A stretch of 53,475 bases of DNA from Cryomorphaceae bacterium (GTDB lineage: Bacteria; Bacteroidota; Bacteroidia; Flavobacteriales_D; Crocinitomicaceae): positions 1 to 53,475 of the forward strand of contig JAIXUE010000019.1 in NCBI GenBank assembly GCA_027483605.1. The letters are read 5' to 3'. Made by a program: the position numbers and the translations under genes. This document shows positions 1 through 53,475 of the stretch, piece after piece; positions within the stretch are counted from its first letter, which is position 1; every line of letters starts with the position of its first letter. Below the pieces are notes generated by a model that was not told where the DNA came from, did no database searches, and saw nothing but the letters and a program-made list of their open reading frames with translations.

Positions 1-591
1 AGACAGGGGTGAGGCTGCTGAGTGAGTAGCGTTAGGATTTGTGGATGATAGCTCAACTTGAGCAGTAGCGAAAGAGGAGATAAGCGATGAAAATGAGGCG
101 CGTGTTGATGTTGCTGTTGATGAATTTGAAGTTGTTGCCGTTGAGGAAGTTGTTGCCGTTGAGGAAGATGTTGTTGTTGACGAAATTGAAGTTGTTGCCG
201 TTGAAGAATTTGAGGTTGTGGTTGATGGAGCGGCAGTCGAAGGAGAGGAAGCTGATGGAGCGGCAGTCGAAGGAGAGGAAGCTGAAGGAGCAGTAGCCGA
301 AGGACTTGTTTGATGTGAAATGAATGATTTGGTAACCAGAAGCAAGAGGAGTAGGGCTGCTGCAGCGGCAAAGGGTTTGTAGCCAAATCTCTTTTTGCGG
401 TAAAGTGCGGCTTTGGGTTCAAAGGTAACAGCAGAGGCCGTATAGGTGGTTTTTGTCCATGCCTCTTGTTCGAGGTCGAGCTCAGGATTTTGAGCAAGGA
501 AATCGTCGAGCGCTTGCTCTTGTGCAGGGCTTAAGTTGCCTTCGAGGGCATCAAAAAGCCATTGATCGATGTTTTCTAATGTAGGTTTCAT
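1..591 (-). CDS. Anti-sigma-factor-like single-pass membrane protein, partial
   Basis: The frame is open from an ATG that overlaps the sigma-factor stop by four bases (ATGA) to the window edge; 197 codons are visible and no stop is seen. The N-terminal ~75 residues look cytoplasmic, with a short acidic segment starting MKPTLENIDQWLFDALEG that resembles the start of Bacteroidota anti-sigma proteins. One hydrophobic helix follows at about residues 74-87 (Ala/Leu run). The rest is a Ser/Thr/Ala/Pro-rich low-complexity stretch that would lie in the periplasm; part of it is encoded by perfect 30-bp and 18-bp tandem repeats. Translational coupling to an ECF sigma factor suggests it holds the sigma factor inactive at the membrane (inference). 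The C-terminal sensor part lies outside the window, so it could instead be a sigma-linked envelope protein. Confidence 0.75.
   Translation of the reverse strand, partial: MKPTLENIDQWLFDALEGNLSPAQEQALDDFLAQNPELDLEQEAWTKTTYTASAVTFEPKAALYRKKRFGYKPFAAAAALLLLLLVTKSFISHQTSPSATAPSASSPSTAAPSASSPSTAAPSTTTSNSSTATTSISSTTTSSSTATTSSTATTSNSSTATSTRASFSSLISSFATAQVELSSTNPNATHSAASPLS
128..163. repeat. 18-bp tandem repeat, two perfect copies
   Basis: Two identical 18-bp units (128-145 and 146-163), with related degenerate copies up to about 205. On the minus strand they encode Ser/Thr/Ala hexapeptides in the same periplasmic low-complexity stretch. Confidence 0.85.
226..285. repeat. 30-bp tandem repeat, two perfect copies
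   Basis: Two identical 30-bp units at 226-255 and 256-285, followed by a degenerate third at 286-315. On the minus strand each encodes the decapeptide SASSPSTAAP (up to rotation) in the low-complexity region of the anti-sigma-like protein. The length is a multiple of three, so copy-number change would keep the frame. Confidence 0.9.
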
Positions 592-1079
592 GAAGCCAAT
601 ACAAATTGTCCGTTAGCGCGTTTTTTGACTTTGAGCCTCGCTCTAAAAAGGTATACTTTCACTTGGGCTTCCGTCAAAGAGAGCATGGAGCCGATTTCTT
701 GATAAGTATAGCCTTCGAGGTCTCGGAGCAACAGAATGCTTTTTTGCAGAGCCGGCAAATCTTTGACCAACAATTCGATGAGTTGTTGGGTTTCAAAGTG
801 CTTGGCTGAGCTATTTGTGCTGCTCCATCCGAGCGAGTCCAAATGCTGTTGTTTGACTTTGTTGCGTTTCACTTGATTGAGCATCAGGTGATTTGCACAA
901 GTAAACAACCAAGCTTTTGCTTTGTCTGCTGTTATGCTTTTTCTGTTGATCCACAATTTTTCAAAGCAGTCTTGTACGGTGTCACGTGCTGGTTCGACAT
1001 CTCGTAAGAAATGCAAACAAAACCTGTACAGCGCGTCGCTGTGGAGGTCTACGCAGGTGTTGTAGTCAGAGCGGTTCAA
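588..1079 (-). CDS. ECF-family RNA polymerase sigma factor
   Basis: The protein has 163 residues, the usual size for an extracytoplasmic-function sigma-70 factor. Region 2 occupies about residues 10-75 (LYRFCLHFLRDVEPARDTVQ then AKAWLFTCANHLMLNQ, the -10 recognition part). Region 4 is at about 100-155, with LRDLEGYTYQEIGSMLSLTE and VKVYLFRARLKVKK forming the helix-turn-helix for the -35 element. The stop codon overlaps the start of the downstream membrane protein, the standard arrangement of a sigma factor with its anti-sigma. The stimulus is unknown; no SusCD-type transport genes sit beside it, so a FecI-type role is not supported here. Confidence 0.93.
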   Translation of the reverse strand: MNRSDYNTCVDLHSDALYRFCLHFLRDVEPARDTVQDCFEKLWINRKSITADKAKAWLFTCANHLMLNQVKRNKVKQQHLDSLGWSSTNSSAKHFETQQLIELLVKDLPALQKSILLLRDLEGYTYQEIGSMLSLTEAQVKVYLFRARLKVKKRANGQFVLAS

Positions 1080-1187
1080 AATTGTGTCCGGCAGTAGAAC
1101 AATTTGTTGGTTGCAAAAGTTACATGGGTGGTAACAATTACTTTAGAAAATTACGATTTTTTACTCGGATAAAAAAAAACTGAGTGC

Positions 1188-1943
1188 TTAGAATCCGAAG
1201 TTGTCAAAACCCGTTTGGGTGAGTTCTTGGTATTTTTCTTCGTTGAACTCGTATAGTAAGGAGGGTTTATGAGGAACTCCGCGCTGTTTTTCTCTTAGGC
1301 TTGATAAGATGTCGAGCTTTTGTATTTTGCGTCTGAAATTGCGCTTGTCTAGGGGTTTGTCTAGGATGGATTCATAGAGGCGGTGCAACTGACTCAAGGT
1401 GAATTTTTCAGGCAAAAGGTTGAAGCCGATGGGCTGTATTTTGATTTTTTGCTTGAGTTTTTCTTTAGCAGCCTGTAAGATCTCGAAGTGGTCAAAGGCG
1501 AGTTCTTTGATTTCATTGACCGGCACCCAATCAGCATTTTTGGCAAATGACGAGGCTTGTGGTTTGTATTGTTGCATCGGTACCAATGTAAAATAAGCGA
1601 CGGTGATTACACGGGCTTCTGGTTCGGCACGGATGCTTTTGAGCCATTCGCGGTCAGATTCTTTATGGATGCGGTCGGGGTCGCCAAAAGCACCCACTTG
1701 CTCCAAATAAATATTGTTGAGGCCAGTGAGTTCGTCTAGAACACGATTGGCGGCCATGTCGAGGTTTTCGTTGTCGTAGATGAGGTTACCAGGAAGGGCC
1801 ATGCGCGGGCCAAATGCCGATGAAATCTCGCCGCGATCGATGAGCAACACAGTGAGTTGTTCGAGGTCAAATCCGAAAATAACGCAGTCAACAGATACGT
1901 TTGGATTGAGTTCTGAATTGATTTTTTTATGAATGTGCTGCAC
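1188..1943 (-). CDS. NrtR-family Nudix transcriptional regulator, probable sugar regulator
   Basis: The protein has 251 residues. An N-terminal Nudix fold covers about residues 10-145 (VSVDCVIFGFDLEQLTVLLI, then ALPGN) and a C-terminal winged-helix domain covers about 155-235 (FTLSQLHRLYESILDKPLDK, NFRRKIQKLDIL), the layout of NrtR and of the Bacteroides arabinose regulator AraR. The Nudix box is damaged: where the consensus has REUxEE this protein has RVLDEL, so two metal-binding glutamates are gone. It is therefore likely a ligand sensor rather than a hydrolase. It is transcribed divergently from the maltose operon across a 72-bp gap that holds a small palindrome. I infer it represses or activates that operon in response to a sugar or sugar phosphate. 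The ligand cannot be read from sequence. Confidence 0.85.
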   Translation of the reverse strand: MQHIHKKINSELNPNVSVDCVIFGFDLEQLTVLLIDRGEISSAFGPRMALPGNLIYDNENLDMAANRVLDELTGLNNIYLEQVGAFGDPDRIHKESDREWLKSIRAEPEARVITVAYFTLVPMQQYKPQASSFAKNADWVPVNEIKELAFDHFEILQAAKEKLKQKIKIQPIGFNLLPEKFTLSQLHRLYESILDKPLDKRNFRRKIQKLDILSSLREKQRGVPHKPSLLYEFNEEKYQELTQTGFDNFGF

Positions 1944-1960
1944 GTATGAAGTATTATCTA

Positions 1961-1968
1961 TATATTTG
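1961..1968 (+). promoter_or_regulatory. Putative -7 element of the maltose operon promoter
   Basis: TATATTTG matches the Bacteroidota -7 consensus TAnnTTTG. It lies 47 bp upstream of the kinase ATG. I see no good TTG at 17-23 bp upstream, which may mean the promoter needs an activator. Confidence 0.4.
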
Positions 1969-1972
1969 GATA

Positions 1973-1987
1973 GTGTAAAATTGACAC
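1973..1987. promoter_or_regulatory. Candidate operator palindrome (GTGT-N7-ACAC)
   Basis: A 15-bp inverted repeat with 4-bp arms, GTGT and ACAC, lies between the divergent regulator and kinase genes. It falls between the two opposing promoter motifs TATATTTG (plus) and TAGCTTTG (minus), where one bound protein could control both. The arms are short, so chance is possible. Confidence 0.35.
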
Positions 1988-2013
1988 AAAGCTATCATTC
2001 ACTCTATTACAAA
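1987..2013 (-). promoter_or_regulatory. Putative promoter of the Nudix regulator gene
   Basis: On the minus strand TTTG (2013-2010) is followed after 15 bp by TAGCTTTG (1994-1987), a match to TAnnTTTG. The spacer is shorter than the usual 19-21 bp. The start codon is 43 bp downstream. Confidence 0.35.
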
Positions 2014-2015
2014 CT

Positions 2016-2879
2016 ATGTATTTCATTATTGAAAGTGGTTCTACCAAAAGCGACTGGGTATTAGTAGACAACAAAAATAACCAAAGTTTTTTTTCAACAA
2101 TGGGCTTCAATCCATATTTTCATTCAGCTGACATCATCGAGGCTGAGCTGAAGAAAAACACAGATATCTTACAATTGGCTTCCGGCATTAAAGGTCTTTA
2201 CTTTTATGGTGCTGGTTGTTCAAGTCCCGAACTCAACCAAATTGTGGAAGAAGGCTTGCGCCGTATTTTTCCAGCGGCAGCTATTTTAGTAGAACACGAT
2301 TTGCTTGCTTGTGCTTATGCTACCTACAACGGTAAGCCAGGAATCTCCTGCATTATCGGAACCGGAAGTAACTCTTGTTATTTTGATGGGCAGCATTTGT
2401 TAGAAGAAGTGCCCGCTTTGGGTTATGTGCTCGGAGACGAAGGCAGTGGCAGTTACTTTGGAAAGCAATTGCTCTCTTCATTTTTATATCACCACTTGCC
2501 TGCAGAGATTGAGGCAGATTTCATCGCTACCTACCAACTCGATAAAGACCTGATTGTCGATCGTGTCTACCGCGAGCCAAACGCCAATGTATTTATTGCG
2601 TCATTCATGCCCTTTATTGCCAAGCACAAAGCGCATCCCTTCTTTTCAGAAATGGTCTATAATGGTTTCAAGCATTTCATGAAAGTGCACGTATGTTGTT
2701 ACGATGACTACCACAACACAGAAGTTCATTTTGTAGGTTCACTCTCTAAAATTTTTGAAAAAGAATTATTTGAAGCAGCAGCCGAATTGCAAATTCAAAT
2801 TGCCTCCATTATTCAAAAGCCCGTTATTGGCCTTGTTAATTACCACCTCAAGTACATTCTTAAAACAGAAACTGTTTAA
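2016..2879 (+). CDS. BadF/BadG-type sugar kinase (N-acetylglucosamine-kinase-like)
   Basis: The protein has 287 residues and the actin-like ATPase fold of the BadF/BadG/BcrA family that includes eukaryotic-type GlcNAc kinase. The phosphate-1 motif is ESGSTKSDW at residues 6-14, a central IIGTGSNSCY and LGDEGSGSYFG follow at about 114-153, and FVGSLS marks the C-terminal ATP site. It is the first gene of the maltose operon and is followed after 2 bp by the amylase. In that context it most likely phosphorylates the free glucose released by maltose phosphorylase (inference); annotation by family alone would call it an N-acetylglucosamine kinase. No other hexokinase is present in the window. Confidence 0.82.
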   Translation: MYFIIESGSTKSDWVLVDNKNNQSFFSTMGFNPYFHSADIIEAELKKNTDILQLASGIKGLYFYGAGCSSPELNQIVEEGLRRIFPAAAILVEHDLLACAYATYNGKPGISCIIGTGSNSCYFDGQHLLEEVPALGYVLGDEGSGSYFGKQLLSSFLYHHLPAEIEADFIATYQLDKDLIVDRVYREPNANVFIASFMPFIAKHKAHPFFSEMVYNGFKHFMKVHVCCYDDYHNTEVHFVGSLSKIFEKELFEAAAELQIQIASIIQKPVIGLVNYHLKYILKTETV

Positions 2880-2881
2880 TC

Positions 2882-4204
2882 ATGAAAAAAATCATTAGCT
2901 CCCTTCTTTTTGGCTTTTGTGCCTTGCTTGTAAATGCCCAAGTTTATACCCCTGATTGGGTTAAAAACGCCACCATCTATGAAGTCAATGTGCGTCAGTT
3001 TTCACCTGAAGGCACCTTGGCAGGGGTGCAAGCACAGTTGCCACGACTCAAAGAAATGGGAGTTGATATCCTTTGGCTGATGCCTATTCATCCGATCGGT
3101 GAACTCAACAGAAAAGGATCTTTAGGGAGCTACTACGCCGTGCGTGATTACAGAAAAGTAAACCCTGAATTCGGTACGCAGGAAGATTTTACAGCACTTG
3201 TTAATGCCGCACATGAGCTAGGCATGAAAGTTATACTCGACTGGGTAGCCAATCACACTTCACCGGATCACATCTGGATTCAGCAAGGAAAATTGAGTTG
3301 GTATACACTAGACAAAGAAGGAAAAGTTCAGCCAACAATTGGCACCGACTGGACCGACGTAGCCGATTTGAATTTCGACAACCCTGACATGCGTCAAGAA
3401 ATGATTAGCTGCATGTCACAATGGGTACAAGAATACGATGTCGATGGTTTTCGTTGCGATGTCGCAGGTTGGGTGCCCATGGACTTTTGGTTAGAAGCCC
3501 GCACCGCACTCAATCAAATCAAACCAGTATTTATGTTGGCAGAAGCTGAAGGAAATGAACTCTACAAAGCTTTTGAAATGACATATGGTTGGGAATTGCA
3601 CCACATTATGAACGACATTGCCAAAGGAAAGAAAAATGCAAGCGACATACATGCTTTCTTTAGCAAACCGGCTTTGCCTAACAACGGTTTTCAAATGAAT
3701 TTCACTTCCAACCACGACGAAAATTCTTGGAACGGTACTGAAATGGAGCGCTTGGGCCCTGCACTTGAAGCTTTTGCAGTTTTTGCCGCTACAATAGACG
3801 GCATGCCCTTGGTATACAACGGGCAAGAAACTTCATTAGACCGTCGCCTCAAGTTTTTTGAGAAAGACCCAATTAACTGGGATAAAATGGATAAAGTATC
3901 CTTTTATCAAACGCTTTTAAATCTTCATCAAACACACCCAGCCCTGATCGTGGGGAAAGGTCAGACAAAGCCAAGATTTCTATCCAAAGCAACAGACAAA
4001 GCCCATTTGGTTTATGTGAGAGAAAAAGACGGTCGTCAAGTTTTAGTCGTTCTGAATTTGAGCGCAGAGGCCAAAACAATCTCTTTTACCGACGAGGCCA
4101 CTGCGGGCAATTTCACCGATCTTTTCACCCAACAAGCTGTCTCGTTTAAACCAGCGCACAGCTTCAAGCTAGGTCCTTGGGCTTATGCGGTTTATGTTCG
4201 CTAA
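2882..4204 (+). CDS. Periplasmic GH13 alpha-amylase family enzyme
   Basis: The protein has 440 residues with a signal peptide ending near residue 19 (LVNAQ) and no lipobox, so it should be periplasmic. The four GH13 motifs are present: DWVANHT at 120-126, GFRCDVAG at 189-196 with the nucleophile D193, FMLAEAEG at about 217-224 with the acid/base E221, and FTSNHDEN at 274-281 with the transition-state Asp 279. A short beta C-domain ends the protein. It resembles the small amylases that trim maltodextrins before uptake in Bacteroidota. It sits between the kinase and the sugar transporter genes, 19 bp before the latter. Confidence 0.9.
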   Translation: MKKIISSLLFGFCALLVNAQVYTPDWVKNATIYEVNVRQFSPEGTLAGVQAQLPRLKEMGVDILWLMPIHPIGELNRKGSLGSYYAVRDYRKVNPEFGTQEDFTALVNAAHELGMKVILDWVANHTSPDHIWIQQGKLSWYTLDKEGKVQPTIGTDWTDVADLNFDNPDMRQEMISCMSQWVQEYDVDGFRCDVAGWVPMDFWLEARTALNQIKPVFMLAEAEGNELYKAFEMTYGWELHHIMNDIAKGKKNASDIHAFFSKPALPNNGFQMNFTSNHDENSWNGTEMERLGPALEAFAVFAATIDGMPLVYNGQETSLDRRLKFFEKDPINWDKMDKVSFYQTLLNLHQTHPALIVGKGQTKPRFLSKATDKAHLVYVREKDGRQVLVVLNLSAEAKTISFTDEATAGNFTDLFTQQAVSFKPAHSFKLGPWAYAVYVR

Positions 4205-4223
4205 TCGCTAACAACTATACGCC

Positions 4224-5573
4224 ATGCAAACAAAAACCAACCTTTCGTTTTGGCAAATCTGGAACATGAGCTTTGGCTTCATGGGTATCCAATTTGGTTT
4301 TGCCCTTCAAGGCGGCTATATGTCACGGATCTTTCAGACGCTCGGTGCGTCACCAGAAGAAATTCCTGGCTTATGGATTGCAGCCCCGCTCACAGGTCTT
4401 ATTGTACAACCCATTATCGGTTTTCTATCTGATCGCACTTGGTCAGTGCGTTTTGGGCGCCGCAAGCCCTATTTTTTGATTGGCGCCATTCTCAGTTCAC
4501 TTGCGCTTTTCTTTGTGCCTTATTCCTCAACGCTCTGGATTGCGGCAGGCTTCCTCTGGATGCTCGACGCCTCTATCAACATCAGCATGGAGCCTTTTCG
4601 TGCACTTGTCGCCGATAAATTACCAGAGGCTCAGCGTTCTTATGGTTTTATTTTACAGACGCTCATCATTGGAATAGGTACATGGGTAGCTTCGAATTTA
4701 CCTTGGATGGTTTCCAAGTTAGGTTTTTCTGAGGACACAGCAGCAAAAGGAATTCCGATGAATGTAAAGGTTGCTTTTGCGATTGGTGCCGTCATCTTCC
4801 TCGGGAGTATTCTATATACCATATTTACAACTGAAGAATATCCTCCATCTGATGAAGATGCATTTAAAAAAGAAAAGAAAAACGCCAATTTCCTCAAAGA
4901 TTTCTGGGGTTCTGTAAGCAGCATGTCTCCAACGATGCTGAAGCTCGGACTGATTCAATTCTTTAGTTGGTTTGCTTTTTTTACCATGTGGAGCATGGCC
5001 ACACCTGCACTAACTGCTCATTTATATGACGCGCCATCGCCAAGTGAGTCCTTGTCTAAAATTGATCCAGAAGCTTTTGAACTCATGAATTCCTCATTTC
5101 AAAAAGCAGCCGACGCTGTCGGTTCCAATATGGGTGTTTACGGCCTTACTTCTATGCTTTTTGCACTTGCCCTCACATTTTATGCAGCAAAATATAGCGT
5201 GAATCGCAAATGGGTGCATTTGCTTTCATTGGTAGCTGGTGGTCTGGGCTTTATACTCATGAGCGTGATCTCTGGCCCCGAATACCTTTGGTTCTGTTTT
5301 GCACTTATTGGTTTTGCTTGGGGAAGTATCTTATCGATGCCTTATGCCATGCTGTCTAGCACAGTAGATGAAAGCAAAATGGGCCTCATGATGGGCTTGT
5401 TCAATATGTTTATCGTGATTCCTCAGATTATTGCTGCTTTGGGAGGTGTAAACCTGCTTTCCGGGTTATTCGGAGACGGTCCAATTGCACCAATGCTGTT
5501 AGCCGGTGCTTCTCTTGTTTTAGCAGGCTTACTCAACTTGATTCTTACCGACAAGCAAATCACGCGTGGATAA
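4224..5573 (+). CDS. MFS sugar transporter, SLC45/sucrose-transporter-like
   Basis: The protein has 449 residues and about 12 hydrophobic segments, with a hydrophilic loop near residues 212-230 and another near 270-300. The loop after helix 2-3 carries [16 protein letters not shown], the RxGRRxP signature of the SLC45/plant SUT group of disaccharide/H+ symporters. The gene lies between amylase and mutase/phosphorylase, so maltose (or short maltodextrin) import into the cytoplasm is the likely role. This carrier replaces a phosphotransferase or ABC importer. Its stop codon is one base before the ATG of the mutase gene. Confidence 0.88.
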
Positions 5574-5574
5574 C

Positions 5575-6210
5575 ATGAAAGCTTTTTTATTCGACCTCGA
5601 CGGTGTCTTGGTCAGTACAGAACACAACCATTTTTTAGCTTGGCAGCGCTGTGCCCATTCATTGGGAATTGAATTTACCGAGAAAGAAAATGAACTTTTG
5701 AAAGGGGTGAGCAGGGTAGATTCGCTCAAAAAAATCCTTGAATTAGGTTCAAAAACCATTTCAGATACCGAGTTTGAGGCCTTGTTAAAAAGCAAAAATG
5801 ATTTTTATTTGGATTCCATCCAAGAACTAAATCAAAGTAATTTGCTGCCGGGTGTTTTGGACTTGTTAAATCAAGCGAAAGAACGCGGAATTTTACTAGG
5901 AGTGGGTTCTTCTAGTAAGAATGCCAATTTCATTTTAGACAAACTCCGTATCCGTTCCTATTTTCAGGTCGTGATCGACGGAAACGGCGTTCAAGACCCC
6001 AAACCACATCCGGAAGTCTTTCTCAATGGAGCTAAGGCTTTGGGTCTTGACCCATCGGTATGTATGGTTTTTGAAGATGCAGCATCTGGTATTGCCGCAG
6101 CAAAAGCAGGCGGATTCACTGCCGTTGGAGTAGGCAATCCAAACATTAAAGACCAAGCAGATATATATTTGAACGATTTGACAGCATTTAGAGTAGAGCA
6201 ACATGCGTAA
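5575..6210 (+). CDS. pgmB: Beta-phosphoglucomutase (HAD family)
   Basis: The protein has 211 residues. The HAD nucleophile motif is FDLDGVLV at residues 5-12, with the Asp pair DLD. A helical cap follows, then GSSSKN for motif II, and KPHPEVF with VFEDAASGIAAAKAGG for motifs III and IV. The start chosen is the ATG one base after the transporter stop; an upstream GTG in frame would add three residues and overlap the transporter. The enzyme converts beta-glucose-1-phosphate to glucose-6-phosphate. The next gene, a GH65 phosphorylase, makes that substrate and overlaps it by 8 bp, so the two are translationally coupled. Confidence 0.93.
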   Translation: MKAFLFDLDGVLVSTEHNHFLAWQRCAHSLGIEFTEKENELLKGVSRVDSLKKILELGSKTISDTEFEALLKSKNDFYLDSIQELNQSNLLPGVLDLLNQAKERGILLGVGSSSKNANFILDKLRIRSYFQVVIDGNGVQDPKPHPEVFLNGAKALGLDPSVCMVFEDAASGIAAAKAGGFTAVGVGNPNIKDQADIYLNDLTAFRVEQHA

Positions 6211-8485
6211 TTTATTTGACATTGATCCTTGGAAGATCATCGAAAGCAAATTTGACCAGAGTAAACAACAACAAGCCGAAAGTATTTTTAGTATCGGCAA
6301 TGGTTCATTTGGCCAGCGCGCCAATTTTGAAGAAAAATACAGTGGGCCTTCTTTACAAGGAAGCTACATAGGTGGCGTTTATTACCCGGACAAAACACGC
6401 GTTGGGTGGTGGAAAAACGGTTATCCAGAATATTTCGCCAAAGTTGTGAACTCTACCAACTGGATCGGCATAGACATCAGCATTGACGGCGAACAGCTCG
6501 ATCTCAACGTTCAGCAAGTGAAGTATTTTCACCGAGAACTGGATATGCAAAAAGGTTTGCTCAAAAGAACAGTCCGCGTTGTTTTTGGTAGCGGTAAAGA
6601 ACTTGAAATTGAGAGCATTCGCTTTTGCTCAATGGCCCGCGAAGAAATTGCAGCTATTTCTTACGCTGTGACACCACTTAATTTCAGCGGCAATATCAAG
6701 TTTACGCCATATCTAGACGGCAATGTAAGCAACCACGACGCCAACTACGATGAATTCTTTTGGCAAGAAGATGCCCGCAAAGTAGATTTGCAGAAGGGTA
6801 TCTTGTGTACGCGTACTAAAAAAACAGCTTTTTGCGTGGCTATTGCCATGCGTTTCAGCTTTTGGAGAGAGCAAGAATTGCTTGCGATCCATCCGAACGT
6901 AGCCCAACGTGAGCTTTATGTGGAAAACAATTTTGAGCATTACCTCGAGCAAGGAGTGCGTTTTACCCTTAAAAAGTATGTTGCAGTAACATCCACCATT
7001 AACCACTCTGAGTTTGAACTCTCTGCCAAAGCCATCAAGCGCGTACGCGATGCTTACACCACTGGTTTTGATACTTTGCGCGCTGAACACGAAGCAGCTT
7101 GGGCCGATATCTGGAAAAGCGCCGATATTTCCATTGAGGGCGATGTCGCTGCTCAGCAAGGTATCCGTTTCAATATCTTTCACCTGTACCAAACTTATAC
7201 GGGTAAAAATGCGAAGCTCAACATTGGGCCCAAAGGTTTTACTGGTGAAAAATACGGTGGCGCAACTTATTGGGATACAGAAGCCTACTGCTTGCCCTTT
7301 TACCTCAAAACTGCAGATCCATCAGTGGCAAGACAGCTTTTGGTATATCGCTACAACCACCTCGACCGCGCTATAGAAAATGCCGAAAAACTCGGTTTCA
7401 AAGACGGTGCAGCGCTCTACCCAATGGTAACCATGAACGGCGAAGAGTGTCACAACGAGTGGGAAATCACCTTTGAAGAAATTCATCGAAATGGGGCCAT
7501 TGCCTTTGGGATTTACAATTATGTGCGCCACACCGGCGACCACGCTTACTTAGACACTTACGGCTTGCCAGTTTTAGCAGGAATCGCGCGCTTTTGGGCG
7601 CAGCGCTTCAATTGGTCAGCAGCCAAGCAAGCCTACGTGATGCTCGGTGTTACGGGCCCCAACGAATACGAAAACAATGTCAATAACAATTGGTATACCA
7701 ACTACATTGCACGTTGGTGTATTTCTTATTGCTTAGAAGTCAACGCTAAGGTCAATGCCGACCTCCCTCAAAAGTTGTCTGCCCAAGAAATTGACAAATT
7801 CCAACACATTGCAGCCAACGTTTACTTTCCAACTTTGGATGGTACTTCCATCTTTTTGCAGCAAGATGGCTTCATGGATAAAGAACAGCTCAGCACTGCT
7901 GATCTTCCTATAGCGGAGCGTCCAATTAACCAACACTGGTCCTGGGACCGCATTTTGCGCTCTATATTTATCAAACAGGCTGATGTTTTGCAAGGTCTTT
8001 ATCTTTTTGAAGACCATTTCTCTGAGGACATCATTCGCGAAAATTTCGACTTCTACGAACCCAAAACCGTTCACGAATCTTCCTTATCTCCTTGTGTACA
8101 CGTGATTTTAGCGGCAAAAATCAAGCGTCTAGATAAAGCGCTCGAATTGTACCTTCGAACAAGCCGACTAGACCTCGACGATTACAATCACGAAGCCGAT
8201 GAGGGCTTGCACATTACTTCAATGGCAGGTACCTGGATGTCTGTTGTAGAAGGCTTGGCGGGCGTTCGTGTGTATGAAAATGGCTTGTCAATAAACCCGC
8301 AAATTCCAAAGCCTTGGAGCAGTTATTCCTTTCAAATTCGCTATCAAAATCAACCACTAGCCATAGCGATCAGTCAGCATAAAGTAACTATTACTAACTT
8401 AGGTTCAGCGCTGATTTCATGTGAACTAGCAGGTGCCGCCGTTCAAATTGAGGTAGGTGCCACGCATGAAGCAGCACTGAAGTAA
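6203..8485 (+). CDS. GH65 maltose phosphorylase
   Basis: The protein has 760 residues, the normal size of GH65 phosphorylases. An N-terminal beta-sandwich covers about residues 1-270, an (alpha/alpha)6 barrel about 310-680, and a small beta C-domain the rest. The general acid is Glu488 in GVTGPNEYENN, aligned with the acid of Lactobacillus maltose phosphorylase. FDIDPW and SIFSIGNGSFGQR at the N terminus are family landmarks. No signal peptide is present, so it acts in the cytoplasm: maltose plus phosphate to glucose plus beta-glucose-1-phosphate. The overlapping pgmB uses that product. Kojibiose or trehalose phosphorylase activity is possible by family, but the amylase-rich context favours maltose. 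Confidence 0.92.
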   Translation: MRNLFDIDPWKIIESKFDQSKQQQAESIFSIGNGSFGQRANFEEKYSGPSLQGSYIGGVYYPDKTRVGWWKNGYPEYFAKVVNSTNWIGIDISIDGEQLDLNVQQVKYFHRELDMQKGLLKRTVRVVFGSGKELEIESIRFCSMAREEIAAISYAVTPLNFSGNIKFTPYLDGNVSNHDANYDEFFWQEDARKVDLQKGILCTRTKKTAFCVAIAMRFSFWREQELLAIHPNVAQRELYVENNFEHYLEQGVRFTLKKYVAVTSTINHSEFELSAKAIKRVRDAYTTGFDTLRAEHEAAWADIWKSADISIEGDVAAQQGIRFNIFHLYQTYTGKNAKLNIGPKGFTGEKYGGATYWDTEAYCLPFYLKTADPSVARQLLVYRYNHLDRAIENAEKLGFKDGAALYPMVTMNGEECHNEWEITFEEIHRNGAIAFGIYNYVRHTGDHAYLDTYGLPVLAGIARFWAQRFNWSAAKQAYVMLGVTGPNEYENNVNNNWYTNYIARWCISYCLEVNAKVNADLPQKLSAQEIDKFQHIAANVYFPTLDGTSIFLQQDGFMDKEQLSTADLPIAERPINQHWSWDRILRSIFIKQADVLQGLYLFEDHFSEDIIRENFDFYEPKTVHESSLSPCVHVILAAKIKRLDKALELYLRTSRLDLDDYNHEADEGLHITSMAGTWMSVVEGLAGVRVYENGLSINPQIPKPWSSYSFQIRYQNQPLAIAISQHKVTITNLGSALISCELAGAAVQIEVGATHEAALK

Positions 8486-8496
8486 TTCAGGTTGCC

Positions 8497-10836
8497 ATGA
8501 AAAAGATTTTATTGTTTTGTCTAGGCTTGTTAAGTGCTAAAGCACTCACCGCACAAGTAAATCCGACCAACAGACAAGTTGTTTTGCAAGCCTACTGGTG
8601 GGATTACTGGAACACCAACTATCCGAATGGTTGGGCCAATTACCTGACCGAACTTGCTCCGCGCTTGGCAGAACTCGGTGTGGATGCCATTTGGATCCCG
8701 CCCACCATCAAAAATGCTGGCACGAATAGCGTTGGCTATTCACCTTTCGACCACTACGACCTCGGTGACAAATTTCAAAAGAACAGCACCAAAACCCGCA
8801 TTGGTGACAAAGACGAACTTTTGCGCATGGTGGCTGTCATGCACGCCAATGGCATCGATGTGATTCAAGATGTTGTTCTGAATCATGTCAGCAACGCAGG
8901 TAGTGCCAATGGTGCAGGTGGCCAAGATCCTGTCGCCATGGACGACGGCCAAAACAACCGTTACAAAAACTTTCGTTACGTGAGCTTTAAGACACCTGCT
9001 TCAGCGGAGAGTGCAAGTAATTATTTGGCTCGTGAAGGTCGCTTTTCAAAAAATTGGCAAAATTTTTATCCTAACAACAATAACTTGTGTTGTACCAACG
9101 ACATCAATTCACCTTATTGGGGGCCGGATATTTCCTTTGAAAGCAATGCTTTCGGAATGTCTTCCAATGCTTTATATAATCCAACTCAAAGTTCTGATTA
9201 CATGCGTAATGGAATGCGAAATTGGCTCATTTGGTATAAAAAACAAGTGGGTTTCGATGGTGTCAGACTCGATGCTGTAAAACATTTTCCGACTTATGTG
9301 GCAGAGGATGTACTTTGGAACTTACAATATGGTGCCATGTGGGCAAGTGGCGGCCCTGAGTTTTTTGCAGTGGGCGAATGGGTGGGCAGTACTGCGCAAC
9401 TAGACGCTTGGGCCGATGCTGTTCAAAACCGCGCGGGTACTTTTGATTTCAATTTGCGTTTTGCACTCTCTGCAATGGTTAGTTCGAATGGCAACTACGA
9501 TTTAAGTCAAATTCCAGCTCAGCAACAGCAAAATCGCCAACGCACCGTTCCTTTTGTCAATAACCACGATACATTCAGGCCGCAGCTCTCTGCTCAGGGC
9601 AATTATACTGGTTGGAATACAGGCTCAGAACTGAGTCCGCATATTGAACCCAACGACGGTCGTAATTCGGCAGCACATGCTATTGCACTGGCAGTGGATG
9701 GCGCACCGCAACTTTTTTTTGAAGATCTTTTCAATATAGGCTACAATGGAAATCGTTTTGGCCACCAACCAACAGATGCGGCTGCGCTACCATTAGACAG
9801 CGATGTAGCAAATTTGTTGTGGTGTCATCAAAACCTACGCTTTAAAGACGGTGCTTATTTTGTGCGCTGGCAAGCGCCAGACGCGCTTGTGATTGAGCGT
9901 GGTGCCAAGGCCTTGATCGGGATCACAGATCAATGGACGCAATGGCAACATTTAACAGGTGTTCAGACCAACTGGCCCGACGGCACTGTATTAGAAGACT
10001 ATTCGGGCGCCAACAGCAATCCCACAACGGTTTATGGAGGTGGTAAAGTGAATATTTCTATTCCTCCTTGCGATGGCAGTGCCAACTTAGGTAGAAGAGG
10101 TTACTGCGTTTGGGGGCCTGTAGGAATTGACACCAATTACCAGCGCCCGTCTAAAAATGTGGTTCAGGAATGGGAAATGAACGACGACCTCGGTGATCGC
10201 CACGCCAATTCGCTGCAGCAAGGCGGTAAATTGCCCAACAATAGCCTCGAATGCAGGGTGGTGGGCCGCATCTACGCCAAGGCAGGGCAAGAAGTTCAGA
10301 TCGAGTGGTATCCGAGTGCGCCCAATTTAGCGCTCACACTTGGTGTGCTCGATAAAAACTGTACGCCAATAGATTCGCTCACTCAAACAGGCAACGGTGT
10401 TTTCACTTTTGTACCTACTTACAATGGATGGTATACGATTCGCTTGCGCAATGCAACAGCGACGCAAGCCGGGCAGCATTGTTGGGTCAAAGCCATTTAT
10501 GAAGCCCCTGCTGTTGTTCAGACCAACGAAGTCAAGAACAAATGTGCTTGTGCTTTTACAGAGCCCGGAATTGGTTTAGAAGAGTTTGCCGATTTGGAGG
10601 TGACGGTTTTCCCGAATCCGACCAATGGACAATTCAAGATTGCGTTATCTGAAGGCTTGTATTTAGAAAATTTGGCTATCATTGATGTGCTAGGTAAGTC
10701 CACAGACCTTCATTTCGTAGCATTGTCTGACAAAGAATACCAAGTTCAAGTCAATGATTTAGAAAACGGATTGTATTGGCTCAGCATTCAAACCAATCAA
10801 GGAAAGGTATTCAAACCAATTGAATTAGCGCCTTGA
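8497..10836 (+). CDS. Secreted GH13 alpha-amylase with T9SS sorting domain
   Basis: The protein has 779 residues. A signal peptide ends near residue 19 (LTAQ). The GH13 barrel has DVVLNH at 125-130, GFDGVRLDAVKH at 252-263 with nucleophile D259, AVGEWVG at 291-297 with acid/base E294, and FVNNHDTF at 353-360 with D358, most like the liquefying amylases of subfamily 5. An amylase C-domain and a beta-sandwich region follow. The last ~75 residues (VFPNPTNGQFKIAL to GLYWLSIQTNQGKVFKPIEL) are a type A T9SS C-terminal domain, so it should reach the cell surface or medium. It is the last gene of the maltose operon. Its stop abuts the stop of the convergent gene with no base between. Confidence 0.92.
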   Translation: MKKILLFCLGLLSAKALTAQVNPTNRQVVLQAYWWDYWNTNYPNGWANYLTELAPRLAELGVDAIWIPPTIKNAGTNSVGYSPFDHYDLGDKFQKNSTKTRIGDKDELLRMVAVMHANGIDVIQDVVLNHVSNAGSANGAGGQDPVAMDDGQNNRYKNFRYVSFKTPASAESASNYLAREGRFSKNWQNFYPNNNNLCCTNDINSPYWGPDISFESNAFGMSSNALYNPTQSSDYMRNGMRNWLIWYKKQVGFDGVRLDAVKHFPTYVAEDVLWNLQYGAMWASGGPEFFAVGEWVGSTAQLDAWADAVQNRAGTFDFNLRFALSAMVSSNGNYDLSQIPAQQQQNRQRTVPFVNNHDTFRPQLSAQGNYTGWNTGSELSPHIEPNDGRNSAAHAIALAVDGAPQLFFEDLFNIGYNGNRFGHQPTDAAALPLDSDVANLLWCHQNLRFKDGAYFVRWQAPDALVIERGAKALIGITDQWTQWQHLTGVQTNWPDGTVLEDYSGANSNPTTVYGGGKVNISIPPCDGSANLGRRGYCVWGPVGIDTNYQRPSKNVVQEWEMNDDLGDRHANSLQQGGKLPNNSLECRVVGRIYAKAGQEVQIEWYPSAPNLALTLGVLDKNCTPIDSLTQTGNGVFTFVPTYNGWYTIRLRNATATQAGQHCWVKAIYEAPAVVQTNEVKNKCACAFTEPGIGLEEFADLEVTVFPNPTNGQFKIALSEGLYLENLAIIDVLGKSTDLHFVALSDKEYQVQVNDLENGLYWLSIQTNQGKVFKPIELAP

Positions 10837-11205
10837 TCAGTCTACAGTGAGGTGCCCTTTTGCGTAGGCATACAAGCGGTTGCGCTCCGCTACTTCTTTG
10901 CGAAAATAGCTTTCTTGTTGTTTGGGGATGTAGCGCTTTTTGTGCTGACCAAGTAGAAGGATATTCCAAATTTTTTTTACCCAATTATAAGCAGGAAGGT
11001 AGTGCTCGTCGATAGGGCTTTTCTCTTCAAGGCTTTGATGAAGATCGGGATGTAGTCCCATTTGCAGTAATTGCGAGCGCACTTGCTCTGAACGTGCGTT
11101 GAATTTTTGAAGGTGTTCGGGGTCGACTTCCTTGAGTTTGGCAATGCGGTTCGCCTGAAACTCTAGGTCTAGAAAGGCGCGCTCTAATTCTTCAATGGTC
11201 ATCAT
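10837..11205 (-). CDS. Conserved-looking protein of unknown function (122 residues)
   Basis: I do not recognise a family. The protein is charged, mainly helical by composition, and has no signal peptide or membrane helix; the N-terminal half (IEELERAFLDLEFQANRIA) could form a coiled coil. Trp/Lys-rich NWVKKIWN and basic KKRYIPKQ lie in the second half. The start could be either of two adjacent ATGs (Met-Met). It follows the TlyA gene by 17 bp, so both are probably in one transcript with the lipoprotein gene upstream. Its 3' end touches the amylase gene. Confidence 0.7.
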   Translation of the reverse strand: MMTIEELERAFLDLEFQANRIAKLKEVDPEHLQKFNARSEQVRSQLLQMGLHPDLHQSLEEKSPIDEHYLPAYNWVKKIWNILLLGQHKKRYIPKQQESYFRKEVAERNRLYAYAKGHLTVD

Positions 11206-11222
11206 GATGCTGCAAAAATAGC

Positions 11223-11957
11223 TTAAATCTTTTCAAAGTAAGCTAAAAATTCAGTGTTGCCGTCGCCGCCAAGAATAGGAGAGTCGATGTAAGCCTTCCA
11301 CTGCAATTGGTTACGCAGCGCCATTTGCTTGATGTTTTCAAGGAGCGCAGGGTACTGACTGGTATCTTTAACAACTCCTGCTTTGTTGAGTGCACCCGGG
11401 CCGAGTTCAAATTGCGGTTTAACGAGTAAAATGATTTGAGCGCCTTCTTTAAGGAGAGGAATTGTGAAAGGCAGCACTTTTTCTAGTGAGATAAAAGAGA
11501 CATCGACTACCAAGCCATCTACTTGTTCAGTAATTAACTTTTCAGTGAGGTCGCGGGCATGGGTTTTCTCTAAATTGACCACTCTTGGGTCGTTTTTGAT
11601 TTTGTCGTGGAGTTGCTTTTGCCCAACATCGACGCAATAGGACTTAGCCAAGCCACGGTCTAGCATTACTTCTGTGAATCCGCCTGTACTTGCACCTAAA
11701 TCAATGAAAGTTTGGCCTTTAACCTCAATTTTCCAGTGGTCGAGTGCGGCAATCAATTTAAAAGCGGCTCTTGAAACCCAAGGGATTTCTTCGGCAAGCA
11801 ATTCAATGACGGCATCTGTGGGCACTTTTTTGCCGGGCTTGGAAAAAAGCTTTCCATTGACTTTGACCCCGTATTTCTTGATGATTTCCTCAGCGCGAAC
11901 TCTAGAGCTCACCAAGCCGCGTTCGAGGATGATTTTATCAATGCGTTCTTCTTCCAT
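11223..11957 (-). CDS. tlyA: TlyA-family rRNA (2'-O-cytidine) methyltransferase
   Basis: The protein has 244 residues from the ATG giving MEEERIDKIILERG; a longer in-frame start would run into the upstream lipoprotein gene, so the shorter one is preferred. An S4 RNA-binding domain covers about residues 1-60 (SRVRAEEIIKKYGVKVNGK). An FtsJ-like methyltransferase domain follows, with the SAM-binding DLGASTGGFTEVMLDRG at about 88-104 and VDVSFISLEKVLP and LVKPQFELGP carrying the conserved Asp and Lys. Members methylate ribosomal RNA cytidines and are often labelled hemolysin A. It lies 20 bp after the lipoprotein gene. Confidence 0.9.
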   Translation of the reverse strand: MEEERIDKIILERGLVSSRVRAEEIIKKYGVKVNGKLFSKPGKKVPTDAVIELLAEEIPWVSRAAFKLIAALDHWKIEVKGQTFIDLGASTGGFTEVMLDRGLAKSYCVDVGQKQLHDKIKNDPRVVNLEKTHARDLTEKLITEQVDGLVVDVSFISLEKVLPFTIPLLKEGAQIILLVKPQFELGPGALNKAGVVKDTSQYPALLENIKQMALRNQLQWKAYIDSPILGGDGNTEFLAYFEKI

Positions 11958-11977
11958 GTGTTTTTCTTCGCTTCGTG

Positions 11978-12433
11978 CTAGTAGGGATACAGATAAAGGA
12001 TTTTTTCTGACCAACCTTCGAGCTGAAGATAAATCGGATTGTCTTTAACTTTTTTGTTGCTTAAAGCACTAATGTCTATTTTGAGCCAGCCGTTTTGGGC
12101 ACTGTTTTGACCACTTTGCTTAGCGATGATTTTACAAGTCCGAATAGGGGGGTAAGATTTGGCAATGGCGCTGCTGCCTATTAGCTCTAGTTGTCCGTCG
12201 GCTGAAAAACCATGGTATTGAACCCATAAGTAGTTTTCATTCAATTGGATAGAATCAATAACAAGCGTCGTGCTAGGGTAAGACATGCGTTCATCGTCTA
12301 TTAGCGCTACGCTATTTTCTAAGGGGGTTTTTGAGTCGTGTGAACTTGGGTATTTCAATGTTTGAACACTTTTACGAGAAAGACTGCAGCTCCATAAAAG
12401 CAAAAGGCTAGAAGTAAACAGGATATATTTCAT
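11978..12433 (-). CDS. Small lipoprotein of unknown function
   Basis: The protein has 151 residues. The first 16 form a lipoprotein signal, with the lipobox LLWSC giving an N-terminal Cys16. The mature part looks like a beta-rich domain (LVIDSIQLNENYLWVQYHGF, GWLKIDISAL) of the kind seen in many Bacteroidota periplasmic lipoproteins. I do not recognise a family. It is the first gene of the transcript that continues to tlyA. A TACTTTTG motif lies 22 bp upstream of its ATG. Confidence 0.8.
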   Translation of the reverse strand: MKYILFTSSLLLLWSCSLSRKSVQTLKYPSSHDSKTPLENSVALIDDERMSYPSTTLVIDSIQLNENYLWVQYHGFSADGQLELIGSSAIAKSYPPIRTCKIIAKQSGQNSAQNGWLKIDISALSNKKVKDNPIYLQLEGWSEKILYLYPY

Positions 12434-12455
12434 AACTATGGTGCTAATGCAAGCT

Positions 12456-12463
12456 CAAAAGTA
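12456..12463 (-). promoter_or_regulatory. Putative -7 element for the lipoprotein-tlyA transcript
   Basis: TACTTTTG on the minus strand matches TAnnTTTG and leaves a 22-nt distance to the lipoprotein ATG. The best TTTG upstream is only 12 bp away, so the -33 part is weak. Confidence 0.4.
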
Positions 12464-12485
12464 ATACCATTTGCCCAAAGAGTCC

Positions 12486-12493
12486 TATTTTTG
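12486..12493 (+). promoter_or_regulatory. Putative -7 element for rimO, very close to the start codon
   Basis: TATTTTTG matches TAnnTTTG and ends 7 bp before the rimO ATG, so transcription would begin at or just before the start codon. This supports the ATG start over the upstream TTG at 12471, which would place the promoter inside the gene. Confidence 0.45.
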
Positions 12494-12500
12494 TAACCGA

Positions 12501-13814
12501 ATGAAGACGAAAACCCTTAAAAAGAATAAAGTCAATGTGGTAACGCTTGGCTGTTCTAAAAATACCTTTGACTCTGAAGTCCTGATGGCGCAGCTCAAGG
12601 CCAATCAATTTGAAGTCGAGCACGAAGCCCAACAAGACGATTCAGAAATTGTGATCATCAATACTTGCGGCTTCATAGACAACGCCAAGCAAGAGTCTAT
12701 CGATACCATTTTGCGCTATGCTGAAGCCAAACAAGAAGGTTTGGTCGAAAAAGTATACGTGACCGGTTGCTTATCTGAGCGTTACCGCGATGAACTCGAG
12801 CTCGAAATACCAGAAGTAGATGCCTATTTTGGTACCCGCGAGCTGCCGCGTTTGCTCAAAACACTCAAGGCCGACTACAAACACGAGTTGGTGGGGGAGC
12901 GCATCCTTACCACACCTACACATTACGCTTATTTTAAAATAGCCGAGGGCTGTGATCGCCCTTGTTCTTTCTGCGCTATTCCACTGATGCGCGGCGGGCA
13001 TAGCTCCACGCCCATTGAAGATTTGGTTTTGCAAGCCAAAGGTTTGGTTGCTAAAGGCGTCAAGGAAATCATGCTCATCGCCCAAGACCTCACCTATTAC
13101 GGGCTCGATCTCTACAAAAAACGCGCGCTTTCCGATTTGCTCAAGCGTCTTTCGGATATTGAAGGCCTAGACTGGATTCGCTTGCATTATGCCTACCCAT
13201 CAGGCTTCCCGATGGATGTACTTGAGGTCATGGCTGAGCGCAGGAATATCTGTAATTACCTCGATATGCCTTTGCAGCACGGTTCTACCAAAATACTGCA
13301 AGCCATGCGCCGCGGCATCACCCGAGAAAAAACCGAAGAATTGGTGGCCACCATTCGTGCCAAAGTGCCAGGTTTAGCCTTGCGCACCACGCTCATTGCG
13401 GGCTATCCCGGAGAAACCGAAGCCGATTTTCAGGAAATGTACGACTTTGTGGAGCGCACGCGTTTTGATCGCTTGGGCATCTTTACTTATTCTCATGAAG
13501 AAAATACGCATGCCTATCAGTTCAATGATGATGTAGAGGCCGCCATTAAAAAAGAACGCGCCGACGCCATTATGGAATTGCAAAGTGGTATTTCCTACGA
13601 GCTCAATCAGCTCAAAGTTGGTAAAGAATTCAAAGTCTTATTTGACCGCGCAGAAGGCGACTACTTTATTGGTCGCTCTGAATTTGATTCACCTGAGGTA
13701 GACAACGAAGTTTTGGTGAAAAAATCCGAAGGATATGTTCGATTGGGCGATTTTTCGCGTGTATTGATCACCAGTGCAGATCACTACGATCTCTATGGCA
13801 AGCTCGTACTATGA
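12501..13814 (+). CDS. rimO: Ribosomal protein S12 methylthiotransferase RimO
   Basis: The protein has 437 residues from the ATG. An N-terminal MTTase domain carries VVTLGCSKNTFDSE, NTCGFIDNAKQES and VTGCLSERY, whose three Cys bind one Fe-S cluster. The radical SAM domain has EGCDRPCSFCAIPLMRGG with the CxxxCxxC motif for the second cluster. A C-terminal TRAM domain (about 370-435) binds the substrate. It adds a methylthio group to the conserved Asp of ribosomal protein S12. The RimO subgroup, rather than MiaB, is indicated by GCSKN and PLMRG. The stop overlaps the start of the following lipoprotein gene (ATGATG). Confidence 0.95.
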   Translation: MKTKTLKKNKVNVVTLGCSKNTFDSEVLMAQLKANQFEVEHEAQQDDSEIVIINTCGFIDNAKQESIDTILRYAEAKQEGLVEKVYVTGCLSERYRDELELEIPEVDAYFGTRELPRLLKTLKADYKHELVGERILTTPTHYAYFKIAEGCDRPCSFCAIPLMRGGHSSTPIEDLVLQAKGLVAKGVKEIMLIAQDLTYYGLDLYKKRALSDLLKRLSDIEGLDWIRLHYAYPSGFPMDVLEVMAERRNICNYLDMPLQHGSTKILQAMRRGITREKTEELVATIRAKVPGLALRTTLIAGYPGETEADFQEMYDFVERTRFDRLGIFTYSHEENTHAYQFNDDVEAAIKKERADAIMELQSGISYELNQLKVGKEFKVLFDRAEGDYFIGRSEFDSPEVDNEVLVKKSEGYVRLGDFSRVLITSADHYDLYGKLVL

Positions 13815-14476
13815 TGTTTAAATTCGCAACTTTCTTTTTGTTAAGTGCTTTGTTTTTTGCTTGTGGCCGAGAAAACCGTGCCCGCATGGATCAATTCGAT
13901 CTATTGGAGCAGAGTGCAAAGGCTGAACCCATCAAGCACTTCAATGTAAAATTAAACCGCGATAGCATTCAAATCAGTTACCCTTCTTTTGGTGGTCATC
14001 CTTTCTCCAAATTGATGCAGCATTTGCTCAAAAAAGATACTTTAGGTGCTTTTTGCGTGGGGCAGCGCAATGTCCGCATTCGCTATCAAGTGCTTTGGGC
14101 TACAGACAAAGTACTCAGTATGAATCAAGAAGTTTGGCTAGATTGCCCGATGTCTGAGGGCCCTCGAAAAACAATAGTCAATTATTTATTCACGCTTCAG
14201 GGAAAGCAGATTTCTAAATTGGAATTAGAAGGTTCTCCAGGGCTTTTACAAGACATCCAGGTGGCCTTGCGCAAGCGCGAGACACCATATTGCAGCGCGC
14301 CAAAAATTGAAGAAGTCTTTCCAATCATCAAAGCGGGCAGGGTGGAGGTTACTCCGCATTATGCCAGTTCGCTTTGCGACACCACTTTTAAAAGAAAGGG
14401 TGTCCGCCGCGAAGATTTGCGCATCATATCTAACAAGACTTTTCTATCTTTGAATCAAAATAACAACAAAAAATAA
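13811..14476 (+). CDS. Lipoprotein of unknown function
   Basis: The protein has 221 residues. A short signal peptide ends in the lipobox LFFAC, giving a lipidated Cys near residue 18, so it is a membrane-anchored periplasmic or outer-membrane protein. The mature part is soluble, with four further Cys (FCVGQ, LDCPMS, PYCSAP, SLCDTT) that could pair as disulfides. I do not recognise a family. It overlaps rimO by 4 bp, with a second ATG three bases downstream as an alternative start, and is followed after one base by fabG; the fabG promoter lies inside its 3' end. Confidence 0.78.
   Translation: MMFKFATFFLLSALFFACGRENRARMDQFDLLEQSAKAEPIKHFNVKLNRDSIQISYPSFGGHPFSKLMQHLLKKDTLGAFCVGQRNVRIRYQVLWATDKVLSMNQEVWLDCPMSEGPRKTIVNYLFTLQGKQISKLELEGSPGLLQDIQVALRKRETPYCSAPKIEEVFPIIKAGRVEVTPHYASSLCDTTFKRKGVRREDLRIISNKTFLSLNQNNNKK
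14445..14452 (+). promoter_or_regulatory. Putative -7 element for fabG
   Basis: TATCTTTG matches TAnnTTTG and lies inside the 3' end of the preceding lipoprotein gene, 25 bp before the fabG ATG. The same octamer is used at the thiolase and rpsP promoters in this window. The nearest upstream TTTG is 25 bp away, slightly long. Confidence 0.5.
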
Positions 14477-14477
14477 C

Positions 14478-15224
14478 ATGGGATTACTAGACAACAAAGT
14501 CGTCATCATTACTGGTGCCTCACGCGGCATCGGAAAAGCTATTGCAGAAACATGCGTTCAGCAAGGAGCAACTGTTGCATTTACCTATCTTTCTTCTGAA
14601 GAAAAAGCACGTGCACTAGAGGCCGAACTCACTGCCAACGGCGGTGTAGCAAAAGGCTTCCGCTCAGATGCTTCTAATTTTGATCAAGCTCAACAACTCG
14701 TAGACGACGTCGTGGCCGCTTTTGGCACCGTTGATGTCCTTGTCAATAACGCGGGCATTACCCGTGACACCCTTTTGATGCGCATGACCGAAGAACAATG
14801 GGATGAGGTCATCAATACCAACTTGAAATCTGCCTTTAACCTCACCAAAGCAGTACAAAAGCCGATGCTCAAAGCGCGCTCAGGTTCTATCATTAACATG
14901 AGTTCTGTAGTTGGTGTCAAAGGAAATGCAGGGCAGTCCAATTATGCGGCTTCAAAAGCAGGTCTCATTGGTTTTACCAAATCAATCGCAGCTGAGCTCG
15001 GCTCGCGCAATATCCGCTGCAACGCCATAGCACCAGGCTTTATCGAAACCGAAATGACCGAAGTATTAGATCAGGACGTAGTGGCCTCTTGGCGCAATAG
15101 CATTCCGCTCAAGCGCGGCGGACAGCCCGTAGATGTTGCCAATGCAACGGTTTTCTTGGCTTCAGATCTTTCTGCTTACATTACCGGCCAGACGCTTCAT
15201 GTTTGTGGCGGTATGCTCATGTAA
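14478..15224 (+). CDS. fabG: 3-oxoacyl-ACP reductase FabG
   Basis: The protein has 248 residues, typical of a short-chain dehydrogenase. The cofactor motif is TGASRGIG at residues 12-19, NNAG at 90-93, and the catalytic set is Ser143, Tyr156 and Lys160 (MSSVVG, NYAASK). The C-terminal sequence ends VCGGMLM, as in FabG. It reduces 3-oxoacyl-ACP with NADPH in fatty-acid elongation. Other SDR roles cannot be fully excluded because no fab genes are adjacent. hemB follows after 4 bp. Confidence 0.88.
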   Translation: MGLLDNKVVIITGASRGIGKAIAETCVQQGATVAFTYLSSEEKARALEAELTANGGVAKGFRSDASNFDQAQQLVDDVVAAFGTVDVLVNNAGITRDTLLMRMTEEQWDEVINTNLKSAFNLTKAVQKPMLKARSGSIINMSSVVGVKGNAGQSNYAASKAGLIGFTKSIAAELGSRNIRCNAIAPGFIETEMTEVLDQDVVASWRNSIPLKRGGQPVDVANATVFLASDLSAYITGQTLHVCGGMLM

Positions 15225-15228
15225 TCTT

Positions 15229-16203
15229 ATGAATACCATTCGTCCCAGACGCAACCGTAAAAACAGTGCCATTCGCCAAATGGTGGAAGAAACGCAACTA
15301 GGCGTTCAGCACCTCATTTACCCGATCTTTCTCAAAGACGGCAAAGGCATCAAAGAGGAAGTAGCTTCTCTGCCCAATAACTTTCGTTGGTCTTTGGATC
15401 AGTTGCTGCCCGAATTAGAGGCTTGCCTAAAGCTCGGGATTTCCACTATTGATATCTTTCCGGCCGTCGATGATGCCTTGAAAGATCAAATGGCATCTTA
15501 CAGTTGGGCTAGCGACAATTTTTATTTGCGCGCTATTTCCACTATTAAAAAAGAATTCCCTGAGTTGGTCGTCATGACAGACGTTGCCATGGATCCGTAT
15601 TCTTCTGATGGCCACGATGGCTTGGTACAAAATGGTCAAATCCTCAACGACGAAACCTTACCCATTTTAGCCAAAATGACCATTGCGCAAGCGCAAGCTG
15701 GCGCCGATATCATTGGCCCTTCCGACATGATGGACGGCCGAGTTGGCTATTTGCGCAGTGCACTAGACGACAACGGCTTTACGGACGTCTCTATCATGTC
15801 TTATACCGCTAAATATGCCAGCGCTTTTTACGGCCCGTTCCGCGATGCGCTCAACTCAGCCCCCAAATCTGGCGATAAAAAGACCTATCAAATGAATCCG
15901 GCCAACAAGCGAGAAGCATTGCTTGAGGCGCAGCTCGATTTTGAAGAAGGTGCCGATATGCTGATGGTCAAGCCAGCGCTTTGCTATTTAGATGTGATTT
16001 CCTTACTCAAGGAAAACTTCCCTGTGCCCATTACTGCTTACAACGTGAGTGGCGAATGCGCTATGGTCTATGCCGCAGCTCAAAACGGTTGGCTAGACTA
16101 CGAGCGCGCGGTGGGCGAAATGCTACTAAGCATGCGCCGAGCGGGTGCCGATGCCATCCTGACTTACTTTGCCAAAGATTTTGCACAGTTTGTGCGTTCT
16201 TAA
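15229..16203 (+). CDS. hemB: Delta-aminolevulinic acid dehydratase (porphobilinogen synthase)
   Basis: The protein has 324 residues from the ATG giving MNTIRPRRNRKN, the family's usual start; longer in-frame starts run into fabG. The two Schiff-base lysines are in SYTAKYASAFYGPFRDA and MLMVKPALCYLD. The metal segment reads TDVAMDPYSSDGHDG, without the three cysteines of the zinc-dependent enzymes, so it should be the magnesium-type form. It condenses two 5-aminolevulinate molecules to porphobilinogen in haem synthesis. hutH follows after 12 bp. Confidence 0.95.
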   Translation: MNTIRPRRNRKNSAIRQMVEETQLGVQHLIYPIFLKDGKGIKEEVASLPNNFRWSLDQLLPELEACLKLGISTIDIFPAVDDALKDQMASYSWASDNFYLRAISTIKKEFPELVVMTDVAMDPYSSDGHDGLVQNGQILNDETLPILAKMTIAQAQAGADIIGPSDMMDGRVGYLRSALDDNGFTDVSIMSYTAKYASAFYGPFRDALNSAPKSGDKKTYQMNPANKREALLEAQLDFEEGADMLMVKPALCYLDVISLLKENFPVPITAYNVSGECAMVYAAAQNGWLDYERAVGEMLLSMRRAGADAILTYFAKDFAQFVRS

Positions 16204-16215
16204 TTGTATTGAAAC

Positions 16216-17706
16216 ATGCCTATAGAGCTTACTTCGAATTACCTGAGTCTTGAAGAATTTGAGCATTTACTCAACGCCAACGATTCACTCGTTTTATCAG
16301 CCGAATTACAGGAGCGTATCAAGACTTGTCGCGACTACCTCGATCAAAAAGTAGCCAATAGTACGCAGCTCATTTACGGCATCAATACGGGTTTTGGTTC
16401 GTTGTGCGATACAGCCATTAGCACCGCAGACCTCGAGGCTTTGCAACGCAATCTTGTTTGCTCGCACGCCTGTGGGATGGGAGAGGAAGTTCCTTTGGTC
16501 ATTGTGCGCAGAATGTTGCTCTTGAAAGTACTTGGCTTATCTAAAGGCGCCTCTGGTGTTCAATTGGCAACAGTAGAACGCTTACTTTTCTTTTTTAACA
16601 ACCATATTTACCCCGTCGTTTATCAGCAAGGCAGCTTAGGCGCTTCTGGTGACCTCGCTCCGTTGGCTCACCTCTCACTTCCTCTAATAGGTGAAGGTGA
16701 AGTTTATTTTGAAAATCAAAAGATTAGCACTAATGAATTAAATAAAAAGTTTAATTTAAAACCCATTGTTCTTCAATCAAAGGAAGGTCTCGCTTTGCTC
16801 AATGGCACGCAGTTTATGTCGGCTTATGCTACTTATGCCGTGGCTCAAGCATATCAATTATTTGAAGGATTCAATCAGGTGGCAGCACTTTCCATGGAGG
16901 CCTATGATGCCCGCAAAGAACCTTTTGCCGCCAACGTCAATGAAATCAGAAATCAGGTAGGGCAAATTCGCGTTGCAGCTTGGTTTAGAAAGCACCTTGA
17001 AGGCAGCCAGATCATGGAGCAGGCTAAGGCGCATGTCCAAGATCCGTATTCGTTTCGCTGCATTCCACAAGTTCATGGCGCGAGTCTAGACACCATAGAC
17101 CACGCGGCCCAAGTGGTCACTAGAGAAATCAATGCCGTTACAGACAACCCAACGGTTTTCCCAGAAGACGATCAAGTGGTGTCTGCCGGTAATTTCCATG
17201 GCCAGCCATTGGCGCTTATTCTCGATTTCTTAGCCATTGCCATGGCCGAAATGGGGAGCATCTCAGAACGTCGTACTTATAAACTGATTTCCGGCACACG
17301 CGGCCTCCCTGCATTTTTGGTCAAAAACCCTGGGCTCAATTCAGGTCTCATGATCACACAATACACTTGCGCCTCCATCGTAAGTCAAAACAAGCAGCTT
17401 TGCACACCTGCATCTGTAGACACCATAGACAGCAGCAACGGCCAAGAAGACCACGTCAGCATGGGTGCGAATGCAGCCACCAAACTCTTTCGCGTTTTAG
17501 ACAACTGTCAAAAAATACTCGCCATTGAACTCATTCATGCTGCGCAAGGTCTCGAATTCAGAAGGCCACTTCAGGCCGCCGTCTGGACAGAAGCATTGCA
17601 CGCGCAATTCAGGGCAGTGGTACCAAGTCTCGAGACAGACCGCATCATGGCTACCGATATGCAAGCCGCCCAACAATTTTTAAAACAATACCTCGCTCAT
17701 GAGTGA
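16216..17706 (+). CDS. hutH: Histidine ammonia-lyase family enzyme
   Basis: The protein has 496 residues. The Ala143-Ser144-Gly145 triad in GSLGASGDLAPLAH forms the MIO prosthetic group, and YGINTGFGSL at about 54-63 holds the catalytic Tyr. The substrate-selectivity pair in NLVCSH is Ser83-His84, the histidine-type pair, whereas tyrosine lyases have His-Leu. It would deaminate L-histidine to urocanate. No hutU, hutI or hutG genes are in the window, so it stands apart from a catabolic operon. Its 3' end overlaps the next gene by 8 bp. Confidence 0.88.
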   Translation: MPIELTSNYLSLEEFEHLLNANDSLVLSAELQERIKTCRDYLDQKVANSTQLIYGINTGFGSLCDTAISTADLEALQRNLVCSHACGMGEEVPLVIVRRMLLLKVLGLSKGASGVQLATVERLLFFFNNHIYPVVYQQGSLGASGDLAPLAHLSLPLIGEGEVYFENQKISTNELNKKFNLKPIVLQSKEGLALLNGTQFMSAYATYAVAQAYQLFEGFNQVAALSMEAYDARKEPFAANVNEIRNQVGQIRVAAWFRKHLEGSQIMEQAKAHVQDPYSFRCIPQVHGASLDTIDHAAQVVTREINAVTDNPTVFPEDDQVVSAGNFHGQPLALILDFLAIAMAEMGSISERRTYKLISGTRGLPAFLVKNPGLNSGLMITQYTCASIVSQNKQLCTPASVDTIDSSNGQEDHVSMGANAATKLFRVLDNCQKILAIELIHAAQGLEFRRPLQAAVWTEALHAQFRAVVPSLETDRIMATDMQAAQQFLKQYLAHE

Positions 17707-18223
17707 TTTTGAAATGCAAGAAAACGAAGTCGAATTCAAAAAGAAAAGACCCGTTTTTTTATTGGTTTTAGTGATTTTATCTGGGGTCAATCTGGTTTTT
17801 AGTCTTTTTGGCGCTATGGGTGGTATGTTGGATGCAAAACCCGATAAAGCCATGTACAAGAGTGCCAAACTTGAATTTGCCAACATGCGCGAACAACTCG
17901 AGCAAGCCAACGCCGACGATTTCATTTACATCGTCGAACAAATGGAGGGCATCACCAACAATATGTTCAAGCATTTCCAAGCCTACAATACTTATCAATT
18001 TCTTGTCTTATTGCTCGGCTTGTTTGGCGTTGTGCTCATGTACAAAGGCAGAAAGCTCGGTTTCCATTTCTATATCCTGTATTCCATTGGCTTGGTGGTC
18101 ATTCCCTATGTGTTCAATCCGATTTCAGGTATTCCTGCCATATTGACCATCGTGGGTGTGATTTACGGCGGTATATGGGTGCTGCTTTATAGCCGCAACC
18201 TACATTGGATGCAAGAAGGTTAA
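17699..18223 (+). CDS. Small integral membrane protein of unknown function
   Basis: The protein has 174 residues. Four hydrophobic segments are visible: about 21-41 (VFLLVLVILSGVNLVFSLFG), 98-115, 124-140 and 146-162. A hydrophilic loop at about 45-95 is charged and lies between the first and second segments. It looks like the small DUF4064/DoxX-sized membrane proteins, but I cannot assign a family. It overlaps the hutH 3' end by 8 bp, so it is probably co-translated. It converges on the GlcD-like gene with 14 bp between. Confidence 0.75.
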   Translation: MSDFEMQENEVEFKKKRPVFLLVLVILSGVNLVFSLFGAMGGMLDAKPDKAMYKSAKLEFANMREQLEQANADDFIYIVEQMEGITNNMFKHFQAYNTYQFLVLLLGLFGVVLMYKGRKLGFHFYILYSIGLVVIPYVFNPISGIPAILTIVGVIYGGIWVLLYSRNLHWMQEG

Positions 18224-18237
18224 ATTCGGTATGTCGT

Positions 18238-19632
18238 CTAGAATATCTTACCGGGGTTCAGGATTCCATTTGGGTCAAATACTTTTTTAATGCCCCGCAT
18301 GAGTTCCAGACCATTGTGTCCAAAAGCCAAATCCATGTAGGGTTTCTGAACCAAACCAATACCGTGTTCACCTGAAATGGTGCCGCCCATGGCAACCACC
18401 TCCGTAAAAAGTTCGCGAATGGCTATAGTGAGTTCTTCGTTCCAAAAGGTGTCGCTGAGCTTACCCTTGATGATGTTAACGTGCAGGTTTCCATCGCCCG
18501 CATGCCCATAGCAAACCGATTCGAAGCCATATTTTTGGCCAATGCGCTTCACAGTTGCCAGTAATTGTGGCAGCTGATACCGCGGAACTACCGTATCTTC
18601 TTCTTTGTAAACAGACTGAACCTTAACGGCTTCGCCGACTTTTCTGCGCAAACTCCAAAGCGTATTTTTTTGGGCTTCGGATTCGGCGAAAAGAATTTCA
18701 TCGGTCGGATATCCCTCGAGCACTGCCAAAATACCTTCGCAATCTTTCATGAGTTGCTCAGGGTCAAAGCCGTCGACTTCAATGAGCAGATGAGCGGCGT
18801 GATTCTCCTTGACTTCAATGCTGTAATCTTCCGAAAAGGCTTGCGACCATTTGAGGGCGTTGTGCTCCATGAACTCAAGTCCACTGGGTGTAAAGCCTGC
18901 ATTGAAAATGGCTGCAACAGCCTCGCATGCTTGCACGGCATCATAGAAAGGCACCAACATGAGCAAGGTATGCGTTGGGTGTGGAATCAATTTGAGCACA
19001 ATTTTGGTAACGAACGCCAGTGTGCCTTCTGAGCCTACCACCAATTGGGTCAGGTTGTAGCCGGTTGCATTTTTGAGTACATTGGCGCCCGTCCACATGA
19101 TGGTTCCGTCTGCCAAAACGACTTCTAGGTTGAGCACCCAGTCTTTGGTGACCCCATATTTGACGGCCTTTGGGCCACCAGAATTTTCTGCTATATTCCC
19201 ACCGATAAAGCATGAACCTTTGCTTGCTGGGTCGGGCGGATAAAACAAACCCTTTTCCTTGACTGCATTCTGAAGGGCTTCGGTGATGACACCAGGCTCT
19301 GTAATGACCTGCGCATTTTTTTCATCAATAGCGATGATGCGGTTGAGTTTTTCTGAACTGAGCAAGACGCCGCCATGAATGGGTAGGCAGCCGCCGCTCA
19401 AGCCAGTTCTCGCACCTGCAGGCGTCACGGGGATGTTGTGTTGGTTACAATAAGCTAAAATTTGAGAAACTTCCTCTGCATTTTGGGGCAGTAACACAAC
19501 ACAGGGGGTGAAATGGAGGTCTTCGGTGTGGTCGTGGTTGTAGGCTTCACGCGTGTTGAGGTCTGATTTACAGCGATCTGCAAGTAAGGACTCAAAAAAG
19601 TCGAGGTCTTTTTGGTTGATGGTCTGAAACAT
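18238..19632 (-). CDS. FAD-linked oxidase, GlcD/D-lactate dehydrogenase type
   Basis: The protein has 464 residues from the ATG giving MFQTINQKDL; the frame is open further upstream but that would overlap the methyltransferase by 90 bp. The PCMH-type FAD domain has VTPAGARTGLSGGCLP and GGNIAENSGGPKAVKYGVT. The C-terminal oxidase domain carries HAGDGNLHVNI and GTISGEHGIG. It oxidises a 2-hydroxy acid (glycolate or D-lactate) to the 2-oxo acid; no GlcE or GlcF partner is next to it. The start codon shares one base with the stop of the methyltransferase (TAATG). Confidence 0.88.
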   Translation of the reverse strand: MFQTINQKDLDFFESLLADRCKSDLNTREAYNHDHTEDLHFTPCVVLLPQNAEEVSQILAYCNQHNIPVTPAGARTGLSGGCLPIHGGVLLSSEKLNRIIAIDEKNAQVITEPGVITEALQNAVKEKGLFYPPDPASKGSCFIGGNIAENSGGPKAVKYGVTKDWVLNLEVVLADGTIMWTGANVLKNATGYNLTQLVVGSEGTLAFVTKIVLKLIPHPTHTLLMLVPFYDAVQACEAVAAIFNAGFTPSGLEFMEHNALKWSQAFSEDYSIEVKENHAAHLLIEVDGFDPEQLMKDCEGILAVLEGYPTDEILFAESEAQKNTLWSLRRKVGEAVKVQSVYKEEDTVVPRYQLPQLLATVKRIGQKYGFESVCYGHAGDGNLHVNIIKGKLSDTFWNEELTIAIRELFTEVVAMGGTISGEHGIGLVQKPYMDLAFGHNGLELMRGIKKVFDPNGILNPGKIF

Positions 19633-20486
19633 TAGGCTGTGATTTTTTTGGCGCCCACAAAAAAGATATCGCGCGTATTGATAGGAATAGCAGCGGCCTT
19701 CGGAATTTGACGATACATCCATTGGTGAAAACGACTCGGTTTTTTGTTGAGGATAAACAACGCAAAATAGATGAGGCCAAGAGACCTGTAAACAGGAGGG
19801 TACTGATAGAAAACAGGTTCAAAACCATGTTTGTTTAAAAGCGCCGTCATGGATTTTTTAGTAAAATAATGGAGGTGTGTTGGCGGATGGATCATCCGCC
19901 ATTTTTTGCCTTGAAGGCGAGGCAAAAGCGCGCCAAAGTCTCCGGTAGTAAGGTAAAGCAGCGCACCGGGTTTGCATTCCTTTTGTGCCTTGGCTAAAAA
20001 AGCGCCTGGGTCCGACAAATGCTCAATGACATCCCACATAAAAACGGCATCGTAGGTCTGCGCATTAGAAACTTCTAAATAGTTCTCAGCAGAAAAGTGT
20101 GGTCCGTAATGTTGATTTGCGTACTGGATGGCATCTTGAGAAATATCATAGCCTTCGTAGTGGGTATTGGGGTAACATTTCTTCAAGGTTTCAAAGAAAA
20201 ACCCATAAGCACAACCAATTTCAAGCGCATTTTGGAGTGCATGATGTTGTTTTTTAATTTGCTTTACACGTTTTGCAAAATTGAGTTGCAAGATTTCTTT
20301 GTCGGCAAGGTAGTCTGCGTATTCTTCGCCTTTGAAATAGTTTTCGGCGTATAGATCTTGTAAATAAGCGTGGTCTAGTTGGAGGTTGGCCCAGCCGTGA
20401 CCACAGTTTTGACACTTGAGTAGCGTATCGTCAAAAATGCGCTTGGTCTCTTTTGAATTACATATCGGACATTCCGTATTTTCCAT
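19632..20486 (-). CDS. Class I SAM-dependent methyltransferase with zinc ribbon
   Basis: The protein has 284 residues. The N terminus has two CxxC pairs (CPICNS at 6-11 and CQNCGH at about 24-29) that form a zinc ribbon. The SAM-binding motif is LEIGCAYGFFFETL at about 90-103, followed by YDISQDAIQYA and the post-motif DVIEHL, typical of Methyltransf_23. Similar proteins modify sugars or lipids in envelope polysaccharide pathways, but no glycosyltransferase is adjacent, so the substrate is unknown. Coupled to the downstream oxidase gene by TAATG. Confidence 0.82.
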   Translation of the reverse strand: MENTECPICNSKETKRIFDDTLLKCQNCGHGWANLQLDHAYLQDLYAENYFKGEEYADYLADKEILQLNFAKRVKQIKKQHHALQNALEIGCAYGFFFETLKKCYPNTHYEGYDISQDAIQYANQHYGPHFSAENYLEVSNAQTYDAVFMWDVIEHLSDPGAFLAKAQKECKPGALLYLTTGDFGALLPRLQGKKWRMIHPPTHLHYFTKKSMTALLNKHGFEPVFYQYPPVYRSLGLIYFALFILNKKPSRFHQWMYRQIPKAAAIPINTRDIFFVGAKKITA

Positions 20487-20517
20487 GACAGCGAACTTAA
20501 CTAAAAATGCTGAATTC

Positions 20518-20547
20518 TTGTCTCAGGCACATTTTATTTTATCTTTG
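20518..20547 (+). promoter_or_regulatory. Promoter of the thiolase operon
   Basis: TTG (20518-20520), a 19-bp spacer and TATCTTTG (20540-20547) form a full match to the Bacteroidota promoter. The thiolase ATG is 17 bp downstream. One of the best promoter candidates in the window. Confidence 0.75.
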
Positions 20548-20564
20548 AATAGAAAATCGAAATA

Positions 20565-21779
20565 ATGTCTCAAGAAGTATATTTAATTGACGGAATCCGC
20601 AGTGCCATTGGTAATTTTGGTGGCAGTTTAGCTACCCTTCGCGCAGATGACCTCGCGGCCCAAGTGCTCGCAGGTCTACTCGAGCGCCATCCAAACCTAG
20701 ATCCAAAAAGCATAGAAGATGTTTTGTTGGGCTGCGCTAATCAGGCCGGCGAAGACAACCGCAACATTGCCCGAATGGCTTCGTTGTTAGCAGGTTATCC
20801 AATTGAGGTGCCTGGCGAAACAGTCAATAGACTCTGCGCATCGGGTTTAGCTGCAGCTGTCAACGCGACGCGCGCCTTGCGCAACGGCGAAGGAAATGTA
20901 TATGTTGCCGGCGGTGTCGAGCACATGACGCGCGGCCCCTGGGTGATCTCCAAAACTTCTAGTGCGTTTGGCCGCGACGCCCAAATGTACGACTCGAGCT
21001 TTGGCTGGCGCTTTATCAACCCGCAAATGGAGGCACTTTACGGCGTAGACAGCATGGGCATGACCGCCGAGAATTTAGCTGAACACTACCAAATCTCAAG
21101 AGCCGACCAAGATGCTTTTGCGTGCTGGAGTCAAGAAAAAACCGCTGCTGCTCAGGCCGCTGGTTTTTACACCGATGAAATTTTACCAATTGAAATTCCG
21201 CAAAAAAGAGGAGCGGCCATCGTTTTTGACAAAGATGAATTCTCCCGAGCCAACACCACAGCAGAAACCCTTGCTAATTTGCGTCCGGCTTTCAAAAAAG
21301 ACGGCAGTGTAACGGCAGGCAATGCTTCTGGTCTAAATGATGGCGCTGCTGCTTTGCTTTTGGCCAATGAAGATGGAGTCCGCGCACACCGTTTACAGCC
21401 CATGGCCAAAATTTTGTCGGCAGCTGTGGCAGGCGTGGAGCCCCGCATCATGGGCATTGGCCCCGTGCCGGCAAGCCAAAAGGCACTTGATCGCGCAGGT
21501 CTCACTTTAGATCAAATTGACCTGATCGAAATCAATGAAGCATTTGCTGCGCAAGTATTGGCTTGCACGCGCGCGCTTGGCCTAGCCGACCGCGATGCGC
21601 GCATCAATCCAAATGGCGGTGCAATTTCTTTAGGGCATCCACTTGGTATGTCGGGAGCGCGCTTGCTTTTAACCGCCGCCAGACAACTACAGCGCAGCAA
21701 TAAACGTTATGCTTTAGTAACCATGTGTATCGGCGTAGGTCAAGGATACGCGGCGGTCATCGAAAACGTAGCCAAATGA
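20565..21779 (+). CDS. Acetyl-CoA acyltransferase (thiolase), 3-oxoadipyl-CoA-thiolase-like
   Basis: The protein has 404 residues. The acyl-binding Cys is in NRLCASGLAAAV (about residue 90), the His in NGGAISLGHPLGMSGARL and the second Cys in VTMCIGVGQG. The segment RDAQMYDSSFGWRFINPQM with LYGVDSMGMTAENLA resembles the PcaF/PaaJ thiolases of phenylacetate and beta-ketoadipate breakdown. Those pathways' other genes are absent here, so a general beta-oxidation or biosynthetic thiolase remains possible. The stop overlaps the start of a lipoprotein gene (ATGA). Confidence 0.88.
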   Translation: MSQEVYLIDGIRSAIGNFGGSLATLRADDLAAQVLAGLLERHPNLDPKSIEDVLLGCANQAGEDNRNIARMASLLAGYPIEVPGETVNRLCASGLAAAVNATRALRNGEGNVYVAGGVEHMTRGPWVISKTSSAFGRDAQMYDSSFGWRFINPQMEALYGVDSMGMTAENLAEHYQISRADQDAFACWSQEKTAAAQAAGFYTDEILPIEIPQKRGAAIVFDKDEFSRANTTAETLANLRPAFKKDGSVTAGNASGLNDGAAALLLANEDGVRAHRLQPMAKILSAAVAGVEPRIMGIGPVPASQKALDRAGLTLDQIDLIEINEAFAAQVLACTRALGLADRDARINPNGGAISLGHPLGMSGARLLLTAARQLQRSNKRYALVTMCIGVGQGYAAVIENVAK

Positions 21780-23368
21780 AAATGACATCCTTGCGCAGCT
21801 TTGGGATTTTACTGGTTGCCCTGACACTCTTTTCGTGCAAAAAAGAAGCAACACGTTGGCAAACAGATTGGCTACTTCCGGTTTTAAACGACACGCTCAC
21901 ACTCAACCAATACTACAACGATTCTACACTCAGTATCAATGGTTCCCAAATTGATGTCAATTTGAGCAGAACTATACTAGACCTCGGTCTTTCTGATCTC
22001 ATTCAAATTCCCGATACCACAATTGCACAGCAATACCAAGCAAACTTTACGGTCAATAACGTGTCTCCGGGCTTTATGTTTGTCAATAGCATCAAAACCC
22101 ATGAGCTCGATCTCGGCGATATCCAACTCAAAAAAGTGCGCGTATCCTCCGGGCAAATCCAACTCAAAGTATACAACCCCCTAAATACTGCTGTTTTGTA
22201 TCAAATTGAGTTACCAGGCGTGACCCAAAATGGACAGGTCTTCGTTCAAAATTATACGGTTCAACCCGGTACTGCTCAAAATCCTACAGTTGCTACAGAA
22301 TCCATCAACTTAAGTGGCTATGACATCGACCTTGGAGGGTTACAAGGCCTGGAATTCAATCAGCTGCAATCCAAACTCACCCTCAAAACAGATCCCAACG
22401 GGCAAACCGTCTCAATTTACAACAACCAAGTTTTTAAATTTGAGGCCACCTTTTCCAATTTGCGCTTTGACTACGCCAAAGGCTATTTCGGCGCTGCGAT
22501 CCTTGCCGGTCAAGAACAATTCACCTTGCCTTATCTCGATCAAATTACCAACGGTAGTATAACCTTACCCGAGCTCAGCCTAGACTTACAGATTGAAAAC
22601 GGATTTAAAATGGCCTTGCGTGCTCAAATTGAACAATTGAGTGCGACGAATACCCAAGGACAAGCGATATCCTTAAATGCGCCAAGCATCGGGCCAAGTA
22701 TGTATTTAGCCCCTGCGGTGGGCAACTGGAATACCCTTCAGCCCAGTACGCTCAACTTACATTTTGATCAAAACAACAGCAATATCAAAAGTTATCTTGA
22801 AAACCTCGGTGCTTTTCAGCAGATCAGCTACCAATTGCAACCAAATCCCTGGGGCAATACCGCTGCTGGCCACGATGAAGCTTTTGCAAATAGCCACTTG
22901 CGGCTCAAAGTATCGGCTCAAATGCCAATGGCACTCAGTGCCGATGGGCTTACGCTGCAAGATACCTTTGAGCTCAATTTGGCTCAAGATCTCAACAAAA
23001 CACATGTCACTGGAGCAACGGTCTTGCTCGATGCCACAAATGCATTTCCATTGGCTTGCGACCTCGTATTGTATTTTATGAAAGACGGGCAAATTTTACA
23101 TACGGTCATTGCCGATGCCCAATTGGCCTCCGCTGCACTTGGCCAGATAGATCCTACAGACGGTTTACTTAAAAAGAAAAGCAAGATCAAGATCGTTTTA
23201 CCTCCCGCATTGGTTGCAGACCTCCAAGACCTCAACGAAGTGGTGGTCGCTGCCACTTTTGCCACAACAGATCCCAATACTGGTTTAGCCGTTCAACAGC
23301 ATGTTCAAGCAAATGCTTTCTTGGCGCTGCAGTTGCAACTTCAACTTCAAACCCAAATCAGACCCTGA
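21776..23368 (+). CDS. Large lipoprotein of unknown function
   Basis: The protein has 530 residues from the ATG overlapping the thiolase stop. The lipobox LTLFSC gives a lipidated Cys at about residue 21, followed by KKEATRW. The mature protein is rich in Gln, Asn, Leu and Thr and in short alternating strands (LPELSLDLQIENGFKMALRA), suggesting an elongated beta-sandwich or beta-helix; it has no catalytic motif I recognise. The C terminus ends in a Gln/Leu run (LQLQLQLQ). It overlaps the next gene by one base, which makes the three genes to 25997 a tightly coupled cassette of envelope proteins. Confidence 0.8.
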   Translation: MKMTSLRSFGILLVALTLFSCKKEATRWQTDWLLPVLNDTLTLNQYYNDSTLSINGSQIDVNLSRTILDLGLSDLIQIPDTTIAQQYQANFTVNNVSPGFMFVNSIKTHELDLGDIQLKKVRVSSGQIQLKVYNPLNTAVLYQIELPGVTQNGQVFVQNYTVQPGTAQNPTVATESINLSGYDIDLGGLQGLEFNQLQSKLTLKTDPNGQTVSIYNNQVFKFEATFSNLRFDYAKGYFGAAILAGQEQFTLPYLDQITNGSITLPELSLDLQIENGFKMALRAQIEQLSATNTQGQAISLNAPSIGPSMYLAPAVGNWNTLQPSTLNLHFDQNNSNIKSYLENLGAFQQISYQLQPNPWGNTAAGHDEAFANSHLRLKVSAQMPMALSADGLTLQDTFELNLAQDLNKTHVTGATVLLDATNAFPLACDLVLYFMKDGQILHTVIADAQLASAALGQIDPTDGLLKKKSKIKIVLPPALVADLQDLNEVVVAATFATTDPNTGLAVQQHVQANAFLALQLQLQLQTQIRP

Positions 23369-24537
23369 TGCGCTATTTACTACTATTATTGGTGATCGGG
23401 CTGCAATCTTTCTATGCGCAGCAAACCTTATTGCTAGATTCCTATGGTTCTTACAATAGTACTGGTGTGCGCCGACAGGTGACCGATGCCTTTTTATACG
23501 GCGGACTCATCGATTCAAGTCAAATCAATCGTTCGCTGGCCCAACTGCAAAAGCGCAACTCATTTGGCTTGCAAATGGGCTTGAATGCACAGTGGCAAAG
23601 CCCGTGGTTGGTTTCTAAAGACACTAAAAAATGGGCTTCGGGCTACAGATGGACTTTCGGCGCAGGCATTCATCAGTATGCTGGTCTTCAGTTCTCCAAA
23701 GACTTATTTGGTTTGGTTTTTCAGGGCGGCCTTCCTTCCATAGGCGATACCCTTGACCTGAGCAATTTGCGCGCAGAGGCCACCATTTTTTCCAAAATTG
23801 GTTTTGGCTTTTATCAACCAAGTACACAATCGTCCTTTTTATTACATTTTGTTGCGGTGCAACAACAGCTTGGTGCGGTGCTCCAAGATGCTACCTGGTT
23901 TCAAGACCCAAGTACGGCACAGATCGATTTGGCCCTGGTTGGAAGGGCAAGCCTCGGCGGAATGCCAGCTAACGCCTATGGTGTAGCGCTTGATATCGAT
24001 TACCGTTTTGGGTCAAGTGATTCCTCAGAAAATGAACAACAATTCCAACTCCTTATTCAAAATTTAGGTGTCGCCAGAAGTGCGCAGACAAACACTTACA
24101 ACTTCAACGGTACGCTCGCCTACGCTGGGTTTTCCCTTGCTGCATGGCAACAAACCAATTTAGACCAACTTGCTAGTGGTTTCTTGGATTCTTTAGGTTA
24201 TCAAAATACCAAAGGACCAAACTGGATGCTTTTGCCTGCTCAGATCCAATTGGCCAAAATCTTAGATTGGGGAAGCCTTCAGCGGCTTGAAGCCTATTAC
24301 GGTGCGCAATTTATACTACGCCAAACCTATACGCCATTGATCTATGCTGGTGCACAATTAAAAGTCACTAAGGGCTGGCATACCGGTTTTGGAATGGCCT
24401 ATGGTGGTTTTGGTGGTTTGCGCATGCAAGCATATTCCGCTTTTCGATTCAAGCGCAGCGAATTGCTGCTGCGTTCAGATAACATCGCCTTACAAAATGG
24501 CGCCTCACTTTATCTTCAGTTCCGATGCGATTTCTAA
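23368..24537 (+). CDS. Probable outer-membrane beta-barrel protein (DUF5723-like)
   Basis: The protein has 389 residues with a signal peptide ending near SFYAQQ (residues 15-20). The mature part has many alternating hydrophobic strands (FGLVFQGGLPSIGD, FGFYQPSTQSSFLLHF) and ends in a terminal aromatic strand, LYLQFRCDF, as in outer-membrane barrels. It resembles the DUF5723/PorV-like proteins of Bacteroidota, but I hold that assignment loosely. The 3' end overlaps the following T9SS-exported protein gene by 13 bp, so one might be the anchor or channel for the other (inference). Confidence 0.7.
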   Translation: MRYLLLLLVIGLQSFYAQQTLLLDSYGSYNSTGVRRQVTDAFLYGGLIDSSQINRSLAQLQKRNSFGLQMGLNAQWQSPWLVSKDTKKWASGYRWTFGAGIHQYAGLQFSKDLFGLVFQGGLPSIGDTLDLSNLRAEATIFSKIGFGFYQPSTQSSFLLHFVAVQQQLGAVLQDATWFQDPSTAQIDLALVGRASLGGMPANAYGVALDIDYRFGSSDSSENEQQFQLLIQNLGVARSAQTNTYNFNGTLAYAGFSLAAWQQTNLDQLASGFLDSLGYQNTKGPNWMLLPAQIQLAKILDWGSLQRLEAYYGAQFILRQTYTPLIYAGAQLKVTKGWHTGFGMAYGGFGGLRMQAYSAFRFKRSELLLRSDNIALQNGASLYLQFRCDF

Positions 24538-25997
24538 CTGTTCTATTTTTTTTGGGTATTGTGCAGTTAGGCAGTGCGCAAAACCGTTTTTATAAATTGT
24601 TTTCCGGTACCGGTTTTGACAAAGGCGAAGATGTCTTGGCTTTGCCAGATTCTACGTTTATGGTGGCGGGTAGCAGCGGAAGTTGGGAAGCAAACGCGCA
24701 AGGATTTCTCATGAAGCTCGATCAGCAGGGTAATTATATTTGGAGTCAGGCATACGGTGCGCAAGAAACGGAAGAGATCAAGCGCGTATTTCACCGGCCG
24801 GGGATGGGTTATTATTTAGCTGGTATGTCTAATTCATGGTCTGGTGGTGCATATGAGCCCATGCTTGTTTATACCGATTTGAACGGTCATCAGCAATGGA
24901 TCAAGACCTATCCAAGTGCAGGTTGGGGGCGCATTCACGATGGAGTCATGACGGCCGATACCGGTTTTGTTTTGGTGGGCGAAAGACAAGCACAATTGGG
25001 TGGTTCTTCAGATGTTCTTCTTTTGCGTTTGAATAAATTTGGAGATACACTTTGGACCAAAACAATTGGCGGCTCTGGTGATGATCGTGCCCATAGTATT
25101 TTGCGGATACAAGACACCTTGTTTGCAGTAGGCGGGGAATGGACCCTCCAAGATTCAATGGTCCGAAAAGGATTTGTATGCTTGTTCAACGAGCAAGGAA
25201 ACGTGGTTTGGTTCGATACCCTCGGGGTAGCTGCTGGCGACCACGCTGTACTGGATCTAACACAAACGCCTTTTGGAATTCAATTTGCTGGCTATCGAAA
25301 GATTTCGCCAACAAATCACGATAAGTTTTCCGGGATGATAGCCCTAGACGGCAGTATCACAGCCCAAAACGCTCCTATTGATGGTGCCATGATTTCCGAT
25401 GACATCATTCAACAAATTGCCTATGTTCAGCAACTAGATGCCTGTGCGCAAGGCATTCAAGTGCAAAATCAAGGTACTTATCCAGAGCCCTATGACCTGA
25501 ATATAGGTTACGGCGATGCACTTTTTGGTTATTGGTTGGGTTGGCCCGTCACCACCATTCTCAATCAGGGTTATGATCATTGCGGCAATATCAAGCCAAC
25601 CCTCGATGGCGGCTTTATTGCAGTCGGCATGAACTCCGTAATTGTCGATGGTCAGAATCAACTCAATGGGGGTAGCAACATTTTTGTGCTCAAAGTTAAT
25701 GGAGATGGCTCTGCTTACGTTCAAACAGATACTGTTTTTACAACAAATCAGCTCGTAGGCCTTACACCAGCCAGTGCTCCGGAAAAACTCTTGATCCACC
25801 CCAATCCGGCCCAGACAAAAGTTCAACTCAGTTGGCCAAGTACTGCGCCAAAACAAATTGCTGTTTACAATGCAATTGGCACTTTGGTTCTTCGTCAAGA
25901 GTTGAACTCAAACCAAACCATTGATTTACAAGATTGGCCAAGCGGACTCTATTTGCTGCGCATCGAAGGCGCAACATATCCTATCGTGAAGTATTGA
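24525..25997 (+). CDS. T9SS-exported protein with propeller-like repeats
   Basis: The protein has 490 residues. A signal peptide ends near QLGSAQ (residues 14-19). About six loose repeats follow, of the form DTGFVLVGERQ...VLLLRLNKFGDTLWTK (residues ~30-390), typical of beta-propeller surface proteins in this phylum. The last ~75 residues (IHPNPAQTKVQLSW to LYLLRIEGATYPIVKY) are a type A T9SS sorting domain. It is the last gene of the thiolase cluster. Its 3' end overlaps the convergent proline dehydrogenase gene by 17 bp. Function is unknown; adhesin or binding protein is a guess. Confidence 0.82.
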   Translation: MRFLTVLFFLGIVQLGSAQNRFYKLFSGTGFDKGEDVLALPDSTFMVAGSSGSWEANAQGFLMKLDQQGNYIWSQAYGAQETEEIKRVFHRPGMGYYLAGMSNSWSGGAYEPMLVYTDLNGHQQWIKTYPSAGWGRIHDGVMTADTGFVLVGERQAQLGGSSDVLLLRLNKFGDTLWTKTIGGSGDDRAHSILRIQDTLFAVGGEWTLQDSMVRKGFVCLFNEQGNVVWFDTLGVAAGDHAVLDLTQTPFGIQFAGYRKISPTNHDKFSGMIALDGSITAQNAPIDGAMISDDIIQQIAYVQQLDACAQGIQVQNQGTYPEPYDLNIGYGDALFGYWLGWPVTTILNQGYDHCGNIKPTLDGGFIAVGMNSVIVDGQNQLNGGSNIFVLKVNGDGSAYVQTDTVFTTNQLVGLTPASAPEKLLIHPNPAQTKVQLSWPSTAPKQIAVYNAIGTLVLRQELNSNQTIDLQDWPSGLYLLRIEGATYPIVKY

Positions 25998-27189
25998 GTG
26001 CTTTTCTTCGGGCTCTTTCCTTCATGATCAGGCCGAGTTCTCGACTGGTTTGCCCTGCAACAGAAGTGTTTTCGTCTGCTCGGCGAAGCAAATAAGGCAA
26101 CACCTCTTGAACAGGGCCAAAAGGCACGTATTTAGCAACTTGATACCCTGCATCCGACAAATTATAGGAAATGTGGTCAGACATTCCTAAGAGCTGAGCA
26201 AAGTAAAATTTAGGATCATTAGGAGCAACTTGTTCTTTATGAAGTAACGCGGCAAGGTACATCGAGCTATTTTCGTTGTGTGTGCCCGCACAAACTGAAA
26301 AGACTGCTCTATTGGCCACTAAAAAGTCAAGCGCGGCATCGTAATCTTTGTCAGTACTCGCTTTATCAGGTTGAATGGGCGAGGGGTAGCCCATTGCTTG
26401 TGCTCTGGCGCGTTCTTTTTCCATGTAGGCCCCACGCACCAACTTGACGCCATATTTTATTCCCGCATTTTTAGCGCGCTCGAGTTCTGTCTTTAGGTAA
26501 GCAAGGCGGTCGTGGCGGTACATCTGGACAGTGTTATAGACTATGCAATTTGTTTGATTGTATTTGCACATCATGTCGAAAGTCCATTGGTCTATGGCCG
26601 TTTGGATCCAGGTTTCTTCGGCGTCGATAAACAAGCGTGTTTGGTGGCGTGCTGCTGCTGCACAAATTCTATCTATTCTCACCAATATTGCGGAAATCCC
26701 GGCTTTTTCACTTGGCGTGAATTCTCTGAAATTTTCACCTTTACGCGTCGCTCTTAACTGACTCGAGACCAACTCCAGTAAATGATGTTGGGCAATTCCA
26801 GTAATTTTAAATACGGCAAACGGAATGCGTTTGTCGGTGGCTGATTTTTCTATGGTTTGGATGATGATTTGCGTAGTTTGCTCAAAATCTTCGTCTTTTG
26901 TTTTGCCTTCAACCGAATAATCCAAGATTGTACCTATGCCAAAAGCATGTAGACTAGCTATTGCTGGGTCGCAATCGTTGATGGTTTCTCCGCCGCAAAA
27001 TTGCTTGAAAATGGTTTTTTTGATCAGGCCCTTTATTGGCAGGTGTATTTGGAGTGCCAACGGTGTCAGGAGCTTGCCTAGTTTTACAATGGCGGGTGCG
27101 CCAATGATCTTGAAAAGCAAGTAAGCACGTTGGAGGTCCTGCTTGTTTTTGGAGCGAAATGCAATTTCGGTGTTGTCGAAAGAAATCAT
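25981..27189 (-). CDS. Proline dehydrogenase
   Basis: The protein has 402 residues, the size of monofunctional Bacteroidota proline dehydrogenases rather than PutA fusions. The FAD-binding barrel shows LFIDAEETWIQTAID, VKLVRGAYMEKERARA and AGTHNENS, and the C terminus has KYVPFGPVQEVLPYLLRRADEN, the conserved RRxxEN-type substrate helix. It oxidises proline to pyrroline-5-carboxylate and passes electrons to the respiratory chain. It starts 35 bp from the divergent aroB gene, with a TAATTTTG motif four bases before its ATG. Confidence 0.93.
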   Translation of the reverse strand: MISFDNTEIAFRSKNKQDLQRAYLLFKIIGAPAIVKLGKLLTPLALQIHLPIKGLIKKTIFKQFCGGETINDCDPAIASLHAFGIGTILDYSVEGKTKDEDFEQTTQIIIQTIEKSATDKRIPFAVFKITGIAQHHLLELVSSQLRATRKGENFREFTPSEKAGISAILVRIDRICAAAARHQTRLFIDAEETWIQTAIDQWTFDMMCKYNQTNCIVYNTVQMYRHDRLAYLKTELERAKNAGIKYGVKLVRGAYMEKERARAQAMGYPSPIQPDKASTDKDYDAALDFLVANRAVFSVCAGTHNENSSMYLAALLHKEQVAPNDPKFYFAQLLGMSDHISYNLSDAGYQVAKYVPFGPVQEVLPYLLRRADENTSVAGQTSRELGLIMKERARRKALNTSR

Positions 27190-27193
27190 GTCC

Positions 27194-27201
27194 CAAAATT
27201 A
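27194..27201 (-). promoter_or_regulatory. Putative -7 element for proline dehydrogenase, leaderless type
   Basis: TAATTTTG on the minus strand matches TAnnTTTG and ends four bases before the ATG (spacer GGAC). No TTG is seen at 17-23 bp upstream. Confidence 0.45.
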
Positions 27202-27212
27202 AGGTCTTTTCG

Positions 27213-27220
27213 TAAATTTG
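27213..27220 (+). promoter_or_regulatory. Putative -7 element for aroB, leaderless type
   Basis: TAAATTTG matches TAnnTTTG and ends four bases before the aroB ATG (spacer GACC). It lies back to back with the proline dehydrogenase element, 11 bp apart. Confidence 0.45.
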
Positions 27221-27224
27221 GACC

Positions 27225-28286
27225 ATGCAAATGGCTTCTTTTTCCGAACAACCGCGTCCGTTTGAATGGGGGCCTCTTCTAGACTCCTCCTTTTCTTCAT
27301 TCCTTTCGGAATATGCACCTGCAAAAATCGCCATTTTAGTAGACGAAAACACCCATGACCACTGCCTTGAGTTTTTATTGACAGCCTTTGATGCTTTAGC
27401 CGAGGCTGAGGTCATTCTTTTGCCAGCGGGTGAAGAAAACAAAGTGCTCGAAGTTTGTTTTCAGGTTTGGGAAACACTCACAGAAGCAGGTTTTGACCGC
27501 CACGACCTCTTGATCAATTTGGGTGGCGGCGTTGTTACTGATTTAGGCGGCTTTGTCGCATCTGTATACAAGCGCGGACTGTCCTTTATCAATATCCCAA
27601 CAAGTTTGCTCTGCATGGTAGATGCTTCTATTGGTGGTAAAACCGGTATCGACTTTGCGGGCTATAAAAATCAGCTTGGTACCTTTCAAGAACCCATTGC
27701 AACCTATATTGATACTGGGTTTTTAGCAACACTTCCAGAGGTGGAGTGGCGCAATGGTTTTGCCGAACTCCTCAAGCATGCGCTGATTTCAGATCACGTA
27801 CTATGGGAAAAGCTCTCAAAAATTCAACATATTCAGCAAGAACTCCTTTCTGAAACGATTTTGCAAGGGGTTCAAATCAAAGCGCAAATTGTTGCCCAAG
27901 ATCCATCAGAAAAAGGCTTGCGAAAAATCCTGAATTTTGGCCATACCATCGGACACGCGCTAGAGTCCTATTATTTGAACACCGAAACACCACTCTCACA
28001 CGGCCATGCAGTGGCACTTGGCATCTTACTCGAGGCCAAGCTTTCTCAATTCGAATTGGGATTACCAGTTGAGGATTTTGTAGAAATCGAAACGCTTCTC
28101 ACGAAGTTTTATCCGCTTCAACTCCCGACAGACAGCAATGCCATATGGGTACTCATGCAGCAAGACAAAAAGAATGTAAATGGGGAGGTGCGGATTTGTT
28201 TACTACCCAAGATAGGCAATTGTCTTTTTGACCAAACCCTCACTTTACAAGCCTTTGAGCAAGTGTATACTCATTTTTTAGCATAA
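27225..28286 (+). CDS. aroB: 3-dehydroquinate synthase AroB
   Basis: The protein has 353 residues. The NAD-binding GGGVVTDLGGFVASVYKRG is at about residues 102-121 and the active-site block has PTSLLCMVDASIGGKTGID at about 125-145. Zinc ligands are Glu in FAELLKHALI and His in LNFGHTIGHALE and LSHGHAVALG. It converts DAHP to 3-dehydroquinate, the second step of the shikimate pathway. A second ATG six bases downstream is an alternative start. A hairpin at 28304-28327 follows. Confidence 0.95.
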   Translation: MQMASFSEQPRPFEWGPLLDSSFSSFLSEYAPAKIAILVDENTHDHCLEFLLTAFDALAEAEVILLPAGEENKVLEVCFQVWETLTEAGFDRHDLLINLGGGVVTDLGGFVASVYKRGLSFINIPTSLLCMVDASIGGKTGIDFAGYKNQLGTFQEPIATYIDTGFLATLPEVEWRNGFAELLKHALISDHVLWEKLSKIQHIQQELLSETILQGVQIKAQIVAQDPSEKGLRKILNFGHTIGHALESYYLNTETPLSHGHAVALGILLEAKLSQFELGLPVEDFVEIETLLTKFYPLQLPTDSNAIWVLMQQDKKNVNGEVRICLLPKIGNCLFDQTLTLQAFEQVYTHFLA

Positions 28287-28303
28287 TTTTTTTGGTCAAC
28301 AAA

Positions 28304-28327
28304 AAAAGGCCTCCGAAGAGGCCTTTT
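28304..28327. terminator. Bidirectional intrinsic terminator between aroB and the S46 peptidase
   Basis: A perfect 10-bp stem, AAAAGGCCTC and GAGGCCTTTT, closes a four-base CGAA loop. On the minus strand the stem is followed by seven T residues, a strong terminator for the peptidase gene. On the plus strand the T tract is four bases, enough for a weaker stop of aroB. Confidence 0.9.
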
Positions 28328-28364
28328 CCTTACAGGTTAGTTGGAAGCACCAACCTGCAATGCC

Positions 28365-30506
28365 TTACTTGACGATGGTCATTTCGTCCACAATGTGTTT
28401 GGCACCTGCATATTTATCAATGATGAATAAGACATAACGGATATCTACGTTAATGGTCTTTTGCAATTTTTGATCAAAAATAACATCTCCGGCCATGGCT
28501 TCAATATTGCCATCAAAAGCCAAACCGATGAGTTCTCCTTTTCCATTCAAGACTGGTGAACCTGAGTTACCACCGGTGATGTCGTTGTTGGTCAAGAAGT
28601 TGACAGGCATGTAGCCTGCTTTGTCTGCATAGGGGCCAAAATCTTTCTTGGCGTTGAGTTCGATGAGGCGCTGCGGCAAGTCGAATTCTTCATCGTTGGG
28701 TTTGTATTTGTTGATCGTCCCTTGAAGTGTTGTGTAGTTGTTGATTTTGGCGTCGTTGCGCTTGTCTGCAGGTAGTGCACTTACTTTGCCATAAGTGAGG
28801 CGCAGTGTACTATTGGCATCAGGATAGAGGATAGTGCTGAGACCTGACTCTCTGAGGCCTGCAACAAGTAGGCGGTAAGCACGGTTGTAGTCGTCGGTGA
28901 GCTTCACGAGTTCATCACTGCGCTTCATGAGGTGTGCCAGTAGATCGGTTGATAACTTGAAAAGTGGGTCATTGCTGAGTTGCCCTTCGCTCGGTGCTTC
29001 TAAGAAGGCAAGCATGCCATTTTTGGAAGTGAGAATTGACATCGCAAACATTGCGCGCACTTCGTTTTTAGACGATCCATCTGCGTACATGCTTGCCACC
29101 CCATTGGCGAGTTCGTAATTAGCTTTGGCCGCATAAAGGTCAAGTCCATTGATGAGGACATCCATTTCTGCCGGACCATAGGTGGTTTCAAAGAACTCAT
29201 TGATCATGGCAACCAAGTCTGCTTTCATTGCGGATCTTTTGGTATCATTGGCTTTTGCATAGGCCATTAATTGCGCACCCAAGCCACGTGAAATACCCGC
29301 ATATTCTGAGTTGCGAACGAGAATAGAAAGGTAGTTATCGTGTCTTGATTTATCGTTGGTAGCGCTATAGAAATTGTTGAGCGTACTCACTACTGAGCCG
29401 TATTTCGCTTTGTTTTCTGGCTTGTTGGCCCAAGCATCGAATTTGGCTTCGTTTTTGGCTTTAGCAGCCGCTGTCTGAAATTTGGTCAATGCATCGATCA
29501 TGCCTTGGCGGTTTTTCCAGTAGTTGGCCGTGCGCGCATATTTAGAGGCGTAGTTCAGGCGAACACCAGCATCTTTGTCCATGTAGGTTTTCATGGCATC
29601 CATGGCGGTTTTGGAGGCCTCTACCCAAGCTGGGTAAGCGTATTTAACGTTTTGATCAATGCCACCTGCAGGCAACCAACGGTTGGTGCGCCCTGGGTAA
29701 CCCATGATCATGGCGAAATCACCTTCTTTGACACCGCTCAGGTTGATTGGAAGGTGGTGTTTTGGGTGCAAAGGAACGTTTGTGGTGCTGAAATCAGCAG
29801 GATTACCATTGGCATCTGCGTAAACGCGGAACATAGAGAAGTCTCCGGTATGACGTGGCCACTCCCAGTTGTCGGTGTCTCCGCCAAATTTACCAATGCT
29901 ATTTGGTGGTGTTCCTACCAAACGAACGTCTTTGTAGTCTTGGTAGACAAAAAAGTAAAACTCATTTCCTTGAAAGAAGGAACGAACAGACACAACATAC
30001 TTGCCGCCTTCGCTATTTTCTTTTTCGATGAGGGCAATTTCATCTCTGATGATTTTTTCGCGCTCGGCTTCAGACATGTTGTCTGAAACTTTGGACATAA
30101 TTCGCTTGGTGCAGTCGTCCATGCGGACAAAAAAGCGAACGTATAAAGATTTTGGTTTGAGCTCTTGGCTGCGGTCTGCTGCCCAAAAACCGTTTGTCAG
30201 GTAGTCGTTTTCTGGAGTAGAAAGTTCTGCAATCGCATCGTAACCACAGTGGTGGTTGGTCAAAAGCAAGCCATCTTTGGAGATGAGTTCGGCTGTGCAT
30301 CCGCCGTTGAACTGAACAACCGCATCTTTCAAAGACGAGTTGTTGATGCTGTAAATTTCTTCTGCAGTGAGCTGAAGACCCATTTTTTGCATGTCGCGGT
30401 GATTGAGGCGGTCGATGAACATCAAAAACCACATGCCTTCATCGGCACGGACGAAAATCCCTACAAACAAGAAGAGGGCAAGTGTAATACGTTTGAATTG
30501 TTTCAT
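28365..30506 (-). CDS. S46-family dipeptidyl-peptidase (DPP7-like)
   Basis: The protein has 713 residues from the ATG giving MKQFKRITLAL; Porphyromonas DPP7 and DPP11 are the same size. A signal peptide ends near VRADEGMW, and DEGMW is the conserved mature N terminus. The catalytic His86 is in LLTNHHCGYD and Ser648 in TGGNSGSPV. The residue 18 after that Ser is Gly666 (FDGN), the position that is Gly in DPP7 and Arg in the acidic-specific DPP11, so it should release dipeptides with a hydrophobic penultimate residue. It would act in the periplasm on peptides taken up from outside. A hairpin terminator follows. Confidence 0.92.
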   Translation of the reverse strand: MKQFKRITLALFLFVGIFVRADEGMWFLMFIDRLNHRDMQKMGLQLTAEEIYSINNSSLKDAVVQFNGGCTAELISKDGLLLTNHHCGYDAIAELSTPENDYLTNGFWAADRSQELKPKSLYVRFFVRMDDCTKRIMSKVSDNMSEAEREKIIRDEIALIEKENSEGGKYVVSVRSFFQGNEFYFFVYQDYKDVRLVGTPPNSIGKFGGDTDNWEWPRHTGDFSMFRVYADANGNPADFSTTNVPLHPKHHLPINLSGVKEGDFAMIMGYPGRTNRWLPAGGIDQNVKYAYPAWVEASKTAMDAMKTYMDKDAGVRLNYASKYARTANYWKNRQGMIDALTKFQTAAAKAKNEAKFDAWANKPENKAKYGSVVSTLNNFYSATNDKSRHDNYLSILVRNSEYAGISRGLGAQLMAYAKANDTKRSAMKADLVAMINEFFETTYGPAEMDVLINGLDLYAAKANYELANGVASMYADGSSKNEVRAMFAMSILTSKNGMLAFLEAPSEGQLSNDPLFKLSTDLLAHLMKRSDELVKLTDDYNRAYRLLVAGLRESGLSTILYPDANSTLRLTYGKVSALPADKRNDAKINNYTTLQGTINKYKPNDEEFDLPQRLIELNAKKDFGPYADKAGYMPVNFLTNNDITGGNSGSPVLNGKGELIGLAFDGNIEAMAGDVIFDQKLQKTINVDIRYVLFIIDKYAGAKHIVDEMTIVK

Positions 30507-30524
30507 GATTTGAATATTGAGTGG

Positions 30525-30555
30525 CGAAGATACAATGAATGCCGTCAATTTGCAA
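30525..30555 (-). promoter_or_regulatory. Putative promoter of the S46 peptidase gene
   Basis: On the minus strand TTG (30555-30553), a 20-bp spacer and TATCTTCG (30532-30525), one mismatch from TAnnTTTG. The ATG is 18 bp downstream. Confidence 0.45.
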
Positions 30556-30567
30556 CGATAAGCAACG

Positions 30568-31164
30568 CTACTTTGAAGAGAGTAGCTTTTTTTTCATTCG
30601 GCTAAGGCTTTCTGGCAAAATGCCGAGATAGGATGCAATTTGATGCTGAGCTACAATTTGCTCGATACCTGGGTGCCTTTGAAGCAATTCTTGGTAGCGG
30701 GCTTCTGCATGCGCTGAAACGGTCATCAGAAAACGTTTTTGTAATACGGCAAGCGTTCGTTGAGCCATCACTCTAAACAAACGCTCTAATGCTGGGATTT
30801 GACCAAAAAGATACTCGAGGTCTTCTTTTGAAATCTCGAGGATATAGCTTTCTTCTAGCGCCTGGACATTCAGCGTTGCGGCATCGTCAAAATGAAAGGC
30901 AGATAAATCACCAACCCACCAATCGGCAAAGGCAAAATACAAGACGTGTTCATTTCCTTTGGTATCGGTATAAAATACCCGTAAGGTTCCATCGGCTACA
31001 AATCCCTGATTGAAATTGGTAGTGCCTTCCTTTAGAAAGTAATCTTTTTTCTGCACCTTTCTGAGGTGGTAATGCGATTTCATGAGTTCCCAGTCAGTAG
31101 GCTTTAGGGTGACGCGCTGGCTGGTGTACTCGTATAATTTTTGATATGCTATTTGTGCGTCCAT
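30568..31164 (-). CDS. Crp/Fnr-family transcriptional regulator
   Basis: The protein has 198 residues. An N-terminal cyclic-nucleotide-type beta-roll covers about residues 20-125 (FLKEGTTNFNQGFVADGTLR, WWVGDLSAF). A C-terminal helix-turn-helix is at about 165-195 (QHQIASYLGILPESLSRMKK). No Cys cluster of the Fnr type is present, so oxygen sensing by Fe-S is unlikely; the ligand is unknown. The start taken is the ATG six bases after the upstream gene's stop. Another ATG 11 codons earlier would overlap that gene by 28 bp. It is the last gene of the pabB-tilS transcript. Confidence 0.85.
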   Translation of the reverse strand: MDAQIAYQKLYEYTSQRVTLKPTDWELMKSHYHLRKVQKKDYFLKEGTTNFNQGFVADGTLRVFYTDTKGNEHVLYFAFADWWVGDLSAFHFDDAATLNVQALEESYILEISKEDLEYLFGQIPALERLFRVMAQRTLAVLQKRFLMTVSAHAEARYQELLQRHPGIEQIVAQHQIASYLGILPESLSRMKKKLLSSK

Positions 31165-31169
31165 TGGTC

Positions 31170-32492
31170 TTATTTGGGGAGGTGACGAATCCGCCATTCG
31201 GTAGGGTGGAGGTTATTGAAGCGCTGCCCGATTTGCTTGATCATCGCAATGGCTTGTCCTTCAAAAGTAACGATATAAAAACCTGCAGGCGCTTCCCATT
31301 GTTGGCTCTCGCCATGCAAGATACGCAAGGCCTCTGGTGCTTCAACGGCTTTGGTCGGTAAAGTCCAAATAGGGAAGAGGCTATAGGTGAGGTCGTAGCC
31401 GGGCGCCCAAGATTTTTTGTGTGCGGTGGCAATGTGTGTTCCTTTTTTCAAAAACTTCAGGTCTTTGATGCGTTCATAAAGAGAAAGCGCAAATGGTGTG
31501 GTGGCGTAAACCTGATCTGCTTCTTGCCAATAGCGCAGTGCTTGGGTTTGTAATAGGTTGTCGGATAGATCTTTAGGTATGGCGCTGTTGAGCACCTTGT
31601 TTTTGGCGGACTTGTGCTTGGTGTTTGCCCGAGAGGTTTTTTGCAAAGCGGCAATGTAAAAGCCCTCGCTTTTGATCTGGTTGGGAAAGAAGTATTGACC
31701 AATTCCATGACGGTCTGCCTGAAGACCTTCAAAATGAGGTAGTTTGATCTTGACTGCACTTTCGTCATCGAGCAAATGCAGGAGTTGGTTTTCATTTTCT
31801 TCGGGGTTGAACGTACAGGTCGAGTAAATGAGGTAGCCACCTTCTTTGAGCAGCGGCCATACTTCATTTAAGATATCCGTCTGACGGCTTGCACAAGAGG
31901 CAGCATTGCCCAAGTGCCATTCTGCTCTGGCTTGATGGTCTTTGCGGAACATGCCTTCGCCAGAGCAAGGTGCATCTATAACCAATACATCTACTTGGCC
32001 TTGCAGCGCACTGAGCTCACTGGGCTTGTGGTTGCAAACAAAAACATTGGCATAACCCCATTTGGTGAGGTTCTCACTGAGTATATAGGCTCTTGAACGG
32101 TTGATTTCATTGGCAATTAAAACGCCTTTGTGGTCCAAAAAGCTAGCGATGAGCGTACTTTTGCCGCCAGGAGCAGCGCTTAAATCCAACACAACAGGTT
32201 GTTCAGGGAGCGTGAGCTGAGCCAGGGCATTCTCGAGATACATTGAGCCTGCTTCTTGCGGATAATAAGCACCTGCATGAAAAAGCGGGTCGTAGGTGAA
32301 AGCGGGTCTTTCGTCTAAGTAAATACCGTTAGTGCTCCAGGCAACGCGGTTTGTTGTGCTGAAATTAGACTTGCGCTGCGGATGCAGACGCACTGACGTG
32401 GGCGCGCTTTCTTCTAGGGCTGTTAGCAAATCAGCTGGCACAAAAGGGTCTTGCTGGATGCGTGTAATGAAGTCCTGTGGCAGTGAGGTCAT
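31170..32492 (-). CDS. RsmF/YebU-like 16S rRNA cytosine-5 methyltransferase
   Basis: The protein has 440 residues from the ATG giving MTSLPQDFITRIQQD; the frame is open another 40 codons into tilS but that part has no family character. The SAM domain carries VLDLSAAPGGKSTLIASFL, NEINRSRAYIL and VLVIDAPCSGEGMFRKD (Cys of motif VI), and motif IV YSTCTFNPEENE carries the catalytic Cys. A C-terminal domain of the RsmF type follows (about 290-440). It methylates a cytosine of ribosomal RNA. It follows tilS by eight bases. Confidence 0.9.
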   Translation of the reverse strand: MTSLPQDFITRIQQDPFVPADLLTALEESAPTSVRLHPQRKSNFSTTNRVAWSTNGIYLDERPAFTYDPLFHAGAYYPQEAGSMYLENALAQLTLPEQPVVLDLSAAPGGKSTLIASFLDHKGVLIANEINRSRAYILSENLTKWGYANVFVCNHKPSELSALQGQVDVLVIDAPCSGEGMFRKDHQARAEWHLGNAASCASRQTDILNEVWPLLKEGGYLIYSTCTFNPEENENQLLHLLDDESAVKIKLPHFEGLQADRHGIGQYFFPNQIKSEGFYIAALQKTSRANTKHKSAKNKVLNSAIPKDLSDNLLQTQALRYWQEADQVYATTPFALSLYERIKDLKFLKKGTHIATAHKKSWAPGYDLTYSLFPIWTLPTKAVEAPEALRILHGESQQWEAPAGFYIVTFEGQAIAMIKQIGQRFNNLHPTEWRIRHLPK

Positions 32493-32495
32493 GTC

Positions 32496-32503
32496 CAAAA
32501 TTA
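32496..32503 (-). promoter_or_regulatory. Putative -7 element before the rRNA methylase gene
   Basis: TAATTTTG on the minus strand; its TAA is also the tilS stop codon, and the motif ends three bases before the methylase ATG. No TTG lies at the right distance, so it may be chance. Confidence 0.25.
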
Positions 32504-33799
32504 CGGCTTTTTTAAGAAGTGCAGCAGGGCAAAATGTGTGGTGTGTTCCGTAGCCACAACCACTGCATTCAGCTGTAAATTTGGTATCGCAACAATTTTT
32601 TGTTGATCGCAAAGTACGTATTGCTTTTTGCGCAATGGAGCAGCGTACCCTGCTTCTTTGAGAATTTGCAGAACTTTTTTGCTTCCTTTCATACCCACAA
32701 CAGGCATGCGGTCACCGGCTGCAACAAATCTAAAATAAAGTGCACCTTCAATTTGTTGAAGATCGATGATGTTTTTGGAGTGCAGCGCTAGATCAATTAA
32801 ATTGGGTGTTAGGGCTTCGATTTCATAAGTCCATTGCGCTGTAGCCTCTGTCAAAAATACCAATTGATTATTTTGTTTGACTACAAATGACTTTTGGGGC
32901 TCATTTGTTTGTTGCCATGTAATAGATTTGCCATTCTCGGCGGAAAACAAGTCTGGGAGTCTTCTGATGACATGGGTGGGCAGGCCAAATAGTTTAAATA
33001 ATTCAACAAATTGATATGAAGATAGTTGAGCAATTTTACTTAGATTAATACTTTTATTTATTTTAAGCTCTTCTAGCGCGCTGTGCAACAGGTCTTCTTG
33101 GGCCTTCATTTCAGTCGCAAATTGTTTTTGGATCAATAAGATGCTTTGCTCGAGCAGTGGTAGTTTATCTTTTAAAAACGGAATAAAAACATGTCGCCAC
33201 AGATTACGGCGGTACTTGAGCGTGGTATTGCTACTATCTTCGCGCCATTTGAGCTCAAGTTCTAAAGCTACTTCATGCAGGGTTTCGGGCCCAAGGTTGA
33301 GCAGGGGCCTCAACAAGCCCTTTTGACTGAATGCCATAGCAGCTAAGCCTTTTAAACCAGCACCTCTGGCAAGTTGCAGCCAGAACGTTTCAACTTGATC
33401 CGCTGCATGGTGCGCTGTGCAGATCAGGCTGTCGGGCCGCTGTTGTTGTATTTCGCTGAAAAAAGCATAGCGAATGCGGCGCGCCTCGGCTTGTAGGTTT
33501 TTATTGTGTTGCTGCAGAATTGCAGCTAAAGGTGCGCGTTTGATATGCAATGGCAAATTGTATTGAAGACAATAAGCCTCCACAAAAGCTTGATCGGCCT
33601 CGCTTTGTTCACCTCGCAGGCCATAGTTTACATGCACAACCTCAAATGGAAGTGTGAGCCGGCGCATGAGCTCGCAAAGCAACATGGAGTCTTTTCCGCC
33701 ACTAACAGCCACTAAATAACAACTGGCCTTATTGGTCTTGAAATAAGCGCGGAGTTCATCGAGTACTAACGCCAAAGTAACAGTGTTAGCGAAGTCCAT
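32501..33799 (-). CDS. tilS: tRNA(Ile)-lysidine synthase TilS
   Basis: The protein has 432 residues. The PP-loop ATP-pyrophosphatase motif AVSGGKDSMLLCELM is at about residues 31-45, followed by HVNYGLRGEQSEAD and CTAHHAADQVETFWLQLARG, family landmarks. The C-terminal domain has GDRMPVVGMKGSKKVLQILK. It adds lysine to C34 of the AUA-reading tRNA-Ile. The start overlaps the 3' end of pabB by 14 bp. Confidence 0.94.
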   Translation of the reverse strand: MDFANTVTLALVLDELRAYFKTNKASCYLVAVSGGKDSMLLCELMRRLTLPFEVVHVNYGLRGEQSEADQAFVEAYCLQYNLPLHIKRAPLAAILQQHNKNLQAEARRIRYAFFSEIQQQRPDSLICTAHHAADQVETFWLQLARGAGLKGLAAMAFSQKGLLRPLLNLGPETLHEVALELELKWREDSSNTTLKYRRNLWRHVFIPFLKDKLPLLEQSILLIQKQFATEMKAQEDLLHSALEELKINKSINLSKIAQLSSYQFVELFKLFGLPTHVIRRLPDLFSAENGKSITWQQTNEPQKSFVVKQNNQLVFLTEATAQWTYEIEALTPNLIDLALHSKNIIDLQQIEGALYFRFVAAGDRMPVVGMKGSKKVLQILKEAGYAAPLRKKQYVLCDQQKIVAIPNLQLNAVVVATEHTTHFALLHFLKKP

Positions 33800-34976
33800 G
33801 GATCAGTTTTTCTGCCTTTAACAAGCACTCTTGGTATTCGGCTTCGGGATTTGCTTCAATGGTAAGTGCGCTCCCAACAGAACAAGATAAGTACTGGTTT
33901 TTGCGGTTGTAAAGCAAGGATCTGATCACGACATTCAAATCGAAATCTCCGTTGGGTTCGATCAGGCCAATGCTGCCCGAGTAAAGTCCTCTTTTGAAGT
34001 CTTCGTGCTGTTCAATTTGTTCGAGTGCTGCTATTTTAGGTGCGCCTGTCATGCTGCCCATTGGGAAGCAGGCTTTCAGGATATCGATAAAGCCAGTCGC
34101 CGGAGGTAACTCACAACTGATTTTGGAAATCATTTGGTGCACCGTCTCAAAGCTGTAGATTTGGCAAAGTTCGTCAACACCTACGCTATTTTGAGTGGCA
34201 ATTTGAGACAGGTCGTTGCGCACGAGGTCAACGATCATGATGTTCTCGGCGCGTTCTTTGGGGTTGTTTTGCAATTCGGTGGCCAAGCGTTGGTCTTCAG
34301 CTATATCTTTGGCACGTGGCGCCGTTCCTTTAATGGGTTCCGAACGAAGCACGCTGCCTGTTTTTTGCAAAAAACGCTCTGGGCTCGCACAAAAAACCAA
34401 GTGGTCAGGCGTTTGAATGTAGGTAGCATGTGGCGCTTTTGTCTCGGTATATAAGCGGCCAAACAAACCAACGGGGTTGTTGATTTGGCAATTTACTGCA
34501 GCAAATTCTTGGCAATAATTGACCTCATAGCAATCGCCGCGCTGCAAGGCGTTTCTGAGTTGCTCAAAATGTTCAAAATAGGAGGTTTTGGAGGTGCGTG
34601 GTTCAAATGTCGTGCTGAGTAAGCCTTGTTTTTCTAAAAAAGCGGCAGCAAGTTCTTTTGCCTTTTGTTGGTTTTGAAGACGAGTTGAGCCCCAAAGAAG
34701 ATTGGGCGTGTCCGACACCTGATAAATACTTTCAGGTACCCAAAAACTGATGAGCGGGAAGGCAAGTTCGTCGGGGTTTTGAGAGCTGAGATCTTCGAAG
34801 GAATTCTTAAGGTCAAAACTCAGGTAGCCAAAAATATACTTACCGGTATTTTTATTGAGGAATTTGTCAAAAGCGCTTGTATTAAATTCCAGCTTGTCTT
34901 CATGGATTTCTTGTTGTCCGATACCCAGCAAGAGCCCATGTTGGTGGTGCTGCCAAAAAAAACAAGTTGTCTCCAT
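33786..34976 (-). CDS. pabB: Aminodeoxychorismate synthase component I (PabB)
   Basis: The protein has 396 residues of the chorismate-binding family. Visible motifs are CYEVNYCQEFAA, ERFLQKTGSVLRSEPIKGTA, ERAENIMIVDLVRNDLSQIA, and FPMGSMTGAPKIAALEQIEQ (PIKGTxxR and GGxxGAP-type active-site blocks). PIKGTA rather than PIAGT favours PabB over TrpE and isochorismate synthase. It makes 4-amino-4-deoxychorismate for folate; the glutaminase PabA and lyase PabC are not in this window. It is the first gene of the transcript that continues with tilS. Confidence 0.85.
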   Translation of the reverse strand: METTCFFWQHHQHGLLLGIGQQEIHEDKLEFNTSAFDKFLNKNTGKYIFGYLSFDLKNSFEDLSSQNPDELAFPLISFWVPESIYQVSDTPNLLWGSTRLQNQQKAKELAAAFLEKQGLLSTTFEPRTSKTSYFEHFEQLRNALQRGDCYEVNYCQEFAAVNCQINNPVGLFGRLYTETKAPHATYIQTPDHLVFCASPERFLQKTGSVLRSEPIKGTAPRAKDIAEDQRLATELQNNPKERAENIMIVDLVRNDLSQIATQNSVGVDELCQIYSFETVHQMISKISCELPPATGFIDILKACFPMGSMTGAPKIAALEQIEQHEDFKRGLYSGSIGLIEPNGDFDLNVVIRSLLYNRKNQYLSCSVGSALTIEANPEAEYQECLLKAEKLIHGLR

Positions 34977-34980
34977 TGTT

Positions 34981-34988
34981 CAAATTTA
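34981..34988 (-). promoter_or_regulatory. Putative -7 element for pabB, leaderless type
   Basis: TAAATTTG on the minus strand ends four bases before the pabB ATG (spacer AACA). A TTG lies 23 bp upstream of it, at the edge of the usual range. Confidence 0.5.
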
Positions 34989-35052
34989 CAAACATCGCGT
35001 ACAATCCCGGACAAAAGCCAACCTTTTCCCTGTTTTTTTGTTCTTTACCTGT

Positions 35053-35060
35053 TACCTTTG
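35053..35060 (+). promoter_or_regulatory. Putative -7 element for the TonB receptor gene
   Basis: TACCTTTG matches TAnnTTTG and lies 33 bp before the receptor ATG. The nearest upstream TTG is only 12 bp away. Confidence 0.45.
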
Positions 35061-35093
35061 CACTATGCTTTCGTCCACAAGACAACTCTGTTT

Positions 35094-37493
35094 ATGAAAA
35101 TATTACTATCTCTCCTCCTCATTAGTTTGTCATTTCTTTCTTTCGCTCAGAAAAAAGCTACCATCAGTGGTTACCTTACCGACGCAAGAAGCGGAGAAGC
35201 GCTAGGTACAGCCCGCATCTTTGTCAAAGAACTCAAAACCGGTACTACTGTCAATAACTATGGTTTTTACAGCTTAACGCTCCCACTTGGCACCTATCAG
35301 CTTGAATACCGCTGCGATGGTTTCAATGCAATTGTTCAGAATGTAGTACTCGACAAAGACCAAACCATTAGCCTAGAGCTTGAAATGGCTGTACAAGAAA
35401 CCAAAGATGTTCGCGTGACGGGAAAGCGCTCTGAAAATGTAACCTCTGCCAAACTTGGTCAAATGGAACTCAAAATGGATCAAGTCAAAACGCTACCGGC
35501 ATTCATGGGTGAGGTAGATGTCGTCAAAACCCTCCAATTGTTGCCCGGCGTTTCATCGGTATCAGAGGGCGGTCAAGGATTTTATGTGCGCGGCGGTGGT
35601 CCAGACCAAAATTTGGTGCTCCTAGATGAAGGTGTGGTGTATAATGCAGCACATTTATTTGGCTTCTTTTCCGTTTTCAACTCAGATGCCATCAATAGTG
35701 TCAACCTGATCAAAGGCGGCATGCCAGCCAACTATGGCGGTCGTTTATCTTCGGTGCTAGAGGTCAATATGAACGAGGGTAACCTCAAGAAATTCAAAGT
35801 AAAAGGTGGTATTGGTGCCATCTCCTCGCGCTTAACAGTTGAGGGGCCGCTCAAGAAAGACCGCGGTTCTTTTGTAGTTTCCGCTCGTCGAACTTACATC
35901 GATATCTTGGCCAAGGCCGTGATCTCAGACACCTCTCCATTTGCCGGTTCTGGTTATTTTTTCTACGATCTCAATGCCAAGCTCAATTATAAACTCACCG
36001 ACAAAGACCGTATTTACTTGAGCGCTTATTACGGCAAAGATATTTTTTCCTTCAAAGACAACAGCGGTGGCTTTAGAGTCGATATGCCTTGGGGCAATGG
36101 CATCGCCGCCTTGCGTTGGAATCACCTTTTCTCGAGCAAACTCTTTTTAAATACCACGCTCTCATATTCAGATTACAATTTTGAATTTGGCTCGTCGCAA
36201 GATGAATTTCGGGTAGCACTCACCTCTGGCATCCGAGACTACTCTGCCAAGGTAGATTTCTCTTACTTCCCTAATCCCAAACACCGCATCAAATGGGGTG
36301 GGGTCTACACTTTCCACGATTTTACACCAACAAGTTTATCTGCCCAAGACGATACCATCACTTTCAATACAGGCGCTGCACAACACTTGTATTCCCATGA
36401 AACTGCGATATATGCTTTGGACGAATTTGATGTCAATGAGGCCTTGCGCATCAATGCGGGTTTGCGCTACAGTACGTTTTCACACGTGGGCCCTTTTGAT
36501 CGCTACATAAAGGGCGATGGCATTTCTACACCAGATAGCGTTGTTCAATACGACCGCAACGACATCATTGCTTTTTACCATGGACTAGAGCCTCGCTTGT
36601 CTTTTCGCTATTTACTTCCAGACAATAGCTCCATCAAAGGAGGTTATGCCTATAATTATCAATATGTGCATTTAGTTACGCTGAGTGCGGTTTCTTTACC
36701 TACTGATATCTGGTTTCCAACCACAGACCAAGCCAAGCCAGAGCAAGGTTTTCAAACCTCAATTGGTTATTTTAGAAATTTTGACAAAGACCGCTACGAA
36801 GCCTCTGTAGAGGTTTACTACAAAGGCATGAAAAACCTCATCGAATTCAAGGAAGGCGCTTTGCCAGGAGACAACATCAACGACAACACCGATAACTTAC
36901 TTGTTTACGGCGATGGTTGGGCGTATGGGGCGGAGTTCTTTCTCAAAAAGACGGAAGGTGCATTTACGGGCTGGATTGGCTACACTTGGGCCAAAACTGA
37001 AAGACGCTTCCCAGACATCAACGAAGGCAATGTTTATCCTGCCAAATACGACCGTCGTCACGACCTCACATTGGTAGGTACCTATAAACTCAACGATACC
37101 TGGACCTTCGGTGCGAGTTTCATTTACGCCACTGGCAACACACTTACCTTGCCGGCAAGCTGGTACGTCCAAGATCAAAACTTGTTATTTCAATATGGTC
37201 CGCGCAACTCTACCCGCATGGCGCCTTACCACCGTCTAGACCTCAGTGCTACCCGCTATGGCAAAGCTTATAAAACCAAAACAGATCCTGCCACTGGTCA
37301 AGACATCCAAGTGAAGAAAGCTTGCAGAAGCAACTGGTCTTTTTCTGTTTACAATGTCTACAACCGTCTCAATCCGTTCTTTTTATACGTAGACAATGAC
37401 GGCGACTTCATGAGCGGTAATTTCTCTTTGAGTGTCAAACAAGTCTCTTTATTTCCAATTATACCAAGCGCCACATGGAACTTCGAATTTTAA
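35094..37493 (+). CDS. TonB-dependent outer-membrane receptor with carboxypeptidase-like domain
   Basis: The protein has 799 residues from the ATG giving MKILLSLLLISLSF; the open frame upstream overlaps pabB and has no signal peptide. The signal peptide ends near FAQKKA. A CarboxypepD_reg-like domain covers about residues 20-110 (ATISGYLTDARSGEALGTAR). The plug follows (VDVVKTLQLLPGVSSVSEGG, FYVRGGGPDQNLVLLDEGVV). The rest is a beta barrel ending in an aromatic terminal strand (SATWNFEF). It takes up an unknown ligand with TonB energy. The partner downstream is a DUF4249 lipoprotein rather than SusD. The two genes overlap by 19 bp. Confidence 0.92.
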   Translation: MKILLSLLLISLSFLSFAQKKATISGYLTDARSGEALGTARIFVKELKTGTTVNNYGFYSLTLPLGTYQLEYRCDGFNAIVQNVVLDKDQTISLELEMAVQETKDVRVTGKRSENVTSAKLGQMELKMDQVKTLPAFMGEVDVVKTLQLLPGVSSVSEGGQGFYVRGGGPDQNLVLLDEGVVYNAAHLFGFFSVFNSDAINSVNLIKGGMPANYGGRLSSVLEVNMNEGNLKKFKVKGGIGAISSRLTVEGPLKKDRGSFVVSARRTYIDILAKAVISDTSPFAGSGYFFYDLNAKLNYKLTDKDRIYLSAYYGKDIFSFKDNSGGFRVDMPWGNGIAALRWNHLFSSKLFLNTTLSYSDYNFEFGSSQDEFRVALTSGIRDYSAKVDFSYFPNPKHRIKWGGVYTFHDFTPTSLSAQDDTITFNTGAAQHLYSHETAIYALDEFDVNEALRINAGLRYSTFSHVGPFDRYIKGDGISTPDSVVQYDRNDIIAFYHGLEPRLSFRYLLPDNSSIKGGYAYNYQYVHLVTLSAVSLPTDIWFPTTDQAKPEQGFQTSIGYFRNFDKDRYEASVEVYYKGMKNLIEFKEGALPGDNINDNTDNLLVYGDGWAYGAEFFLKKTEGAFTGWIGYTWAKTERRFPDINEGNVYPAKYDRRHDLTLVGTYKLNDTWTFGASFIYATGNTLTLPASWYVQDQNLLFQYGPRNSTRMAPYHRLDLSATRYGKAYKTKTDPATGQDIQVKKACRSNWSFSVYNVYNRLNPFFLYVDNDGDFMSGNFSLSVKQVSLFPIIPSATWNFEF

Positions 37494-38404
37494 AATACCT
37501 CAGCTTTAGCTTTGTCATGGCTACCTTGTGGAGTTGCACCAAAGAAGTGCAAATCGACATACCCGGCTACAAAGAACAACTCGTTGTAGATGGCCGAATC
37601 GAAACGGGGCAGCCCGCTATTGTCTTGCTCTCCAAAAGCAATAATGTCTATTCGAGTACCAACTTCGAATCTTATCTGAATAGCTTTGTAGACGACGCTA
37701 TTGTGGTACTTTCTAACGGCACCCAAACCGACACCCTAACTCAGTTTTGCACAGACGACCTCCCTCCGGGTTTGGAAGAAGTTGCAGCCGCAATTTTTGG
37801 CATCCCCGTTGAAATCTTAGTTAATTTACATTTGTGTGCATATGTATCTACGAATATGCTCGGAGAAGTAGGTAAAACCTACACGATGTCCATCTCTCAT
37901 CAAGGAAAACAATACCAAGCAAGTTCTAAAATTTTAAATCCAACTACACCAGATTCATTGTATTGGAAACCAGAAGGAAACTTTAATGACCGAGGTTTTT
38001 CGTGGCTCAAACTCACCGATCCTTCAAATACTGCCGATGCCTATTTGTGGGAGGTAAAGTACTTACAAGATCTACAGTTTTCTAAGACCTTTAATCCTTA
38101 TTTCAACGACAAATTCTTCAATGGGCTCACTTTTGAATTTGGTTATGAAAATCCTATGAGTTTCAATGATCCGAATGGAAATGATGCCTACAGAGGATTT
38201 TATAAGCTTGGCGATACTATCGTAGTGAAACTCTCCAAAATGGGAGGCAAAGAATACAATTATTTTGAAAAGAAATACAATCAAATGTATTCCGGTAGTA
38301 GCCCTTTTGCGGTGCCTACAAATATTCCGACCAATATCGAAGGAGGTGCTTTAGGAATTTGGGTTGCCTATTCACCATGGATAGACACCCTTATTTGTCA
38401 ATAA
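37475..38404 (+). CDS. DUF4249 lipoprotein, TonB-receptor partner
   Basis: The protein has 309 residues. The signal ends in the lipobox ATLWSC at about residues 16-21, followed by TKEVQIDIPGYKEQLVVDGR, a typical DUF4249 opening. The beta-rich domain that follows contains MLGEVGKTYTMSISHQGKQY. DUF4249 proteins regularly follow receptors with carboxypeptidase-like domains in Bacteroidota, where they probably cap the receptor at the cell surface as SusD does (inference). The ligand is unknown. It converges on the gtrA-like gene with 4 bp between. Confidence 0.85.
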   Translation: MELRILKYLSFSFVMATLWSCTKEVQIDIPGYKEQLVVDGRIETGQPAIVLLSKSNNVYSSTNFESYLNSFVDDAIVVLSNGTQTDTLTQFCTDDLPPGLEEVAAAIFGIPVEILVNLHLCAYVSTNMLGEVGKTYTMSISHQGKQYQASSKILNPTTPDSLYWKPEGNFNDRGFSWLKLTDPSNTADAYLWEVKYLQDLQFSKTFNPYFNDKFFNGLTFEFGYENPMSFNDPNGNDAYRGFYKLGDTIVVKLSKMGGKEYNYFEKKYNQMYSGSSPFAVPTNIPTNIEGGALGIWVAYSPWIDTLICQ

Positions 38405-38408
38405 GAAC

Positions 38409-38885
38409 TTATTTAAAGGTGTATTTTCTTTGTAGTAAATAGGATACAAAGACGGTGACAATACTGGCCACCACATTGGCTATCGACGGATAAAATGCCA
38501 AGCCCTCGATGAGTGTTTTTAAAATCAGGTAAGAACCTATCCAAGAAAGACCAGAACTCACTGCATAACGAAAGAGCTGGATGCGTCCCATTAGTTTGCT
38601 ATCTGTAAATACGACATATTTATTGAGTAAAAAGCCCAGTGAAAATGCAAGTACAAAGCAGAGCATAGAACTTAGTGTATATGCAGAAACTACGTAAGTA
38701 CTTGTTGCGAATTGAAAGTTGAATATCCGTTTTTCGAATACATATTGAAAAAAGAGATAGAAAAACACCCAACTAGAAACCAAATTCGTTCCGCCGCAGG
38801 CTGCATAATAAAAGGTTTGCCTGTCAAAAAAACGTGCAAATAAAGGATAGAATAAATCTAGAATCTTTCGAATTAGTTTTCCCAT
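38409..38885 (-). CDS. GtrA-like membrane protein
   Basis: The protein has 158 residues with four hydrophobic segments. The first segment opens with YYAACGGTNLVSSWVFFYL, and FSLGFLLNKYVVF and LFRYAVSSGLSW are GtrA landmarks; the C terminus ends LLQRKYTFK. GtrA proteins are thought to help flip polyprenyl-phosphate-linked sugars or otherwise serve surface glycan synthesis. The gene overlaps the DUF2797 gene by 13 bp and is the last in the gldB transcript, an unusual neighbour for it. Confidence 0.85.
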   Translation of the reverse strand: MGKLIRKILDLFYPLFARFFDRQTFYYAACGGTNLVSSWVFFYLFFQYVFEKRIFNFQFATSTYVVSAYTLSSMLCFVLAFSLGFLLNKYVVFTDSKLMGRIQLFRYAVSSGLSWIGSYLILKTLIEGLAFYPSIANVVASIVTVFVSYLLQRKYTFK

Positions 38886-39664
38886 TTGATTTGGTATCCG
38901 GTGTGCTTTCTGATATTGATCACAAGTGAATGATCGAGGTAAAGGTATTGTCCTCTGATGCCTGTTAAGGTGCCGCGAATATGTGCTTGTTGGTCCAAAG
39001 ATAGCGATTTCACTTTGTTTGGGTAGCTCATGACAGGGTAGTTAAAGGACCAAATTTGTTCGTCGTTGGTCCAATATTGGGTAAGGTCAGCAGGAAGGCT
39101 TTCTTCGAGTTCCCATTTTTGTTCGTCGAGCGCAGGCCCTTCATAGGGTTTGTTTTTGAGCATGTTTTGCCAATTTGTTTTGTCGGCAAACTGAGACTTG
39201 AGTGCTATTTCTAATACGCCAGACAAATAACGGTTGGGCACTTGTGCCAAAACGATGGCTGCAGCAGCACCTTGGTCTATCCAGCGCGTGGGCATTTGGG
39301 TGGTACGAGTGATGCCCACCTTCAGTTGGTCTGTTTGGGCTAGGTAAACGAAATGAGGTTGGTTGTGGTGCTTTTGCTCGTAGACGGGGTCTCGGCCAAG
39401 ACCTAAGTGCGCCTGACAGAGCTCCGGACGCAAGATGCAGGGGCTGGCGGCTGCAGCGCTGTTAAAACAATTGAAGCAAAAACCTTCTCCGAAAGTTTTG
39501 GTAATTTTTTTTCGGCATTCTCGACAAAAAATGGCTCCGGTGAACAGCAATGAAACGGGTTGTCCAAGCAATGCATTCAAACTGAATTGTTGTGTGTCAT
39601 CGCCAAGCCAATACTGCACTTGCTCCTCTTGAGCCGTTTTCATTTTTTGGAGCAAAAATTCCAT
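38873..39664 (-). CDS. DUF2797 protein with zinc-ribbon cysteines
   Basis: The protein has 263 residues from the ATG that shares its first bases with the gldC stop (TAATGG); a longer frame into gldC is rejected. A zinc-ribbon-like pair CREC and CFNC lies at about residues 46-68, followed by CILRPELCQAHLG. The middle segment FVYLAQTDQLKVGITRTTQM with a following Arg, and LEIALKSQFADKTNWQNML, resemble the core of GIY-YIG domains (inference, see findings). The C-terminal part is beta-rich. The function is not known for DUF2797. Confidence 0.8.
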   Translation of the reverse strand: MEFLLQKMKTAQEEQVQYWLGDDTQQFSLNALLGQPVSLLFTGAIFCRECRKKITKTFGEGFCFNCFNSAAAASPCILRPELCQAHLGLGRDPVYEQKHHNQPHFVYLAQTDQLKVGITRTTQMPTRWIDQGAAAAIVLAQVPNRYLSGVLEIALKSQFADKTNWQNMLKNKPYEGPALDEQKWELEESLPADLTQYWTNDEQIWSFNYPVMSYPNKVKSLSLDQQAHIRGTLTGIRGQYLYLDHSLVINIRKHTGYQIKWEN

Positions 39665-40005
39665 TATTCGGGCAGGATATTCATTTTGTCGGCAAAATGA
39701 TAACAATAGTCGCGGAGGTCTTCACATATGAGGCTTTCGCCGGTCGCTTTCTCAAAGGTATCAGCCATTGTGAGCAAGGTTTGATGAAAAAACTGCTTCA
39801 TTTCTTCAATGGTCATGTCTTTGGTCCAGAGGTCAATTTTCATGGTGTTTTTGGCTTTTGGGTCCCAGATAGACAAAAGAAAAGCTGCTGCTTCGGCGTT
39901 TTCAATTTGACCGTCGCTTGCAGACCATAGCATGCGCAAAGGGAGTAGGTTTTCATTGAGACCTACTTGTATGCTGATTTCGGAGGTTTTGACAATTTCA
40001 CTCAT
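39664..40005 (-). CDS. gldC: Gliding-motility protein GldC
   Basis: The protein has 113 residues, the usual GldC length. It has no signal peptide. Typical features are the opening SEIVKTSEISIQVGLNEN, the central SIWDPKAKNTMKIDLWTKDM and the final HFADKMNILPE. GldC is a cytoplasmic accessory that makes gliding more efficient. It overlaps the gldB 3' end by 4 bp, the same gene order as in Flavobacterium johnsoniae. Confidence 0.92.
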   Translation of the reverse strand: MSEIVKTSEISIQVGLNENLLPLRMLWSASDGQIENAEAAAFLLSIWDPKAKNTMKIDLWTKDMTIEEMKQFFHQTLLTMADTFEKATGESLICEDLRDYCYHFADKMNILPE

Positions 40006-41006
40006 TGTGGTACTTCGTATTTTTTGAGAATTTGGTGATAAGGTAGTGCCAACAACGCAGGTATTGTTGGTTGATTTTCTTCAATATATTGCTTTACAAT
40101 ACGGTAGCCTAAAAAACGACCCATGCGGTCCGGGCTTTCTTGCGGTAGCCCGATGGTATAGGGGCCTTCATTCAAGAAATTCATGTTGAGTTCTTGGTCG
40201 GTTTTGAACAAGAGTTGTTGGTCGACGAGGTATTCCCAAACGCCACGTTCTGCTTTGAGCGCCCATTGGTAATCTTGCTCGCTGTAACGCAAGTGGTTAT
40301 GTAAGGCCACTTCGGGACTAATGAGCTCTAAAATGGCAAGCAACTTGCCCCAGCGGATCATTTCACTGGCAAAGTTTTCGTCGGTCGTTTTCAAGACATT
40401 GGTGCTGAGCCAAATGAGCAAGGCGTCGGAGGTGGCGTATTGCGGTGCCATGCCTTCTTTGATCCAGTCGTAAAACTGCTGAGCAGGTAACGAAGCCGTA
40501 AGTGGATGAGCTGTGCCTAAATAGCGTTCTTGGCCCAGAACAATTGCTTTTGAAGAAGCGTAGGCGCTCGCTGCAAATTGGGTGTATGTAAAATAAACAC
40601 TGCTTGCTACAGCTACTTTGGGGGCCAGTGCAGCTAATCTTTTGAGTCCGGCCTCAATTTGCTGAAACGTCCGCTTGCGCCATTTTGAACGCTTGTCTAA
40701 GGTGTTAAACACTTGCTGATTAAATGGATGTGTGAGTGTGCGCTGAAGCCCGTTGATAAATGCGCTGTCGGATTGTGTGGAGACTTGTAGCGCGTAGGGA
40801 AAGCAAAATTGAGAGAGGTCGAAGTCTGTTTGAAGCAGTTCTTTGATCAAGCGCCTTTGCTCGTTGATGTGCGCGTAACGAAAAGAGGAGTCGAGGTTTT
40901 GGTAACTGACATGATGCTTGATAGTGTCCAAATCTACTCTATAGGGGTTGGGCTTACAAGCGAAAAGCCCGATGAGCAATAGAAGAGGACTGAACTTTTG
41001 TATCAT
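40002..41006 (-). CDS. gldB: Gliding-motility lipoprotein GldB
   Basis: The protein has 334 residues. The signal peptide ends in the lipobox GLFAC at about residues 13-17. The mature protein has the GldB pattern with YTQFAASAY, VLGQERYLG, and near the C terminus GLPQESPDRMGRFLGYRIVK. GldB is required for gliding and, in several Bacteroidota, for T9SS function; it probably sits in the cell envelope. It heads a transcript gldB-gldC-DUF2797-gtrA and is divergent from an outer-membrane protein gene. Confidence 0.9.
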   Translation of the reverse strand: MIQKFSPLLLLIGLFACKPNPYRVDLDTIKHHVSYQNLDSSFRYAHINEQRRLIKELLQTDFDLSQFCFPYALQVSTQSDSAFINGLQRTLTHPFNQQVFNTLDKRSKWRKRTFQQIEAGLKRLAALAPKVAVASSVYFTYTQFAASAYASSKAIVLGQERYLGTAHPLTASLPAQQFYDWIKEGMAPQYATSDALLIWLSTNVLKTTDENFASEMIRWGKLLAILELISPEVALHNHLRYSEQDYQWALKAERGVWEYLVDQQLLFKTDQELNMNFLNEGPYTIGLPQESPDRMGRFLGYRIVKQYIEENQPTIPALLALPYHQILKKYEVPQ

Positions 41007-41015
41007 GAATATTGT

Positions 41016-41023
41016 TATTTTTG
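41016..41023 (+). promoter_or_regulatory. Putative -7 element for the outer-membrane protein/nadE transcript
   Basis: TATTTTTG matches TAnnTTTG, 26 bp before the ATG; a TTTTG lies 15 bp upstream. It faces the gldB element two bases away. Confidence 0.45.
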
Positions 41024-41025
41024 TT

Positions 41026-41033
41026 CAAAATTA
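41026..41033 (-). promoter_or_regulatory. Putative -7 element for the gldB transcript
   Basis: TAATTTTG on the minus strand matches TAnnTTTG, 19 bp before the gldB ATG. Together with 41016-41023 it forms an 18-bp inverted repeat, 7 of 8 arm positions paired. Confidence 0.45.
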
Positions 41034-41049
41034 ACATTAATCAGGCAAC

Positions 41050-41868
41050 ATGAAATCACTGCGTTTTCAACTCCTTTTAATTTGTGCCTTCTTTTTTGGC
41101 CAAAAAACCATTTCTTGGGCTCAGGCTGTGTCTGAAAAGAAACTTCAGGGTGGCGTCACCGGATCGGTTGGGCTCAATTTTCCAAAGATGGGAACCAACT
41201 TGCTAGGCAGTTCAGCAGGATTCTCTTCCTCCTTTGGTGTGAGCTTTACGAAAGCTTCCAAAGAATCGCAAAACATAGCGCTCACCGGCGGCATTGAATT
41301 CGATATCGACCGCATCAATTATAACGTAAGTGATCAAGACGTTTTTTATCGCTTTACCGATAAGCAAATCAAAACCAACGATCAAACTGTAAGTACAGAT
41401 CAGGTTTTTAATCTCAAAAACCGCACCTACGAGCCGCTCTATTTGGCCCTTCCAATTGGCCTCACTTTTAGAACCGACTTTATTGGAGATTACCGCGGAA
41501 TTTTCCGCTTTGGCTTGCGCAATCGTTTTTTACTCACCAATACCGTTGATGATGAAGGCTATATAGTACCTTTTGCAGGTAGCGTTCTGGGTGCGGCCGA
41601 AGAGAATCTTGGTATGAAGGCGAGTAAAGACCTCTTTTTTTACAATGCGAATTTAGGAGTTAGTGCAGGTGTAGAATGGAATTTTTCAGGTTCAACTTGT
41701 TTGGTTGCAGAAGTTGGTTACAACTATGGTTTTATGCCGCTACACCTCACCTCAAAAGAGGAGAACTACACGCTTTTTTATATAGACGGAACCACACTAG
41801 ATGAAACTTATTTTAGAAATCAAGCCACACTAAATCAACTTACGCTCAAACTCACTTTGTTGTTCTAG
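41050..41868 (+). CDS. Probable outer-membrane beta-barrel protein
   Basis: The protein has 272 residues with a signal peptide ending near residue 25 (ISWAQA). The mature part consists of alternating strands with turns (GGVTGSVGLNFPK, FGLRNRFLLTN, LGVSAGVEWNFSG) and ends LTLKLTLLF, a barrel-type terminal strand. Size and pattern fit the PorT-like/OMP_b-brl group of small Bacteroidota barrels, without a recognised ligand. It is divergent from gldB and separated from nadE by one base, so it is the first gene of a four-gene transcript to 45377. A T9SS link is possible only by neighbourhood. Confidence 0.75.
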   Translation: MKSLRFQLLLICAFFFGQKTISWAQAVSEKKLQGGVTGSVGLNFPKMGTNLLGSSAGFSSSFGVSFTKASKESQNIALTGGIEFDIDRINYNVSDQDVFYRFTDKQIKTNDQTVSTDQVFNLKNRTYEPLYLALPIGLTFRTDFIGDYRGIFRFGLRNRFLLTNTVDDEGYIVPFAGSVLGAAEENLGMKASKDLFFYNANLGVSAGVEWNFSGSTCLVAEVGYNYGFMPLHLTSKEENYTLFYIDGTTLDETYFRNQATLNQLTLKLTLLF

Positions 41869-41869
41869 A

Positions 41870-42652
41870 ATGCATGCGCTAGCCCAACATATCGTTAGCT
41901 GGCTAGGTGCTTACCGGCAACAAGCGCGCTCCAATGGTTTTGTAGTTGGTATTTCGGGTGGCATAGACTCAGCCGTTACCTCCACACTTTGCGCACTCAC
42001 GGGCGCGCCCACCATTTGCCTGACCATGCCCATTCGTCAGACCAAAGCCGAGTTTGACCGCGCAGCCGAACACATGCAAGACTTAAAAAGTCGTTTTGCG
42101 AACGTCAGTACCCAAACCATAGACCTCACACCTTCATTTGAAACGCTCGGCGCTGCGCTGCCGGCAAATGCTACTTCTCATGCGCTTGCGATGGCCAACA
42201 CACGTGCGCGCTTGCGCATGACCACGCTTTATGCAGTTGCACAAGCCAACTCGTGTTTAGTAGCTGGTACAGGCAATAAAGTTGAAGATTTTGGAGTGGG
42301 CTTTTACACCAAATACGGCGACGGCGGGGTAGACCTCAGTCCGATCGCTGACCTCATGAAAACCGAAGTTTTTACGCTGGCCAAAGCGCTTGGAGTTGTT
42401 ACATCCATTCAAAATGCGGCCCCTACAGATGGCTTATGGGAAGACGGCCGCTCCGACGAAGATCAAATCGGCGCCACTTACCCTGAGTTAGAGTGGGCCA
42501 TGTGTTATAAGGGTGAGACCAGTGCACTCAATGCCAGACAGCAAGAAGTATTGGCAATTTTCAACAAGTACAACCGCGCCAATGCACACAAAATGCAAGC
42601 CATTCCTGTTTGTGAGGTTCCCGATCACCTTAAAGCCTTGCTAAAACAATGA
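41870..42652 (+). CDS. nadE: NAD synthase (ammonia-dependent type)
   Basis: The protein has 260 residues, so it has the synthase domain but no glutaminase domain. The PP-loop motif is VVGISGGIDSAVTSTLC at about residues 24-40. Also seen are VAGTGNKVEDFGVGFYTKYGDG and PTDGLWEDGRSDEDQIG, both NadE signatures. It makes NAD+ from deamido-NAD+, ATP and ammonia (or glutamine via another protein). nadE next to gldB and gldC is a known arrangement in flavobacteria, though here it is on the other strand. It overlaps the next gene by 4 bp. Confidence 0.95.
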   Translation: MHALAQHIVSWLGAYRQQARSNGFVVGISGGIDSAVTSTLCALTGAPTICLTMPIRQTKAEFDRAAEHMQDLKSRFANVSTQTIDLTPSFETLGAALPANATSHALAMANTRARLRMTTLYAVAQANSCLVAGTGNKVEDFGVGFYTKYGDGGVDLSPIADLMKTEVFTLAKALGVVTSIQNAAPTDGLWEDGRSDEDQIGATYPELEWAMCYKGETSALNARQQEVLAIFNKYNRANAHKMQAIPVCEVPDHLKALLKQ

Positions 42653-44604
42653 GAAAAGGAGCTTATTTGTTCTTATTCATTTTTTCTTTAACGGTTGTTT
42701 TTGCGCAAAAAAATACCCAAAAGGCGCTGTTAGCTATACAGCAAAATAATTTCGGTTTGGCGCAAGGTTTTTTGCAAAAAGACCTCCTTAAAGCACCTGT
42801 AGCGGCCAGTTACGGATGGGCGGTATACTACCTCACGCCATTTTGTTATCAAGCAGATAGCGCATTTGCTTACCTCTCTAAATTGGAGCAAAGTTACCCA
42901 TCATTAGATGTCAAGTCGAAGGCAAAATTACAAATCGATTTAGCAATCCAAGACACCACCACCCAGCATCTATTTCATCAATTGGCCACACAAGAATTGC
43001 AATCTGTTGTTGGCGCACCTCAAATTACAGTGCTCGAACTATTCATGGAACGTTATGGTCAAAAGTACCCAGAATACAAGGAAATAGTTGTTGTCTTGCG
43101 CGATTCGCTAGCTTTTGATCAAGCAGTGCGCGCACAAAGTTCCGCTGCCATGCAGGCTTTTATCGTGATGTATCCGAATGCAGTGCAGCAACAAAAAGCT
43201 AAAGCCAGCTATGAAGTGTTGTTGTACCAAGAACGCACGCAACATGACACCGAGGCAGAATTGATCGAATTTATTACAGTTCACGCCAATAGTCCTTATA
43301 CGGAGGAGGCTTGGGAGCGGATTTACAAGAAGTATAGCCAAGTTGAATCACTTGCATCTCTTACAAGTTTTATAAAAGCTTATCCAACCGCACCTCAGGT
43401 GGCTACAGCCTGGAAGCAAATTTACCGCCTTTACATGCAGACTTACAGTGTTGAGAAGCTTGCCGCATTCAAGCGAACGTATCCAGAATATCCATTCATC
43501 GAAGATTTAGAGAAAGATGGTGAGCTCTTGCTCAAGCAGTTGTATCCATTTATTCAAGAGCATGCTTATGGCTACATGGATGCAACAGGTGTTGTTTTGA
43601 TTGAGGCACAATACGAAGATGCAAGTGCATTTTATGAGGGCTTGGCTATTGTCTCTAAAGCAAGCCGCTATGGTCTGATCAATAAGCGAAATGAACAAAT
43701 TATTGCTTTCAAATACCTTGATATTTCACCAAATAAAGGAGGTTTTATTCTGGAAGATAGCAGCGGCTATCTTTTGCTCGATGCGCAAGGTCAGTTTTTA
43801 CAACAAACCCCGCTGCAGTGGGAGGAACTCCAGCAAACTTTGAGCGCCTATGACTGGCAAGAAGCTTCAGTGGATTTAAAGCGCGTGCCAATCTATGAAC
43901 GCATTTTACGCAATGGCAAAGTCGGGCTCAATAAAAATGGAAAAGTCATTTTAGCACCCAAGTACGACGACGTCATTGTGTCTGATGACTCGCCACTTTT
44001 TATTGTCAAACAAGGCAAAAGTTTGCATTATTTCGACACCACTGGTAAGCGCCAAGAATTAAATGGCCTAGAATGGTTTTTGTCTGCTCCTGAGTTGGCG
44101 CTATTTACCAAAGAAGGCTATGCAGTTTGCAGTAAATCAGGCAAGTTAGGCCTGATCGATACCAAGGGTAAGTTACTGTTGAAGCATGCTTATGAGGCAG
44201 CCCAGCCTTTTTGGGGTGGCTTGTGGCCGGTACAACAAAACGGAAAGTGGGGCCTTATCGCAATTGACGGAAAGGTCATTTTGCCGCTTGTCTATCAAAA
44301 AATCACAGCATTTGCACCTTTTGGTTTTTTGATTGAACAAGACAACAAATTAGGTTTAATAGATGCTTCAGGTAAATGGATTTTAAATCCTGAATATAAA
44401 ACAATTAAAAGACTTGAGACGAACTACTTTTTAGCGGAGAATCAAAACGGTTTGGGCTTGTTTGCTACTGATGGTACGCCAATTATTGCTTGCGGCTATC
44501 AACGCATTGTGCGTTTCGATCAAAGCGCTTTTCAGCTCACTTCAGCAGAGGGCTTGGCTTACTATTTGCTTGCAGATCAAAAAATCTTGATGCGCAAACC
44601 ATGA
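42649..44604 (+). CDS. WG-repeat protein, exported
   Basis: The protein has 651 residues with a signal peptide ending near VVFAQK. An N-terminal helical region (about 20-295) is TPR-like and contains repeated segments (LIEFITVHANSPYTEEAW, SLTSFIKAYPTAPQVATAW). From about residue 300 there are WG/KWG-type repeats such as YGYMDATGVVLIEAQYED, YGLINKRNEQIIAFKYLD, VGLNKNGKVILAPKYDD and WGLIAIDGKVILPLVYQK, followed by LGLIDASGKWILNPEYK. Such repeats form beta-structures used in binding; no enzyme motif is seen. The 3' end overlaps the TonB-like gene by 4 bp, so the two are probably partners. Confidence 0.82.
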   Translation: MRKGAYLFLFIFSLTVVFAQKNTQKALLAIQQNNFGLAQGFLQKDLLKAPVAASYGWAVYYLTPFCYQADSAFAYLSKLEQSYPSLDVKSKAKLQIDLAIQDTTTQHLFHQLATQELQSVVGAPQITVLELFMERYGQKYPEYKEIVVVLRDSLAFDQAVRAQSSAAMQAFIVMYPNAVQQQKAKASYEVLLYQERTQHDTEAELIEFITVHANSPYTEEAWERIYKKYSQVESLASLTSFIKAYPTAPQVATAWKQIYRLYMQTYSVEKLAAFKRTYPEYPFIEDLEKDGELLLKQLYPFIQEHAYGYMDATGVVLIEAQYEDASAFYEGLAIVSKASRYGLINKRNEQIIAFKYLDISPNKGGFILEDSSGYLLLDAQGQFLQQTPLQWEELQQTLSAYDWQEASVDLKRVPIYERILRNGKVGLNKNGKVILAPKYDDVIVSDDSPLFIVKQGKSLHYFDTTGKRQELNGLEWFLSAPELALFTKEGYAVCSKSGKLGLIDTKGKLLLKHAYEAAQPFWGGLWPVQQNGKWGLIAIDGKVILPLVYQKITAFAPFGFLIEQDNKLGLIDASGKWILNPEYKTIKRLETNYFLAENQNGLGLFATDGTPIIACGYQRIVRFDQSAFQLTSAEGLAYYLLADQKILMRKP

Positions 44605-45377
44605 ATTCACGACAAATCCAATCAGAACACTACCTCAAAGCACTCATCGTTGTGCTCAGCTTGTATGTGGGCTCATTTGTCTATTTAGAACTTACCACTG
44701 TCAAAAAAGAAGAATTGCTTTCCAATGAAGGTCTATACGAAGTGGCTTTAGAAGAGGTTTCCGAAGAAGAAAAAGAGCAACTCCGTCAAGAAATGGAGGT
44801 CCAGCAACAAAGTGGTGCGTTGCGCAGTGTTGCCCGCGATGCCAACGACTCAAGGCCATCTTCCTATGAAAATTGGTCTGCGCAGACAGGTGCAGCAAGC
44901 CAAGGCAGCCCCGAACAAACTGCCCGTGATTACGAAGCCGAAGTTTTTGCTCAAACAGGTGGCGCTGCGGCACGCGAACGCATTGTTCAAGAAAGCAATA
45001 GGCGCATAGCTCAGCTCAAACAGCAGGGGCAAACTCCACAAACTACAAATACAACAGGTTCGGCGCAACCCAATCAATATGCAGGAGCTGTGATGGTAGA
45101 TTTCAGCGTCAATAAGCGCACTGCATTTGAAGCCAATACTTGGTATGTCAGAAATCCTGGTTACACTTGTGGTTTTAATGCGGCGGGCTTGGTGTATTTG
45201 CAGATCGAAGTGAGTGCATCTGGAAAGGTGGCATCGGCTCAGTACGTAGCGTCCAAAAGTAAAAATGCGAGTGCCTGCATGATCGAGCAAGCGCTCAAGT
45301 ATGCTAAGCTTTCTAGGTTTAGTCCTGGTGATGCAACAGCAACTGGCTGGATTTCTTATCGCTTCGAAGCACAATAG
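44601..45377 (+). CDS. TonB-like protein with one N-terminal membrane helix
   Basis: The protein has 258 residues from the ATG that overlaps the WG-repeat stop (ATGA). One membrane helix is at about residues 13-32 (LKALIVVLSLYVGSFVYLEL). A long acidic, Gln-rich linker follows (VALEEVSEEEKEQLRQEMEV), with no Pro-rich rod as in classical TonB. The C-terminal domain (about 185-255; NPGYTCGFNAAGLVYLQIEV, then CMIEQALKYAKLSRF) has the TonB C-terminal fold pattern, with two Cys that could pair. It may act as an energy transducer or an envelope linker. No exbB or exbD is adjacent. Confidence 0.72.
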   Translation: MNSRQIQSEHYLKALIVVLSLYVGSFVYLELTTVKKEELLSNEGLYEVALEEVSEEEKEQLRQEMEVQQQSGALRSVARDANDSRPSSYENWSAQTGAASQGSPEQTARDYEAEVFAQTGGAAARERIVQESNRRIAQLKQQGQTPQTTNTTGSAQPNQYAGAVMVDFSVNKRTAFEANTWYVRNPGYTCGFNAAGLVYLQIEVSASGKVASAQYVASKSKNASACMIEQALKYAKLSRFSPGDATATGWISYRFEAQ

Positions 45378-45414
45378 CTCGGGAGAAAGCTTTTGAATGA
45401 TTAAAAAATAATCA

Positions 45415-45435
45415 AGTTATTGATGAGTTATTGAT
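45415..45435 (+). repeat. Direct repeat AGTTATTGAT x2 in the regulator promoter
   Basis: Two exact 10-bp copies (45415-45424 and 45426-45435), 11 bp apart, about one helical turn. The first copy covers the -33 TTG. This is a natural place for autorepression by the XRE/S24 regulator encoded just downstream. Confidence 0.7.
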
Positions 45436-45451
45436 ATTTTGTTTATTTTTG
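45420..45451 (+). promoter_or_regulatory. Promoter of the XRE/S24 regulator gene
   Basis: TTG (45420-45422), a 21-bp spacer and TATTTTTG (45444-45451) give a good Bacteroidota promoter. The ATG is 17 bp downstream. The -7 element would lie inside the gene if the longer TTG start at 45439 were used, which supports the ATG. Confidence 0.65.
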
Positions 45452-45468
45452 AACAAACCATAGTCAGC

Positions 45469-46269
45469 ATGTACATCGCTCAGAATCTCAAGTTTTTACG
45501 CAAAAGAAAAGGTAAATCTCAAGAAGAAATGGCGCAAGCCCTCGGCCTCAACCGCTCTACCTATAGCGGTTATGAAAACGAAGTGGCGCAGCCTAGTTTA
45601 GAGTTGCTTTTGCAGCTTGCTCAATCCGAAAAGCTTCCGTTAGAAGTGCTTTTGTCCAAGGCTTTAGAACAACTCCCAGTTGCAGAGCTAGATGCCTTTC
45701 AGGGCGCTTGGAAAGGGGAGGCGAGTGGCCAAAACTTGCGAGTGCTCACTACTGTTGTAAATGCCCAAAACGAAGAAGAAATTGAACTCATTTCCGAAAA
45801 AGTAAGTGCAGGTTACACAAGCGGCTACGCAGATCCCAACTACCTTCAAGAACTCCCAACTTTGCGCTTGCCTTTCCTATCTAAAGACCGCAAATACCGC
45901 GCTTTCCCCATTGCTGGTGACTCCATGCCACCTGTTGTGCACGGCTCTTATGTCGTGGGTGAGTTTGTGCAAGATTGGCTGCGTTTACCATCCAATACAG
46001 CTTGTGTAGTCGTGACCAAAGAAGATGGAATAGTGTTTAAATACGTCCAAAATTTACTTCAAGAACAGCAAATTCTTCGCTTGAGCTCGACAAACCCTTT
46101 GTATGCACCATTCGATGTGCCTGTTGCGGAGGTACTTGAAGTCTGGCGTTTTGTCTCTTATATTTCCAAAGAACTCCCCGATATCCAACTAGATCACGCC
46201 GCGTTGGGCAGTCAAATTCGCGCCATGCAAGCAGACCTCCAGACTGCACTCCGCAGCCACAACAAATAG
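45469..46269 (+). CDS. XRE-family regulator with S24 (LexA/CI-type) C-terminal domain
   Basis: The protein has 266 residues. The helix-turn-helix is at residues 1-60 (LKFLRKRKGKSQEEMAQALG, LNRSTYSGYENEVAQPS). The C-terminal part has PIAGDSMPPVVHGSYVVGEFV with the Ser of the S24 dyad, and a Lys in VTKEDGIVFKYVQN about 40 residues later. An Ala-Gly pair (VSAGYTSG, about residue 114) lies before it at the usual cleavage-site position. It may be a self-cleaving or dimerising repressor as in LexA and phage CI; no SOS or phage genes are adjacent. A direct repeat lies over its own promoter. Confidence 0.85.
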   Translation: MYIAQNLKFLRKRKGKSQEEMAQALGLNRSTYSGYENEVAQPSLELLLQLAQSEKLPLEVLLSKALEQLPVAELDAFQGAWKGEASGQNLRVLTTVVNAQNEEEIELISEKVSAGYTSGYADPNYLQELPTLRLPFLSKDRKYRAFPIAGDSMPPVVHGSYVVGEFVQDWLRLPSNTACVVVTKEDGIVFKYVQNLLQEQQILRLSSTNPLYAPFDVPVAEVLEVWRFVSYISKELPDIQLDHAALGSQIRAMQADLQTALRSHNK

Positions 46270-46290
46270 CGTTTATCCGCGCATTTTTTG

Positions 46291-46298
46291 TAATTTTG
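46291..46298 (+). promoter_or_regulatory. Putative -7 element for thrS
   Basis: TAATTTTG matches TAnnTTTG and lies 19 bp upstream of the thrS ATG. No TTG is seen in the 17-23 bp window upstream. Confidence 0.4.
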
Positions 46299-46317
46299 CA
46301 GCTCATTCAAATACACT

Positions 46318-48255
46318 ATGACCATTCAAGTTACTTTTCCGGACGGCAACATTCGTACGTTTGAGCCCGGAACAACCGCCATGCAAGTGGCTCAATCTAT
46401 CTCAGAAGGCCTCGCGCGCAACGTGCTTGCGGCCCGTATTGACGATCAAATTAAAGATGCCAGTACGCCCTTAACTCAAGACTGCACACTCCAATTGCTT
46501 ACTTGGTCTGACGCCGAAGGTAAAGCTACCATGTGGCACTCTTCTGCGCACCTCATGGCAGAGGCGCTTGAGTGCTACTATCCAGGTATCAAATTGGCAA
46601 TAGGCCCCCCGGTCACCAATGGTTTTTACTATGATGTAGACCTCATGGAGCACAGCATCTCCGAAAAAGACCTCGAAAAAATCGAGCAAAAAATGAAGGA
46701 GCTAGCTAAGCTCAAAAATCCGTTTGTGCGTCAAGAAATCTCAAAGTCAGACGCCATTGCTTACTTTGAAGAAAAACAAGATCCCTACAAACTTGAACTC
46801 CTCGCCGATCTACCAGACGGCAGCATTACGTTTTACACACAAGGAAACTTTACTGATTTGTGTCGCGGCCCACACATCCCAGACACCGGTTTTGTAAAAG
46901 CTGTTAAGCTTACCGCAATTGCGGGTGCCTACTGGCGCGGCGACGAAAAAAACAAGCAGCTGACGCGCATTTATGGCATCACCTTCCCCAAGCAAGCCGA
47001 GCTTACCGAATACCTTGAAAGGGTAGAAGAAGCCAAACGCCGCGACCACCGTAAGTTGGGTAAAGAACTCGAACTCTTTACTTTTAGTCAGAAAGTAGGG
47101 CAGGGCTTACCGCTTTGGTTGCCAAACGGCGCTGCACTTCGCGAACGATTGGAAGGCTTTCTCAAAAAAGCGCAAAGAAAAGCAGGATATCAACAAGTGA
47201 TTACGCCACATATCGGGAACAAAGAACTTTACGTTACTTCAGGTCACTATGAAAAATATGGCGCCGATTCCTTTCAGCCAATTCGTACCCCAGATCCAAA
47301 TGAAGAATTCTATCTAAAGCCAATGAACTGTCCGCATCACTGCGAGATATTCAAAAGCAAACCGCGCTCGTATAAAGATTTGCCAGCTAGATTTGCCGAG
47401 TTCGGCACTGTTTATCGCTATGAGCAATCCGGAGAGCTACACGGTCTTACCCGAGTTCGTGGCTTTACCCAAGACGACGCTCATATTTTCTGTACCCAAG
47501 AACAGGTCAAAGAAGAGTTTAAAAATGTCATCGACATCGTGCTTTACGTACTTAAAACGCTCAAATTTGAGAATTTTAAAGCCCAAATATCACTTCGCGA
47601 CAAAGAGAACCGTTCTAAATACATCGGTTCTGACGAAAACTGGCAGCGTGCAGAGCAAGCCATCATCGAAGCAGCTGCCGAAAAAGAATTGCCCACAGTT
47701 GTCGAATATGGTGAGGCGGCATTTTATGGCCCAAAACTAGACTTTATGGTCCAAGATGCCCTTGGGCGCGAATGGCAGTTAGGTACCATTCAAGTAGATT
47801 ACAATTTGCCCGAACGCTTTGAGCTCGAGTACATTGGCGCCGATAATCAAAAGCACCGCCCCGTCATGATCCACCGCGCACCGTTTGGTTCTATGGAGCG
47901 TTTTGTGGCGGTCTTGCTCGAACACTGCGCCGGCGACTTCCCACTTTGGTTGTCTACAGAACAGTTTATCGTCTTGCCAATCTCCGATAAATACAACGAC
48001 TACGCAGAAAAAGTTTCAGAATTCCTAAATAATTCCGATATTCGCGGACTTATTGACGACCGCAACGAGAAAATCGGCAAGAAAATTCGCGACGCAGAAC
48101 TCAAAAAAGTACCTTTCATGCTCATCGTAGGAGAGAAAGAAGCCGAGTCAGACACCATTTCCGTCAGACAACGCGGCTTCGGAGACCACGGCAGCATGGA
48201 CCTGAACAAATTTGCGGACTTGATTCAGGAAGTTATTTCCGCAGAACTGGCTTAA
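46318..48255 (+). CDS. thrS: Threonyl-tRNA synthetase
   Basis: The protein has 645 residues, full length. The N-terminal TGS domain is at about 1-60 ([18 protein letters not shown]). The editing domain has [12 protein letters not shown] and the later CRGPHIP, giving the zinc-like His/Cys editing site. The class II core has the zinc ligand Cys in [12 protein letters not shown] and motif 2 around [17 protein letters not shown]. The C-terminal anticodon domain has [18 protein letters not shown]. It is the first gene of the thrS-infC-rpmI-rplT cluster. Confidence 0.97.
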
Positions 48256-48272
48256 GTTGAACTAACCACTGA

Positions 48273-48818
48273 ATGAGAAGAAACTCAAAACCATTTGTAA
48301 AAAGAGAAGAGGCAGCTCAGCACCGCATCAATGAAAAGATTTATGCGTCTGAAATCCGTCTTGTTATCGAAGGAGAGGAACCACAAGTCATGAGCGTTGC
48401 CAAAGGCATTGCTTTGGCTGAAGAGCAAGATATGGATCTTGTGGAAATTTCTCCAAACGCTACGCCACCGGTTTGTAAAATCATGGACTACAAAAAGTTC
48501 ATCTACAACCAAAAGCGCAAGCAAAAAGAACTTAAAGCCAAACAAAGCAAAGTTATTTTGAAAGAAATTCGCTTTGGTCCCAACACCGATGACCACGATT
48601 TCGCTTTCAAATTAGCACATGCTAAAAAATTCCTCGAGGAGGGTAGTAAGGTGAAGGCCTACGTTTTCTTCAAAGGAAGAACAATTGTGTTCAAAGACAG
48701 AGGTGAGATTCTACTGCTCAAATTTGCTCAAGAACTCGCAGACCTCGGTGCGGTAGAACAACTGCCAAAGCTAGAAGGTAAAAAAATGATCTTAATGATC
48801 AACCCGAAAAAGAAATAA
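48273..48818 (+). CDS. infC: Translation initiation factor IF-3
   Basis: The protein has 181 residues, full length. The N-domain has [20 protein letters not shown] and the linker [19 protein letters not shown]. The C-domain has [20 protein letters not shown] and [10 protein letters not shown]. It starts with ATG, unlike the AUU start that Escherichia coli uses for autoregulation. It follows thrS by 17 bp and keeps the usual order infC-rpmI-rplT. Confidence 0.97.
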
Positions 48819-48857
48819 GAAGCTGATATAGAAGTTTAACTCAAAAAAAGCAAGCAA

Positions 48858-49055
48858 ATGCCTAAAATGAAAACAAAATCCAGTGCAAAGAAGCGATTCA
48901 CCATCACTGGAAGTGGCAAAATCAAGCGCAAGCATGCATTTAAGAGTCACATCCTGACCAAAAAGGCTACCAAACGTAAGCGCAATCTTACGCACGCTGG
49001 ATTGGTTCACGATGCTGACCTCTCAAATGTCAAATTGCAATTGTGCATGAAATAG
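48858..49055 (+). CDS. rpmI: Ribosomal protein L35
   Basis: The protein has 65 residues. It opens [20 protein letters not shown] and is rich in Lys and Arg, with [14 protein letters not shown] in the middle, all standard for bL35. It is part of the 50S subunit. The gene lies 39 bp after infC and is followed by an 88-bp leader before rplT. Confidence 0.97.
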
Positions 49056-49143
49056 TCCCTTAAACGGTTAATAAATTGTAGAACCCGGTACCGAGTCCCT
49101 AAGTCTTCATTGTAAGCACTCTTTACCAAAAAATTTAAAAATT
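49056..49143 (+). promoter_or_regulatory. rpmI-rplT spacer, possible ribosomal-protein leader
   Basis: The 88-bp spacer is long for this operon. It contains a direct repeat AGTCCCT (49054-49060 and 49094-49100) and the self-complementary CGGTACCG (49086-49093). L20 is known to control its operon by binding mRNA that mimics its rRNA site; I cannot show that structure here. Confidence 0.3.
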
Positions 49144-49491
49144 ATGCCAAGATCAGTAAATCACGTCGCGTCAAGAGCTCGTAGAAAGAACTTGATGAAA
49201 TTGGCCAAAGGATACTTTGGTCGTCGTAAAAATGTTTGGACAGTTGCAAAAAATGCCATTGAAAAAGGGCTTGTTTATGCATACTCCGGACGTAAGCAAA
49301 AGAAAAGAAACTACCGTTCACTCTGGATTACCCGTATCAACGCGGGAGCTCGCCTACACGGCATGAGCTATTCACAGTTTATGGGTGCCGTACACAAAAG
49401 TGGAATTGAACTCAATCGCAAAGTACTTGCTGATTTAGCCATGAACCACCCAGAAGCTTTCAAAGCAGTTGTCGATACGGTAAAAAAATAA
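49144..49491 (+). CDS. rplT: Ribosomal protein L20
   Basis: The protein has 115 residues, full length. It opens [20 protein letters not shown], followed by [20 protein letters not shown] and [20 protein letters not shown], all highly conserved in bL20. It is an early assembly protein of the 50S subunit. A strong terminator follows. Confidence 0.97.
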
Positions 49492-49512
49492 GTTTGAAAC
49501 CTATATCAGCTC

Positions 49513-49547
49513 AAAGCCATTAGTCCACCCGATTAATGGCTTTTTTT
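49513..49547 (+). terminator. Intrinsic terminator of the thrS-rplT cluster
   Basis: A perfect 10-bp stem, AAAGCCATTA and TAATGGCTTT, around an 11-nt loop, followed by a run of seven T (the last three of the stem arm plus four) and more T residues. A classic rho-independent terminator. Confidence 0.93.
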
Positions 49548-49563
49548 ATTTTTTCAATTCTCA

Positions 49564-50508
49564 ATGATACGCATCGGTTTAGTAGGTCTGGGCTATTTAG
49601 GTCGCATTCACCTCAAGGTGTTGCAAGACCTACCTGCACATTTTCAAATTGCGGGTGTTTTTGATCACAATACAGATCGGTCTCTTGAACTCAGCTCCGC
49701 TGAGCCTGAGCTTAGCATCTTTGCTTCCTACCAAGAACTCCTTCAAAACACAGATGCAGTAGCTATCATTGCCAGTACTCCAGCGCATTATGAATTGGCC
49801 ACACAGGCTATATGTTCAGCAAAAGCTGTTTTCATTGAAAAACCAATTTGTTCGCTGCTATCTGATTCGCAGCAATTAAAGGTGTTAGCAGCACAACATC
49901 AGGTCTTGGTTCAGGTAGGGCATATCGAAAGGTTCAATCCGCTCATCATGGCGCTCTTTACCCAGATTGAAGGCCAGGCCGTTCATGTCTTGAAGTCCAA
50001 TCGTTCAGCTCCTTTTCAGTTAAGAGGTTCAGAAGTATCGGTTGTCCTGGATTTAATGATCCACGACATCGATCTTGTCCTCGCTCTGAATAATGCTGCT
50101 ATTGAAAAACTAGAAGTGACAGCCAAACAAGAACAAAGTGAGCACCCAGATGAAGTTTGGGCCAAACTTACTTTTTCAAATGGTCTGGTTGCCGAGCTAT
50201 TCGCCTCAAGAATGGCGACCCAGAGAACCCGGACGATCGAACTTTCACTTGCTCAAGGCATCTATCACCTCAATTTGATCAGTCAAGAAATTAAGTTTCA
50301 ATCCAGCTCCGGGGAAAACAACACCATACAAGTAAGGCCGCACAACGCTATGCAGCAACAATGGCTTGAATTTGCACAGTGCTATGAACAACAATTGGTT
50401 CCGAGGGTTGATATCCAAGCAGGTATTGCAGCCCTGCAATTGGCCTTGCAAATTGATGCAAGTGCAAAGGAATATATTTCTCAAAATACGATTCAATCCA
50501 TACAATAA
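49564..50508 (+). CDS. Gfo/Idh/MocA-family oxidoreductase
   Basis: The protein has 314 residues. The Rossmann motif is IGLVGLGYLGRIHLKVLQ at residues 3-20. The catalytic EKP motif is FIEKPICS at about 94-101. The C-terminal domain has VVLDLMIHDIDLVLAL, with the His-Asp pair expected near the substrate. The family oxidises or reduces sugars and similar compounds with NAD(P). Here a sugar transferase gene is two genes downstream, so a nucleotide-sugar role is possible. It starts after the rplT terminator. Confidence 0.85.
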   Translation: MIRIGLVGLGYLGRIHLKVLQDLPAHFQIAGVFDHNTDRSLELSSAEPELSIFASYQELLQNTDAVAIIASTPAHYELATQAICSAKAVFIEKPICSLLSDSQQLKVLAAQHQVLVQVGHIERFNPLIMALFTQIEGQAVHVLKSNRSAPFQLRGSEVSVVLDLMIHDIDLVLALNNAAIEKLEVTAKQEQSEHPDEVWAKLTFSNGLVAELFASRMATQRTRTIELSLAQGIYHLNLISQEIKFQSSSGENNTIQVRPHNAMQQQWLEFAQCYEQQLVPRVDIQAGIAALQLALQIDASAKEYISQNTIQSIQ

Positions 50509-50510
50509 AA

Positions 50511-51401
50511 ATGCAATTCTTACGTTCCGTTTTCATGGCCTACCGCTACCTACTGTTTCTTGGTTTACTACTCAGTGCTTGCGTGAAAAACAATCCTGAT
50601 CCAGCTTGGTTAGAAGTTACCGAATGGACTCTCGAGGCCAACCCCACACTCAACGGAGAAGAAGGTCAACTCACTCATAAACTGACAGATGCTTGGGTTT
50701 ACGTAGACGAAGAACTCATTGGTATTTTTGAAGTTCCTTTCAAGATTCCAATTCTCAAAGAAGGCGCTGCGAACATTCGCATTTACCCAACAGTACGCAT
50801 CAACGGGATTGCGGCAACCAAAATGCGCAATGAGCACATGGTTCCCTTTGAGGTCACGGGCGTTTTTGTCAAAAACCAGACCCTGACGCTCGCACCTGTT
50901 ACGCACTACAAAGACAACGTCAATTTCTGGACCGAAGATTTCGAAGACATCAACATCAAACTTACCGATGACCCCAATACTTCTTCAGCAGATCTTACTT
51001 TAGCCAACGACACCCTCAAATGGTTCAACGGCAATTATTACGGAAAAGTAGTTTTGAGCGCGCAAGACTCCATGTGGATAGCTTACACCAATCAAGATCA
51101 GCAGTTGAGCATTCCCAAGAACAAGCAAGCGATGTTGGAAATCGATTACTGCAATTCCGTTGATTTCACTCACTACCTTTTGTTTGTCAATAGCAATGGA
51201 ACAAACGAAAATATCATGCCTACCATGAGAAAGAGTCCGTTGAACGCCTTGCGATGGAAGAAAATTTATATCCTGCTGAGCGAAGTCATTACAGCGGGGC
51301 CCAATAATTCCAATTACATACAAGCTTTTAAGGCTTTTTACGACAGTTCAATAAGCAACAATCTGATTTTAATCGATAATATCAAGGTGGTATATTTTTA
51401 A
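50511..51401 (+). CDS. Lipoprotein of unknown function
   Basis: The protein has 296 residues. The signal peptide ends in the lipobox LLLSAC at about residues 20-25, followed by VKNNPDPAW; a second in-frame ATG at 50535 (MAYRYLLF) is an alternative start. The mature part looks like two beta-sandwich domains, including WVYVDEELIGIFEVPFKIPI. No family is recognised. It follows the oxidoreductase by two bases and overlaps the sugar transferase by one base, so it belongs to one transcript. Confidence 0.78.
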   Translation: MQFLRSVFMAYRYLLFLGLLLSACVKNNPDPAWLEVTEWTLEANPTLNGEEGQLTHKLTDAWVYVDEELIGIFEVPFKIPILKEGAANIRIYPTVRINGIAATKMRNEHMVPFEVTGVFVKNQTLTLAPVTHYKDNVNFWTEDFEDINIKLTDDPNTSSADLTLANDTLKWFNGNYYGKVVLSAQDSMWIAYTNQDQQLSIPKNKQAMLEIDYCNSVDFTHYLLFVNSNGTNENIMPTMRKSPLNALRWKKIYILLSEVITAGPNNSNYIQAFKAFYDSSISNNLILIDNIKVVYF

Positions 51402-52792
51402 TGAAAGACCGTTTTTGGATAGCATTTTTGATTTGTATTGATTTACTCAGTGCGAGCAGTTCTTGGGGTCTGTTTTTTTATGTGCGCCAAGTTCAAATCG
51501 AAGGGCAGTCGTTTCATGCGGACGGGAACTTTTGGATGGGGGTTTTGCTTTTGCCCCTTTTTTGGTTGTTGTTTTATATCCTTCAAGGCACCTATCACGA
51601 TATCCGCCGTCTCTTTCGGCTAAAAGTACTGAATCTGAGTTTGGCTGCAACTTTTTTTGGTACAATTGTATTGTTTTTCACCCTCCTCTTAGATGATCAA
51701 GTTCGAGCCTATCAGAATTATTACCAGCTGACAATTTGGTTGTTTATCATACATCTAAGTATTACTTCATTTGGAAGGGTCCTCTTTACGACTATCTTGA
51801 TCAAGTATATCAAGGCAGCCGGGCACGGATTCAAAACACTCATCATCGGTGGCAATGAACGCGCTATCGAAATTTATCAAGAATTGCTTTCAGCGCCCAA
51901 CATGATCAATCATTTTGTAGGCTTTCTTCAGGTCAATGGCCGAGACAACCTATTGGCCCCGCAGCTTGCACACCTCGGAAAGCTCCCAGACTTAGAAACT
52001 GTTTTGGAGGCGCAACAAGTGGAGGAGGTCATTATTGCGATTGAAAGTTCTGACCACGACCGCTTGCAGTCTATTATTGCCCGTATAGACAACGGTAAAA
52101 TCCGCATCAGGGTCTTGCCCGATATGTACAGTATTTTAGCAGGTTCCGTAGACATGACCAATATTTATGGGGCCTTGCTCATCGAGATCAACCCTGACGT
52201 CATGCCTTATTGGCAAAGAGCAGTGAAGCGCCTGATGGATGTCGTTATTTCTTTTGTTGCGCTATTGTTCCTCATTCCCTTTTTTATTTTTTCTTCGGTG
52301 GCGGTAAAGTTATCTTCGCCAGGGCCTATTTTTTTCTTGCAAGATAGAGTGGGGCGCGATGGCAAGCGCTTTAAAATCATCAAATTCCGCACAATGTATA
52401 CCGATGCAGAAAAAGCGGGGCCGCAACTCTCCAAAGAAGGAGACCCGCGCATCACGCCAATTGGTCGTTTCATGCGCAAAACACGTCTAGACGAATTCCC
52501 GCAGTTTTTTAACGTGCTTTTGGGTCAAATGTCTTTGGTAGGTCCGCGTCCAGAGCGTCAATTTTATATTGATCAAATCGTGGCTATTGAGCCGCAATAT
52601 ATGCACCTCACGCGTGTAAGACCAGGCATCACCTCCTGGGGGCAGGTCAAGTACGGCTATGCCGAAAATGTAGACCAAATGCTGCAGCGCATGAAATTTG
52701 ATCTTATTTACATGAAAAACCGCACGCTGGCGCTCGACATCAAAATCATGTTCTACACCGTCATTATTGTATTTAAGGCGCAGGGCAAATAA
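51401..52792 (+). CDS. Polyprenyl-phosphate sugar-1-phosphate transferase (WcaJ type)
   Basis: The protein has 463 residues. Four membrane helices occupy about the first 120 residues, followed by a CoA-binding-like Rossmann domain (HGFKTLIIGGNERAIEIYQE). A fifth helix (VVISFVALLFLIPFFIF) introduces the bacterial sugar-transferase domain, with SSPGPIFFLQDRVGRDG, KFRTMYTDAE, TRLDEFPQFFNVLLG and SLVGPRPERQFY. It loads the first sugar phosphate onto undecaprenyl phosphate to start an extracellular polysaccharide or O-unit. No other glycosyltransferases follow; the next gene is rpsP. Confidence 0.92.
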   Translation: MKDRFWIAFLICIDLLSASSSWGLFFYVRQVQIEGQSFHADGNFWMGVLLLPLFWLLFYILQGTYHDIRRLFRLKVLNLSLAATFFGTIVLFFTLLLDDQVRAYQNYYQLTIWLFIIHLSITSFGRVLFTTILIKYIKAAGHGFKTLIIGGNERAIEIYQELLSAPNMINHFVGFLQVNGRDNLLAPQLAHLGKLPDLETVLEAQQVEEVIIAIESSDHDRLQSIIARIDNGKIRIRVLPDMYSILAGSVDMTNIYGALLIEINPDVMPYWQRAVKRLMDVVISFVALLFLIPFFIFSSVAVKLSSPGPIFFLQDRVGRDGKRFKIIKFRTMYTDAEKAGPQLSKEGDPRITPIGRFMRKTRLDEFPQFFNVLLGQMSLVGPRPERQFYIDQIVAIEPQYMHLTRVRPGITSWGQVKYGYAENVDQMLQRMKFDLIYMKNRTLALDIKIMFYTVIIVFKAQGK

Positions 52793-52795
52793 GTT

Positions 52796-52826
52796 TTGTA
52801 GCGTTTAAATAAAATGACTATCTTTG
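52796..52826 (+). promoter_or_regulatory. Promoter of rpsP
   Basis: TTG (52796-52798), a 20-bp spacer and TATCTTTG (52819-52826) match the Bacteroidota consensus well. A leader of about 55 nt to the ATG follows. Confidence 0.75.
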
Positions 52827-52853
52827 CACCCTTAATTCACTTATTTATCAACC

Positions 52854-52868
52854 TGGGTTTCGTACCCA
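52854..52868 (+). promoter_or_regulatory. Small hairpin in the rpsP leader
   Basis: TGGGT and ACCCA form a 5-bp stem with a TTCGT loop, 15 bp before the rpsP ATG. It could affect translation start or mark an autoregulatory site. Confidence 0.35.
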
Positions 52869-52883
52869 AAACTGTAAAGAACA

Positions 52884-53475
52884 ATGGCAACACGCATTCG
52901 TCTTCAAAGACACGGTAAAAAAGGCAAACCATTTTTTCACTTGGTAGCTGCTGACAGCCGTGCAAAACGCGATGGTAAATTCATCGAAAAACTCGGAACT
53001 TACAACCCTACTGCCAACCCTGCTGTCATCGACATCAACTTTGATGCGACACTTGCTTGGGTTCAGACTGGTGCTGAAATGTCCGAAACTGCTCGTGCTA
53101 TTCTATCTTACAAAGGAGTTTTGTACAAAAATCACTTGCTTAATGGCGTGAAAAAAGGTGCATTAACTGCTGAGCAAGTAGAGGAGCGTTTCAATCAATG
53201 GATGGCTGACAAATCAGCTAAAATTGAAGGTAAAATCACTGGTCTAGTGAAAAACGCCGAAAAAGAAAAAGCTGACCGCATGGCAGCTGAAGTTGCAGCC
53301 AATGCAGCCAAAGCAGCAGCAGTCGTTGCTAAAAATACTCCAGAAGTTGAAGAAGTAGCTGAAGAAGCTCCTGCAACTGAAGAAGTAGCAGCTGAAGAAG
53401 CTCCTGCAACCGAAGAAGTAGTTGCTGAAGAAGCTCCTGCAACTGAAGAAGTAGCAGCTGAAGAAGCTCCTGCAA
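52884..53475 (+). CDS. rpsP: Ribosomal protein S16 with long acidic tail, partial
   Basis: The visible 197 codons start MATRIRLQRHGKKGKPFFHL. The first ~80 residues are the bS16 core (VAADSRAKRDGKFIEKLGTY, then YKGVLYKNHL). The following ~115 residues form a tail, first helical (KGALTAEQVEERFNQWMADK) then Ala/Glu-rich with repeats of EEAPATEEV. Such extensions are known in Bacteroidota S16 proteins. The gene is cut by the window edge in the repeat region. Its own promoter and a leader hairpin lie upstream. Confidence 0.95.
   Translation, partial: MATRIRLQRHGKKGKPFFHLVAADSRAKRDGKFIEKLGTYNPTANPAVIDINFDATLAWVQTGAEMSETARAILSYKGVLYKNHLLNGVKKGALTAEQVEERFNQWMADKSAKIEGKITGLVKNAEKEKADRMAAEVAANAAKAAAVVAKNTPEVEEVAEEAPATEEVAAEEAPATEEVVAEEAPATEEVAAEEAPA
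53358..53475 (+). repeat. 33-bp tandem repeats in the rpsP tail
   Basis: Three full 33-bp units (53358-53390, 53391-53423, 53424-53456) and a fourth cut by the edge, nearly identical, each coding an 11-residue A-EEAPATEEV-A/V unit. The length is a multiple of three, so copy number can vary without a frameshift. Confidence 0.92.

Follow-up and report, generated by a model that had tools for sequence, protein, structure and literature searches.

An NrtR/AraR-family Nudix-fold regulator with a predicted glucose-catabolic regulon in Bacteroidota

The window, by which we mean the whole 53,475-nucleotide stretch analysed (contig JAIXUE010000019.1 of a Cryomorphaceae bacterium), carries a regulator gene, REG, and a divergent operon for sugar degradation. 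The arrangement proposed in the first-pass annotation, a Nudix plus winged-helix regulator facing a kinase–amylase–MFS–pgmB–GH65–amylase operon, was borne out by the open reading frames and their domain matches, and the locus consists of the following features.

1188–1943, minus strand: REG, Nudix-like sensor plus winged-helix regulator, NrtR/AraR family (profile, fold and structure-model matches)
1961–1968, plus strand: TATATTTG, predicted −7 promoter box of the kinase operon (TAnnTTTG-type box)
1972–1987, no strand: predicted operator AGTGTAAAATTGACAC, with the palindrome GTGT-N7-ACAC at 1973–1987 (conservation; half-site and spacing as in BtAraR operators, PMC4666351)
1987–1994, minus strand: TAGCTTTG, candidate −7 box for the REG gene, directly next to the operator (box match)
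2016–2879, plus strand: KIN, BadF/NagK/MurK-type sugar kinase, possible glucokinase (domain and fold matches)
2882–4204, plus strand: GH13 amylase-type enzyme with a maltogenic-amylase-like C-terminal domain (profile matches)
4224–5573, plus strand: MFS sugar transporter, sucrose/GPH-like, under the cut-off of that model (profile matches)
5566–6210, plus strand: pgmB, beta-phosphoglucomutase (TIGR01990 above cut-off)
6203–8485, plus strand: GH65 enzyme, maltose-phosphorylase-like (NF010380 above cut-off)
8497–10836, plus strand: GH13 alpha-amylase with a T9SS sorting tail, secreted (profile matches)

The REG open reading frame encodes 251 amino acids and starts with GTG. Pfam profiles matched NrtR_WHD (E = 1.6e-25), AraR_C (8.5e-12) and NUDIX (8.8e-7), all above cut-off, in support of the proposed NrtR/AraR-type identity, and these matches together with an AlphaFold model (mean pLDDT 90) reveal the Nudix-like N-terminal domain and NrtR winged-helix C-terminal domain that characterise the NrtR family. 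AraR chains are the top fold matches of the model, and NrtR chains also match over both domains. The nearest relative is BtAraR (BT0354; 5bs6; E = 4.4e-48; 37–38% identity in the fold alignments), the NrtR-family L-arabinose repressor of Bacteroides (PMC4666351). Both proteins combine a Nudix-like sensor whose Nudix box is broken (the catalytic pattern GX5EX7REUXEEXGU is absent from REG) with an AraR_C-type winged helix, and both are paired with a GTGT-N7-ACAC operator. The BtAraR DNA contacts Ser163, Asp178, Arg180 and Arg183 are identical in REG, and the ligand contacts Arg34, Arg86 and His131 correspond to R37, R91 and H152; all of the BtAraR sugar contacts except Arg34 are, however, also spatially kept in SoNrtR (PMC4666351), so their conservation in REG is weak evidence. 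REG differs from BtAraR in its pocket, where Phe36, Gly48 and Phe49 are replaced by Ile, Asn and Leu, and by a clade-specific 15-residue insertion (about residues 92–106) that forms a helix at residues 95–104 in the AlphaFold model, following the ligand-contacting Arg91. None of the nine genes scanned around REG (588–11205) was recognised as an NAD or pentose gene, as the first-pass annotation had stated, and no ara gene was among them, so REG lacks the position beside arabinose genes that is a trait of AraR.

The palindrome at 1973–1987 was confirmed. It occurs once in the window, where 0.5 occurrences are expected by chance and at least one arose in 39 of 100 shuffles; as stand-alone evidence, this single palindrome was rejected. 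Its significance comes instead from conservation: the extended form AGTGTN6GACAC was present in all 20 fetched REG–kinase gaps of the same genus, which substantiates the expected recurrence upstream of orthologous operons. The predicted transcription start of the kinase operon (~1973) lies at the operator edge, and a TAnnTTTG sequence begins 10–12 bp ahead of the operator in 20/20 genus loci; boxes of this type occupy positions −12 to −5 (PMC9723704). REG may also regulate its own expression through the TAGCTTTG box at the operator, although visual inspection of the aligned gaps indicated that this box is lost in several relatives.

In the genus, no gene accompanies REG more constantly than KIN, which is divergent from it in all 20 fetched loci. 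The remainder of the operon was assigned to maltose degradation, with maltose suggested as the GH65 substrate because pgmB adjoins. No match to the ROK or Glk kinase families was found in the window's own genome, making KIN the likeliest glucokinase as far as these two families were searched, and we take glucokinase to be its possible function. PF12535 and PF01869 likewise had no match in this genome, so the BadF model did not pick up KIN there.

To define the regulon, AGTGTN6GACAC was searched over 41 genus genomes, giving 205 matches compared with 52 for the reversed control. Places were listed for 27 of these genomes, to which the per-gene counts refer: the site lies upstream of zwf in 24 (L350, whose upstream region is cut off, was excluded), of pckA in 19, of gapA in 17 and of gdhA in 15, the four sites of the window's own genome included (among them the zwf site at C1:48492 and the gapA site at C41:7262). 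These four genes account for 71 of the 109 listed places that were fetched, whereas 14 fell inside coding regions, probably by chance (counted by eye, without five that lie no more than 50 bp from a called start). Genes encoding a fatty-acid desaturase, RecQ, a sulfatase, AsmA, a ketoacyl-synthase and TPR proteins adjoin one or two sites each and were set aside as unproven targets. The site was also recovered when genes were taken first, at zwf in 10/10 genomes that have REG or whose REG locus is missing from the assembly, and at the kinase in perfect form in 10 of 11 REG-bearing genomes, with one mismatch in the eleventh; five of these 11 are also among the 20 fetched gaps. The operator embraces the −7 box at zwf and covers the predicted transcription start at the kinase operon, while at gdhA and pckA it is placed further upstream. 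Such a set of predicted operators, kept across species in front of several genes of central carbon metabolism, is what a glycolysis regulator would be expected to have. In the genus, the regulon would thus comprise the sugar kinase with the maltose-phosphorylase pathway, zwf, gapA, pckA and gdhA, as deduced from the operator sites.

In other families, where REG shares 54–62% identity, the operator was perfect in 7 of 9 gaps and carried an imperfect right half, ACAA, in the other two. There, REG is divergent from pfkA-gapA-kinase-pgmB-GH65 or lies beside zwf, which adjoins it in three of the named loci (L078, L079 and L093); PGI/PMI and zwf-pgl-edd-eda are its neighbours in single cases. A search for zwf itself outside the genus matched none of 15 other-family genomes at 1e-40. 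A regulator tree was built from the named loci, of which three of 80 (L104, L131 and L143) were dropped for want of a REG reading frame in the ORF list; the length filter removed none, and 13 of the 20 from the same genus were excluded because they nearly duplicated others. In this tree, KIN, GAPA, PFKA or ZWF lies within 5 kb of 46/59 insertion-bearing regulators, compared with 6/57 of those without the insertion, and the node of the insertion clade has modest support (0.71). Eleven of the 13 unlinked insertion-bearing members form one subclade, and those checked adjoin genes for cellobiose phosphorylase, GH9 or GH5 enzymes. Six insertion-less regulators, too, are found next to such genes. 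Orthologues next to unrelated operons had been named as grounds for abandoning the proposed control of maltose. Other operons (pfkA, gapA, zwf) do lie beside REG, as this condition in part requires, but they are not unrelated: all belong to the breakdown of glucose, and maltose is one source of that sugar.

These results suggest that REG is a sugar-sensing NrtR/AraR-family regulator with glucose catabolism as its regulon, a reading to which we assign a probability of about three in four on genomic evidence. Because its binding site recurs before core glucose-metabolism genes, REG probably controls the whole of glucose breakdown, and not maltose alone, in many Bacteroidota, unlike BtAraR, whose regulon concerns arabinose. 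The sequences establish the family, the operator and its conservation, the target genes, the overlap with predicted promoter boxes and the disappearance of sites where REG is lost; binding, repression, the effector and the glucokinase role of KIN are inferences. Without inducer, a REG dimer would occupy GTGT-N7-ACAC and, since the operator lies over the start of the kinase operon and around the −7 box of zwf, should repress both. Intracellular glucose, building up from maltose phosphorolysis, amylase products or uptake, would then enter the Nudix-like pocket, shift the winged helices and free the operator, much as L-arabinose binding moves the winged helices of BtAraR and releases its operator (PMC4666351). 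Neither gdhA nor the gluconeogenic pckA is accounted for by simple repression of glycolysis, and the site further upstream at these genes would allow activation there. The odds appear about even for the wider proposal that a Nudix-fold glucose sensor is a main transcriptional regulator of glycolysis, Entner–Doudoroff/pentose-phosphate entry and glucose-disaccharide phosphorylases across much of Bacteroidota, acting as a repressor at glycolytic promoters and possibly as an activator at pckA and gdhA, with a scope covering Crocinitomicaceae, other Flavobacteriales and the related cellobiose-phosphorylase subclade in Bacteroidales-type genomes.

In the literature searched, a scope that excludes most subscription-journal papers and preprints, none of the papers listed appears to describe a Nudix/NrtR protein that regulates glucose, maltose or glycolysis in Bacteroidota. 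The NrtR-type sugar regulators of this phylum in the papers found concern arabinose and xylose (PMC4666351; PMC3878776). Among them, XylR (BT0791), an NrtR-family protein with a predicted role in xylose regulation (PMC3878776; PMC4666351), resembles REG as a sugar-catabolic regulator but belongs to a xylose operon. REG probably represents a branch of sugar-sensing NrtR/AraR regulators unreported in that literature, with D-glucose or a hexose phosphate as probable effector, and suggests that the Nudix fold was put to use again, here as the sensor of a central sugar that is probably glucose. Little is known of how core glycolysis genes are tuned to sugar supply in Bacteroidota, and the present analysis offers a regulator, an operator and likely targets. 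CggR, HexR and Cra are the glycolysis regulators of Firmicutes and Proteobacteria; each is a single regulator of several central carbon genes with a pathway metabolite as effector, and their protein families are unrelated to that of REG, so the likeness is one of role only. If the wider proposal holds, a Nudix-fold sensor would take their place in these bacteria.

Free D-glucose is the effector we consider most likely, and a pathway hexose phosphate (G6P, beta-G1P, F6P or FBP) acting on the same regulon is a tentative second choice. In favour of a hexose phosphate, the insertion helix (95–104) stands between Arg91 and Arg105, the latter invariant in 14 aligned sequences, and Ile40 and Leu54 of REG take the place of Phe36 and Phe49, which fill the pocket in BtAraR, leaving room for a larger ligand. 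However, Arg105 is not invariant in a wider sequence set, and BtAraR, the sugar-bound member with a structure, takes an unphosphorylated sugar (PMC4666351).

An ADP-ribose- or NAD-responsive NrtR that couples the oxidoreductase genes gapA, zwf, gdhA and pdhA to the pyridine-nucleotide state is unlikely. Several targets are indeed NAD(P)-linked enzymes, and the nearest NCBIfam model is an ADPR-responsive repressor, albeit far under its cut-off (123.7 versus 400 bits). SoNrtR (3gz5/3gz6), the ADP-ribose-responsive NAD regulator of Shewanella, shares fold and domain order with REG, but its phosphate-binding Asn43, Lys76 and Arg98 are replaced by Ile40, Leu72 and Glu109 (via BtAraR positions, PMC4666351). 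Moreover, none of the kinase, GH65 and pgmB is an NAD enzyme. We rejected this explanation on these grounds, as we did the three that follow. The annotated genes beside REG or the sites included no recognisable NAD gene, an observation that covers only part of the neighbours, many of which are without annotation.

That REG senses maltose and controls only the adjoining operon, close to what was first proposed, is more doubtful still. The operator does stand before orthologous maltose operons, which adjoin REG in 15 of the 20 loci fetched from the genus (at L066 no more than the kinase and a truncated GH13 gene is visible), and outside the genus 20 of 46 regulators with the insertion have pgmB and GH65 beside them. 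Recurrence of the palindrome at maltose operons is supported, but maltose is not what the sites have in common: in 10 of the 32 genus genomes that carry an intact REG match, a search for GH65 (E ≤ 1e-30) gave none, although REG and the kinase remain together there, with a perfect operator in nine and one mismatch in G062, and further operators lie at zwf, gapA, pckA and gdhA, with pfkA, gapA or zwf as neighbours elsewhere. An amino-sugar regulon with KIN as a GlcNAc/MurNAc kinase is among the two least probable explanations. In its favour, the closest solved relatives of KIN are MurNAc/GlcNAc kinases or uncharacterised proteins, and its P-A-L in place of the MurK S-P-L (PMC10465942) would allow an amino-sugar kinase. 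Against it, the neighbours are pfkA, gapA, pgmB, GH65 and zwf, no amino-sugar gene was recognised among those annotated, and the searches for ROK and Glk kinases leave KIN as the likeliest glucokinase.

Equally improbable is ownership of the sites by another factor, above all the paralogue REG2, with REG merely sharing the motif. REG2 is of the same family and adjoins a GluP-type transporter and a glucan PUL, and G018 has REG2 and three sites, yet no REG, kinase or GH65 match; this genome is 81% complete, and an assembly gap is the likely explanation, although no contig end marks the missing locus as it does in G001, G020, G031 and G033. Conversely, REG is present and REG2 gave no match in G017, G025, G026 and G032, which show 7 to 9 site matches each, and G006 and G061, which lost REG and keep REG2, have no exact AGTGTN6GACAC site. 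The loss of sites along with REG is consistent with its proposed role in glucose catabolism, and the genomes without REG and without half-sites amount to a natural knock-out: taken gene first, the site was present at zwf in 0/2 and at the kinase in 0/3 REG-lost genomes, and the zwf and kinase promoters of G006 and G061 keep the −7 box but have lost the half-sites. Since their zwf promoters are near-identical, G006 and G061 are probably sister genomes that record one loss. G012, which has no zwf match, represents a second loss of REG, with unrelated DNA ahead of its kinase.

On recomputation over the window, the open reading frame, its domains, the divergent operon and the palindrome were all recovered where the first-pass annotation had placed them.

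Features around the regulator gene
1188–1943, minus strand, NrtR/AraR-type regulator gene (REG)
1972–1987, predicted operator AGTGTAAAATTGACAC, GTGT-N7-ACAC, matching the site pattern of BtAraR, the Bacteroides L-arabinose repressor
2016–2879, plus strand, BadF/NagK/MurK-type sugar kinase gene, first gene of the operon divergent from REG

REG consists of NUDIX, NrtR_WHD and AraR_C domains, with a broken Nudix catalytic box. Its nearest named relatives (87–88% identical) come from uncultured Flavobacteriales, one labelled Crocinitomicaceae, and its best solved relative is BtAraR (5bs6, E = 4.4e-48), the match to the Shewanella NAD regulator SoNrtR being weaker (1.5e-19). Fold matches to an AlphaFold model (31 sequences; mean pLDDT 90, pTM 0.87) were headed by six BtAraR chains, with SoNrtR next. 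BtAraR residues named in PMC4666351 were placed on the REG–BtAraR alignment assuming a three-residue tag, and the letters agreed for every named residue inside the aligned part. By this mapping, the DNA-contact positions Ser163, Asp178, Arg180 and Arg183 are identical in REG, so that REG is expected to use the BtAraR operator, while Lys184, Lys204 and Arg205 become Arg, His and Lys. The sugar-contacting Arg34, Arg86 and His131 are kept as R37, R91 and H152, and the pocket residues Phe36, Gly48 and Phe49 are replaced by Ile, Asn and Leu, changes that may leave more room for a ligand. The SoNrtR residues described as holding the ADP phosphates are not preserved. An extra 15 residues follow the ligand Arg in REG; this insertion is modelled as a helix (residues 95–104).

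The BtAraR EMSA sites reported in PMC4666351 (AAGTGTTACTTTTACACC, AGTGTATTTGATACACC and AAGTGTAAAAAAGACACTT, one of them also present in the crystal) are all GTGT-N7-ACAC, like the predicted REG operator. A single such match in the window is unremarkable alone (0.5 expected by chance). REG and the kinase are divergently arranged in every one of 20 same-genus loci whose context was retrieved, and the palindrome recurs in all 20 gaps as AGTGTN6GACAC, preceded in each by a TAnnTTTG box that begins 10–12 bp ahead of it. Given the Flavobacterium psychrophilum -7 box at -12 to -5 (PMC9723704), the kinase operator is predicted to begin close to where transcription starts. Among REG orthologues at 54–62% identity from other families of the order, seven of nine adjoining gaps hold a perfect GTGTN7ACAC and the remaining two GTGTN7ACAA.

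The operator is also found well beyond the kinase promoter. The genome that carries the window is 2.39 Mb in 50 contigs and 99.9% complete. AGTGTN6GACAC occurs in it at seven distinct places versus two for the reversed control, and five of the seven sit immediately ahead of REG/kinase, zwf, gapA, pckA and gdhA. The zwf, gapA and pckA identities exceed NCBIfam equivalog cut-offs; the gdhA gene, incomplete in its locus, hits the NADP-GDH model at 3e-142 but stays below the cut-off. With palindromic sites counted once per strand, the motif was hit 205 times across the 41 genus genomes and the reversed control 52 times. Every listed site outside the REG–kinase gaps already known was fetched (109 loci): 71 have zwf, gapA, pckA or gdhA downstream, 14 are intragenic by hand count, one (L216) is a further REG–kinase gap and one (L197) precedes pyruvate dehydrogenase E1 alpha. 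Own genome included, a site precedes zwf in 24, pckA in 19, gapA in 17 and gdhA in 15 of the 27 genomes listed. The proposed control of the maltose operon is supported in that the operator is kept at the REG–kinase gap, but not as a dedicated function; the site is shared with these four genes. In two genomes (G035, G002) a copy of the operator lies some 40 bp ahead of a fatty-acid desaturase gene. In many genus members the gap that holds the pckA operator separates pckA from a divergent PBP4B/beta-lactamase-like serine hydrolase gene (L157:3-1466).

An intact winged-helix match of about 90 bits places REG in 32 of the 41 genomes; G010 has a fragment of it. Of 30 genomes searched for zwf, 13 matched, and the DNA ahead of the gene could be read in 12. 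The site was present in all ten genomes with REG (eight) or with the REG–kinase locus missing from the assembly (G020, G033), and absent from both REG-lost genomes (G006, G061), which have CTTATTGTACTTTTGACAAATAC versus the typical CTTAGTGTATTTTTGACACATAC, the -7 box being kept and both half-sites altered. These two, near-identical at zwf, are probably one loss; G012, with no NrtR match whatsoever and a single, intragenic hit, is another. A kinase search over 20 genomes matched 15: the site is perfect in 10 of 11 other REG-bearing genomes (G010 with its REG fragment), has a last-base mismatch in the eleventh (G062), and is missing from all three REG-lost genomes, two of which still have the TAnnTTTG box. 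Neither kinase nor REG matched in G001, G018, G020, G031 and G033, and all five retain operator sites. In four of them the GH65 contig stops short of the kinase position, so that these are assembly gaps; G018 has no GH65 match and no contig end to prove such a gap.

The paralogue REG2 (at C9), the only other NrtR-type gene of the own genome, was rejected as owner of the sites: G006 and G061 keep it yet have no exact site, and G017, G025, G026 and G032, without a REG2 match, have REG and between 7 and 9 hits apiece. The single case against REG ownership is G018, which has REG2 and three sites. A glucan locus (L033:4879-13758) includes REG2 as a Nudix regulator of its own: REG2 overlaps the gene of a GluP-like glucose/galactose MFS transporter and lies ahead of SusC/SusD genes and an endo-beta-glucanase-like gene.

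GH65 was found in 27 of the 41 genomes. It was not found in ten REG-bearing genomes (G003, G017, G019, G025, G026, G029, G030, G032, G062 and G063; six at least 94% complete), in all of which the kinase adjoins REG; the operator is perfect in nine of them and has a single mismatch in G062. Judged from GH65, maltose is dispensable for the REG–kinase pairing. In a FastTree phylogeny of 116 regulators plus BtAraR and SoNrtR, bearers of the insertion form a clade (support 0.71). The kinase, gapA, pfkA or zwf lies within 5 kb of 46 of 59 insertion-bearing regulators versus 6 of 57 without it (Fisher p about 5e-14, relatedness ignored), and of 33 of 46 bearers outside the genus. Neighbours of these 46 were the kinase (28), pfkA (21), GH65 (20), pgmB (20), gapA (19) and zwf (3), rough lower counts because naming used the top BLAST match to one reference per gene and many contigs are short; NCBIfam confirmed pfkA, gapA and a bifunctional PGI/PMI in example loci, and for edd, pgl and eda the names come from inspection of the sequences. 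In other families a common arrangement is pfkA-gapA-kinase-pgmB-GH65 pointing away from REG. One subclade takes in 11 of the 13 unlinked bearers, and the neighbours scanned in it were four GH94 phosphorylases and otherwise GH9, GH5 or MFS/GPH transporters, suggesting that cellobiose replaces maltose there. A sister branch of REG (L090, L097, L099, L102, L115, L133; mostly Bacteroidales-type genomes) adjoins GH94, GH9 or MFS/GPH genes. In Pedobacter (L142:7009-11566, L144, L146, L148), an insertion-less NrtR is flanked by a divergent pfkA-kinase-gapA and, on the opposite side, by a second BadF-type kinase. Another insertion-less regulator adjoins zwf, pgl, edd and eda (L044:9676-16058), which suggests a regulator swapped over the same pathway.

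Searches of the own genome gave neither a ROK nor a Glk-family match, so that of the families searched the kinase makes the best glucokinase candidate. A point against this is that the solved structures closest to it are of MurNAc/GlcNAc kinases or uncharacterised proteins. It also has Pro-Ala-Leu at the MurK motif Ser133-Pro134-Leu135 (PMC10465942), the positions being paired through residue numbering and the GDEGS motif common to both, not through an alignment. Glucose, a product common to the maltose and cellobiose phosphorylases and a likely kinase substrate, is for this reason our preferred effector of REG.

Site position suggests that REG would repress the kinase operon and zwf. At all 24 zwf sites TAnnTTTG lies inside the operator, so a repressor would cover the promoter core. 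In 12 of 17 gapA loci a TAnnTTTG begins 17–19 bp past the operator, which would then overlap the -33 region. The corresponding distance at gdhA is 45–46 bp (14 of 15 loci), and at pckA the site is mostly 155–172 bp ahead of the called start codon; with these distances activation is possible at both genes, which, with repression elsewhere, would make REG a two-way switch. Full-text literature searches turned up AraR and XylR as the NrtR-family sugar regulators of Bacteroidota (PMC4666351, PMC3878776); the founding family paper fell outside those searches, and an earlier mention of the REG branch is possible. Directly downstream of REG, an ECF-type sigma factor gene (588–1079) is kept in many genus members.
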